From Hirudinaria manillensis (taxonomy: Eukaryota; Annelida; Clitellata; Hirudinida; Hirudinidae): a DNA stretch of 64,000 nucleotides. Position numbers and translations under genes: made by a program. Below the pieces are notes generated by a model. It was not told where the DNA came from. It ran no database searches and saw only the letters and a program-made list of their open reading frames with translations. Every line of letters starts with the position of its first letter. Position 1 is the first letter of the stretch. The stretch covers positions 1,519,142 to 1,583,141 of the forward strand of contig CM067532.1 of NCBI GenBank assembly GCA_034509925.1. Reading direction: 5' to 3'. Shown piece by piece: positions 1 to 64,000 of the stretch.

Positions 1-28
1 TCAACGACGTTATTCCATCTCTTTCCAG

Positions 29-663
29 GCGTCGGAACTCCGGCAGCGTTCACGGAACAGTCTCGCGTCATCGTGGAAACCGTTACCAAGACGACGACGA
101 GTTCCATAACCAGTCACCAGGGTGAGTTGGTCTGTGACGTCAGCAAGGTCACGGCCAGTGGACCCGGTCTCAGTCAAACGACGGCCAATCAGGATTCGAC
201 GTTCAACGTCGATGGCTCACAAGCAGGTGTGTAAGATTTACAAGACTACAATGTTCTTGTAACAGTGATGTTGAACTGAATAGGTTATTATAATTTATAA
301 TACTTGTGTGTTTAATATATTTATAAACACATATATAGTTTAATTTTATAATATTAAATATTCCTCGCATTTTCGCCACAATTAAACATAAAATAACAAA
401 TAAATATTGTAAAACAATTAAGTCGACATCATCTTCATCTTGTTACTTATTATCATCATCATCATCACCATCCAGGATACAACGTTCTTCACGTCGGAGT
501 CGCCGGACCACACATACCGGTGGACAAGGTGTTCGTCAATCACCTGGGTGACCTCCGCTACTCGGTCAGGTACCAGGTGAGTCAACCGGGCAGGTACCTC
601 ATCTACGTCAAGTGGGGAGAACAGCACATACCCGGAAGTCCGTTCACGGTCGTAGCCAAGTAG
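29..663 (+). CDS. Filamin, C-terminal end (last two exons of a partial gene)
   Basis: Two exons, 29-226 and 476-663, join in phase (GCA G|GA TAC) and end at TAG 661-663. The encoded stretch contains SKVTASGPGLSQTTANQDS and FNVDGSQAG, then YNVLHVGVAG, DLRYSVRYQV and VKWGEQHIPGSPFTVVAK. These are the consecutive strands of an immunoglobulin-like filamin repeat, matching the last (dimerisation-type) repeat of filamins, which cross-link actin and scaffold membrane proteins in the cytoplasm. The Thr-rich part before it (VETVTKTTTSSITS) would be the hinge or linker ahead of the last repeat. The gene enters from outside the window with acceptor AG at 27-28. A poly(A)-signal-like AATAAA lies at 911-916. 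Only about 129 residues are visible, so the actin-binding domain and other repeats cannot be assessed. Confidence in the family is high. Confidence 0.9.
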
Positions 664-1269
664 AAGGAAGAAGGAATCAACGCCTCCTAGCGACAAACCA
701 AGCATCTTTTGGACGTGGCCTTAGAACATTTATTAACATTTATATTTTTAATTCAGTAAATTTCGTGTGGCAAATCAATACAACGGCATAAATTTACTTT
801 ACTTTAGAGTTGCAACTGCGAGAGAGAAATCATTTCAAATATCATTTTTAATTATTTCTATTTATCAGTGTTTATTTTTCAGTTTATTTTTCAATTTATT
901 TTTATTTTTAAATAAATTGAGCATAATTCTTACGTTGCTGCAGTCGTTAGAGATGCCCAACAGAGGCAGTTGCTTGCCTCCATTATTATCGAAGATCGAA
1001 TTAGTTGCATTTGAATTGCAAGGAGGAAACAAAATGGCTTCTGTTTTGTCATCATGAGTTGATGATTAGATTTATGTTTGTCTTTCGCTTGCTTCTGACG
1101 ATGACCGGGTATGTCTTTAAATTATCACTAGCTGAGGCTTAGCTTGGGACTTATTATTATTATTACTATTATTATTATTATTTTTATTACCATTTTTGTT
1201 ATCTTTATTGCTAATCAAAATGGACATTATTAATTATTAATTACATTATTAATGTCGTCTGCAACTTTG
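664..1269. other. Filamin 3' flank with a fragment of the cluster's duplicated flank
   Basis: No convincing gene is present. The first 250 bases are AT-rich and probably 3' UTR. About 950-1150 is a diverged copy of a segment also found at about 6170-6310 (same orientation) and about 7880-8050 (inverted). All three share the stretch around ACAAAATGGCTTCTGTTTTG, followed by a GACCGGGTATGTC-like end. This looks like a detached fragment of the duplicated flank or of the LINE 3' region. An (ATT)n tract lies at 1150-1200. Confidence 0.5.
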
Positions 1270-1485
1270 TACTTTTTATCGAAGCTCATCATGTATTCGA
1301 TGAAACGAATCAAACAAACAAAATCTCGTCACAAAAAGTGCTTTAAATTGAAATAAATTCATTTTCAACGACGCAACGTCGTAATATGATGACGACGACG
1401 ACGACGACGACGAGGGTTACAAAGTTTTGTTGTTGTTCTACAAAACAGTGTCGTCATTAGGCAGTGGTTCGTGTGACTTGTGGGC

Positions 1486-1770
1486 ATTTTTTTTTTGTTT
1501 TGAGTTTATGAGTTTATTGAACAAACAGTTATGTACACAAACGAAAACAAAATGAAACTTAAAATACAAAATAAACTCATAGGGTCAGTCTTAAGGAAGC
1601 GCAAGCTTCCGCTAAACAGACTGGCCCTGGAAATCATAACATAATATATATAAATACAACCATGTAAACTTAAACAGTTCTCACTAGATGAGATTTATAC
1701 AATTTCTTAAACAATAACAACAATAACTCAAAAGGACATGAATGTCAACAACTTAACTCACTAATTGAAT
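1486..1770 (-). mobile_element. Retroelement 3' end (poly-A tailed), inserted in copy A
   Basis: Read on the minus strand, this interval runs into an A-rich tail (T run at 1487-1496 on +) preceded by AATAAA-type signals (TTTATT on + at about 1512). It also contains a small stem around GGAAGCTTGCGCTTCC. The homologous place in copy C (10680-10760) lacks this sequence, so it inserted after or during the duplications. There is no coding remnant, so the class (non-LTR or SINE) cannot be decided. Confidence 0.45.
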
Positions 1771-2224
1771 CTGGAATTGAGGAATATAATCATTTGGCTT
1801 GGAGGTTGTTATGGAGGGAGGAGTCATGGTGAGATCACGTCACCATGGCAACGTTATGTGAGCATGTTGTGGGTGCTTATAGTTAACATCGGTTTAATTA
1901 GTGTATTGACGCTTGGAAATGAATTTTTGCTTAAATTGGAGTGTTTAATGATGGATTAATATCTATTTGATGGCAATTTATAAGTGTTTACTTGGTGCAG
2001 GGTTTGGTTAAAACTTAATTTTTTTTAAAATTTGTTTTCATATTAATTAGAGAAATTTTTTAAATTAAAAATTTTATGCTCTAGAAAAATTTCTTTACGT
2101 GCTTAGTGTTGTTGCAAAAAATAACTAAAAATGAGTAAAAATAATTATAGATATTGCAGTGGCTGTCAAAAACATAAAATATTTATTTATTAGGGAATAA
2201 AATAGTTTAATTAAAAATCTTTTC

Positions 2225-2335
2225 ATGAAATTAATTTCGTGTCAATATTCAAATATTGGCGCCTTTGGCTTTGGCGTGGGTATATTAATAGGTTTTCGCG
2301 GGCTGTTTTAGTTTGAGAAGGTTTTGCTAGCGAAG
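2225..2335 (+). promoter_or_regulatory. Putative promoter and 5' UTR of micro-exon gene A
   Basis: A TATA-like TATATTAATA lies at 2281-2290, about 45 bases before the ATG at 2336. Just upstream are short dyads (TGAAATTAATTTC and CAAATATTGG). The block is nearly identical, inverted, ahead of gene B (10002-10120). In copy C it is deleted together with exon 1. Transcription initiation is inferred from position and conservation between copies only. Confidence 0.45.
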
Positions 2336-5300
2336 ATGAGTTCTATGGCCTTGCTATCGATTTTATTTATTTGTAAGTTTTTGTGTTTATTCGTTAAATT
2401 CGTATATTTCACAATCTTCTATTTGACGATGGCGTCTGTTGATTTCAGTACTCGCTTTTCTGGCGACGAATTCGGGAGTTAGTGCGCAGTTTTGAAAATG
2501 TTTTGTTATGTCTCCGTGAATAATAATTTTATGGCGCTTAATTTATATTTAATTTAAATTATTTTGTTGTGTTTTTTTTATTTAGTCAGAACTGTATCCA
2601 ATTAGTCCATTTTTTTTTACGTAGTTTTTGCTTAGCTTATTGTCCGTTAATTGTCTTGAAAAATTTAAATAAATAAATAAAAATTTATATTTAATTGAAT
2701 TAAATTTGTTCTTATAGGGGAACTTAACAGTTAGTTCATTTCTATGCTGTTATTTAAATCCCAGAATTTATAAAAGTTTTGAAAAACGTGAATTTATTTT
2801 GTTGCTTTCGTTATTATTATCCAGCTAACACTCCCAGTTAGTCTGTTTTTCGTGACGTCCTGAAATTATTTACTTAAGTAAAGACTTTGATTGAGTTTTA
2901 ATAAATACGTTATTGGTGTAATTTCTAAAAACTGCAAAGATTTAATAAATTTAAGAAATAGATAAAGTTAGTTTTGTTGGAAATTTTTAAATATTAATTT
3001 ATTTTAATCCATTATTTATCCAGCAAACACCCCCGGTTAGTCTATTTTTCGTGATTTTATTATTTAATTAAAACTTCGTTTTAATACATTAATTTCTAAA
3101 AACTGCAAATAAATAAAGTTAGCTTGTTGGAAAAGTCTAAATAAATATTAATTTATTTTAATTCGTTATTATCCAGGGAACACCCCCGGTTAGTCTGTTT
3201 TTCGTGATTTTATTATTTAATTAAAACTTCGTTTTAATACATTAATTTCTAAAAACTGCAAATAAATAAAGTTAGCTTGTTGGAAAAGTCTAAATAAATA
3301 TTAATTTATTTTCATTCGTTATTATCCAGGGAACACCCCCGGTTAGTCTGTTTTTCGTGACGTTATTATTTATATTATGAAAATTATATTATTATTAATT
3401 TCAGTAAATACATTATTGGTGTAATTTCTAAATTTCTTCTGTGTGAGTGAGTGAATGAGTGAGTAAGTAATTTCTAAAAACTGCAAATAAATAAAGTTGG
3501 TTTATTGGAAAAATTTAAATAAATATTTTATTTTATTTCGTTATTATCCAGGTAACGCCCCCGGTTAGTCTGTTTTTCGTCTGTGGTGACGTTATTATTT
3601 ATAAAATGGAAACTTAATATTAATTTCAGTAAATACATTATTGGTGTAATTTCTAAAAACTACAAATAAATAAAGTTGGTTTATTGGAAAAAATTGAATA
3701 AATATTTTATTTTAATTCCATTATTTCCACTTTAATTCCACTATTATCCAGGGAACGCCCCCAGTTAGTCTGTTTTTCGTGACATTATTATTTATTTAAT
3801 GAAACTTAATTTTAATTTAAGTAAATACATTATTGGTGTAATTTCTAAATTTCTTCTGAGTGAGTGAGTAATTTCTAAAAACTGCAAATAAATAAAGTTG
3901 GAATATATTGGACAATTTTAAATAAATATTATTTATTTTAATTCGTTATTATCCAGGGGAACGCCCAAAGTTAGTATATCTTTCGTGGCGTCCTGAAATC
4001 ATTTGATAGATACATCAGTTGAATTTTTATAAATGTTTTAATAAATACATTATTGGTGTGATTTCTAAAAAGCTGGAAATAAATAGATTAAATATATTGT
4101 GAAAATTTAAAATAAATAATTTATTTATTCTAATTCGTTTGATTGTTTTTTTATTGACCAGCCATTCGGAGCCGTTAGTCCACTTATAAATATTTCAAAC
4201 AAATTAATGTAAATTTACTTAATTTTGTTTCGTTATTGCCAAACATTTTTACATAACTTTCGTGTATTTTAGAAATTTAAATAAAATAATTTTTTTTTTG
4301 TTTTGTTATCCAGGAAGCAGAAACTGTTAGTCCATTTTTATGCGGTTTTTATAAAACTCTCCGAATTTCTAAATATTTCAAACCAATGATTTACAAATGT
4401 ACTTCATTGCAGTCGCTATCCTATTGTCTTAAGTTAGTGTATTTTTGTGGATCCTGTCCGACAAATCGTGAGATTGTTTTATTAGGACTTCCAAATTTCA
4501 AAAACTTCAAAAACATAAATATTCATCAATTGAAATGTGAATTAATTCGTGCTTTATAAGAGTGATGCCCGGGGGACTCCTTTCTAAGATTGTCAATTTT
4601 TACTTGGTTTTACGTTGAGCACAGAAACTATCATTTCGTTTCAGAAACCGGCAGAAACACAACCGCCGGCAACCGTTAGTATTCGTTGGATGAAGTTATT
4701 CATTATGTAGTATTATAACTGGTATTACGAAGCAGACGTTGTCTTGTGGTTGATGTCGTGAAGAATATGGTAACTGTTACTTCATCCAGGGCATTGATCA
4801 GATGAAATATTGATTATTGCCGCACTAGATGTAGAAGAGACTAATTCTTAAAAATAATTAGCGATAATAAAAATTTATGATGATAACCGAAGTGCTCTTT
4901 TTTTTTGTTTGCAGACTAAAGCTACAGTTAGTATATTTTGACGTATTCCATTCACTGAGATTGTATTGGGACGTCGTTTCAATTGGGACAGACCAACCCT
5001 TAGGCATAAACCGATGACTTTTTCTTTTGTTTCTCATCCTTGGTAGGTAGTTTCTCCAACTCTCCCATTCCCTCCCCCCAAATTATGTCCCTGAGGCCGT
5101 TTGCAAACTTCAATTGTAAGGCATTGGTCGTCTGCAAAAGCATCCCAGCGGTGAATTTGAGCACATTCAAGGGGCTGGTTGTAAATTGAAAGTGAAGTTT
5201 TTCGATGTCTTTGCATCGTGTTGTGTGATGTTTTCTCGAATTATTTTATTATATTTTGTTTATAATTTCGTTGAGTCATTTCCCTATTTGACTATTTTTT

Positions 5301-6028
5301 GCCGCTTTGTTACTTTTGTAATATTCCGATTACACTTCCTAACTTTGGCTCCTTTATCATATCCATTTCCTTTCCCTCGTTGGGATGAACATCTGATTCC
5401 GTCTGGGAAATATGCTTGATGTTTACGCTTATTACTCGACCATATTAATGAGGAACATGCCGTTACTAAGACTAATTCTTAAAGATAATTAGCGATAATA
5501 AAAATTGGTGATTGATGATGATAACCGAAGTGCTCTTTTTTGTTTGCAGACTAAGGCCACAGTTAGTATATCTTGACGTGTTCCATTCACTGTAGTTTTG
5601 TTGAGTCATTTTCCTGTTTGACTATTTTGTGCCGCTTTGTTACTTTTGTAATATTCCGATTACATTTCCTAAAATTGGTTTCTTTAACATATCCACTTCG
5701 TTTCCTTCATTGGGATGGAGATCTGGTTCCGACGGGAAATATGTTTGATGTTTATGTTTATTACTCGACCATTTTAACAAGTAATATGCCGTTTTGCTGT
5801 TTGTTCGTGGCTTTTCCCGTTAACAGTTCGATTTATGCTTATTGGTTCATCTTGCCATTTAAGAACATTTTGTGGTTTTCTGTTCTGTTTCAGATATTTT
5901 GGTCTCATGAGTTTCAAATGTTTCAGGGAACGTCTTTTGGATTGAGAGTCACTCCGGAAAGTTGGCAAAACTTGTCCTTGGTTGCCCTTCTCGTATCAAC
6001 GTTGGTACTGCAAAGGCTTTTGATGTGA
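2336..6028 (+). CDS. Micro-exon gene A: secreted Thr/Pro-rich protein assembled from 12-nt exons
   Basis: No family recognised. Exon 1 (2336-2372, donor GTAAGT) encodes MSSMALLSILFI. Exon 2 (2449-2477) completes a signal peptide, LLAFLATNSG, ending in phase 0. Then come phase-0 micro-exons, each preceded by AG and followed by GTTAGT: 2718-2729 GNLT, 2825-2836 LTLP, 3024-3035 QTPP, 3177-3188 GTPP, 3330-3341 GTPP, 3552-3563 VTPP, 3752-3763 GTPP, 4162-4173 PFGA, 4314-4325 EAET, 4645-4674 (30 nt, KPAETQPPAT), 4915-4926 TKAT, 5550-5561 TKAT. The last exon, 5927-6028, starts GTSFGLRVTPESW, has a hydrophobic stretch LSLVALLVSTLVL and stops after QRLLM. With all of these the protein is 109 residues. 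Candidate 3957-3969 is 13 nt and would break the frame, so it must be skipped. A candidate at 2586-2600 lacks a GT donor. The hydrophobic tail could be a GPI signal or a membrane anchor; the Arg near its end makes GPI less certain. Architecture matches schistosome-type micro-exon genes; function is unknown. Confidence 0.7.
2740..4330 (+). repeat. Tandem array of [12-nt exon + intron] units in gene A
   Basis: About seven to nine head-to-tail units run from 2740 to 4330. Micro-exon starts lie at 2825, 3024, 3177, 3330, 3552, 3752, 3957, 4162 and 4314, giving spacings of 199, 153, 153, 222, 200, 205, 205 and 152. The 153-base units are nearly identical. Each unit has a TTATTATCCAG acceptor, a 12-nt (once 13-nt) exon, GTTAGTCTGTTTTTCGTG, then a stretch around GGTGTAATTTCTAAAAACTG and AAATAAATAAAGTT. 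The last two (4162, 4314) are strongly diverged but keep exon length and donor. Copies B and C have a single unit at the matching place (9633-9644, 11380-11391). Confidence 0.85.
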
Positions 6029-6284
6029 CTTTTGGACCCACGTCTTGGAGCAGTAACTTTCGGAAACTTTTTCTTGAACTTTTGGAATGAATTCCTCTAC
6101 TACATAAACAGTTCACCACATGATTGTTACTTTCTATTTCGCGACTATAGATTAATTGTAAAGTGTTTAAGGTGCGTAGGGGCAGGTGCTTTGCCTTCGA
6201 TCGAGTACTTATTTTTGAATTGATAGAGAAAGCAAAATGGATTCAGTTTTGTCTTCCTGAGTTGATTAGATTTGTTTGTCTCGC

Positions 6285-7560
6285 TTACTTCTGACAATAA
6301 CCGGGTATGTCGTTTGGTCGTCCTGGAATTAACTCTACACACTTTGTAAAGACTTTTCTAAGCGTTCCGAGCGCTCCTACAATTACCGGTACGACTTTGG
6401 ACTTCACGTTCCATATCTGGTTAATTTCAATCTCCAGGTCCCTGTGTTTGCTAATTTTATAAGCCACTTTAAGCGCGATGCTTTTATCATCCGAGACTGA
6501 AACATCAATTAGCATGCACGACTTGGATCTCCCGTCATGGATGACAATGTCGGATCTGTTGGCCGATATATTCCTGTCTGTTGTGGTGGCGCACCAATAG
6601 GAGCGAGGCGCGGCAATCCTATTGTGTAAGGCCACTATAAATAGCCTTGTGGCTATTCCGCTTTCGCTCTTTGTCTCTCGATGTCGTAATAGTGTGATTA
6701 GTGAATAAAGCTACTTAACGTTTGTCTTAGACTAGTTATCCTTCGATTGAACGATATAACACTGTCCTTGATTATTGCGTACCCCCATAAGATGTTGCGC
6801 TTACTTATGTTTGTTCGTACCATTTCTTTGGAACTTCACGTCCTAGCTCACGGTATACAACCCAGTGAATGTAACTGGCCATCTTATTTTGTCGGTGCAG
6901 ATATATTCGGTTGCTGCTACCACAGTGCAACCCGACGTTATGTGGCTTATGGTTTCTTGGACCTTACCACAGATTCAGCAATTGTCATCTATCTGCTGCT
7001 TCAGTCATTCGTTGATAATATCTTCTGTTTAGTGTTTGGTCTTGAGCTGCCATGATCGAACTTTCAGTTTCGCTTCTTAACCAAGCACAACTTGCTTCTT
7101 TGTCCATACATGGCTTTTCAAAGTTACAAAAGAATTGTCCATGCATAGGCTTTTCCTTCACTTCATTTATTCTCTCCTTCTCCATGTTGTCCTTTAACAT
7201 TTCTTTCACAGATGTTTGAACTGTGGGCAATGGCATCTGCCATTTAGATATTTATATACAATTGTCTTTGCTTTCTTAAGGGAAGAATATTTTGCCTTCT
7301 CTGTTTTATGCTTTTTGACAAGACTACGGAACCTGTCTTTCAATGTTCAATATAATCACCTAAGCTAACCATAGCTGTAAGCTAACTGATGACACAGCAT
7401 AAGTTCGGTTTTCCATTCTTTCATCGAGCATTCCATGAAACCGGTGATTTTAGCGTGAGCATCAGAACTCCTTTTTGGGCGCTGTCCAGATTCTTTAGAG
7501 GGCTCTTGGGCGAATTGCTGGGAGCACTGGTAGCGCACAGCATCCATTCCCCACCGGCAA
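6285..7560 (-). pseudogene. Decayed non-LTR retrotransposon (LINE), reverse transcriptase to C-terminus
   Basis: Minus-strand fragments follow the order of a LINE ORF2. Near 7547-7400 is a reverse-transcriptase piece (ITGFMECSMKEWKTEL). At 7236-6985 comes KPMHGQFFCNFEKP..DKEASCAWLRSETESSIMAAQDQTLNRRY. Near 6970 is a Cys-His knuckle (CGKVQETISHITSGC) containing a stop, then MASYIHWVVYRELG in another frame. At 6635-6285 are SANRSDIVIHDGRSKSCMLIDVSV and PVIVGALGTLRKV. I recognise this as the conserved C-terminal region of a LINE family common in invertebrates. Stops, frame changes and an internal RT deletion make it non-functional. It occupies the centre of the A/B inverted repeat. Confidence 0.8.
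6590..6763 (+). mobile_element. Possible short solo LTR-like insert within the LINE
   Basis: The LINE reading is interrupted between about 6780 and 6600. In this interval there is a TATAAATAG at 6636-6644, a poly(A)-type AATAAA at 6704-6709 and an end GATATAACA at 6753-6761, the order expected of a plus-strand LTR. No partner LTR or coding region is seen, and I could not define the left end or a target duplication. Confidence 0.3.
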
Positions 7561-8215
7561 TGAAACCGAGAAGGAAAATTGTGTATAATAATAATAGTAA
7601 TGTTGGATCCAGATAATTGAAGAATAATTCAAATTATATTGCTAATTAATTAATTTAATAATTAGTTAATGTTCAGGGTATTATTCAGTCTTTGATCATG
7701 AACCTCAACAAATAGAGCCATCTCGAAAAGCAGAGCGAGAGTTAGAGAAACAGCAGATTCCAAGACTTATTCAATTAGGCAATCGCGCATCTTCCAGAAC
7801 CATCTGAACACTTTCAATGAACCTGACCTTCTATAGATAGTTTGAGGACCCTGGTTGTTACAGTAATAACAATTGGACAAGTCCCAAGCTAAGCCTCAGC
7901 TAGTGATGATTTAAGGTGAAATAACGACATACCCGGTCATCGTCAGAAGCAAGCGAAAGACAAACATAAATCTAATCAACTCAAAGACAAAACTGAAGCC
8001 ATTTTGTTTCCTCTACCAATCCAAAAATAAGTATTCGATCTTCGATGAAGGCAAGCACCTGCCCCTACGCACCTTAAACACTTTACGATTAATCTATAGT
8101 CGCGAAATAGAAAGTAACAATCATGTGGTGAACTGTTTATGTAGTAGAGGAATTCATTCCAAAAGTTCAAGAAAAAGTTTCCGAAAGTTACTGCTCCAAG
8201 ACGTGGGTCCAAAAG

Positions 8216-10001
8216 TCACATCAAAAGCCTTTGCAGTACCAACGTTGATACGAGAAGGGCAACCAAGGACAAGTTTAGCCAACTTTCCGGAGTGACTCTC
8301 AATCCAAAAGACGTTCCCTGAAACATTTGAAACTCATGAAACCAAAATATCTGAAACAGCTCAGAAAATCACAAAATGTTCTTAAATGGCAAGATGAACC
8401 AATAAGCATAAACCGAACTGTTAACGGGAAAAGCCACGAACAAACAGCAAAACGGCATATTACTCGTTAAAATGGTCAACAAACATAAACATCAAACATA
8501 TTTCCCGTCGAAACCAGATCTCCATCCCAATGAAGGAAACGAAGTGGATATGTTAAAGAAACCAATTTTAGGAAATGTAATCGGAATATTACAAAAGTAA
8601 CAAAGTGGCACAAAATAGTCAAACAGGAAAATGACTCAACGAAATTATAAACAAAATATAATAAAATAATTTGAGAAAACACCAAAGTCGATTCAAATGC
8701 ATCTAAAAACTTCATTTTCAATTTACAACCAGCCCAGTAAATGTGCTCAAATTCACCGCTTTTGCAGACGACCAACGCCTTACAATTGAAATTTGCAAAC
8801 TGCCTCAGGGACATAATTTGGGGGAAGGAAGGGTAGAATTGGAGAAACCCCCTACTAAGGATAAGAAACAAAAGGAATGGTTCATCGGTTTATGCCTAAG
8901 GGTTGGTCTGTCCCAAGTGAAAAAAACTGAAACGACACCCCCATACAACCTCAGTGAATGGAACACGTCAAGATATACTAACTGTGACTTTAGTCTGCAA
9001 ACAAAAAAGAGCACTTCGGTTATCATCATCAATCACCAATTTTTATTATCGCTAATAATCTTTAAGAATTGGTCTCTTAGTAACGGCATGTTACTTATTA
9101 AAATGGTCAAGTAATAAACATAAACATCAAACATATTTCCCAGACGGAACCAGATATACTAACTGTAGCTTTATCTTTAGGCTGTAAACAAAAAAAGAGC
9201 ACTTCGGTTATCATCATAAATTTTTATTATCGCTAATTATTTTTAAGAATTAGTCTCTTCTACATCTTGTGCGGCAATAATCAATATTTCATCTGATCAA
9301 TGCCCTGGATGAAGTAACAGTTACCATGTTCTTCACGACATCAACCACAAGACAACGTCTGCTTCGTAATACCAGTTATAATACTACATAATGAATAACT
9401 TCATCCAACGAATACTAACGGCCGCCACCGTTGTCGCTCCTTCTCCTTCCTGGAGAAAAAAAAATTAAACAAATAAATTAAAAATAAATTAAACTAGAAT
9501 AAATTAACATCTATTTAAATTTTTATAATAAACAAGCTCTATTTATTTGAAGTTTTTAGAAATTATACCAATAAGTTATTTATCGAAATTTGAAGAATTT
9601 CTTAAATAATTTCAGGAAGCCACGAAAGAGACTATGGGTACTGGCTGGATAATAACGAAATCAATTAAATAAATATATATTTTTAAAATTTTTGAGTCCG
9701 AGGAATTGAACAAAAACAGCGCAGAAAACAACCTATAAGCCTATAAGAACCAAAGACTAAAAAAAAACTGAACAAAATGACTTATATTAAACATAAATTA
9801 AACGCCAAAAAATTATTATTTGCGGAGATATAACAAAATTTCCGAACCTCCGCACTAACTCCTGAATTCGTCGCCAGAAAAGCGAGGACTGAAATCAACA
9901 GACGCCATCGTCAAATAGAAGATTGTGAAATATACGAATTTAACGAATAAACACAAAAACTTACAAATACATAAAATCGATAGCAAGGCCATAGAACTCA
10001 T
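8216..10001 (-). CDS. Micro-exon gene B: intact 7-exon paralogue, 79 residues
   Basis: Read on the minus strand, exon 1 is 10001-9965 (MSSMALLSILCI). Exon 2 is 9888-9860 (FLAFLATNSG, completing a signal peptide). The micro-exons are 9644-9633 (12 nt, PVPI, donor GTCTCT), 9449-9420 (30 nt, EGEGATTVAA), 9181-9164 (18 nt, PKDKAT) and 8994-8983 (12 nt, TKVT). The last exon is 8317-8216 (102 nt, GTSFGLRVTPESW, LSLVALLVSTLVL, stop). Lengths 37+29+12+30+18+12+102 sum to 240 nt, one open frame of 79 residues plus stop, with AG acceptors and GT donors throughout. The 18-nt exon is a two-codon in-frame enlargement of the 12-nt TKAT/PKAT exon in A and C. This copy lacks the tandem GTPP array. It is the strongest evidence that the micro-exons are real: substitutions change residues and exon length changes only by whole codons. 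Function is unknown; secretion to or display at the cell surface is inferred. Confidence 0.75.
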
Positions 10002-10120
10002 CTTCGCTAGCAAAACCTTCTCAAACTAAAACAGCCCGCGAAAACCTATTAATATACCCACGCCAAGCCAAAGGCGCCAATATTTGAATATTGACACGAA
10101 ATTAATTTCATGAAAAGATT
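10002..10120 (-). promoter_or_regulatory. Putative promoter of micro-exon gene B
   Basis: This is the inverted, nearly identical counterpart of the block upstream of gene A, including the TATATTAATA-type box (on + at about 10049-10058) and the GGCGCC-containing stretch. Conservation upstream of the start exon in both copies supports a promoter or 5' UTR role, although recent duplication alone could also explain it. Confidence 0.4.
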
Positions 10121-11000
10121 TTTAATTAAACTATTTTATTCCCTAATAAATAAATATTTTATGTTTTTGACAGCCACTGCAATATCTATAATTATTTTTA
10201 CTCCTTTGTAGCAACACTAAGCACGTAAAGAAATTTTTCTAGGGCATAAAATTTTTAATTTAAAAATTTCTCGAATTAATATGAAAACAAATTTTTAAAA
10301 AAATTGAGTTTTAACCAAACCCTGCACCTAGTAAACACTTATAAATGACCATCAAATAGATATTAGTTCATCATTAAACACTCCAATTTAAGCAAAAATT
10401 CATTTCCAAGCGTCATTACACTAATTAAACGATGATTACTATAAACCCCCACAACATGCTCATATAACGTTGCCATGGTGATGCTGTATTTGATGAAGCT
10501 AAAAAAAATCTCGTCTTGTCACAAAAAGTGCTTTAAATTGGAATAAATTCATTTTCGACGGTGCAACGTCGTAATGTAACGGATACGATGATGACGACGA
10601 CGATGATGAGGGTTACAAGGTCCTGTTCAGCAAAACAATATCGTCCTTACGGAATGGTTCGTGCGAGTTTAGTGAATGACATCCGCCATGACTTTCATTT
10701 CCGAGGCAGTGACCTCTAGGCGCCTGGCCCTTGACTGTGTTTAATTTGTGGCGGAAGAGTTATGGCGAAATGGCATCACCATGGCAACGTTATGTGAGCA
10801 TGTTGTGGCGGTTTATAGTTAACATCGTTTAATTAGTGTAATGACGCTTGGAAATGAATTTTTGCTTAAATTGGAGTGTTTAATGATCGACTAATATTTA
10901 TTTGATGGTCATTGATTGTATATATTTGTGGGTTTTTCTGTTTATTCGTTAAATTCGTATATTTCATAATCTATTTGACGATGGCGTCTGTTGATTTCAG

Positions 11001-12957
11001 TCCTCATTTTTCTGGCGACGAATTCAGGAGTTAGTGCGGAGGTTCGAAAATGTTTTGTTATATCTCCGCAATTTTTTGGCGTTTAATTTAAATCATTTTT
11101 TTCAGTTGTTTTTTATTTTATTTAGTCGGACCTGTATCCGATTAGTCCGTTTTATGTAGTTTTCGCTTAAGTTATTCTCTTAAGTTATTAGTTGTCTTGA
11201 AAATTTAAATAAATAAATTTGAAAATAAGGTGCAAATAAATGTGTATTATTTTAAATTTATTCGAACTTTATTGATGAGGCAAGAGTTGGTTGTTTTCTG
11301 CGCGGTTTTTGCTCAATTCCCCGGACTCATAAAAAGTTTTAAAATATATATTTATTTAATTGATTTCGTTATTATTCAGCCAGTACCCATAGTCTCTTTC
11401 GTGGCTTCCTGAAATTATGTAAGAAATTCTTCAAATTTCGATAAATAACTTATTGGTATAATTTCTAAAAACTTCAAATAAATAGAGCTTGTTTATTATA
11501 AAAATTTAAATAGATGTTAATTTATTCTAGTTTAATTTATTTTTAATTTATTTGTTTAATTTTTTTGTCTCCAGGAAAGAGCAGGAGCGACAACGGCGGC
11601 GGCCGTTAGTATTCGTTGGATGAAGTTATTCATTATGTGGTATTATAACTGGTATTACGAAGCAGACGTTGTCTTGTGGTTGATGTCGTGAAGAATATGG
11701 TAACTGTTACTTCATCCAGGGCATTGATCAGATGAAATATTGATTATTGCCGCACTAGATGTAGAAGAGACTAATTCTTAAAAATAATTAGCGATAATAA
11801 AAATTTATGATGATAACCGAAGTGCTCTTTTTTTTTGTTTACAGCCTAAAGCTACAGTTAGTATATTTTGACGTGTTCCATTCACTGAAGTTGTGTGGGG
11901 ATGCCGTTTTAGCTTTTTTTTCAATTGGGACAGACCAACCCTCATGCATAAACCGATGACTTTCTTTTGTTTCTCATCCTTGGTAGGTAGTTTCTCCAAC
12001 TCTCCCATTCCCTCCCCCCAAATTATGTCCCTGAGGCAGTTTGCAAATTTCAATTGAGGCATTCGAATGTCATCAAAAGCATCCCATCGGTGAATTTGAA
12101 CACATTTACGGGGCTGGTTGTAAATTAAAAGTGGAGTTTTTCTATGTCTTTGCATCGACTTTGGTGTTTTCTCGAATTATTTTATATTTTGTTTATAATT
12201 TCGTTGAGTCATTTCCCTGTTTGACTATTTTTTGCCGCTTTGTTACTTTTGTAACACTCCGATTACACTTCCTAACTCTGGTTCCTTTATCATATCCATT
12301 TCCTTTCCCTCGTTAGGATGAACATCTGATTCCGTCTGGGAAATATGCTTGATGTTTACGCTTATTACTCGACCATATTAATGAGGAACATGCCGTTACT
12401 AAGACTAATTCTTAAAGATAATTAGCGATAATAAAAATTGGTGATTGATGATGATAACCGAAGTGCTCTTTTTTGTTTGCAGACTAAAGCCACAGTTAGT
12501 ATATCTTGTCGTGTTCCATTCACTGTAGTTTTGTTGAGTCATTTTCCTGTTTGACTATTTTGTGCCACTTTGTTACTTTTGTAATATTCCGATTACATTT
12601 CCTAAAATTGGTTTCTTTAACATATCCACTTCGTTTCCTTCCTTGGGATGGAGATCTGGTTCCGACGGGAAATATGTTTGATGTTTATGTTTGTTGACCA
12701 TTTTAACAAGTAATATGCCGTTTTGCTGTTTGTTCGTGGCTTTTCCCGTTAACAGTTCGGTTCATGCTTATTGGTTCATCTTGCCATTTAAGAACATTTT
12801 GTGATTTTCTGAGCTGTTTCATATATTTTGATCTGATGAGTTTCAAATGTTTCAGGGTGGAAAGTCTTTTGGATTGAGAGTCACTCCGGAAAGTTGGCAA
12901 AACTTGTATTTAGTTGCCCTTCTTTCAACGTGGGTCCTGCAAAGGCTTTTAATGTGA
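11001..12957 (+). pseudogene. Micro-exon gene C: paralogue lacking the signal-peptide start exon
   Basis: Recognisable exons are 11001-11029 (29 nt, homologue of exon 2), 11380-11391 (PVPI, donor GTCTCT), 11575-11604 (30 nt, ERAGATTAAA), 11845-11856 (PKAT), 12483-12494 (TKAT) and 12856-12957 (102 nt, GGKSFGLRVTPESW, LYLVALLSTWVL, stop). All keep AG/GT borders and frame. The last exon has a +3 and a -3 change relative to A and B yet the same total length, which suggests past protein-level selection. However, the interval that should hold the promoter and the MSSMALL exon is deleted between about 10905 and 10930. The ATG that remains at 10981 would read out of frame. Either this copy is dead, or it uses an unseen alternative first exon or trans-splicing. 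Confidence 0.6.
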
Positions 12958-13000
12958 ATTTTGGACCCATGTCTTGGGCCTGTAACTCTTAGAAACTTGT

Positions 13001-13569
13001 TTTCTGAAACTGTTTTGGAAAATCCATTTTTAGTAAAACAAGGTCTAAATTAGTTTGAAATCAGTGCTATAGAGGTTAGGGCATCGGGAATGTAGAAAAA
13101 CTAAATTTTGTCTTTTACCGGTCGGGCTATTGTTACGAGGACCCCCCCAGGGGGGCTTATCGGCCATATGCATATCTGAGTTGTTCTGGGGTTCAGGGGG
13201 TTGGGGTCGGGCAGGCTGGAGTCGGTGAGACGTTCTGCGGCGAGGAGTAGGCAGCTGAAGCCGCCTTTTGGCGGGCGCTTTTGGTCGATGCTTTTGTCAT
13301 ATTTCAAGAATTAGAAGCGCAAAACTATTTGTTAAACACCATGGAGAAGGATCGTCGGGAGCGCCTGTTTTTGTGTTCGAAGGGCTGGTTTGGCTTTTTG
13401 TTTTCCTTTGTTTACAGTCTATTTGAATGGCCGGGGTTAGTGACTTGTTGAGGTCTAGATTCGAATTTCTAGAAAATATATATTTTCTCGCGAGATTGCA
13501 ATTTGGACATCTTGCGTTAATCTCAAACATTCGGCAGAAATCAGAATTGGTTGTTGAGACGGTCTCGCC
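13001..13569. other. Flank between the micro-exon cluster and RASSF
   Basis: No supported gene. At about 13140-13156 a perfect dyad of C and G runs (CCCCCCAGGGGGG) forms a potential hairpin. 13120-13290 is locally GC-rich, unlike its surroundings, so this may be promoter-proximal sequence for the gene starting near 13570. Minus-strand open frames here show no recognisable features. Confidence 0.3.
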
Positions 13570-13672
13570 ATGAGCTTGCACAGCACTCCAAAGAAAAGGT
13601 GTGAGACCACCACCCACCCATTGGAAGCAGCAGGCCAGTCTTCTGATGAAGATTTAGAATTTGGCACAAGAG
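13570..13672 (+). CDS. Candidate first coding exon, possibly of RASSF
   Basis: ATG at 13570 opens MSLHSTPKKRCETTTHPLEA, then AGQSSDEDLEFGTR. The frame reaches an in-frame TAG at 13684-13686 only if read through. A donor GTTTGG after 13672 leaves phase 1. The composition (basic TPKKR, acidic SSDEDLEF) looks coding rather than random. It can join in phase to the acceptor at 14103 (DDFPSGRSRSVEIDG). Whether that join is used is uncertain, because the exon beginning at 14104 is open in more than one frame. Confidence 0.35.
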
Positions 13673-14103
13673 GTTTGGATCAATAGAAAAAAATGAAACA
13701 CTAATAGTGATTGCTTTTTTGTAACCTTTCTTTTGCAATGTCGGCTATATAGTATCCATAATTTATACAAAAAACAATTGTTATATACTATTTAATAAAC
13801 GGTGTCTGGATAGACAAAACAATGTTTCTGCAAAAGCATCTGCTTAGTGTGAAACAATTTGAAACATTTGAACATCAAAGCTGTGGCTTGGCCTTCTCTG
13901 CTTTCTCTTTCAAAAACTTAAATACAAGCAAAACTGTATAAGACTTTCTACAGACTTTACAAACTGAGGCAGAATGAACTTGAGAGATGTACTAATAGTT
14001 ATAATTACTCTTTTGAACATGTGCAATCTGACTGGATGTGTTCAATCCAATTGAACCTGGCATTTTCTAATGCAGCACTCCATTTTTATTATTTTCATTC
14101 CAG

Positions 14104-17100
14104 ACGATTTCCCGAGCGGCAGGAGTAGGTCGGTAGAAATCGATGGAGCTCAATTTCCGAGGCCTTCGAGAGAAAGCGAACGCAGCAGGATTCATTGCGG
14201 AAACTCCTGCGGCATGCTCGTTCTCTCGAACAGCTCCGTCATCGAGAGATGGAAAAACAGACTGTGGTCAAGCTTCGAGAGATACAATTCTGTCCTCCAG
14301 CAAGCCCTGGCTCTGTCTCCATTCAGGAGAAGGATCATGGCCAGGAACCGGACCGGAAGTTTGACGAGAAGCGAAGGTGAACCTTCCGAAGTCGACAGGA
14401 GGAACGTCATAGAATTGGATCAAGTCGTTGGAATTCTGAGGGTTGGTGGACCGTGGATTTAGAGTTAAATCTTTTAGATTTTACATCCGGTGGCGTTCGG
14501 TGCTTATTAAGACGCAATAACATTTATTAGATTTATTTTTTTCATTTATTCTTTTTTTAAATTATTAATTAATTGTATTTCTCAGTCATTCTCAGCTCAC
14601 TTATCTAATAAAATATCTTCAAAAGACATTCTATGTCGTGAAAGTTATAACAATTGCTGTGTGCATAGACTCTCTGTCTGGTCTCTTTTTAGCATGAGAT
14701 TGTCATCCTTTTTGTCCTTGGATAACAGTGCTTTTTAATTTATCAAACGACTAAATATCACATAAGCCTAATCTGGCTTATAATCCCATTGTCTGCACTG
14801 GAATTCATTCAAAAAAAATAAAATTATTTTCCATTTTTAAGATCTAAAACGGGTTCAAATTCCAGAGAGGTCCCTCGTCCCAGGGCACAGGTCATAGCTT
14901 CCTGTCGGTCATAATGAACAGGCCAACGTGGTGCGACCATTGTGGAAAGTACATTCTCGGTTACTACCAGCACTGCCTCCAGTGTCCTAGTCAGTAATAT
15001 TATACTATACATTATTATCATAATACTAGTGGTGCCCAGCCACGCGTTGCTGTGGCTCAATATGATTTTCGAAAAAAGCGTATTTTTACACGATATAGTT
15101 GTGGCATTATATATGAAACCTATATAAAAACACTCCTCTAATTGAGCACTATGTTGTTTAAAAATTTCAAAGCAATTGGTTAAGTACTTTCAGAGAACAT
15201 TTGCACATTACAAACACACATTGCATTTTTATTATTATAATCATAATATTATGGCAAATATATTGTGTAATATTTTAACAGTGATTTTTTGGAGTACAGT
15301 GGCTCGAATTGTGCTAATGAACTTTGTGATTGTAAGTGGAAATGTAATAATATTCCATTTATGATAAGGTCATCGAAGGTCATTGAAGCGATTGTTGAAA
15401 AGTATTCAATAAACATTGAATTGGACAAAGGACAAAATTAAATTAAGGAAATTGTACGAGCTTTCACCTGCTGGAACATGGCTTTTTGTCAGTCGAATTA
15501 CTTCTTAATGGAGCGATTAAAGTCAATAATATTTAAAATCAAATTTATTCACAATAATTTTGCTCAAAACACCTCAAACTCACGACGATGCTTTCGACAG
15601 TCTGCCTGTTCACCTGTCACGTGATTTGCCGGGGCAAGGTCGTGCTGGAGTGCCCTTCGCTGCAATTGGACAGGATCCTTGGAGGCGGGAGGAGGCTCTG
15701 CTACGAGACGACGATGAATGCCTGCCCGAGACTGGCCATCTCGGTTCGTTGGGGTCACATTGTCATCTGCTTTTGAACCTTATGAGAAAATATGCGCCTG
15801 AAAAATCCTTTGCATGAGAGATGCTATGGATGGGGTGCAGTGGTTTGTTTTTCGAGATAATTGCTGCCAGTCATGTGACTGTCCGTCTTCAAAGAGAATT
15901 TAATGGATTTTGCACTAATTACCCTGTAATTACCCTGTTAATTACTCTGCAATTACAAGTCTTGTTGTGTTATATAATTGTTATGTTCGTGGTCTTATTT
16001 TTAATTGTTGCAGCCTTGGCTCAAGTTATTAGTTTATTTTTGTTCATGTTTCTCTCGCTACTGCTGATTATAAAATGAACGAGAATGGGTTTCTGTCGTT
16101 CCTCATGCGTTCCAACGAATCTCAGGTCGACGAGAGAGGCAACGAAACCCCCTCGATGATGACGAGGAAGAAGATGACGACGGACGGAACGAAGATGAAG
16201 GTCGCACGAGACGATGACGACAACGACGCGTCGTCTCTCTTCTCCGTCGAATCGGAGGACGAATTCAAGGCGAGGATCAACAATTTCAATGAGAACAAAC
16301 ACGGTCTGTCTCTCAAACTGGTGAGTCGTTTGGCTTCGGTGATCAGAATTATTCAAATCATAATGTTGACATTTGTTGAATAATAATTTTATTGGTATCA
16401 ATAATAATATTAATAATAATAATATACACGATGATGATATATAGTACTATAATAATCAAAATGGTTAATTGATCAATGACTTTGTGGGACATGCATGACG
16501 TTATTCACACCGTTCAAAGCAGCATTATATTGATTAACATCCACACTTACAATGATGATTATAATTATATTATTATAGTTGTAATTATAATTATAATCAA
16601 TTATTATCAATTGCAATGATAATTATAATCAGTTATTATCTGATTACAATGACGATCTCACTCACGAAGCTTCCAGACTCTCTCGAGGGCTCCATCAGGG
16701 TTCACATGAACCTCTTCCGGCCAATCACGTGCATCTCGGCTCCTCCCCCGAACTCCGACAGCGAGGATGACTCCGCCCACCTCCACACCTACAAGACCTC
16801 GTTCCAGCTGCCCAGGGACACGTCAAAGCTTGTGCATATCAATGAGTCGGTTAACTTATCGTTCGCATTTTTTTTATGCCACTGCGATGTTATTGCACAG
16901 CTTCAATTTTAACAATAATTAATATTATTAAATAATTAATTAATATTATTAATTATTATTATATATATATGTAATAATAATATTACAAATTATGTTAATC
17001 ACTTAGACTTGATAACATTAAAAAGTCTCAGAAATGGAATTGGACATTATATTATTAATGATCTATTATTCCCATCTAAATGTTTTTTTGTTCTGTGTGA

Positions 17101-17963
17101 ATCGTTTTGATGTCCAACCCTGTTTCCAATAGCAACACGACGGCAGACGACGTCATCGAGGTGTTGCTAAGGAAGTTCTGCATCGCCAATGATCCGAGGA
17201 CCTTTGCCTTGTACCACAAAAGCACCATCCACGATAACGTCCACGGTAAGCATCGCGAATCCTAATTAGGACTTCGCTCGAATAATTGGAATGGAAATTC
17301 ATGAATAATTAATGAACCAGCCATGAGGAAGCTGAACGGTAATGAACTGCCTCTCGTCCTCTGCCTGCACTGGTTCTACCAGGGACAGGAGGCACTGGAG
17401 AACAACAAGTTCATACTCCAAGAAATAGATCCCGGGGAAATCCTGGTGGGTTTTCCCCAGAAGTCTTGGACTCTGGTTTCATTTCTTTGACTAGCTTTCG
17501 CTACCGGCGAAACTAATAGCTGCCGGTTGTCCATAAATGATCGATCAGTTAACCTTTTAATCGTTTAGTAATAATAAATAAACTTAACGGTAATTTTTTT
17601 TTTGCTCCTTCTATTATCTGTCATCAACTATTCGTTATTTCTCAGTGGGACTCGTTCAGCGTCCCCGAGTTGGACAACTTCCTGACAATGCTCAACAAGG
17701 AAGAGGAAGACCACGAGGTCAGGATCGTGGACAAGTTCAGGTGAGCCTTGTACAGGTGCCTCGACGTTCAGCAACGACAGTTGATGTCGATGATGATGAT
17801 GATGATGGTGATGATGATATTAGTGGCACTGGTGGTGTTGGTGGTGATGGTGATAACGATGACGATGATCAGGATAATGAAGCTTCACATGGAGAGGATG
17901 ATGAAGGAGACGAGGGAACGTGCAGGTCACTTTAAGACCTCGAAGGTCCTCGACATGCTGTGA
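14104..17963 (+). CDS. RASSF family protein (C1, Ras-association, SARAH-like tail; RASSF1/5 type)
   Basis: The C1 zinc-binding domain is split over 14868-14989 (GTGHSFLSV..RPTWCDHCGKYILGYYQHCLQC) and from 15601 (CLFTCHVICRGKVVLECPS). It is followed by an exon ending at 16320 (DEFKARINNFNENKHGLSLKL), whose MNENGFLSFL start at 16075 could be an alternative start. The RA domain spans 16680-16845 (IRVHMNLFRPIT, TSFQLPRDTSKLVHIN), 17133-17245 (ADDVIEVLLRKFCIANDPRTFALY), 17321-17445 (LPLVLCLHW) and 17646-17740 (WDSFSVPELDNFLTMLNKEEE). The last exon, 17873-17963, encodes a basic helix (IMKLHMERMMKETRER) where the SARAH domain sits. Order and motifs match RASSF1/RASSF5, Ras/Rap-GTP effectors that bind MST kinases. 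The N-terminal exon 14104-14379 is open in several frames; one gives a coiled-coil-like SLRKLLRHARSLEQLRHREM joining in phase to the C1 exon. N-terminal structure is uncertain; C1 and RA assignment is firm. Confidence 0.85.
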
Positions 17964-20018
17964 CCCACCTTGGCAACCACGGTCCGTCGCCTCTGCGGCA
18001 AGAATATGTTAATCGAGTAATTAATTATTACTGTGCCAGTCGTCGTTTAATTGTCCCGATGATGAGCCGATGTTGTTCGGGTCATCACCTCATCATCATA
18101 AGTCATTGCATAATGATATTAACTACTTAAAGTTGACTGCTAGTGTCATTAACATTGCCAGGTTAATGGCTATAAACAAAGTTATGTTGTTCAGTTTAAT
18201 GAATAATTTATTTTAATCAACCAACGAATATTTCACGAGTTTGCATCTTCAGACGCCTCGTGACATCAAGTCGTCAGGAAGCGATGACATTCCAGCGATA
18301 CATGGTCGTTGACGTTATCATTAAGGTTTATCATTATCATCAATGTTTACCTCTTGCCTCTGAATGTTGCTATCACTTATCTTTTGACATTGTTGTTGTT
18401 GTTGTTGTTGTTTTGACCTCTTTTTAATGACAATATTTATCTTTTCTTCATCAATCTTAGATTTTTAGAGTATTGAAATGTTAATTAATTGATTGATTGA
18501 TGATGACAGTTATGATGATGATGATGATTAGCAGATGCAGTTTGTAGTAACCAGGTCTTCACGTGATGTGCGATTACTTTGTTAAACGATGATTGCAGGT
18601 CTTATGATTCGTTCGAGATGAATTATCATGCTATGCAAGACGTCCTGTTGCTGAATTGTTTTGGTTTGTCGTCGTTCGTATTGTTTATCTTCGCGTGACT
18701 TTGCGATCATTTTGCCCTTGGCTACTTTATGAACTTTTTATCAGTTTATTTGTTTTCCTAAAAATATTTCCTCGACACGAATCAGAATTTATTTTCATTT
18801 TGTTGATGCCAATGTTTAAAACTTAACGAATTATTCAAGTCTACTGAATGCAGTGCAGACGGCCGCTGACTTCTAGAAACCACTCATAACATCACCACGT
18901 TACCGAATAATAGTTAATTTTCATTCAAATCTCTCGGTCGTAATTGTAAACCACAGCTTACTATTTAAATGATAACCAAAAGCATTTGCTAGGAACTTGC
19001 ACGTTGTTCAGAAGTCGTTAGTTTTTCAACAAATTCCTTCGTGTGTCTGACCTTTCGTAATTGTTCTTCTTTTGCCGCGTTTCGTGGAATTGTTTCACTT
19101 TGGTTTCATTCGTGAATTTAATGTTTTCTAGATTTTATATTTTAGACTTTGTTTACTTTTGTTTTGACCTTTTGACAGAGTTCATAGTGTTAATGCTTAA
19201 TTTTCATAATTTATGATATTATTCTCAGAGCCAACCCAACCCAGCTGATTAATATTAAGAGGCAATTGTTAACTTTGTGCGAGTTGTAGTTGCAAAGAGA
19301 TTCTCATGTGAGATGGAAATGATTTTGTTATTTGCTTGTGGCTCATGAATATTTATTTTTTAATTTCTTTAATTTAATTAACTTTAGAGATGTAACCCAG
19401 TACCATTTCGTTTTTTTTTTCTGCACATGACTTGTGATTGGCTCAACTTTTCAAATGGGGATTTCTCAGGTTGATGTCGTCCTTTTTTCAGTTTCACTTT
19501 GTGTTTGGAAGCAACCTTTAAACCATTGTGATTGTCATTCATTTGTTATCAGCACATGATAGTCATCTAATAATAGTCTAGTGTAATTTCCAGTCATCTA
19601 ATAATAGAACAGGTTATAGTTATATATTTGCCTTCCCTCTGATCATTGAGCAATTGATTCCTCTATGGTGTCAGTCATGTGTCGTCTATTGACGGCAAAT
19701 CAAAGAATCATTGGTGATGTTATTGATCTCCGTTATTATAAGCATTAACGGGGTCATGAATACGCAACGTTCTTAAAGACTTTAAGATTTATGCTCGGAT
19801 GTGCTTTGAAACTTCTGGATGGCATATTGAAAGCATTCCTTCGCTACAAATCAATGTTATACAATGTTATACGTTAATAATGGTATACGTTAATAATGGT
19901 ATACGTTAATAAACACTAAACTTTGTGACCACCTTAAGCCAACAGAGATACTAGCTAATCTACATTTAAGCATTATGCAGAGCCATCTAGTAATGGTGCA
20001 CATCTGGTCTTTAACCTA

Positions 20019-20063
<45 letters not shown>

Positions 20064-20464
20064 GTAATAATAATACCATTACCTACCACTAATAACAATA
20101 ATGGTATAATAATAACAATAATAGTATAATAATAATAACAATAATAATAGTATAATAATAACAATAATAGTATAATAATAACAATAACAATAATAGCATA
20201 ATAACAATAATAATATAATAATAATAACAATAATAATATAATAATAATAACAATAATAGTATAATAATAATAACAATAATAATGCCATCACCACTACCAT
20301 CAATAACAGCAGTAATACATAGTACTGAACACGATGGATGACCATCGCGATGCAAAAAATCCATATCATTGCAGCAGATAACTCTGCAATTCTGTCCCAT
20401 TTAAGTACTTTGTTTGGTCCATTTGAGCGGGGTGTCATTATCATAATTTTGCTAACACATTGAA

Positions 20465-20740
20465 TGACATATTATTTGCATATTATTTAAAACTATATTT
20501 TCATATTTTGCATATTAATTAAAGCTATGTTTTCTTATTTTGCATATTATTTAAAACTATATTTTCATATTTTACATGTTATTTAAAACTATATTCTCAT
20601 ATTTTGCATATTATTTAAAACTATATTCTCATATTTTGCATATTATTTAATACTATATTTTCATATTTTACAAATTATTTAAAACTATATTATCATATTT
20701 TGCATATTAATTAAAACTATATTTTCATATTTTGCATCAT
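20465..20740. repeat. AT-rich minisatellite, unit about 32 bp
   Basis: About eight to nine copies of a unit reading roughly TTTTGCATATTATTTAAAAC followed by TATATTTTCATA lie head to tail, with scattered single-base differences. No coding content. Confidence 0.8.
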
Positions 20741-20859
20741 TATATCTTATTATTATTATTTTGCATGATGATGTTATGTTTCTCAATTTTTGCAGGGGTT
20801 TGTGTTTTTTTTTGTTTATCATGGAGCCTTTCTCGGTTTTTATCCTGTTTCCAAACTTA

Positions 20860-20945
20860 ACTTTGTTTGCATCCTATTTATGTCTTAACTTTGTTTATAT
20901 CCTATTTATGTCTTAACTTTGTTTATATCCTATTTATATCTTCAT
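20860..20945. repeat. Short tandem repeat, unit 28 bp, about three copies
   Basis: The unit combines TATCCTATTTATGTC with TTAACTTTGTT, repeated three times; the last copy is diverged. Confidence 0.7.
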
Positions 20946-21163
20946 TGGCTTCGTCGGCTACTTTGGATCGCACGAAACCCATGTGGTCGCCATTTTCGGC
21001 ATTAGCATTCCTCAGCCATCCCTTCTGATATTTTTTGGCATTTATTAAAAATTAATTTGGCTTACAAACTGAAAATAAGCAATTAGCCTAGACTGCAACT
21101 TTAACTTAAAGTTAAATAATTTGTTATCAATAATTATTTATTTGCAATAATATTATTACAAGT

Positions 21164-22469
21164 CTACAATCTGTGCAGAGGCCTAATGGACAGGAGGCGG
21201 AGGGCATTGTCGTACACCTGTCTGACCGACCTGACCAGGTGTAGACGAGCCTGCATGGTCGTCAGCAGGTGAGGCAGTGGGTCCTGGAAATGGAAGTCGA
21301 TTGGTTAGAAAGGATCGTCTTATTGGTCAGTTTGAATGCTTACTTAGGTCCTATTGCTAATCATATTGGATGAAATTAGAAAGAAACGGATAATAGTATG
21401 ATTAATGTTAATTAATTTGCCACAATGCTTAGACTACTAATTGTTATTATTATTATTGTTATTATTGTTATCATTATTATTATTATTAAAGTTAATGCTG
21501 TCAGTGAAATTGTTGTTATTATTAAGAATTTTAATTATTATAACAAATTGGCAAGAAAAATACATCTCGTCCGACCGTGAGAATGTGCGTCTTGCTGTAG
21601 TATTTGCTGAATGAATTCGACAGACTTGACAGGAACTGGCATACCTGGCAGGTGGAAATTGGTGGAAAAATTTTAAAATTCGTACGTAATATTTTCTTAA
21701 TTTCAACATTCTCGTCATCGTAGGTAATGTTTGCATGTCTGCAAGAGTATTAAAGAGATGCTAAGACCCAAGTTTTAGCAGTAAAGTTGCTGTGCAGTTA
21801 TCAGGATCGATCGTCTGTCTTAGTTGGGGTTCAAGCAAAACGTTTTCAATTGAAACTCGCCTTTTGGGTCGCGATGCTCGTCACGGATCCAGTGCCGTCG
21901 TCTCTCGTCACCGAGTCTCTGATGACCGACGGATATTCGAGGACGTAGTTGAACAGAATCCTCCACTCTTCCTGGGTTTAAAAAAAAATAATTTGAATTT
22001 TAATAATTTATATTGAAGTGAATTCATAAAGAAAGTTAGGGGATCTAACTATATTTACAGAAACTATATATATTTATAGAAACTAATATATAACTATATT
22101 ATAGAAACCTTATACATCATCATAATCATCATCAGAGTTGTAGGTGTTCATTATGTTGCTATTTAGATTTGTATTTGTAAACAACTTGTCTCACTTCCTG
22201 TCTGAGACAAGAAAAATCCATTTCTTCAACAGATGGCAGGGGAGGGTAATGACCTAGAAGTGGCAATAAATATACCAATATTACTTATTTCAAATTACTC
22301 TCATAAATTAAGTCGACCTACATTACTCAGACCTGGTGAATAAGAATATAGATTAATATCATTAATATTAGTGTTATCATTATTATTATTATATATATAT
22401 TATTTATTGTCATCGTCACCACTATTACTGTTATTATTAATATTATTATTATTATTACCATTACCATTA

Positions 22470-22503
<34 letters not shown>

Positions 22504-25500
22504 CATCATCATCATCATCATCATCACCAGTCACTCACCCTCCTCCACAAGTCTCTGGAACTTATCAAGCATCGTGGAAATCCTGGCGTAGTTGTAAAAG
22601 ATGAAAACACCACTTCGGTCTTCAAAGCAGTTGCCGTTGACGGAGATTTTTGTCTGCATATGAAAAGGATATGATGATTGTAGTTCACGAGAGGCAGGAA
22701 TATTAGGGTTGTAATTATTATCATCATCAATAAATATTATTTATTATTATTAGTAGTATTATCATTATATATATAAATATAAATGCAAGGAAATACTTAA
22801 TTGCAAAGTGATTTATAAGTTTTTATTTATTTATTTATTTTAAGTCACTTGGAAATTTTCTTAATTTTGTGATTTTCACTCGTCACATTAATTAAAAAGT
22901 AATTTGAATTTTTATTTAATATTTTTTAATTTACTGAAAATAAATAAATAAATAACATGTTTAAGCGTGAATACATGCTGAACATCTAATAACCCTAAAT
23001 TCTAAAATTACACTTTGGAATTAACCTCTTCTGACGAATCAGATGAGCCGATTTGCAATAATCTAATTCTTCCTCATAAATATTAATTAGTTTGACTATT
23101 TATTAAATTAAAATTTATTGAACTCCTCGCCCAATCAAAATGCAAACCTCCAGCGTTGGTTTGATGCTCAGGAATTCAAATCTCAGCGAGGCTTTGGCCA
23201 TCTCTTCCATCATTTCATCGGTGAAGAAGGCTGGAGGGAACGAAGGAGGAATGAATGATGGATTTTAAAAATCTAGCACTCGCTTTTGCATTTCATTTAC
23301 AAGGACCCCAAGATTTTCATATATTATGTTAATTAGTTACCCTGAAGCATCATGCCACAGTTGGTGAATCCCACTAACAATGTTCAACACATGTATGTTA
23401 CTGAGAAGTAATAATATGTCATAAGTAACACAATTAGTAACAATTAACAATTAAAACACAAAAATCAGTAAATAAAGCTCCTTATTTAGCATCAGACGTG
23501 CCTCGTTAATCAGTAATCCTTGGAATTTGAACGCGATTTTCACGTTAAGTGACATTTAACTTTGTTGATGGAAAAGTAATTTTTATCATTTGTTCAAAAC
23601 TTGCCCCCTACACATACTGAACTCTGTCACTCATAGGAGCCAAAAACATGTGCATCTGCTTTAAGTCCACTCACTCACCTGCCTTTTTCCCTCCATATTT
23701 GGATTTGAATGCAGACGCAATCTCGAGCTTTCGGGTCCTGAATTGGAAATTGTTGTTTGTTGATAACTGATTCGATGGTGGACTTTAATGCGATTCCAGA
23801 TGCCGCTGCCTTCATTTTTATTGTCATCATTGTTACTATCATCATCATCATCATCATCAAGTTCATCATCATCATCATCATCATCAACAGCATCCTCATC
23901 ATCATCATCATTATCATCAACAGCATCCTCATCATCATCATTATCAACAGCATCATCATCATCATAATTAACAGCAACAACGCTTCAACCATCATATATA
24001 AAGATCAAATGTTTCAACAACAGAAGGCGTCCAACTTGAGGAGTCGTTCGGGATTCGATTCTCGATTGTTCGAGTCGTCTGCAGAGACTCTCGAATAAAT
24101 TAGGTGGTGCTGAATGAAAGATCAATATTTAATTAAGATTTTGTATTTAATAAATATTTTAAATTTAAAAAAAAAGAATTAACAATGGTGATGATGATGA
24201 TTATTATTATTATTATAGTAGTGGTGATGGTAATAGTAACATCAACTATAACATACCAGCTTTAAATTCTAATTACATAACATCTGGCGAAATCACCTGT
24301 TGCTACCACTAAATAGTTATTATCATAATAAACAACATGATGCATATTAATGAGCCAGAGTCCTCCAATCAGATCCCAGAAGGATGAGACCAACCTGTCC
24401 GACTGATCGATGGACCCGCCCATCCATCATTCTCCACAGAACCTCCATCTTCTGCTGTTGCAAGTAGTTCCTGTTGTGGACAACATGAATGCAAGAGGCA
24501 GGCAGGGTGTCTTTGCATTCTGTGAATATATTGTTCTCTGTGAGTAAATTATCTATGTTTCTTTCGAATACTAATGAGGCACAATTAACAAATAATGACG
24601 TTTGAATCTGAAAATGTGGTTCTAAATTCACTTACTTTTGATGGCATTTTTGAGATCACACAGTTGCCTCATGCTTTTGTCACTGGGTGACACTAAAAAT
24701 AGTCAAAACCATCACCAATCATCATCAAGATTAAGTCATTATCATCAATTTAACCCCAAAAGGTTTTCCAGATTTTCAGACAAAACAAACAAAAACAAAA
24801 CACTCAGCAAACAAATAACATAATCAACCAACTTAGAGCAACTTCAAACAACAACAACAACAACAAATTCACAACAATATTGCAAACCAAAATAACAGAA
24901 CAACAACAGAAAGCAATGCAAAAGAAACAGACACTTGAGGACGTTGACGTTGGCACTGAACTTCCCGACCAAGTTCTCGGACTCGATGAACTTTTTCAAG
25001 TTTATCTTCAATTTTTCCACTTTTTCTCCCGTCTCCAAGTCCACCTCCTCCGATGTTTCACAAGAATCTTCGTCGCTTTGCAGTGCATCTTTTACTTCTC
25101 CGAACAGGTCGGAGAGGAGCGTTCCGCTTTGACGATCGGAACCGTCGGGCATGGGACCACCCTTGCTTGTGATTCTCGGATCACTTTTTAATGTGCCACC
25201 AAACATTTGCTCAATGCAAACTTCCAAGTCGTCAGGGTTCTTCTCTGGCACTAAGGTGACGTTATAGCTGGAATTTGAATGAGAGTTGATAATGATAATA
25301 ATGTCATTTATATAGCGCCGTGCGCATGAGCTACAGGGGCGCTGACAAGTTAATTAATTAGTTAATGCTTGTATTAATAAAACTGTATGCAACAAGTAAT
25401 TTTATTTATTTAATTTTCAAATTTTAAGCAAGATAAAATTGTTTAAAGTAACAACGTTTTGGCAGCTAAAAATCAATAGTGGAAAATTTCACCTGTTTGC

Positions 25501-25974
25501 AAGAAGTAGCTTTATAAGAAGAGAGGCCATGTAAAGGGACCTGAGATCATCAAGAGACCCCTTGTCCATTTCATAAAAGTTGGGAATGTTTACAAGAACC
25601 CTTCTGTCCTCCTCATTGCAGACCTGACCATATTTTGTAGATTCTTCATGAATCCGCGAAATGATTGTTTTGAAAATTAGTGGTCTGTTCAACTTGAGAC
25701 GATACTTGCCCTGGCATTCCTTCAAGAACACCTCAACAAAATTGACTTTCTACAACAAGCAAACATTTTGCGCTTTAATGAGCTTGACAAAAGATCAAAT
25801 GGTCTTCCTCCTATATGGACCTACTTCGGTGAGGTTTCTTATGGCACTGTCTGATATTTCATCAATGTACAAGTGATAATCATCGTTGTTACGGTTCGAA
25901 GTGGTAACTTTTATAAATTTTAACTTCTCAGAGCAGTCAACCAACGATATTTTAATTTCGCGTATTAGATCCAT
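21164..25974 (-). CDS. DALRD3: DALR anticodon-binding-domain protein (DALRD3-like)
   Basis: Start ATG at 25974 (MDLIREIKISLVDCSEKL). Supported exons on the minus strand: 25974-25825; 25749-25493 (VEVFLKECQGKYRLKLNRP); 25267 to about 24935; about 24695-24645 (SPSDKSMRQLCDLKNAIK); 24519-24395 (VVHNRNYLQQQKMEVLWRMM); about 23742-23685 (TRKLEIASAFKSKYGGKK); about 23230-23155 (FFTDEMMEEMAKASLRFEFL); about 22651-22537 (RSGVFIFYNYARISTMLDKF); 22253-22195; about 21976-21845 (EEWRILFNYVLEYPSVIRD); about 21644-21572 (VCQFLSSLSNSFSKYYSKTH); 21283-21164 (ARLHLVRSVRQVYDN, stop). The YNYARI block and the C-terminal LSNSFSKYYSKTHILT..ARLHLVRSVRQV are the DALR anticodon-binding fold of arginyl-tRNA synthetase. 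There is no catalytic synthetase domain, which fits DALRD3, known in vertebrates to help METTL2 make 3-methylcytidine in arginine tRNAs. The joins at 24935/24695 and around 24050 are uncertain. Confidence 0.75.
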
Positions 25975-27809
25975 AGGGTGTGCCCAATATTAAACATGTA
26001 AGACGATAATAAGACTGTTTACCTATTAAAAGTGAATTGTTGTAATGTTCTTGATTCTATGCCTCAATTGTGTTTATTAAGTCTGAATGAAATATACTGA
26101 TTGATTTACTTTAGCTGACAATAATTAAATAAACTATGTTCACATAAACCTACGTCTTTGAGCTATCGTGAACACTGCTTACAATTATTTCCATAACCGA
26201 CGGAGAATCCCTACAACGTGCCATTTCCAGTTATGCTAACTAATCGACCAACTAATGTTACTACCACCAATGGCACCTCTCTCTAGTAATTCTCATTTGA
26301 AAAGCATATAATCAGTCACGACACACCGCACGTCTTAACTTGAGACTCTTCAACTCGATGTGACTTCACAAGATTTACAATTCGGCAAAGCATAAATAAT
26401 TTTTCTTCAATCAGATATAATCTCAAATGATAAATTTGTATCGCACACTGCCTAAGAAAATCAGCTTCTGAAGAATACTTCATGGAGCTGTTTGGGAGCA
26501 TGCACTTCTTAGGCCTGGGAATTTAACTTTAGCAACAGACGCTACTGGCTTTACAAAATATTTTGACAGCTGGTGCGTTGACAATTACAAATGATCTTGA
26601 TTAAGTTATGGACAGAATGAATTGAATTCTTCAGGACAATCGGATGATCGACAAAGATTGGCAACATCGACAAAAAGACTACTCGTACATAAAACAAGAT
26701 CCGTACTTCGTTTCACATTAACATCTACTCAACGTTAATGCAATTTAGGACAATTAACAATTTTAATTCAATTCTACTTCCAAGAATAAGAATACTCCAC
26801 AAATGAAATGAAACCTAGTTCTTCAAGCATTTCCTAACCATTACATCTGCTTGTTGGATGCAAGGAAACGTAAGAGATATAAAAGAATCGATAATTTTGT
26901 GATCAATTCCAGACAACAATACAAACCAACAGGCAAACAAACGTATCTAAGATGACAAATCAGTAAGACGACCAACTAAGGAACAGGCATGAGCACATTT
27001 GAGCTCCAAACTTAGATGCGACTGTGCCTTTGTCGTTTGCAGTCTCCTAGAAAAATAAGCACCTGCGAGCCTCTAATGATGGATGGTCTTAAGAAAGAGA
27101 ATTTAAATGATTCCACACATGTCGATATTGATAATTTCGAATAATATTATCAAAAATTATGATAATGATGTTGTTGTTGTTGCCACAATCGAATAATTAA
27201 ATCGATAACAGGGGTCGCCGTCACTGAATAAATATCGGCCTCGATAGAAAAAGGAATGTGGAGGGAGACCCATAGAAATCGGTCCGAATAAATTATTCAA
27301 ATGACCGTCTCGCATTAATTACTTAACTTCATTCCGTCCTAACGATTCTTGCAAGTGTCCTCGCATCATAGCTCTCCGTGAGATTTGTGTTTTTCTGGAC
27401 AAAGATTTAAAGATTTATCGATGATTTAAAAGTTAATTTAAAGTTTACAAAATATCATGAAATTCAACAGGGGTCTTAATAACGAAACACTTGGTATAAA
27501 TCCAAATATTGCCAATTGCCCGTCATATTGTTTAATACCAATCATCACCCAGCATAAATGATTGTCTCACATTCACATGAGCAGATTGCAAGCTGCTACA
27601 TTGTTGTCATCATCATTGATACTATGATACAAACATTATACATACTAATGTTATATATACAAATAATATATATACTAATATTATAAAACATTTATAAAAA
27701 CATTATAAAAACAAATTTTCTATACATTAAGTCATAATATGACAAATGATGATACAAATATTTTATATACTATTTATATCTGCCATTTATCATTGTAGCA
27801 TCACTATCA
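25975..27809. other. Intergenic region between UGGT 3' end and DALRD3 5' end
   Basis: Mostly AT-rich sequence without a supported gene; it should contain the DALRD3 promoter and the UGGT 3' UTR. A minus-strand open frame at 26501-26316 (MLPNSSMKYSSEADFLRQC) could be a small exon, but it has no recognisable similarity and no partner exon. Confidence 0.45.
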
Positions 27810-28045
27810 TCACTGATCACCTTTGTTGGTGGTAGTATCCTGGGACACCTGGTCGTTGTTGTTGTTGACCCGATCCCAGAGGGACTTGACCTCTGCATCA
27901 TAGTCCTTCCACTCCCCAACGATCCTCATCGCAGCCTCAAGTTTTGGCTCCTTTGTCTTTGGATTGTTGCACTATTGAAACCAACGATTGCATTCAATTT
28001 ATTGTTACTGTAATTAAGATTATTATTAGTATCATTGTTATTATG

Positions 28046-28094
<49 letters not shown>

Positions 28095-30180
28095 GCATCA
28101 TGATGCATTTAAGTGTCACCACTTAAAACATGAAATTAAAAAAAGTTCACCACTCATAACCAAGTAATGAAAGTTAATGGATAGTATCTTGGCTTGCAAT
28201 TGGTTGATGACCAGCCAATCAGCAGCATCCCATCCATCCATCCATCCATCCATCCATCCATCCAACCAACCAAGTCTATGGTCTTGGCCCTCTTCTTCTC
28301 TGCATCGCTACACCACGTTTCACACCAGAGCCACTCCTGGGGCAGTGATTTGATGGCCACTTGATGGATCATGTTGTTCGGCAGATCCTGGGTGGTGAAT
28401 GGATCGAGAGAGTGAGAGATGGAAAGGGGATGAATGAAGTCGAGAAAAGTGAACAATGACAAATTAGAAACAATTTGTTTTTGAGATATATTCTAATTTC
28501 CTTACCAAGCACAACTATATATCATATATATTATTATATGATTATTTAACTCAACAACTTATTAATTATATAATAAAAATATACATTATTATGTAAGATA
28601 TATATATATATCAGTAATGAAACTAGTAAGTTTTGATGACAACAAATATAGCATAGGAACATTAACATCAGATCTAACCACGACGGAAAAACCGAGAGGA
28701 TAATTTTAGAAGATCGGCTAACCTGATCCAAATTAGACAGACTGTTCGGATCCTGGCTGAGACCCTGGTACTGACCCCTGAGTCTGTCCCCGGCTGCAAT
28801 CCTCCTGAACTTCTTGAGGTCGACCACGTAAAGGGCACTTTGGGGTCAACGAGCAAATTGGTTATGTAGAGAATTAGTTAAGGAATCAAATGCTTGATAT
28901 CTTAATAACTAGTTATTTAGTTAAACAGCTGATGAATTTTCATTCACAAAATTCATTTTTGTTGGTTTTTATAATATGAATTTAGTAACTAATAGCCATC
29001 AAATAATATAATAGCCTATTTACAACACAGTACTAGCTCAGCTTTAAATACCCTCAAAGCATACAAACTGATAGCAATCCAAACATTATAAACCCCTTCA
29101 AATTAACATAATCATTGTTTTCCATTTCCACAAAGAGCAACAGCAAACAGCACCAACAACTACTACTACCATGATTACCATCAGACTGACTGACTGACTG
29201 ATGGACAAACAGACCGACCTAATATGGTATTTTCTGTGGCCAAGATGACTCTGCCAATAGCCAGACTTCCAGAATCTGTATCCGTCCATGTCCTCGCGAC
29301 TGTCGCAGAAGGGGGTGTAGCCGTAGGGCGCGCCCTCCAGATCGAGGTCGTGGAGTTCTTTGAGGTCGGCGCGTACGGTTTGGTCGGCATCGACGAAGAT
29401 GATCTTGTTGACGCTCAGCGGGAAAAGGACGTCCAGGAAGAGGATCTTGTACCTATTTGTTAGTGTTTAAATTGAATTAATAATAATAATAATAATAATT
29501 TTTTAAAGATATATTTTAAAATTATTACTAAATTTAAAAATAATCAAAATAAATTGTTGGATTTAAATTAAAACAGCCTTAAATGGAGACCAGGCATGGC
29601 CACAATCTGTAAAAGAGTTACAAACCTCAACAAACACCAGCAAAACAATGAATCAAGATTTTTAACCAAAAACCTAAGACAACATAATTAACATAATTTA
29701 TTAATAATACCGACCCCCAGATCATCCTCTGCTTCTCGGTCTGCTGGTGGAGCCACCTGGGCCACTTGTACTGGACGAGTTCGTATTCGAAGCCGTATTC
29801 GGAAGCCATCCGAGGTATGAAATTCTTGAAGCTAGGCGACAGGTAATTCTTGAGGAACCAAAACTTGACCTTGGACTGGGTGTTCTTGAGGACACTCAGC
29901 ATCATGATCCTCAAGAACCTCTCGTACAGGTGTCCGGAGGCCAGCGAAAAGACGTTTATGGTCGAGTCCTCCTCCAAATCCCGGCTGCGACCACCGAGGG
30001 TGCTCGACAGAGAGTCCCAGATGCCGTAGGAGGACGACGGCTCCCCCTCGGACAGTAGATCTTCTTTTTCCATTCCCTCTTTCTTTGTTACCTGATTATA
30101 TTTATTATAACTTCAGTTAATGTAGTTAATCGTGCTAAGCTACTCCTTTAAATTGCTATCACAATATTAATAATAATAAC

Positions 30181-30250
<70 letters not shown>

Positions 30251-33200
30251 GTGACGACGACAATAACAATAACAACAACAATAGAAGAATTAGGATTGCT
30301 AAGACATTCTTGTTATCATTAATAAATGCATCTGACTAGGACTGACTTTAGGATAGATGGTGATCCCTTTGAAACTGTCCATGAGGACCATTATGCTGTC
30401 CCGGACATCTGAAGCCCCCTGCCCAACGATGTTGTAGATTTCACGTGATTTTCCCTCCCTCAGCCTCAGGTACCAGAGACCGGGCGATGCCTTGAGCTGG
30501 AAGTAGCCTAGGTTCGCCATGACGATGGTGTCGACGAGCGCTGGGGTGGAGTTCGTCCCGAGGATGAACTGGAGCCCCCTGGGGGGATTTCCGGTGAGGA
30601 GGTCGTAGCATCGGCCCTCGAGCAAGAGCTTCTCCAGCTCGAACTCGGCCGAGACACGGGACTCCACCTCCGCCATGAGGATGTTGTCGAGGTCGTATGG
30701 CGAGTGGACGGCCTCCACCAGCCAGCTCTCTGGGGTGTCCATGTTGAGGGTGAGCAGCGAATTCTCCGGCAGGCCATAAAAGAGGGCTCCAGGGGCGACC
30801 AGGGCCTCATCTTTGACCTGGGGCTCCGAGTTCAGAACGAACCTGTAGAAGCTCTTCAGGGGCATCTCAGAGAGCTTTTCCCGGCAGTTCAAGAATATCT
30901 TGATGTCGGCATTGACGACCCTGCTCAGGGCCTCGATGACGGGCACGAACTTCTGCGCGCCCCTCGAGACGGGATCTAGGACGGCCACGATGTCGAAGGT
31001 CGGGCCCGGTTCGGGTGCCTCGATGTGGATGATGCTGTGCTCCATGTCAACGAATTTCAACTGGACCCTGTTCTCCCTGTGACTCTGCGACATGAGGACG
31101 CTCTCCAGTCGCATGACGAGGTCCGAGGACGTCTCTCCCTCCAGTTTATAGGACTTGACGATCCTGTCCACCTTCTCCACGAAGGTCGCCTGCGAAACCC
31201 TCTCCATGAGTTCAAAGTCCTTCTCAACGAAGGTGAAGTTTTCATCCAATGGCCCGATGACCTGAAAAGCAGTTTGAATTCTAACTTGAAATTATAACGT
31301 CCTACTAACGAATTGATAACAAATCAATTCACGAATCACGATCACATTATGTTATTTATTTTTTTAAATAAAATTTCCATACCCTCATTATCATAATAAA
31401 TGCCATGAGTCAGAATACCTTTCCATTGGCCACGACAGCTAGTGAGGATGGAGGCAGTCTGAGTACTTTCTGACAGAAGGTCCTGTGCAAGTTCAGGAGA
31501 TCATTTCTTCTGTTCTCAAGTCCCTGAATGAATGAATCCATGTCCATGTTCTGCAAGGACCGATCATAATAATTTATGCATTTATTAATTTTGGCAAGCT
31601 ACTAACATTCAAATCTACATAGTTTCTCGAATAATATGAGACAAAATAAAACAACAAAACAACTATCTATTATCAACCTGCAAGGGTCAATTATAATAAT
31701 AATATTATAATATCCTAATCAAATATTAATTCATTCGTGCCAGTTATTAATATTAAAATCGTAAGGCAATCACGAGCTCTCCATCATAGGCCAATCTCGA
31801 AGAGCCGTAACATCTCGGCCGCGACTCTCACCCCGACCGAGAATTCCGCCAGGTTATTGTAGTCTTCGGTCACTCGGGGCACGTTTTCCTCCCTGAGAAT
31901 TTTGAAGAGGAAGTTCTTTGCCACGTTGAGGCCCAGAGTTTCGATGGCGAGTTGGACCACGGAGGAGATTCTGCTGCCGCCCTTCAGTCTGGCAGAGGAG
32001 TCGGGCAGGTTGTGTATCAGGCCGAGTCTCATGTTGTTCGTGTGCTTCTGAAATCGTTTACGTTCGAAAGTTCAAAGGTCAAAAAGTTGAACTTAAAAAT
32101 CTGTCTATAAAAAAAAAACCTTAAAAAATCACGTCACTTGTGCCAGCAGATGCAACATGCAAACCTTAACCCGGTGCATGCAGAATAAAGGCATCAATAA
32201 AAAGAATAAAATATGATCGGCTATTTGCTATTTAGGTTATCATCATCATCACCACCACCACCATCATCATCATGCATAGTAACCAACATCAATCGCCAGA
32301 AACCCCCCCTGCAGTCTTAGGTGCTACTTGCAAACAAAGAGCCATTTGTCGTCACCAATCAGAAAAGAATGCCGTGCACTCGCAAACAAACTCACAAGAT
32401 GCTTGAGGGCGGAGAGGAAGAGGCTTCGACCCTCGGGCTTTTCGAGGTCGCAGACCACCCATACCGTCAGAGGTCTGAGCTTTGATTCCTCTGAGAGAAT
32501 AAATTATGAAAATTACTCCATGATTACCTTTGCATAATTTATTTATAGCAAAGATTCTGTGATCATCTACATAAATATAGATTGGCCAAAATCAGATTTT
32601 GTGACATTTTTTTTATAGACCATTGCTTTGTTTTAAATAAATTTTGATTTATTATTCACTTAAATAAAAGATTAAAGGTCAATAAATCGAGCATCCACGT
32701 CACCAACCATTCTTGACGAGGTACTTCATATCTGCCGAAAGTAGGGAGACGAGAGATGCATCGTCCAATGAGCCCGGATTGGAGCCGCTGAATATTGATG
32801 AGGTGGCTGCAAGAAACACGATTGGTTGAATCAGTCTTTGCGCATAATTTAAATATTAATTATAATTTAAATATAATATATTTAATATAAATATTCTGAT
32901 GATCTATTTGTTCAATCAATTCCTCCAGCCATTTCAATGGAGATCCAAAGAATGTTTTAACAGATGACCAAAGATACCTAGGAGAACAAATAAAAAAATA
33001 AAAACGTGCACAAAGACGCAAACTCACGATTCACTCTGGCCAAGTCGAGGTACCGGTCGGTCGGCTGGAGTACCCTCTGGTTCAGTCGGGGCATTATGTT
33101 CTTCTGGGTCATCAGGAAATCGATGACCACGTCATTGTCGGTCAACGCGCCACTGTAAACGAACTTCTGTAAGTCCGAGGTCTGCCTCAGGACCTTCTGG

Positions 33201-36200
33201 TAGATGGAGTCTTCCAGCTCTCCCTCGATCTCTGACTTGGTGAGAGGCACTCCGTTCAGGAGAAGCTGAGGCAGAGAGGAGAGGCCACTCCTTTGGTAGA
33301 AGTCCAAACTCCTCTATTCAAGGGAATGAATGAATGAATGAATGGATGAACGAACAGCTATTTTTTGTTTATTTGAGTATTTATACAATCTCTATTTATC
33401 TGTATTTATATTTATATTTATTTATCTATATTTATAAATAGTTTTTATAGCCATTTGACTGCATTTATAAATACTCTCTAAATATCAGTAAACAATGGCC
33501 TATAACGATGACACGCGTCACGATGACATTACAAGTCGACACCGACCTTCAGGTTGTACTTCTCGTCATCGTCTTCCTCATCATCGCCACCCGACATCAA
33601 CTCGTCGACAGTGGACTTTGAGAACCTGGAATTGAGGAGACTTCTGACAGAGTCCAAGTTAATTCCCTTGACAGAGAGTGCAAAGACATCCTATTGGTCA
33701 TGAAATGATTATTCATGAACTGATTGATATTCAAAGCCAATTAGTCATCCCATGGTGATAGAATAGAACAGTTCCTTAAAAGAGATCTTATATGAGTGGT
33801 TAATTAATAATAATAATATTATAATTATTTAAGCCATAGTTTACATAATTAAAACTGATTTAACAACAACAGCATCAGTAGTGACATCTACATCGATGGA
33901 AAACCATGTGAAATAACAACAACAACAACAACAACAATAATAATAACAGCAACAACAGCATCAAATTCAACGAGCCCCTAAAAACCTGTCGACAGACCCA
34001 CCTGAGCGAGGAAGGAGATGGCATCACCGGGACTGTCCTCGTGGTAGACGTGACTGAAGGCTCTCACCACGGCAGCCGAGGTGTTTCTGTCCTTTGCGTC
34101 TTCAGGGACCACAAACATCAGACCAACCCTGATGATACGAGAATGAAGGATGACTTTATTAACAGGAGACTTAATGAAGGTTTAAGTGATGACTACAACT
34201 TTTAATATCCAATGAGATCCTCAAACACATCAACAACAACAAAAATAATTATTAAAAAAAAATAGTAATAAAAAAGACAGTTGGATTAATGGATTAAATT
34301 TAAATGAATGAGTTAAATTTAATGAAAGATACAAATTGTCATCTCGGTCTATCAAAAATAATTTAATAACTTTAAGCATATCATCATCATAACACCTCAA
34401 ATAAAAATAAAAATAATAATAATAATAATAAATATCCCAGATCATCATTCATCACCACTGCAGACATCATCATTATCATCATCATCACTCGTTGTTATAA
34501 CCTTATCGGAGCATGGTATGAGTAAAAGGCCTCTACAGTTTTGACCAAACCCAGTTGTTTGGGGTCAACAGGGTCAATGGCGAGCACCTGTGAGATGCAT
34601 AAACAACACAACAATTGTCATCCTCAATCAATTAATCTCAAAATTCATTCAATTTCATCTTTAAAATCCATTTTAATTAATTTAGCAGAAAATAAAAAAG
34701 CCTTAAAATGATCAAAATTTCAGCTGGATTGAGAGATCACCTGCAACCATCATCATCATCATTATCACCATTATCATTATCACCATTATCGTTATCATCA
34801 TCACCATCATAACTAAACAAAGTATCGTTATCATCATCGCTCCAAAGATGTCCGCACTGACTGACCAGGTTGAAGAGGTTCTTCCTGATGTGCCTCAGCA
34901 TCCCTGGGAACGTTGGTCTGAGGAGATCCGAAACGCTGCCAGGCCAACCGGCATAGGCTCGGTCACGTTCAAGGTCGTTGATGTACTGGAGGGAGGAAAA
35001 TAAATAATTAAAAAATAAATAAAAAATCTTTTAAATTAAAAAAATATCAGTTTAATTAACAAGGATTAATGACAGATGCTTTTCAATTTTTTGAATAAAC
35101 ATTGTCAATCGATCAATCAGTCAATCAATCAATCAATCAACCAATCCATCAAACCAACCCAAATGGAAGGATCCCTGATATCAAGGCCAAACTGGACGTC
35201 CTCTCCCTTGAGTTCAAGGGTCATCAGGGGTGAAAGCTGTTGGCTCTGAAGTCCGAATCTGGAGGCAGACGTCGAGAAGTTATTTTAAATGACATTTTAA
35301 ATTTTAAACATTCTTAAATATTAAAATAAATAATACAAAATATTTTTTTTATTATTAAATAAAATTAAATAATATAAATTGTTCCAAGTAATGAACATTT
35401 GGCTTGACATGGGCTGGCCTTGTCATCTACATCCACAAACATGCACGCACACAGGCACATGCACAACGACGCTTTCCAGACCAATAGCGTTATAGCAATT
35501 ATAATATTATAACGAGCTGACCTGGATCCGAGGGCAGAGAGTCCCTCGATGAGGTCGCTCTCCGCGTCGATCCTTTCGAGGACGGAGAAGACTTCGAAGG
35601 TGTCTCCGTCCATTCGAATGCCGTTGATGAAGAAGGCCGTGTCACCAGGGGACAACTGGAACTGCTCCAGGTACTGGAATTCATGGTTGTGATAGTAGTT
35701 ATAATAATAATAATAATAATAATAATAGCAGTATGTTATTAACTTCATTATTACCAACATAACAGCATATTTTTATCATTATTTGGAATTTATCATAATT
35801 TCTTATTATTATTATTATTTGTAAGACTGAAGGAGTGGAGAAGACATCCTCAGAAAAATGAAACGAAAAAGCACATTTTAGAAATGAAATCAAACAATAA
35901 TTTTTAATTATTGCTTAATTCAAACGACGTCTCACTCTTTGGTTATCTCTGATTCCTCTCTTCAGTCCATCGCTGACGGCAACCTTCACCAGGCGTCTGC
36001 AACGAAGAACGAATTTCAACTGAACGAACAAACGATCGAACGACTACAAGGTTAAAAATGAAGATTGCATGGTGGATGGAGCATAGAACGAATGAGAAAC
36101 GGCGTTCGTGAAAAGAAAGACGGATGGATGGATGGAGCGACGAAAGAATGAGAAAAGACGCATCGCTGACCTCGCGAGGACGGGGAAGTTCTGACTCAAA

Positions 36201-39200
36201 TCTCTGAGGAGTTTCAGCTGGTTTTCTTTTGGCTCCAGCGCCACCTTCTGAGCGGCTTGGAGACCGAGGTCTGCGATCGCAAGAAGGACGTTCGTTAATA
36301 AATCAAATATTTTCTTATTAAATTCAATAATTTGGATGTCCAATTAGTTGTGCAAGACTTATTAAAAATGATTAATTGACATTATTATTCAGATCTTACA
36401 GCACTATGTAAATATTATAATAAGCATTACATAAATATTAGATATTAATAATAGTGATATTATATATATATATTATGTATCATATTATTATATATTATAC
36501 TATTACACATATACATATATTTTTATATATATTATATATTTAATAATTATTACTATTATTATTATAACAGTTACTATTATTATAACAATAACAACAACAA
36601 TGAACAAAACTAGGACGATAGCAATCACCTTGCATCTGCCAAACTTTGAGCGGTGCCATGTCACCCGTGCTGTCAACGAGGAACTGTCTGAACTCTTGGA
36701 GGTCCTTCGTTGAATCCGGGTGCAGACTCCTTGGATTCGTTAAACGATCGATTACATAATAAACTAAGCCTGTGTGCCTAGGCCCATTGGTAAGGGTAAG
36801 TTATACAAGCCATGATAATTAATAAAACTGATTGGTCAAAAAACTAGTTGCAAATAATATCAATTAGTTGAGTTATGAAGTAAATTAATTTTACTGCAGT
36901 TAACCATCTGCAAACATGATCATAATCACCCGTGCCATCATCATCATCATCATTATTATTATTATTATTATTATTATTGCTATTGCTATCATCATCATCA
37001 CCAGCAACTGACTTGAGGGTTGAGAAAACAAATCCTTGGACTTCATCGACTCCAGCCTCTTCATCCTTGGAATGATCGCCTGAGAAAAAAATGAACGAAT
37101 GAGAGAAGGTAGATTTGGTGGGTAACATTATCGATTAACCATTAATTAATCAATTAATTTGTATTTATTTGAATTTAGTTGGAATTCATTTTTTATTTCA
37201 TTTATTTTTATGCCTTCATTCAGCTGCTTAGTCTATCCAGTAGAAGTAACCAATTATTTTATGCTTATGTAACAGTAACCATGTATCACTGAGATTTATA
37301 AATTTATGATTCCATACTCTAACATAACCATAATCCATCCATTGATTTGACGTGAGTCAATTGCTAACCAATAATGAACTGGTTAAAAAGGTTAAAAAAT
37401 AAATAAATAGTTAAAAATAAATCAATTAATTAATTAATTTAATCGTTAAATGAAATCTAATTGTTGATCTTTTTAATTTATTCTCACCTTCCACTTTCGT
37501 ATCGTCCTTGGCCTTGTATTCTGTGCTCTTGATGGCCAACTCAACTCCATAACCCGACAGGAAGCATTTTGTCTCCGACAGATTCTGTGAAATTGATTCA
37601 ATAAAAATAAATAAATAAATAAAATAAAATAAAAATTAATTCCAACTTAATTCAAATAAGTGCGTGGAAATATAAATCGATTTCCATAGGAGGTTTAACA
37701 ACCTCCACTTATGTTCTGCACTAAGTTTGTCATGAATTATAATAACATGAATGCATAATGAGTAATGATACTCAAGTAATCAAACTCAAGATTTGAAAAA
37801 TTAACAAGTCAATCTATAAGTTATCTATATTATATCTATATTATATTTATATAATCTATATTATATCTATAACATAACATAAATAATAATCAATAATGAA
37901 CAGAAATCAATAAAAAACACAATCACCAATCAAAATCAAAACCACAGCTGACCCTGAAGTAATGTCTGAAGACGTAGGCGACCTTTCCCTCGTCCGAGAG
38001 TCCGACGAGGGTCCTGTGCCAGCTGCTGAAGTCCTTGGTGCCCAGTCGACCGTAGAGGACCACGTGGTTCGGGCTGTCGTGCCTCGACGGGTAGACACGA
38101 TCCTTGTTCAGAACCAGGGTCTCGGATCTGTTTACGACGGAGAACGGTCATTACTAATAGTAAATTAATTAATTAACCATTAATAATAATTATTAATAAA
38201 TAAATAGAAGCTAACAATGATGCTAATAATAACAGTTATAATTACAGTTACACTCCAAAAAATGAAAGTGAAAGCACAAAGTAGAACAGAGTGAAGAGTG
38301 GTCAACACTCATAGAAATTTATGATAAGCCGTTAATCAAAACGATTTATTAATCAACATTAATCAGATGATTGATGAATAAGTTAATTAATTAATTAATT
38401 GAAATGATATGCATATTATTATTATTATTATTGTTAACTATTTCAATTGTTAATATATTATATAATTCAAACAATATAAGTCGATGTAAGTTTTTATCCA
38501 CAAATATTTGGAAACGTGCTGCAGCAGCGCAGACTCAAAAATAACATTTTAAAAAACCAATATGTCGTTGGGTGCAAATATTATAATTGCAAGTTTTCGG
38601 AATAGCAAGTAAAACCACATCTGAACTGGGATTGATAACATAAGCAATGACAACAATAATAATAACAAACATTTATAATAATAATAATAATAACAATTAT
38701 GATAATAGCAGCCACAACTTCCAACTACATCTATTACTTGAACAATGCAAGACTGAAACAGACTGTCAGGGGATTAAGCAAACATTTATAAATAAATAAA
38801 TCAATAAACAAACAAATAAATAAATAAATTAACAAACAAATAAATAAACAAATAAATAAAAACATTATAACAATCTTTCAATTATTAGTTTGCCAATGTC
38901 ATCACTGAAATCCTACTTTTGCAACGTCTTCAGGTAAGCTTTGAAGGCAGCAACTTCGCAGGTAACAAAGTTGTTGACTTCAACAAACGCCATGCAATTC
39001 TCGGGAGGCGACCTATCCCGAGCAATCTACACGAATATTAATGAGGTGGTGAGCAAACCATCTTATTAATTGATTAATCGATAACTCTACGAATATTTTT
39101 AAAAATGTCCACCAAAAGATTCGTGGTTACCATTTATGGGATATCAGGTTTTAATCCATATTAATTATGGATCTTCTGATTAAATTTGAATTTGTTATTA

Positions 39201-40631
39201 TCAGTTTTCAAAAATTATAATGTTATAACCACTGTCCTGACGACCAATCAGATTGCGAAGGGTAAAAATCTAGCCACACCCACCTCCTGGTGCATTTGGA
39301 CCATGGGCGAATAGTAGCGAGTGGAGAGAGCAAACTTGAGCAGCCTGGATTTGCTGGGAGTTAAGAACATGGAAGAAAGTTCTATGGCACTCGTGTAGTC
39401 TGAGTATTCGTCATCTGTTTTGGACAATGTTTGTTGTTGTTGTTGTTGTTATTGTAACTTGTTGTATCGTTAAGACAAGATTGGAGGGGTATTATTGTGG
39501 AATAATGTCACAAAATATTAAAATTAATTAAACAAGAGGATTAAATAGTTTGGGGAACCATGATGACAGAACTAACAACGTCACTAAGAAAGATAACGTA
39601 ACGAAGTATAGCATGGCATCAATAACTTTCATTAAATAAATAAATAAAGAATAATTGGAAATGGAAAGAACTTGAACAAGTTTTAATAAACTAAAGTTTA
39701 TTGAATTTAAACTTTTGTTGATAAATTTATTATAAACAGATAATATATATTGAATAATATTTATAATATATATTCAATAATATATTATAATATTTATAAT
39801 ATATATTTAATAATATATCATAATATTCAATAATATTTATAATATATATTTAATAATACATTATTTACAATGTTTTGAATGGCATCCCGTTATGTACAGC
39901 AATGGTTTAGAGTTGGACAATAATTTAGAATGATGAAATCAAATAACGAAAACTAACACTCGTCTGCTTCACCGTCGAGCGTCGTTGTGACCTCAACAAA
40001 CGACCAGAATGCCTCTCCCGATTTGTTGAAGAAATATTCACTGAAATTATGATTAAAAAAAAAACAATAATAACAAACTAGATGTTAAATTCCGTAACAA
40101 GAATTGAAAGTGTGATAACAACAATAATAATAGCTTTCAAAAATGCAAAAAATTAGTAGGATTATCATAAGTCTATAATGTATTCATCAAAGCGAAGTTT
40201 AGAAGTTTTGTCATCCTAATCTCAGTTTATCATTTATGTAAAGACCCTTTCATACGCCCCTTCAACTTTGTCAATATGAATTAGCCTATCCCCTAGACGG
40301 GAATTAAATTCCCTTGGGATAAACCATTGATGAATTTGTGATTTTTTTTTGGGCATGATCTGTGTATATTTCAAAATTTTTTTTTGAATAAACGAATTCA
40401 TAACCGTGAAAAAAAAGCTCCCAAAGCCTTGGTATGGAATTCAAAGCATCTTCAAGAATTACAAGTAATTGTGAATGACCCATCACAGCATTTGCAAACT
40501 TACCTCGTTTCAGCAAGATAAGGAGTTGATGACCATTTGGCTTTAAGGTTGATTGACACCGACTTCATTTTTGCATCCACTAGCACAGTAAAGAACAGAA
40601 GCACAATGGCTTCTGTAAAAGGGCGTCCCAT
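27810..40631 (-). CDS. UGGT1: UDP-glucose:glycoprotein glucosyltransferase (ER folding sensor)
   Basis: Transfers glucose from UDP-glucose to N-glycans of misfolded glycoproteins in the ER lumen, feeding the calnexin cycle. Start at 40631: [20 protein letters not shown] is a signal peptide, then [12 protein letters not shown], the usual UGGT N-terminus. About 27 exons follow. The thioredoxin-like domains occupy about 40030-31785 (e.g. 39300-39420 [17 protein letters not shown]; 37953-38131 [13 protein letters not shown]; 33024-33310 [17 protein letters not shown]). The beta-sandwich exon is 30330-31262 ([20 protein letters not shown]). The catalytic GT24 domain runs from 30091: [40 protein letters not shown], a DxD motif in FVDADQ (about 29401), [54 protein letters not shown] and a tail [19 protein letters not shown] with stop at 27810-27812. 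No KDEL-like retention signal is visible. I cannot separate UGGT1 from UGGT2. Exon borders are approximate; identity is firm. Confidence 0.92.
28235..28270. repeat. (CATC)n microsatellite beside a UGGT exon
   Basis: About eight CATC units adjoin the acceptor side of the exon that encodes [25 protein letters not shown]. The exon end is blurred by the repeat. Confidence 0.7.
30160..30250. repeat. (AAT)n microsatellite in a UGGT intron
   Basis: A nearly pure run of AAT units of about 80 bases lies between the catalytic-domain exon and the large beta-sandwich exon. Confidence 0.85.
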
Positions 40632-41800
40632 TTGAGATCTTTTCCTAAAAACAGATCATAATCCAGATAATCCAAGTATCTATAGTTTCAACTGTTTGAC
40701 AAATATAATAATATTTACACTTTCTGCTACATGAAATGTAACAGATATAATAACGCATAATAAAAAGTGACCAAGGATATCAATAAGCAATTTGCATTAG
40801 AAACTAGCAAATGACTTTAGCTGCCTATAGAAAATGTTAAAAATGATTTTTGAAAAAGTCTCAAAAATGTGAATTTACAAACTTCGGAATAATAGGAATT
40901 ATCCAAATTAATTAATTAAACAAGCTACAAAGTCAAGCACCGAAGACAACATCAAAATGTAACTTTTGAAGTCGGAATCGGCGAACTCGTAAACAAAATA
41001 CGGTGTTCAAATGATTCGCCGATACGTGTCGAGCATGGAAATATTTACTTACTAAAGTTTACTTTTAAATTTAGTTAACTTAAAATAATATTTTCAATAT
41101 GTTTGGACTAAATAATTGTGTCCATCAAAGTAATTTCTGCTTTTTAAAAATATAACGTTATTGTACCATTTCACCACTTAGTCGTCGAATATGACCCCGA
41201 CCTCTATATCGAACAGAGGCACAAAGGCCGTCTGCTGGCTCCCTCATGCGAGCATTAGACCTCTCCCCTCCCTCACTCAAAGGCCAAAATCATTCCGTTT
41301 CGATTCTACACAGAAACTAAGCTATTCGCCATCATTACTTTGATTCCAGCAATGGATACCTTTATGAAAATCAATCAGCCCCAAACGCATCATGAAAAGC
41401 CACATTTGAAAAATATTGTTTGCTTGGTCAATAGCCACACTCTTACAATGTATTTACACTTCCAAAGCACTCAAATTAAAATCAAAATTGAACATAAAAA
41501 ATTTCAAACTAATTCTTGGAGAAAATCGGTTATAATCAGTTAAAATCCAGTGAACAAACAAATCACCAGCGAAATTAAAAACGGGAGCAGAAATGCAGAA
41601 CAAAAGTGATGATTTATAACACATATTTGGGGAAAAAATTTTCAACAAATTGAATTGCAAAAGATCAAACAAGGAAGCATCTCAAACTTTGACAGACTCG
41701 TTGATTAAATTGGAGGAGAGTCATTCACGACATCCAGCAGCGACGGGAGCGACGACGAAACGCACAACGAGCCGACTTCCGAACTTTTCGTTCCGAGCGA
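40632..41800. other. Intergenic region: UGGT promoter side and nuclear-receptor 3' flank
   Basis: No gene seen. UGGT transcribes leftward from here and the receptor gene ends at 41801, so it must hold the UGGT promoter and the receptor 3' UTR. Composition is mixed, with a less AT-rich patch at 41190-41300. Confidence 0.5.
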
Positions 41801-44800
41801 TCAGCTCTCGACGACGAAACTGCCGAACAATCTCTTGCAGTGCGACCCCCTGAGCTTGGCCCTGCCCTCCTCTCTGCTCAGGAGGTGGTGCAGTCGCAGT
41901 CCGAGTTCCCTCAGGGAAGCGAACTCGCTCCACAGGGAGAGCGCGAACAGCGGCACCTCTCGTGTTTTGCTCAACTCCTGGTGAAGGATTCTCATCAGGA
42001 GGTTTCGAAGAGACAGCACTTTGTCTTTATGCTCGAGGTTTTCTCTGTCTGAAATAGATATGCAATAAAATAAAAAATAAACAATTTAACTCCTAGTATT
42101 ACTAATATGTTTCATCAACCGTATTCATAATATATGATGATATTATTAATATTAACGTAATGATTAACATAATTATTCAAGCGTCATTAAAACTTAAAAC
42201 TGAACAAAAACCAGACCGACCAGGCATGCAGAGGATTATGGAGCAGAAGAGGCTGAGTTCGGTTTCGGTCAGGTGGAAGTCGTTGAAGCGCGAAGAAAAA
42301 CCAAAGAGGAGGTCCAGGAACGAGGTGGCTGACGGCATGTCTGCCTTCAACTCGACCAGGGAGACGGAACTAACGTAGTGGAGGAACACCAGGCCCGAAG
42401 AAGTCTCCACGCAGGTGGAATTCAGCACGAAGGATGCCTTTTGGTGAAGAAAAATAGCAATTAAATAACTCTGACTTGTTGAAGAATAATAGTAGTGTTG
42501 CAGCAATTTTTATCATTGATTTATTTAGTTTATATTAGTTAATTTAAATAAATAAATAAATAAAATGAATGAATAAATAATAGTTCTAACAGTATTCAGC
42601 ATGTAAATCAATAAAACTTGTCAAATGCTCAAATAAAAGATAAGTTGCCAATATTCTGATTAAATGACAAAATCAGAATATTTAGCCTTGAAAAGTCACA
42701 AAAAAAAAACAAACACTTGTCATAAACTGCCAAAAAGAAAAAAAACTATTAAGAATTAATCCTTAAAATAATATAAAAAAAAATAGCCAGAGAGAAATGC
42801 ACCTCCAAGGAACCGGCAGAGATGAGGGTCGACTTGTCCGCCTCGGAAAATTCAGAAAAACCGGGAATCGATGAGGCAAAAGTCGAGATATCAACAACCA
42901 GCTCGCTCAACTGTTCGACCAGTTTCAACCACGGATTGAGGCTCGAATGATCGCTGCCGAACCTCTGCAAAGACGTCGTTTTTCTTTGTTAAGCGAAGAA
43001 AGTTTATGGGTTGTTTTATTTTAGGTCGTCTATTTCTCTGTGCAGACGGCCAAACTGGTAGGTTTCCTGCCTTGCCTCGCAGCACTAGTGGCAACGAGCC
43101 ATCGTGTGCGATACCCAGCCTGAATTGCCAAGAAGTGCCTTTAGATGGGCTACTTAAAAACAGACTAAGATGTGCCAAGAAATCCTATAGAGATATACAA
43201 GGCACTCAGATCTGCCACTTGCAATTGCATTTCAAATCCCAACCAAAATGGAAAGCGACTGACCGAACCGGTGTCGAAACTTCGCATGTTGACGATGTGC
43301 TTGGCAAAGGCCTGTCGGACACGGGTCACGACCCTCTCCTCCGAATCCTTCGCCTCCAGGAAGGAAAGTCCGGCACCCCCGACTTCGCCGGTCTTCGGGG
43401 TCGACACCAGCGGCAGAAGGATGCCGTTGGAAGTGGAGGCGAGGATCCCTCGTGCCGAGCCGGCAGGAACTCCGACCCTGACGGCGAGTGGATTGCGGAG
43501 CACGGAGGAGGTGGCGGGAATAGACTTTGCTGGTCCGAAGGGGCCGAGAGAGCCTATCGTCACCACCGTCGGGGCAAACGTGCCGGCTTCCGAGGGTGCG
43601 GTTTTGAAGAGCTGCGACAGACTCGAAGTGGGATTGAGGACGATCCTGGTCTTCTGAGGTGCCTTCTTGTTGACGTTGAGCGGCAGAACGCCCGTCGATG
43701 ACGGCACATCGATTCGCGGCTTGACGTCGATGTTCGACTTTATCGACGCCAAAGACACTTGAGTGGGCAAGGCTATGACACCGACCGAGGTCGCCAGCAG
43801 CTGGAAAGAGTTCACCTGGTTCGCGTTGGGTCGCTCGGAAGGTGTCGACTCGTTGTTGACCAACGAAATGGTCTTAGAGGCATCGACAGATTGAGTGGTG
43901 GCTATTAAGAATTTCAAAGAGCCGTCCGTCAAGTACAGAGGAGGGCTCGGCAGTATCTTTCCCGTGTTTATGCTGCCGGCACCGTTGTTGTTGTTGCTGT
44001 TGTTGTTGTTGATCGAAGTGGCCATGTCTTGGCCTTTGGGTTTGATGGCTTTAAACATGGTGCTGCCGTCAGAAGCGATGATGACGTTCTTGCAACTCTC
44101 GAGAGACAACGACGTCGGCACGGCGCCCGACGGAACCGGCATCTTCTGCTTCAGGACTTTCTCGTGGATGGCCACGTCCGAACTCCTCTTCGTCGCCAAC
44201 TTTCCTCGGCACTGGAACTTCGCGAAGCCCTGGTTCAGATTCGTGGCCGATCGCTCGGGGGATTTGAGACTGAGAAGGCCGTGGAGGGCCTGTGCCGTCT
44301 GGGAATCTTCGACGGTTCGACTTGCCTCGCTTATCAACTCCTTCATCTTGTGCGATCTCCTTCCCAACTTGGCAGCTGTAATTGATGAGCAGGTGAATGT
44401 TTACGGCCGAGAGATTTGATCAATAATTAATGTCAAGAGATTTTGGAACAAAATTATCGAGTTTGCGTGTATTTTTTCTTTATTGTAAATTAAAGTAAAT
44501 CTGCTCAAAATGGAATCAAAATTAATTTCAAAGATCTGAGCAAAACTTTAAAAGTAGTCACACAATGAACAATGCAACAACAATTCATAACGATAATGAC
44601 ATTGTACTGTCCGATCAAAGTCGTCTGGTAATGATGCGAGCCTGATTGCAAACAGAGTACAATTATATCTTTTTAAGGACATGAGCATGTAACAGGAACA
44701 ACAGCAATAATAAAAATAATATTATAGAATATTACTTAGATATTCAAACATTCATACAATTGTAAACATAAAGATTTATAATATTACTATTATTATTATT

Positions 44801-47800
44801 ACTTAATTATTTATATACTATTATTATTTAAAAAAGTAAAGAACACTAGGCTCCATCGTAGATTACCTGATCTGGACATGCCGAGAGCAAGGCATTTCTT
44901 GAGTCGGCAGTACTGGCACCTGTTGCGCGTGACGACGTTTATGTCACAGTTCCTGTTGTAATAGCACTTCTTTCGGCTCGGATCACCGATGTCCTGGAGA
45001 GCTCTCCTGAAGAATCCCTGAAGCGTGGAAAAGAAGGTTGGAAATGCACTTTTCACGTTGCTCGTATTCGTCCGATTCTGGCATTTCGTAAAGATGTGAG
45101 CGATGCTTGTATTTGTGACATTTGTATTTGTATATGTGACGTTTGTATTTGTGACATTTGAGGTTGTATTTGTGACATTTGATGTTTGTATTTGACAGTG
45201 ATTTCAAGAGAAAACAAGCAACGTTGAGCTTGCTCATTCCACTTATGAAGATCGCCTCCATTGTAAGAGCATAGACGGACACATAATAACTTGTTGAATT
45301 TACACATATAGATGTTTTAATTTATTAAAAGCAGAATAGGCAATTTTTACTAACAACAACCGTTTAAGATAACACTGAAATCCAATAATAGTTAAATTTC
45401 TGGAATTCAATAAATCAACAATTCCAAATTGACTTCATCAATGATTTGAATTTATTTGAAAAAAAATCAGCACGGGCCAACGGCCCCTCGCCGAAACCGA
45501 AAACAAAAACCAGTGCACCAACCCCTCAATCTAAATTGTAAATTCTATTAACAAAAAATAATGATAATTCATATTCCTTAATAACGTGCAAATTAATAAT
45601 AATAATTTTATAATATTATTATTATATTATTACTACTTCACAGAGTTCTTGAAATTAATCAAATGAATGTCTGTCTCTCTCGGTCCACAAATCCAATCTC
45701 AGTCCATAACTCCAGTATTCATCTAGTGTCCAATTCCTATTTAAGACTTCATCCTATGAAAATATCATACCCCCTCACAATGCTGCCTGAGCAACAATCT
45801 CAGAGTTACACACTGGCAGAGATCCAAGCACTCCATTTATAGTAATCTGGACCACCCCAGACGAACAAAGCTAATGATATGCTAATGCCACCTTAAAAAT
45901 CAGGCAGAGTTATCAAGGAGCTATCAATATCAAAAACAAACATCAATAAATTATTGGAAAATCCCAAGTTCTATTGGCCAAGTCTGGATGAGATGATGAT
46001 GATGATGAATAAGAAGAGGAAGACAAAAATTACTTTGCATCCTTCGCAGGCCAACACCCCGTAGTGCACCCCCGATGACTTGTCCCCGCACACGAGACAC
46101 TTGTGGACCACGAATGGCAGTCCCTCTGAATTCTCCTGGTTTGCAGACTCTCTCTGAACAATCTTCTGAGCAACTGAAAGTATGCAGTCGATCGGTCATA
46201 CTATGAGTTGCTTGCGAATAATCAGCATTTGGGAAAAAAATTTGAGTCTAAGTTTCAAAAGAGAGGTTACAAGAGGTAATTTTAATATTAATTAATATTT
46301 TAATATTATATTTTAATATTAATTAATCAATAACGTCTAAATCGTAACGAGGGAAGTTTTGATTTGTAAATTAATATTGTTGTTTCTTTCAATATAATAA
46401 TAATAATAACAATAATAACAATAAGTTTTAGTTAGTTTTCAATTATATAATTAATAGAATCAAGCAACTGCAAGATCATTGGTCTGCACCACATGCATGG
46501 ATATTACATCAGCATTCAGCAAGGATTCTATCAATACCAATGTTAACCAGATTGTGAACAGACAAGCGAATTGATTACAGAAAACTTGATTACAGAAAAC
46601 ATCAGCTTGAAATTCAAAAGAACTCAATGAAAAAACCAGGTTACTCAGTAAAACAACCCATGTTTATAACTTCAATGCAAACAAACGAGTTACTAATAAC
46701 TCCTACTAATACTACTAATACTAATAATACTAATAACGTTTGGCTAATGAATTAGAATAAATTAATGCACGTCACGACTAAACAGTGAACTGAAAAAGAA
46801 AGATTATACTCTCGATATGTCCCTGCATAGACAAAAAACCCAACTCAAACTGATGACTATCAGCACAGCCACTTAAGATAGTCTCCGCTCTATTTCTTAG
46901 TAGCAGTCCTAAAAAGCACTTATTAGGAGATGCAGGTAGGCCTCACGTAAATAAGCCATTTGCAAGAACAGATCGACTATTGAATTTCAAAAGTTATTTA
47001 AAACATTGGAAGTCTGTAAAAGCTCAGCTTCATAATTTATTTCTAAATCCAGTTTAAAAAACTTTAATTAATCAACCAATACCATCAATATTGACCAACA
47101 ATAGCAGAAAAAGAATTCATCACCACTTCTACAACAAAACACTTGCCAACAAAAAAACGACCTCACGAGGAAACGGAAAAAACGAGCCTCTCCGCTCTTT
47201 CATTCGTTCTTCCAACCAACCTGAACTACCGTCGACCACTTTGAACAGCGGCACTTCTTGCGGCTCTTCCGCCTGATCCGTCTTGATGGCGTTCTCCAGT
47301 TCCCCGTTGTCGGACGTCCAAGGCAGGGTGGTGATGAAGACGGAATCGTCGCCGTTAAGTTTCGTCGTGAGGAGGTAGAAGGGGGCCCCTACGTCTTTGG
47401 TCTGCTCGAGGGTAGAATGTTCCGGAAGCTTCGAGGTCCAGAGGTCCGAACTGATGGCGGGTGATTCGGTGGCGTTTGGTTCCGCACCGCCGGAGTCGAG
47501 ATGGTTCCTGTCGATGATTTCGACGTGTTCTATAAACTCTCCATCCTGGTGGACCAGCTGTCCGACCACAGAGGAATCGTTCTGGATGAGTTGGATGAAG
47601 TTGTAGTGCTTCTGCTGCTCCTCTTCTTCTTCTCGCTCGTCTTCGACGTGCATGTCGAGCTCCGTCTCGTCGAGATAATTCGAGGAGTCGTTGCATTCCG
47701 AACTGCCGAACGTCAGGGAGTTCACGCCGCTCATGAGGTGCGACGTTCCTACGGCGAATGAAAACGTCTTGTCCTCGTCGGCAGTGCTCGACGACCGCGG

Positions 47801-47866
47801 ATCTTTCTTTTCGGGGTTTAGCCGGAGTTTACCATTCTTGAACAATAAGTTCTCATCAGCTTGCAT
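41801..47866 (-). CDS. Nuclear receptor with NR1-type zinc fingers and a very long hinge
   Basis: Minus-strand exons: 47866-47221 (acidic N-terminus starting MQADENLLF), 46173-46034 (first zinc finger [20 protein letters not shown] ending CK), 45017-44867 ([12 protein letters not shown], second finger [33 protein letters not shown]), 44375-43264 ([14 protein letters not shown] then a hinge of about 370 residues, Ser/Thr/Asn-rich), 42964-42803 ([20 protein letters not shown], the ligand-domain signature), 42437-42221 ([20 protein letters not shown]), 42048-41801. All joins are in phase, giving about 891 residues. The P-box CEGCK-GFFRR and GMSRSA T-box suggest an NR1-like orphan receptor that binds DNA in the nucleus. 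I cannot place it in a named subfamily. The C-terminus ([13 protein letters not shown]) shows no clear AF-2 helix. The start is the first ATG in its exon; upstream noncoding exons are possible. Confidence 0.88.
45095..45200. repeat. Intronic minisatellite TTTGTATTTGTGACA
   Basis: Five to six imperfect copies of a unit of about 14-16 bases (TTTGTATTTGTGACAT with GTATATGTGACG variants) lie in the intron between the two zinc-finger exons. They produce a spurious open frame rich in Lys, Tyr and His on the minus strand. Confidence 0.75.
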
Positions 47867-48925
47867 TTCTCTCTTGATCCATTTTCTACATGGTAAAAGG
47901 AGACAATAAGTAGAGCTCGATTGTGATAACTCTAATTCTAATTTCAAATTGCTCAAAAACCATCTAAAATTTAAGTTCCCTTATTTTATGTTTAATTACT
48001 CACACAAAAACATTGCCATCGAAACAAGGTTTTGGAAATCTAGCAGAAGGCAACTGCTAACTCCAGTTCTTGATGGGACGCTGCCAAACTCAGTAAGCGA
48101 TGGAACGGTAAAGCTCTCAAGTCACAACTAATAATTTCGAATGTTAACAACGCTAACTCAACAAGTTTGAAAGTGGAAGTTCGAAACAACACCGAGAACG
48201 TGGATGGAATGAAAACCACAGAAAAATTCCAGTGGAATGTAAAAATTATCTAATCGTGGTACTTCGCTAATTTTTTTTGCATAATTATCCAAAGCTTATT
48301 GCAATCATATGTGCCATCAGAGATGACCTATTAAACGAAAAGGTAACATTTCCCACTGACCCATTTACGAAGCCATATTGTCAAAAATAAACAGTGTTGC
48401 CAATGAGTTTGTTTAGATAAATTAACTTTCTTCTTATCTTTGACTTAATGTATTTTATTTATTTTGAATCTCAATTAAAGCTATTATTTTTTTTATACTT
48501 TAAACGGGCAATGGTCAGTTTGTTTAACCATACTTTCCATAAGACCCTTCCAAAATCTGATGCACGTAAATATTGCGAACTAAATTTAAATTATTCCATA
48601 AAGAAGCAGACTAAATGATAGCGGTTTTCACCAAACGGACAGTTATGTCTTCACGGTATCGATCCGTCAAAAAGTGCAAGTACGGGGTTGTTCGGAGTCG
48701 ACAATAGAAAAATTCCAACAAAATTAGGCCTTCATGTTCGGTCCACTGTTAGGGGTCAGCTATTTAAATAGCCTTAAGTGGCTCGTTTCCGGTCCCATGG
48801 CAAGCAGCCAGTGATTGTAACATAATTATTTGGGAAGTTTTTGCTGGATTAAGTCAAGACTGTTTTTTGTTCTAAATCTGAGGCCTTTTTGGCCTCTTTT
48901 AAACTGGATTTCTACTTGGAAGAAT
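47867..48925. promoter_or_regulatory. Divergent promoter interval between the nuclear receptor and the FERM gene
   Basis: The receptor (minus) and the FERM gene (plus) start about 1.06 kb apart, head to head. No other gene is visible. A TATA-like dyad CTATTTAAATAG lies near 48759-48770, about 155 bases before the FERM start codon, and could be the FERM core promoter. Bidirectional control is inferred from geometry only. Confidence 0.45.
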
Positions 48926-51900
48926 ATGTTTACGAAAAAGATAACCAGGCGAAACGGTAAAGAAGACAAACAGTTATCATGCACCATAAGATTTCTTGAT
49001 GATTCAGAACCTCTCTCATTCACTTACCAGGTAGGGGATGTAGTCAATGCATATCTGTGACTATAGTGGAATGTATGGTTTCAAATAGCAAGATATTAAG
49101 TCAATTTAAATGCAAAGGATAATTTTGCAGAAAGACACCAAAGGGCAGGAGATATTTGATCAAGTTTGCCACTGTTTGGATCTTGCTGAAAAAGATTATT
49201 TCGGACTGAGATACATCGACTTGACGAAGCAGCGGGTTTATCTCCTTGTTCTTCATTAATTAATAATAGACCGATGTTGAGGAGCTAAGAGGAGTCTTTG
49301 CAAAGATAAAAATGATAATTGTAATGATATTTAGCCAGATATTCATGTTTTATTTCAGCATTGGCTGGATTTGCTAAAACCAGTTTGGAGACAGCTGAAA
49401 TGTTAGAAAGTCTTCCATCTTCATGACATAGAATACCAAAGTCAGATTAAATGTGTTTAATTTTTCAGATGTAAATCCGGTGGTCCTCTGCTTTAGAGTG
49501 AAGTTTTATCCATCTGATCCATCTAAGCTCAGAGAGGAAATCACCAGGTAGGGAGACTTGGACTAACTTTATAACATAATTTGCAAATGTAGGAGCATTG
49601 TTGTCAATTTGTTATCTGTTGGGAGTCATCTTTTTTACTTATATTAGTTTTCAAATTTATGATGTGGTATTTTTTTGCCTTTAGAAATTATTTGGAAAAT
49701 GCTAATCTTTGCCTGAAATTCTTCTTTCTTTTTTGCCAAGTCTTTAATTTGACTTGCTCTATTTGAAGATTTGTGATTGGACTCTTATTTTTTATATTCC
49801 AGGTATTTCTTATTCCTTCAGCTGAGAAGGGATCTCCATCATGGCAGGCTCATCTGTTCACAGAATGATGCCAATCTACTGGCAGCATTCATCCTTCAAT
49901 GTAATTCGTTGCATAATTTATAATAAATGTTATCTAATATATTATTAATGAGCATTGATTGATGGAGCATTCTATGAATAGTTATATTTTATTCCTCTGA
50001 AATGCTTTTTTTGTGATGAATGTTGCTTGGATCATTGTGTACATGTTGTTAAGCAATAGATTATGCTTAGCACTAGCAGATGCGGGACCAATCGTGATGA
50101 TAGTTTGAGATTTTTTTGACCGAGATTTAGATTCGGGACAACTTGGTTAACCATTATATTTTCTCGACCACCCATCTGGATTGGCGATAACAATTGGTGA
50201 ATTGGACCATAAATAACGTCGCAATGTGTTATTTGATTGGATTGTGTTTGTGACAAGATTGCAAGATAAATATGGGGGTCTGCTGCTATTATTATTATTA
50301 TTTATTATTATTGTTATTATTACCACTATTTACTATATAACATAATTATTAATATTATTGTATGATATTAATTTCTAAGCCTATTAATTTCTACTATTTA
50401 TCACCTCTTTTTTATTTTTAAATTTGCAAAAAATAATTCTAACCTTAATTTTATTCAAAGACAACGAATTTGTTTTGAAATTATTACAGCAATTGAACTT
50501 AACCGACCTTATTATTACTATAATTATAATAATAATTTATTATTGTTATTATTATTATTATTAAATTGACACTTCGTTCACAGCCGAGGTGGGCGATTAC
50601 GACCCCGAGGAGCACCTGGCGAACTACGTGGGAAAGTTCAAGATGCTGCCGAAGCAGTCGCAGAGGCAAGAGGAGAAGATCAGGGAGTTGCACAGGTCCC
50701 TTGTGTTAGTGCCTGTTGTTAAGTTCTTGATGATGATAGTGATGGTGATGATGATGATGGTGGTGGTGGCAAAGAGACATTGAGTTCTTTATAACGATAG
50801 TGATGGTGGTGATGATGATGATGGTGGTGGTGGTGTTAAAGAGTCACTGAGTGTAGGCATCTAGTTCTTGATGCTGATGATGATAGTGATGGTGGTCGTG
50901 ATGATGATGATGATGGCAATAGTGATGGTGACGATTAGATGGCACTGAAGCTGATGCATCAGGAAGTTTTTTTTTGCTTATTGCAATCAAATGTATTTTT
51001 AATAATTTAACTTTATTGATGTTTAAATCAATCGTTTTCCGTCCTCAAGAGGTCAGTCGCCCGGAGAAGCAGAGTTGAACTTCCTACAGAAATCTTCCAC
51101 CCTTGTTACTTATGGAGTCGACCCTCATCCTGTCAAGGTCATCATCATCATCATCATGATCATTACTGTTGTCATTGTTATGGTTATCATCATTGCCATT
51201 GTCATTACCATTGTTATTGTTATCATCATTGCCATTGCCATTATCATTGTTATTGTTGCAACGATGATGTTACAATGTGCTATTGTTTCATCTACTTTCA
51301 GGATCCTAATGGCAACCTTCTCTACCTGGGAGTGACCCACCTGGGCATCGTCATCTTCCAAGGAAGCAAGAGGACCAGAATATATTCATGGTTATTCATG
51401 AGCATCATTATAACATCATAACAACAATAATAATAATAATTATTGTGGTGCTAGGATGATGATGATGATGATGATGATGTCAACGGTGATATAATAAAAT
51501 AATAATAATAATAATAATGATAACATTTTTCATTTAACAGCCTTAGTTCACCAGTTTTGGATTTATACTTTCAGGCCACAAGTGAACAGGATAACGTTTG
51601 AAGGAAAAATGTTCATTGTTCATGTCACTCTCACTGAAGTGGTTATCTGCTTTTTTTAGTCATTAATCCGAGTAATAAACCAATAATAATAATAATAAAT
51701 AATAATAATCACAATAATAATAATAATAATATTATTAATTAACGATAAGGACTTACGATGCCAATGATGAGTTTATTTTATGAGACTATAGTATTGTTAT
51801 GATGTATGATTGAAATTATACATTATGATGTTGCTGTTTGTAGGTAATATAATAAAATATGGCACCTTTTGTAAAAATACATTTTCCCAAACTTTATTCT

Positions 51901-54049
51901 TAATTGGTCAGTTCCTCTTGCATATTCATGATGATGACGACGACGATGATGATGATGTGGTTGTGTTGGTGGTTTTGATAACGATGATGATGATGGTGGT
52001 GTTGGTGGTTATGGCAATGATGATGATGGTGGTGGTTATGGTGGTAATGATGATGATTGTTGGTGATGGATGTGCCATGCAACAAGCAATTACGAGACGT
52101 TTACGTTGAAACCCATTCCGTTTCTCCTCCAGCGGAGCACGGGTCTGTTCGATGCTGGCAACTGTGTCGTTGTGAGTCCGTTGTTGTTGTTGTTGTTGTT
52201 GTTGCTGCTGTTGGTGTTGTTGTCGTTGGTGTTGTCGTTGTTTTTGTGTTTCTCTCAAGAAACGTGTTTCCTTGGGGCTACAACAAAATTTGATTTGTCA
52301 TTGAATTTTTCTTTGGTTATCAACAGCAATGAAGTGATGATAGTTGTGCCACAAAATAAGTAATATTAAAGAAGGTAATATTAAACTTTAATTTGATGTC
52401 TTCTAGTGAAACCTATGGAATAATTAAGATATATAGATACACATATATATATATATATATATATATCTATATATATATTTTGTATATATTATATTATTAC
52501 AAGCACTATAATTAGCATTCTATTAATTATAATTCTAGTAATTATTCAAATTAATTAATAATACCTTTCAGAAGAAGCATATGTATGGCTACAAGTGTCC
52601 CACACTTTCTGCCTGCAAGCATCTGTGGAAATGCGCAGTGGAACAGCAATATTTCTTCACGTACGTTCCTTCTCTCTTCTCTCCATTCTGTCCTTAAGAG
52701 GACTCTCAGCCTTTCAGTGATCTTTTAATCGCTAAAATTATAATATATTATAAATTATATTAACATTATTCCACTTACATTTACTATTGTTATTTATTAT
52801 TTTTATACCCTTGCTTGACATTCAATTTGCTTGTGTTAGTATTGTCGTATCTTTCTCAGACTGGATTCTGGCAAGAATGCCCCGAAGGTGGTTTCGGGAG
52901 GGGGCGTGTTCACCCGAGGGTCCAGGTTCAGGTTCAGGTAAGGGCAGCGGTTTCAGAAGCAGTTCGATTCAATTTAGGATTTTTAAATTTATAAAATAGC
53001 AATTTGGTGTCTGAAGCTAAATAGTGATTTTCTTTTTTTGTACTTTAGTAACCTTTGAATGCCTAATGCATATTCGTTATTGCCAGTAATAATAGTAATA
53101 ATATATTATTATTATATAATAATTAATGTAATAATATATTATTACATTATAATAATAATTATTATATATTATATATTATATATATTATTGATTATTTCCT
53201 TTTCCTATTTGCAGTGGAAGGAGCGAAAAGGAAACCTATAAGGATGAGCTCCTGGAAAGAGATGAACCTCGGTTCATCAGGTCTGTGGAGATTTTTTTTA
53301 AATTTCTTTTATTTATTTATTTATTTATTGATTATTGATGATTAAAATTCATTGGTTTGTTTCTTAAGCAAGATGATATTTGCTTAATATTTTAAAAAAA
53401 ATATTTTAAAATTGTCCATGTGACTTCTTGGAACTTCTCTGCAAAGACCGACGGGATTTTTGCATTCGACGTAATTTTTAATCTTTGGAAACAGGACTTC
53501 GGCGAATCCGCTGTTTGCCCAGCGCTACACGAGTCTCAGGTCGGGTTCGGTTCCCGCGACTTTCAACGTCCTCGGCCTCAGCGAAGAGAGTCGTTAGTAG
53601 TTTGTCGTCTGCTAAGTTCGGTGAATGTTACTTTATGGTTGACCAATCGTACTCTTAGCACATAATTATCGATCATCGCAAATCAGAATAAATAATAATA
53701 TTATTATTATTATAATGTATTATTATATATTATATAACGTATTATTATAATATATCGTTATGACCATATTGGCATAACGACTGATTATTTTTACATATTA
53801 TGTTCTTCTTAATAGCTAGTTCATGGTTAAATGAATAATTAATTATTAATTAAACCAGTGGACAGCCTGCACCATTACAAGCAGGGGGGACAATGGAGAT
53901 CATTGGATGACTTCTCCCGAGCCTCAACGCCCCACGAGTCACCCATCGTCTCCGAGGAGGCCAACGATTTCGTTTATTATCCTAAAGATGCTGAAAGTTA
54001 GTGGACCTTTATTCTCTCTCTCTCTTCCTTTTACATCCCTTGTTACATG

Positions 54050-54089
<40 letters not shown>

Positions 54090-55412
54090 GGCACGTGAAT
54101 TTTGCATCATCGGCTTGTCATTTTGAATGAAAACAAAGCTCAGAGAATCCAATTCTCCAAACCATCAGACATCCCAATTGGTCAGCATCATCAACATCAG
54201 CAGCAGCAACAACAGCAACAGCCCAACTTGATTCTCTCCGGCGACGGTCGCGGCTCGACTCACGCTTTCGACAACAACGGGGAATTCCCCTTCGGCCAGG
54301 CCATGACATCTTCTTACCATTCCAACTTTTCCTCCGGCGTCGATAACGACACCAACGAGCTGAGAGGGGGTCAGGTGTTCAAGAAGTCCGATTCCGTGCT
54401 CTACGGCTCCGATCCTCTCATCAATGCCAAGGAAGTTCGTAGTCATTTGTTTGGATTAAGCTCTGGTTTTTGGATGTTGTCGTATGAAGACAACTCTTTC
54501 ATGTGCATCTTTTCCTAGAGTTCCTAATGTTAAGGCTTTCATATCACGTGTCAAGGGTTGTGGAATGGTGGAAGATTGTTCTGTTGGATGGATGAGCTTT
54601 CTTTTTTTTTTTTATATTTATTTGTTTGTTTAATAGTACAAAATTAAAATAACTTTTTTTATATTTATTTGTTTGTTTAATAGTACAAAATTAAAATAAC
54701 GTTTTTGCTATTGAAAATTAATTGGATTGCAACCTTCAGAACCTTTTAGCTTTTAAAGAAAGTGAAAGTGAAACTTTTTGTGAAATTCGAATCCCGGAGT
54801 TAGATTTTCAAAGCTAGGAGCATGTTGCTTGGAGCAAAAATGATGTGTCATCATCATCCCGACATTCTTTCCATTCATCCATCTCATTCATTAATTAATT
54901 CATTCATCATTCATTCATTAATTCTGTCATTCTAGCCTCTGAGGAAGAGACATCGCCACCTTCTGAAGCACCAGCAGAAAACAATCTACGACGAGTGCTT
55001 GGACGGCTCCGCTTTCGGCACGACTCGCTCCCCTGGCAACGACTTCGTGGATGACAGCATCTACGACGATGATGCCACCGAGCGCCCATTCTCGAACGGC
55101 AAAGGCCCCGATCCCGGCTCTTCCGGTTCCGTCACATCTGCTTTCGCTCCTGGAGAGTCTGCCGCCAAGGACGGCGCCGGAGCGACGGTCTCTTACGGGA
55201 GGTTCTTCGCGGCTGGTCGGCTGGTCAAGTTTTCCGTGGTGCTCGTTCTTTTATGCTGCGTTCTTGCCGTCGCTGTCTTCTATCTCTTCTTGGGGACCTC
55301 CGCCGACCCCGAGGGCGATGACCGGGGACTTCCCGACGAGCAGACGCCGGACGACTCCTCGTCCCTCCTCGGTTTCTACGGCAACTTGGACATCGACGAC
55401 GAGGATCTCTAG
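48926..55412 (+). CDS. FERM-domain membrane protein, FRMD3/FRMD5 type
   Basis: Sixteen exons join in phase to 674 residues: 48926-49030, 49131-49235, 49359-49401, 49469-49547, 49803-49900, 50584-50695, 51050-51137, 51302-51390, 51575-51638, 52572-52660, 52860-52937, 53215-53280, 53495-53592, 53859-53996, 54139-54434, 54936-55412. The FERM domain covers about residues 15-320: [130 protein letters not shown]. Then a FERM-adjacent stretch ([13 protein letters not shown]), a low-complexity part with a His/Gln run (residues about 430-440) and one membrane helix near residues 614-635 ([20 protein letters not shown]), followed by a short acidic tail ending DIDDEDL. FRMD3 and FRMD5 share this plan (N-terminal FERM, C-terminal helix) and act at adherens junctions and the cortex. 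I cannot tell which of the two it is. Confidence 0.92.
54601..54705. repeat. Perfect direct duplication, about 48 bp
   Basis: The stretch TTATATTTATTTGTTTGTTT followed by AATAGTACAAAATTAAAATAAC occurs twice in succession inside the last FERM-gene intron. The near-identity indicates a recent tandem duplication. Confidence 0.8.
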
Positions 55413-58400
55413 TCTCAAGTGGAGGTTGGGATGGGGTGACGAAGATGACGACGACGAGGATGAAAATATTTTATGACTATTAATCAAATTTAGAAGAATT
55501 AGCATCGTAGGACAATCTCAGAAGGTTCAATGGGTGCTCGGTGGGCACTTGAAATTGCTGCCATCATCACCATCACACTCTTTTCATCATCATTATCACC
55601 CCCGCTCTTTCCATTACCATCATCGTCGTCGTCGTCGTCTTCATCAGAAAAATATTTGCATTCTATGTATCTGTCAACTTGATTATCGATCAGAAGCTGT
55701 CCTTTTCTCCTCCAATTCTTCTGTCGATCAGCTTTGCTGTTGTTGTGTATTTCAACGTGCACTGATTTCTTTGCTATATTTTGCAAAATATTTGAAAAAT
55801 TATGATGGCAAATGGAAATTATTAATCTTAATGATATTCGATGAATATGCATAGATTTGTTCAACAGTAATGACAAAACAAAAAGGATATTGATCAAAAG
55901 ATGATGGTAAGATGGGTGGAGTAATGAACAAAGAAGCTGGTTGGATAATTATTTATTTTCAACTTTTAGTCCCTTTTGACTTCTTGAGCATGATTTTATC
56001 GCATTTCACGTCAGATCTCGTTCCAGTCGTAATTCCATTTCATTCAGGATAGTTTCGGGTGGCATAATCTGTACATCTTATCGATTGATTCTTTTTCTTT
56101 TTAAGTAGTTGTTGAATTGTTTTGTTTTATTTTTAAACAATTGTGACAATTGTCATGTTAGTCATTTATTTTTGTATTAATGCTGAGTTTTTTTTAGATC
56201 TGAAAGTTTTTGTTCATTTTGAGGTGTTTGATTTTAAGGTTCTGTGTTTTATTCTTATACATTCCATTTTGGCATTAAAAATCGTTTTACAAATAATGCC
56301 CGTATCTCTTGAGAAATATGTATTTGTTGACTTTCGAGTGGTGCAAAAAAGTATCTAAACTGTGAATTAGTGTAGATGAAATAATGAATAGTCAACTTTG
56401 AGAGCAAGTAGTCCAAGTTTTATAATTCCAGTATGGTGTTGAGTGGTGTCTGCCGAGCGTTACCCCGCCGCGGTAGACGCGTTTCCGGTGCTTCTACCGA
56501 CCAAACATTTTATGGCGGTTGCCGCAGCCTTGAAAGAACTGCATCGATTAATTGTTTGCTATTATTCCTTAAGTTAGAAGTATGAGAAACGAAGCCATTT
56601 AATCAGCTCGTGCCTAAATCAATTAGTCGTAGGTCCAACAAAGTCATAAAAACGTCCTTATGGCCTCCCATGGTAAGTTGAAGCCATTAATTCGTGGGAA
56701 CTCGTGGTGCCATTAATCTCGGTAAATGACATTTTTTCTATTCCGTTGGTAATCAATTTTAGACGCTGCCATCTTGTAAACAAGTCATAACATAATATGA
56801 CCGTTCTGGGGATTCCAGTCGTCACAGATTTTTGTTATTCGTCAAGCATTCTATGGCATATTCCTGTTTTCATTTCACTAGAATATCTTTATTTTTAACG
56901 TTCAAGACTTGCTTGGAGATATCGGCGTTTACATCGGTCTGCGGATGATCTTGCAAGCAAGCTACTAAATCTCCAACGTATCGTAGAACCACATATGTTT
57001 CACAGGAGAAAAAATGAAAAAGCTGATCATCTAAGAAGCGAAAGTGACCTGTGGCATTCGAATCATCTTGAACAGATAGGTAATTGGCAAGGTAGCGAAG
57101 GAGAGCTAACGCTAGGTTGTGCAGATAATAGATGGTCTCCTGTACTTAAGTCGTGCTACGTGTGTTGTTGCTGCTGTCGATAAGGGGCGTAGTTTCGTTA
57201 ATGATTAAATGCTTTTTGTACATTTCGATATCAGATCCTGCAAGCATCTTTTAGTGGATCTGTTTTGAGTCTTTCTACCGGCAGAGAAAACGTCTGGATC
57301 ATGGTGGGTTTGGCATTTTAACGTTGCTTGTGAAACTTGGTTCAAATGAATTCCTGTAAGATTATTAGTGCAAGTGATGAATAATAAGAAGTGTATGAAA
57401 ATAATTGTGTGCATGCGCTAGAAAAATGCGCAAAATTTCGGTTGCTGTAGCAGATGTTTTTAAGAATATGGGAAACTCATATTACTAGTTGGTCTGCAAA
57501 GCAAATGTATGACTAATAACAAATAAAGTGGAATTTAAAAATTTTGTGCTTGAATTCATGAGTAACCACTGCTATACTTTATTGCTTGTCAGGGAAATTT
57601 GAATTTAATTAAGGGTAATTTGAATTTATAAGTGATTCATGGCTTGCTCTAAGCTTATACACTTGAAAATTGCACTTGCATAATTTATATGCCCCTGTTC
57701 ATGATTTGATTCGTGTTTATCTATGTATCATGGGCAATCTCTGCAAATTTCAACCACTTAAAATGTGCCAGGCAAGATCAGAACACCGATTTGCATGGCT
57801 ATTATGCCCCTGTTCTTGATAAAGGATGTCACATTTGAAACATTGTTTGCATTGAAGATAATGGCTTCTTCAATCTAGATGCGTTCTCTCAATAAGCGGA
57901 TGAACTGGTTTTAGGCTGGAGATTGTTGTTTGTGTGTTCATTGGATTTCAAAGGTTATGCCGCATAACCAGATATTTCTTCCAAATCACTAAGTGCTGAT
58001 CTCTGTGAGATTTTCAAATTAAAAACTATCCTGAATCTTACATAAGGATTCTAAAGATCTTTGCCTCCAAAGTCCATCATTTTGAGCTTCTATTTTGATT
58101 TCTGAAGTTGTTTACAAACTCCTGGTTACTGAGATGATGTAGGAAGCTTGTGATTGGTTTGAGTCAAGCTGGTGGGCTGGTCATTGCATTTGGTCATTTG
58201 ATTGAAATGCATAGCAGATTAAAATTGGTAAGCATGTCGAGATAAATATTTACCAAATGTCTAATGCATTCTAATCCGAGATGCCTATGCATTATTTGTT
58301 CCGGTTATTTACCGCTGTTATAATTGTTATTATTACTTTTAATTATTTTCCTGGAAAATTTGTTTTCAATTATTATTAAATGTTTCAAGTCACAAAGGGC

Positions 58401-60122
58401 AGATCACAAAAAGGCCAGAATTTTCAAAATGGCTTCTTGTAACTGTAATCCAATTTTAACATTTTACTCATGAATATGCAAATTATTTCATAGGAGTTCA
58501 TCTAGATGGACAGCCTTGATCTATCACTTAATTCATTCTGCTTGCTTAAGCTTTTATCTTGACTTGGATATTACTCTTTGATATATTTTGTTTAAAATCA
58601 AGTTATATCATTATTGCATTACCACGTTCTTGTGCATTGATGATGATGATGATGATGACGACGACGATGATGTCGATGATGATGATGATAGCAATGATGC
58701 AGTGATGATGATGATGGTGATGTTGATACACTTGGTATGGAGATATTTCATACCTGAATCTTTTCCTTTACTATTGCAACACTTGATTTTCTATTGGTTG
58801 GCTACTTAATATTACCGGCCAGGCCACTTGTGATTGTGTTGAAGAGAACTTGACAACTGCTCCGATCATATCACGATGGCTTTTAAACTGCTTTTAAAGA
58901 TTGCATACTTCTAGGAAGGACCAATGAATTGATATGTATCACTTTTTTCTAGTAATGAGTGTGAGTGTGTCCTGCTAGGATGCGATGGAACCTTTAATTG
59001 ATCACTATTTGTATAGCGCCTGCAATACGAGGTTCTCTCATAACTGGTATTTCCAACCGGATGAGTCACGGTTGATGAAAGCGACGATGATGGCGACGAC
59101 GACGATGTTGTAGCCTAGGTGGCTAGCCGGCAGGTGATTTGGGCGGTTCGAGATTTTAATGAAGAACTCAATTGCCTTACATCCATCGTTGGTGGCAGCT
59201 GTCCCAAGATTGTAACCGCTGATGAGTGAATGACTAAACGTCTAAGAGGATTATAGCAATGAATTGCTTGTTATTAAAAGATAGAAAACGTCTTTTGAAG
59301 TTAATATCTTTTTTGTCAGTTAGATTTAATTCCAGATTAGTTATGAAGAGTTTGTTCAATTCAAATTTTTATTCGTTATTTTTGGCAGATTTAAGTTAAA
59401 AACTGTAAAATTCATCATTTTCCATCATTTTTGACGCTGGCACGTCTTGGATTCTAGTGAGAGTCGATAGGCGTTTCGTGATAAGCTGCAACCCACAAGG
59501 TTCTTGACCCTGAGCAAGCAGGACAAACAGAGAGAGGTCCAGAAATACTTGGACCGAGAAGTACGAAGCATTGGCAGGCATTTAGGTCGTCTAAAGATTC
59601 TTTCGTCATCATCAACGGCTCATGTCAGCCTATGAAGTCAGGCCTACGAAGGCCTCGCATTTTCTTCGCCAAACTCTTTCAATGGCATGAAATACATGCA
59701 TGAACGAATGAGCAAACTAATGAATGAATGAATGAATGAATGAATGAATAGATGAATGGATGAAATATTCCTGTTCATCTTGGGTACTACGCATGGTAGT
59801 CCAATTTCGAGACGCGATGTTTTTTTAATGTTAAAGTTTGAATTCATAATCGTATAGTCAACGCTGCCTACGGGCTGTTTATCTGTTTATTCGCTTCCTT
59901 CTTTTACGGTAGGCCTGCAAGTCATCATTATCATCGTCGTCATCATTATCATCGTCGTCATCGTCGTCATCATCGTCATCGTCGTCGTCGTAACTATTAT
60001 CATGATTTTTTTTTAATCTTCCTAGTTATCTCCATCTTTTTTTTTGGAGCTTGTAAGAGAAACAGTTTGTTCAATGCCGCTTTAGATGCTATGATATTCT
60101 TGTTTATGTTATTATCGCAGCA

Positions 60123-60160
<38 letters not shown>

Positions 60161-60979
60161 CTTGATAATAACAGTAGTATCAGTAGTGACTACTCATCAA
60201 TTCTTAACTTAATCACTGTTGCTAGTTTAATAGCCATGGTGATTGGAACGTTTAATTATTGCAGGTAAATTGCGTCTAAATTTGATACCTAATGAGGAAA
60301 CACTCCCTGCCCCATTCTTTGAAGTTCTTATTTGCTTTTCTGGCCCGAGTTGTTTTGGGTCCAGATTTCCACTTCGTCATCGTCTTCGTCCTCGTCGTCG
60401 TCTTTTGGAGATGAATCCTAAGCTTTGATCTATTTCGTAAACTGGCATTATCGTCGTCATCTTAACCTTCGTCATCTTTCTCAGCATCTCTGATTACTCG
60501 ACACGTTAAGATGATCGCATACCTTGTGAGGATTATTACGCAGACGTTATTTCTCGTCACTATAGTCTGCCTTTGAGCGGCCTGATTGGCGTCCATCTTT
60601 TGAATGTCTGAACTACAACAACAACAACAAAAGCAAAAAGCGTCTGCCTCTCTCGAGCCTCTCTCCATTCTCAGAGGCCTGCATAAATTGACGTAATTAA
60701 TATTAATGACGTCCGTTTATAGTGTAAGCGAGGTCGACCATTTTTTCGAAAAGGCTTTGGTATCTTAATACCTCAGCCTATTATCAATATCTATGAATAC
60801 CCATAAAATTAACATAAGATAAAGAAGACGTCAAAGATATTAGCATAAACTACTGACTAATTCTTGTGTCTTTCTGTTCGTCTACAGGCATTTTCGTTTC
60901 GAAAATCAGCTTGCATCATCTCAGACCTATCTTCCAGTTAGCGCTATGTAAATGGCATGATTTACACCTGGTTTAGTTC
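55413..60979. other. FERM-gene 3' flank and gene-poor region upstream of ankyrin exons
   Basis: No supported gene in 5.5 kb. It starts with the FERM 3' UTR. Simple repeats include (CAT/GAT)n at 58637-58720 and 59925-59990, (AATG)n at 59719-59755 and (AAT)n at 60124-60165. An open frame at 56995-57183 has no splice partner or recognisable motif. The upstream exons and promoter of the ankyrin gene may lie here, but I cannot identify them. Confidence 0.5.
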
Positions 60980-61108
60980 GTGTCCATCAGTTATGAACAA
61001 GACTTCATCATCATCGTCGTCCTCACTATACCTGGTGCTCACGCTCGTGGCGCTACACAAATTTATTCACCAATTACCTCACCTAACTTATCTTTATCAT
61101 CGTTTCAG

Positions 61109-63964
61109 TCATCAGACGAAATCGAGCTGCTGAGGGCGTCAAAACACGGTGACGTGGCCAGCATCAGGTGTCTCTTGGACAAGGAAGTTGACGTTAATTA
61201 TCAAAATGTGGTGAGTCTCTTTGACTCTTTCACCATCTTTTTCTTTTTCTTTCTCTCTATCTCTCATCAGAAGATGCTTTGTTTTCCTTTGAACATTGTT
61301 TGTCTGTCATCATTGTCTAGCTATAATGTTTTGTTTTAAGGTATTAATTTCTTAATAAGCTCACTGCTTTTCGCTTCTATCCTTGTTATTATTTATTATC
61401 ATTGTTATTATTAATAATTACTATTATTATTATTATAATTATTATAAGTGTTATTATATTTATTGTCAGATCAGAGATGCTACCTCTTAGGCATGTTTTT
61501 TGCCTGGCTAATTAGTATAGCTATTTATTACCTTTGATGGCTTCAGAAAGATTAAAAATGTATCTGTTTCTGGAGATTGTGTTCCAGGTCAACTTCAGTT
61601 GACTGGTAGTCATCATCCAGAATTGGATAAACAGCCTGTGTCTTAGAAATGGGAAATAGCTATCTCGCAACTCAAAAATGCTTCTTGCACGAGAGTAGCA
61701 ATTACATTCTGCCATTATTTGGTCATTTTTGTTGCAATTTTTATCGCTGGTAGTGCGTGGTCAAAGCCATTTTGGCATTCGATTTGCAAAAACCTCAATT
61801 TATTTGCCCAGAACGGTCTCTCTGCCCTGCACCTGGCGGCCAAGGAGGGTCGTGCCGAAGTGGCGGAGATGCTGATCGGGGCCGGTGCAAACGTCGATTC
61901 TGTCTCCACGGTCGGTATAGTTGTTTGTGATGGTCGCATTCCGTTTTGGATAATAATAATATTAATTGTAATAATATATAAAAACTATATTAATAATGCT
62001 AACAGCATTTGGATTGTGATAACATTTATGTCATGAGGACTACATCTGAGATTGCCAGGATTAGAGATGCATTCCTTTAAAATATTTTAGCTACTAATTA
62101 TAGCTCTTACTGTGAAGTGGGTGAAAAGCTAGGTTTTGAACACCAGACCTCTGGACTTTGTAACGCAGTTTGTCGTAGTCACCATCATCGTCGTCGTCGT
62201 CATCATCATCATCATCATCATCAACAGAAAGGAAACACTTCCCTGCACATTGCCTCCCTGTGTGGCCAGGAGGATGTGGTGGATCTCCTTCTGAGATCTG
62301 GTGCCAACGTCAACATTCAATCACTGGTGAGCTTTTTGAGATGATGATGATGATGATGGTGACCATGGCCATTATGATTATTGCAAGAGTAGTTCTTTTT
62401 AATAATAATAATTATTATTATTATAAAAACAACACCAATAATATTATTAAATTAATATAATAATAATATTATTAAATTAATATAATAATAATAATAATAT
62501 TAATATTATTATTAATAATAATAATATTATTAAATTAATATAATAATAATAATAATATTAATATTATTATTAATAATATTATTATTATTATCGTTTTTTA
62601 ATGACATTATTTTACATCATTATCATATTAGTGTTGTTGTTGTTATTTTTGTTGATGCTGTTTAATTGTTTTTTTTTATTTTAATTGCAGTGGAATTCGT
62701 TTATTTGTTTGCTTGCTTCTGCAATAGAACTATTCTGCCTACTGCACGTTTGACTTGCGTCCAACAATAGCAACAGCACCAAATCATTCTTGCATTCTCT
62801 AGTTGTACAATTACAATTACAATTATATTTACTGAGTCTTGTTTACCAGACATTGCTTGTCCTCTGGCCATTGGCCCTAAATAACTTGTAGCTTGGCTAA
62901 CATGATCTCAGAAAATTATTTTTATTATTATTATTGTTATTATTATTATTATTGTTGTTGTTGTTACTGTTATTATTAATAATAATTTTATTATTACCAT
63001 TCAATAATAATAATAATAATTATTATAATAATAATAATATTTCAATAATATCCAATAATTATTGTTAATACATCATGAAATATCTTTGTGCTCACCTTAT
63101 TATTGTTTCAGATATTTTTATACTTTCACTCCAATCGATCGATTGAATGAATGAGTGTCCATTGTTTCTGAATGGTTGTTTATTAGGCTTCATTAGGTGC
63201 AATTCTCTGCACTGCTTTGTTTCTACGCATGGTCTGCGTTCAAAAGTCAGCTGAATGCCAGAGTGCTCAGCAATTTGGCATTGTCAGATGGCATTGCTTC
63301 TTATAATTATTATAACTGGCATGCTTATATTAATATTAAAAGTCATTAATAGTAATTAATGTATCGGGAAAATTCAATTGGTCAAACAACTGACTTTAGA
63401 TATTCTGATGTTTCTCAGGTCAGATATGGTATCATATCATATCTTATCTTATCATATCATATCATATCATATTAACATTGTAAACAAGTACTGAAAATCA
63501 AGTAAAGCATGCGGTGCTTCTGTAATTATTGGAGTTGACCTTGCACTGAAGCTACAAATCTATCCATAACTGAAGTTTTTCAGACTGCTATATCAGTTGC
63601 TAATGATCTAATCTACTAACTATTTTTTTAATGAGCTCGCTAATTTTATTCACTGTTTACAAATTAACCCAAAATTTAAATTAATTAATTTAATTCAATA
63701 GCATATAGATTGATTTTTAAATATTTATAATTTAGAGAACTTAAATTGCTATTCTCACAGCAGTTTGTGGGGCGCAGATAAGCATATTTTTCCTTCAATT
63801 CATATGTATTCTCCACTTTAACCTTGACATTTGTCTACAACCTCATGAATATTCATACCATACAGCAAGGCTTCTCAGCCCTGTACATGGCTTGCCAGGA
63901 GAACCATTCCTCCATCGCCCTCAAACTCCTGGAGCACGGAGCAGACCCTGCACTCCCGACAGTG
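61109..63964 (+). CDS. Ankyrin (ANK1/2/3-like), N-terminal ankyrin repeats, partial
   Basis: Four exons, each phase 0 and each one ankyrin repeat. 61109-61210: ELLRASKHGDVASIRCLLDK. 61812-61910: NGLSALHLAAKEGRAEVAEM, ending GAGANVDSVST. 62228-62326: KGNTSLHIASLCGQEDVVDL, ending GANVNIQSL. 63866-63964: QGFSALYMACQENHSSIALK, ending GADPALPTV. NGLxALHLAxKEG, KGNTxLHIASLxG and QGFxxLYMAxQENH are the successive first repeats of ankyrins, which tether membrane proteins to spectrin. The gene continues past the window end. The N-terminal exon with the start codon is not certain; the frame is open upstream of 61109 to about 60980 but an acceptor (TTTCAG) sits at 61103-61108. Confidence 0.85.
62440..62600. 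repeat. Tandemly duplicated AT-rich block in an ankyrin intron
   Basis: A segment made of AATATTATTAAATTAATATA and following AAT runs is repeated about three times, with arms complementary enough to fold into long hairpins. No coding content. Confidence 0.7.
63425..63475. repeat. (TATCA)n pentanucleotide repeat
   Basis: About nine units of ATCAT/ATCTT type stand in a row in the last visible ankyrin intron. Confidence 0.75.
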
Positions 63965-64000
63965 GTCGGTATTTCTGACAATTGTTATTATTATTATTAT

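What the first reader, a model, noticed from the sequence alone, without database searches (positions are those of the whole stretch)
2336..6028. A micro-exon gene: signal peptide plus a string of 12-nt phase-0 exons
Between a split signal-peptide exon pair and a 102-nt last exon lie at least eleven 12-nt segments and one of 30 nt. Each is preceded by AG, followed by GTTAGT and readable in phase 0 as four- or ten-residue cassettes (GNLT, LTLP, QTPP, GTPP, GTPP, VTPP, GTPP, PFGA, EAET, KPAETQPPAT, TKAT, TKAT). Exon lengths that are multiples of three let any subset be skipped without losing frame, so one gene could make many secreted or surface variants. Schistosome micro-exon genes follow the same logic, but this sequence resembles none that I recognise.
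Basis: partly seen in the sequence, partly recalled or inferred. Interest (0 to 1): 0.95.

Follow-up and report, generated by a model that had tools for sequence, protein, structure and literature searches.

The report
Leech gene with tiny cassette exons
A leech gene appears to build a short, probably cell-surface protein from a dozen tiny exons, each a whole number of codons, an architecture best known from parasitic flatworms; RNA evidence is still needed.

Summary
Gene A (2336-6028, +) has a split signal-peptide-like exon pair, eleven 12-nt and one 30-nt segments, and a 102-nt last exon. Read in phase 0 they give an open 109-residue protein; all 4,096 cassette subsets stay in frame. Eleven AG-N12-GTTAGT motifs lie in 3.8 kb, against a shuffle mean of 0.05 and maximum of 1.

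Most likely it is a real, fast-evolving leech micro-exon gene that works like flatworm MEGs but arose independently. Splicing, optional inclusion and surface location are inferred; no RNA was available. Exons diverge between copies as much as introns do, so constraint is weak. Paper searches pairing leech or annelid with micro-exon terms listed no such gene.

The parts
2336..2372 (+). Copy A exon 1 (37 nt): start codon and first part of the hydrophobic N-terminus, donor GTAAGT
   Evidence: present in copy B with one change
2449..2477 (+). Copy A exon 2 (29 nt): end of the signal-peptide-like stretch, ends in phase 0, donor GTTAGT
   Evidence: present in A, B and C
2718..2729 (+). Cassette GNLT (12 nt), contains an N-x-T sequon
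2825..2836 (+). Cassette LTLP (12 nt), XTPP family
3024..3035 (+). Cassette QTPP (12 nt)
3177..3188 (+). Cassette GTPP (12 nt), in a 153-nt tandem unit
3330..3341 (+). Cassette GTPP (12 nt)
3552..3563 (+). Cassette VTPP (12 nt)
3752..3763 (+). Cassette GTPP (12 nt)
3957..3969 (+). 13-nt unit with the same AG and GTTAGT borders; would break the frame; probably a dead cassette
4162..4173 (+). Cassette PFGA (12 nt)
4314..4325 (+). Cassette EAET (12 nt)
4413..4432 (+). 20-nt CAG...GTTAGT segment, not in frame; dead or not an exon
4645..4674 (+). Cassette KPAETQPPAT (30 nt)
   Evidence: a 30-nt cassette with other residues sits at the same place in B and C, though only its 3' half aligns with A
4915..4926 (+). 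Cassette TKAT (12 nt); 18 nt (PKDKAT) in copy B
5550..5561 (+). Cassette TKAT (12 nt)
5927..6028 (+). Copy A last exon (102 nt): GTSFGLRV... with a hydrophobic C-terminal tail and stop
   Evidence: its protein was found 3 times in the genome search, all in this cluster
8216..10001 (-). Copy B, inverted: exons at 10001-9965, 9888-9860, 9449-9420 (30 nt), 9181-9164 (18 nt), 8994-8983 (12 nt), 8317-8216; a possible 12-nt unit 9644-9633 has donor GTCTCT
11001..12957 (+). Copy C: exon 2 at 11001-11029, then 11575-11604 (30 nt), 11845-11856, 12483-12494, 12856-12957; a possible 12-nt unit 11380-11391 has donor GTCTCT; exon 1 and the stretch before it (A 1974-2355) are missing and the one alternative start tested is out of frame, so probably a 5'-truncated copy

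Best explanation
This is a real leech gene for a small, fast-evolving exported protein made largely from micro-exons. Exons 1 and 2 give a signal peptide. Then come 12 phase-0 cassettes (11 of 4 residues, one of 10) making a stalk rich in Thr, Pro and Ala, probably O-glycosylated. The last exon ends in a short hydrophobic tail that would act as a GPI-anchor signal or, less likely, a membrane anchor. Cassettes multiplied by tandem duplication of an exon with its short intron. The introns are short (median 199 nt), so the spliceosome could pair sites across introns and exon size would matter little. The donor GTTAGT is not an enriched hexamer in this genome, so cassettes may often be skipped; every subset stays in frame, so stalk length and sequence can vary. 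Shown: the sequence layout, the frame, the copies, the length changes. Inferred: splicing, optional inclusion, export, glycosylation, anchoring.
For: Motif density far above shuffles and genome controls; 7 of 8 exact TTATCCAG-N12-GTTAGT matches reported for the genome are here. Full open frame; 4,096 of 4,096 cassette subsets in frame, 1,920 distinct proteins. Copies B and C keep the AG/GT borders of exon 2, the 30-nt, TKAT1 and TKAT2 exons and the acceptor of the last exon. The three length differences in these exons are +6, +3 and -3; of the intron/flank gaps 9 of 33 are multiples of 3, or, by my hand count of distinct events, 4 of 21. In the six XTPP cassettes the changes in codons 2 and 4 are silent, codon 3 has one replacement, codon 1 varies in residue. 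Replacement/silent counts are 5/2, 7/7 and 10/5 for A-B, A-C and B-C on about 3:1 sites, a crude dN/dS of 0.85, 0.33 and 0.70. Among seven unit types of A the donor hexamer is identical while the next 80 intron bases are 30-40% alike, near the random 30%. Hydrophobic ends and a 65% P/T/A/S middle in A, 50% in B. GTGAGT is 1.75 times its expectation in background sequence, GTTAGT 1.02 times.
Against: No RNA evidence. Exon divergence between copies is about equal to or above intron divergence (A-B 4.2 vs 4.7%, A-C 9.2 vs 5.5%, B-C 8.2 vs 4.2%), so strong purifying selection is absent; this fits fast evolution but also relaxed constraint. Two of 14 internal units in A are out of frame. Copy C lacks exon 1. 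Units were picked by their GTTAGT border, so its uniformity is partly by selection. Genome-wide the motifs are not enriched: with one mismatch 41 matches against 60 for the reversed control, and 59 against 152. Three in-frame length changes are few, and the copies are not independent. GTAAGT, a standard donor, is also hardly enriched in the background (1.08), so the hexamer test of donor strength is weak. A good signal-peptidase site is not obvious once exon 2 is joined to GNLT (by eye). No homologue was found, but those databases are not shown to cover leeches.
Confidence: 0.7

Rival explanations
1. A real micro-exon gene in which all cassettes are always included. Diversity then comes only from exon duplication and loss over evolution, not from splicing in one animal.
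For: Uniform borders and short introns would allow regular splicing; copies A and B differ strongly in cassette number (12 vs 3 clear ones), showing change by duplication or loss.
Against: Donor GTTAGT is not an enriched hexamer in this genome, and the 13-nt unit, which has the same borders, would break the frame if it were always included.
Confidence: 0.17
2. A decaying locus: B is the working form with a few cassettes, and the XTPP array in A is a recent tandem expansion of intron and exon units that is mostly not spliced in.
For: Out-of-frame units in A, truncated C, exon divergence as high as intron divergence.
Against: Twelve of 14 units in phase with no stop in any of the twelve, silent changes in TPP codons.
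Confidence: 0.09
3. No gene: a product of a non-coding tandem repeat with splice-site-like borders.
For: Six of the 12-mers are copies of one repeat unit; a control stretch shows that a repeat alone can give a cluster of bordered segments (L017).
Against: Five further unit types outside that repeat (GNLT, PFGA, EAET, the 30-nt one, TKAT) also have lengths divisible by three and open frames; signal-like and tail exons join in phase; copies keep the borders.
Confidence: 0.04

Closest known systems
Flatworm micro-exon genes (MEGs; Schistosoma, Echinococcus, Hymenolepis)
   Same: Signal peptide first, then very short exons mostly divisible by three, secreted or membrane-anchored product, family growth by duplication, fast evolution (passages of PMC4350168, PMC7653826 and PMC10526429 seen).
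   Different: Leech, not flatworm; no sequence match found in the databases searched; one cluster of three copies found instead of tens of genes; nearly all cassettes exactly 12 nt, where S. mansoni ones are mostly 15 bp; introns 76-623 nt against 0.1-5 kbp; no expression data.
Aphid bicycle genes
   Same: Many small internal exons in one phase, N-terminal signal sequence, fast evolution (passages of PMC9168663 seen).
   Different: Bicycle internal exons are nearly all phase 2 and the proteins carry CYC motifs; here phase 0 and no cysteine in the predicted A protein.
Myxozoan micro-exon gene used as a fish vaccine candidate
   Same: Shows that the term has been used outside flatworms (one passage of PMC8481699).
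   Different: Its structure was not examined here.

Membership tests
Micro-exon gene, structural definition of PMC7653826 | At least seven exons | tested here: met
   Copy A has 15 predicted exons. Copy B has 6 clear ones and fails; 7 if the uncertain unit 9644-9633 is counted
Micro-exon gene, structural definition of PMC7653826 | At least half of the exons under 70 nt and divisible by three | tested here: met
   12 of 15 predicted exons in A
[quoted passage not shown]
   Run of 12 in A if the two out-of-frame units are not exons; copy B has a run of 3, or 4 with the uncertain unit
Micro-exon gene, structural definition of PMC7653826 | Exons taken from a genome annotation | not testable with these tools
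   No RNA or gene models were available; the exons are predicted by eye and script
Flatworm MEG family by descent | Found in a platyhelminth | tested here: not met
   Assembly sizes match Hirudinaria manillensis; COX1 fits the invertebrate code (470.3 bits) better than the flatworm codes 9 and 14 (448.3)
Flatworm MEG family by descent | Sequence similarity to a known MEG | tested here: inconclusive
   No Pfam match above cut-off, no PDB match, best database E-value 1.1; no direct comparison with MEG proteins was made
Flatworm MEG family by descent | Signal peptide | tested here: inconclusive
   Hydrophobic N-terminus, Kyte-Doolittle mean up to 2.93 over 15 residues; no signal-peptide predictor was available
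GPI-anchored mucin-like protein | Thr/Pro-rich middle and a hydrophobic C-terminal tail | tested here: met
   65% P/T/S/A in the middle of A (29 of 54 residues are P or T) and a tail mean up to 2.1 over 15 residues; in B the middle is 50% P/T/S/A and has one Pro
GPI-anchored mucin-like protein | GPI attachment and glycosylation | not testable with these tools
   Needs protein work or a predictor
Aphid bicycle genes | Internal exons in phase 2 and CYC motifs | tested here: not met
   Cassettes in phase 0; no cysteine in the predicted A protein

The most novel reading that the evidence does not exclude
A leech, an annelid that feeds on vertebrate blood, evolved on its own a micro-exon gene of the flatworm type: weak donors and 12-nt cassettes let one gene produce up to about 1,900 different surface stalks by combinatorial exon skipping.
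Probability: 0.35. Interest if true: 0.82.

Novelty: new variant of a known kind. Interest (0 to 1): 0.66.

Why it matters
One paper says that micro-exon genes appear to be restricted to flatworms (PMC4350168, passage). An annelid case, in a blood feeder, would suggest that this gene design arises repeatedly where a variable exported protein is useful. Because exon-unit duplication can be read directly here (two neighbouring 141-nt introns in 153-nt units are 99% alike), the locus also shows how such an array grows and loses units. It gives a compact test of how exons of 12 nt are spliced.

Tried and rejected
Looked for more copies: of 13 DNA matches in two genome searches, 11 are in this cluster and 2 are scraps of 38 and 45 nt on C5 and C9 from an AT-rich intron stretch; the last-exon protein matched three times, all here. 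These tools score only the best candidates. Looked for other 12-nt arrays behind TTNCAG with donor GTTAGT or GTAAGT: 59 and 67 matches (reversed controls 152 and 120); outside this cluster no place had more than two within 5 kb. These patterns miss other exon lengths and acceptors, including the XTPP units of A themselves. A pair of identical 12-mers 2 kb apart on C2 was not followed. One pair on C5, 7 kb apart, was read: the 12-mers lie inside a duplicated longer open frame, so it is not a micro-exon array. A possible alternative start for copy C at 10905 is out of frame with exon 2. A first pattern of my own making found nothing. Ribosomal RNA searches for the organism failed and an SSU pattern found nothing. 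No Rfam match in the window at gathering scores. Papers tied to leech saliva, mucin and splicing gave nothing useful in the listing.

Corrections, seen: the 6-nt difference between A and B in TKAT1 was misplaced there (gaps of 4 and 1, and one extra mismatch in the exon, hence 8 exon differences against 7); the +3 at the start of C's last exon was booked as flank twice; two gaps are at alignment ends. The 30-nt exon of A was left out of the A-B and A-C counts because only its end aligns, and exon 1 was left out for C.
Full report
WHERE IT IS. The window lies on contig 7 of an assembly of 148.4 Mb in 23 contigs. Contig 1 has 14,755,599 bases, contig 13 has 8,303,845 and contig 23 has 15,581. 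The paper on the Hirudinaria manillensis genome (PMC10671345, passages seen) gives 13 chromosomes of 14.76 to 8.30 Mb and a mitochondrial genome of 15,581 bp. I take the organism to be this leech. Another leech with 13 chromosomes, Hirudo verbana, has 177.8 Mb and a mitochondrial genome of 18,667 bp and does not fit (PMC12820476, passages). COX1 on contig 23 scores 470.3 bits under the invertebrate code, 469.5 under the ascidian code, 448.3 under the flatworm codes and 443.7 under code 4. The order cox3-trnQ-nad6-cytb (cox3 and nad6 recognised from memory) is, as I recall, the usual annelid order. The locus lies between a filamin end and a gene with a Ras-association domain (Pfam) that I recall as RASSF-like.

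THE OBSERVATION. Joined, they give MSSMALLSILFILLAFLATNSG, then GNLT LTLP QTPP GTPP GTPP VTPP GTPP PFGA EAET KPAETQPPAT TKAT TKAT, then GTSFGLRVTPESWQNLSLVALLVSTLVLQRLLM and a stop, 330 nt in all. Eleven AG-N12-GTTAGT motifs occur in 2300-6100 against a shuffle mean of 0.051 and maximum of 1 in 1,000 shuffles; none lies in the window outside the cluster, and 1 in 18 control stretches of 10 kb. Two fetched stretches (L030, mitochondrial, and L031, 2 kb) were left out of that control. In the genome search, TTATCCAG-N12-GTTAGT matched exactly 8 times, 7 of them here; with one mismatch there are 41 matches against 60 for the reversed pattern, so the motif is concentrated here but not enriched genome-wide. 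In a scan of 230,900 background bases (the 18 stretches and window 13101-64000) for clusters of one exon length from 6 to 36 nt within 3.3 kb, the highest count was 5, against 11 here. That 5 (length 31) comes from a tandem repeat with nine copies in L017.

LIMITS OF THAT COUNT. Six of the 12-mers belong to a tandem family of exon plus intron. The introns that follow them and the 13-nt unit are 141 to 210 nt long and 64 to 99% alike without gaps; six of the eight values of 0.75 or less involve the intron after the 13-nt unit (which took the intron after the last XTPP cassette only as far as the 13-nt unit). So there are about six unit types. Two more units with the same borders are 13 and 20 nt long and break the frame; I read them as dead. 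In the XTPP family codons 2 and 4 vary silently, codon 3 has one replacement (LTLP), and codon 1 varies in residue. Among seven unit types the donor hexamer is identical while the following intron bases fall to 30-40% identity, near the random 30%; but the units were found by that hexamer.

THE NEIGHBOURING COPIES. Self-comparison shows an inverted copy B and a direct copy C, and genome searches show no further copy. B keeps exon 1, exon 2, a 30-nt cassette (EGEGATTVAA), an 18-nt cassette (PKDKAT), a 12-nt one (TKVT) and the last exon; C keeps exon 2, a 30-nt cassette (ERAGATTAAA), PKAT, TKAT and the last exon, but lacks exon 1. A further 12-nt unit (PVPI) in B and C is bordered by GTCTCT and is uncertain. 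The three length differences in the shared exons are +6, +3 and -3. Gaps in introns and flanks: 9 of 33 are multiples of three as booked; after pooling shared events and dropping the exon-edge, misplaced and end gaps, my hand count is 4 of 21 distinct events. Three of three in frame would come up by chance about 1 time in 30 to 150; the numbers are small and the copies are not independent. Exons diverge about as much as introns (A-B) or more (A-C, B-C), and replacements are 5, 7 and 10 against 2, 7 and 5 silent changes for A-B, A-C and B-C. For B-C in the 30-nt and TKAT cassettes all four changes are replacements. This looks like fast evolution or weak constraint, not strong conservation.

HOW IT WOULD WORK. 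The first residues are strongly hydrophobic (15-residue means up to 2.93), and the C-terminus holds a hydrophobic tail (up to 2.1). The middle of A is 65% P, T, S or A and has one N-x-T sequon in GNLT. I infer an exported, glycosylated stalk held at the surface, most likely by GPI; no predictor was available. The cassettes start in phase 0 and are divisible by three, so all 4,096 subsets are open, with 1,920 distinct products. If the intron after a cassette were retained, a stop would follow after 5 to 78 codons. Background sequence favours GTGAGT (189 against 108 expected) and not GTTAGT (69 against 68), but GTAAGT is hardly enriched either (82 against 76). The thirteen GTTAGT donors in A may therefore be weak, which would favour skipping; this is an inference from hexamer counts, not from known introns.

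COMPARISON. Only after this I compared it with known systems. A definition used for tapeworm MEGs (exons under 70 nt divisible by three, at least seven exons, at least half micro, runs of four; PMC7653826, passages) is met by A, and by B only if the uncertain PVPI unit is counted. [quoted passage not shown] PMC10526429 (passages) gives mostly 15-bp exons and introns of 0.1 to 5 kbp. Aphid bicycle genes (PMC9168663, passages) share many small exons but in phase 2. A myxozoan micro-exon gene is mentioned in PMC8481699 (one passage). Searches for leech with microexon or micro-exon and for annelid with micro-exon gene listed 1, 1 and 3 papers, none of which, by title, abstract start or the passages seen of three, is about such a gene in a leech or annelid (passages 45, 54, 55); the library holds open-licence papers only. 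So it works like a MEG, but membership by descent is not supported.

VERDICT. I hold it about 0.9 likely that this is a protein-coding gene with spliced micro-exons, about 0.7 for the whole explanation, and about 0.35 for rich combinatorial splicing in the animal.

Noticed in passing
window 6285-6710, minus strand: A 141-codon open frame in the spacer between copies A and B resembles, from memory, the end of a retrotransposon reverse transcriptase; Pfam gave no match. It may have helped the inversion.
   Followed up: partly
window 30299-31291, minus strand: Part of a UDP-glucose glycoprotein glucosyltransferase (Pfam).
   Followed up: no
window 44811-45203, minus strand: A nuclear-receptor zinc-finger exon (zf-C4).
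   Followed up: no
L037 491-502 and 7628-7639: Two 12-mers with CAG and GTAAGT borders 7 kb apart on contig 5; they lie inside a duplicated longer open frame and are not a micro-exon array.
   Followed up: yes
L017 1449-9500: A tandem repeat of about 780 nt with nine copies of one AG...GT-bordered 31-mer on contig 2.
   Followed up: no
window 2449-2495: Read through its donor, exon 2 continues as GVSAQF and a stop; VSA would, from memory, be a good signal-peptidase site, so an unspliced or alternative end is conceivable.
   Followed up: no
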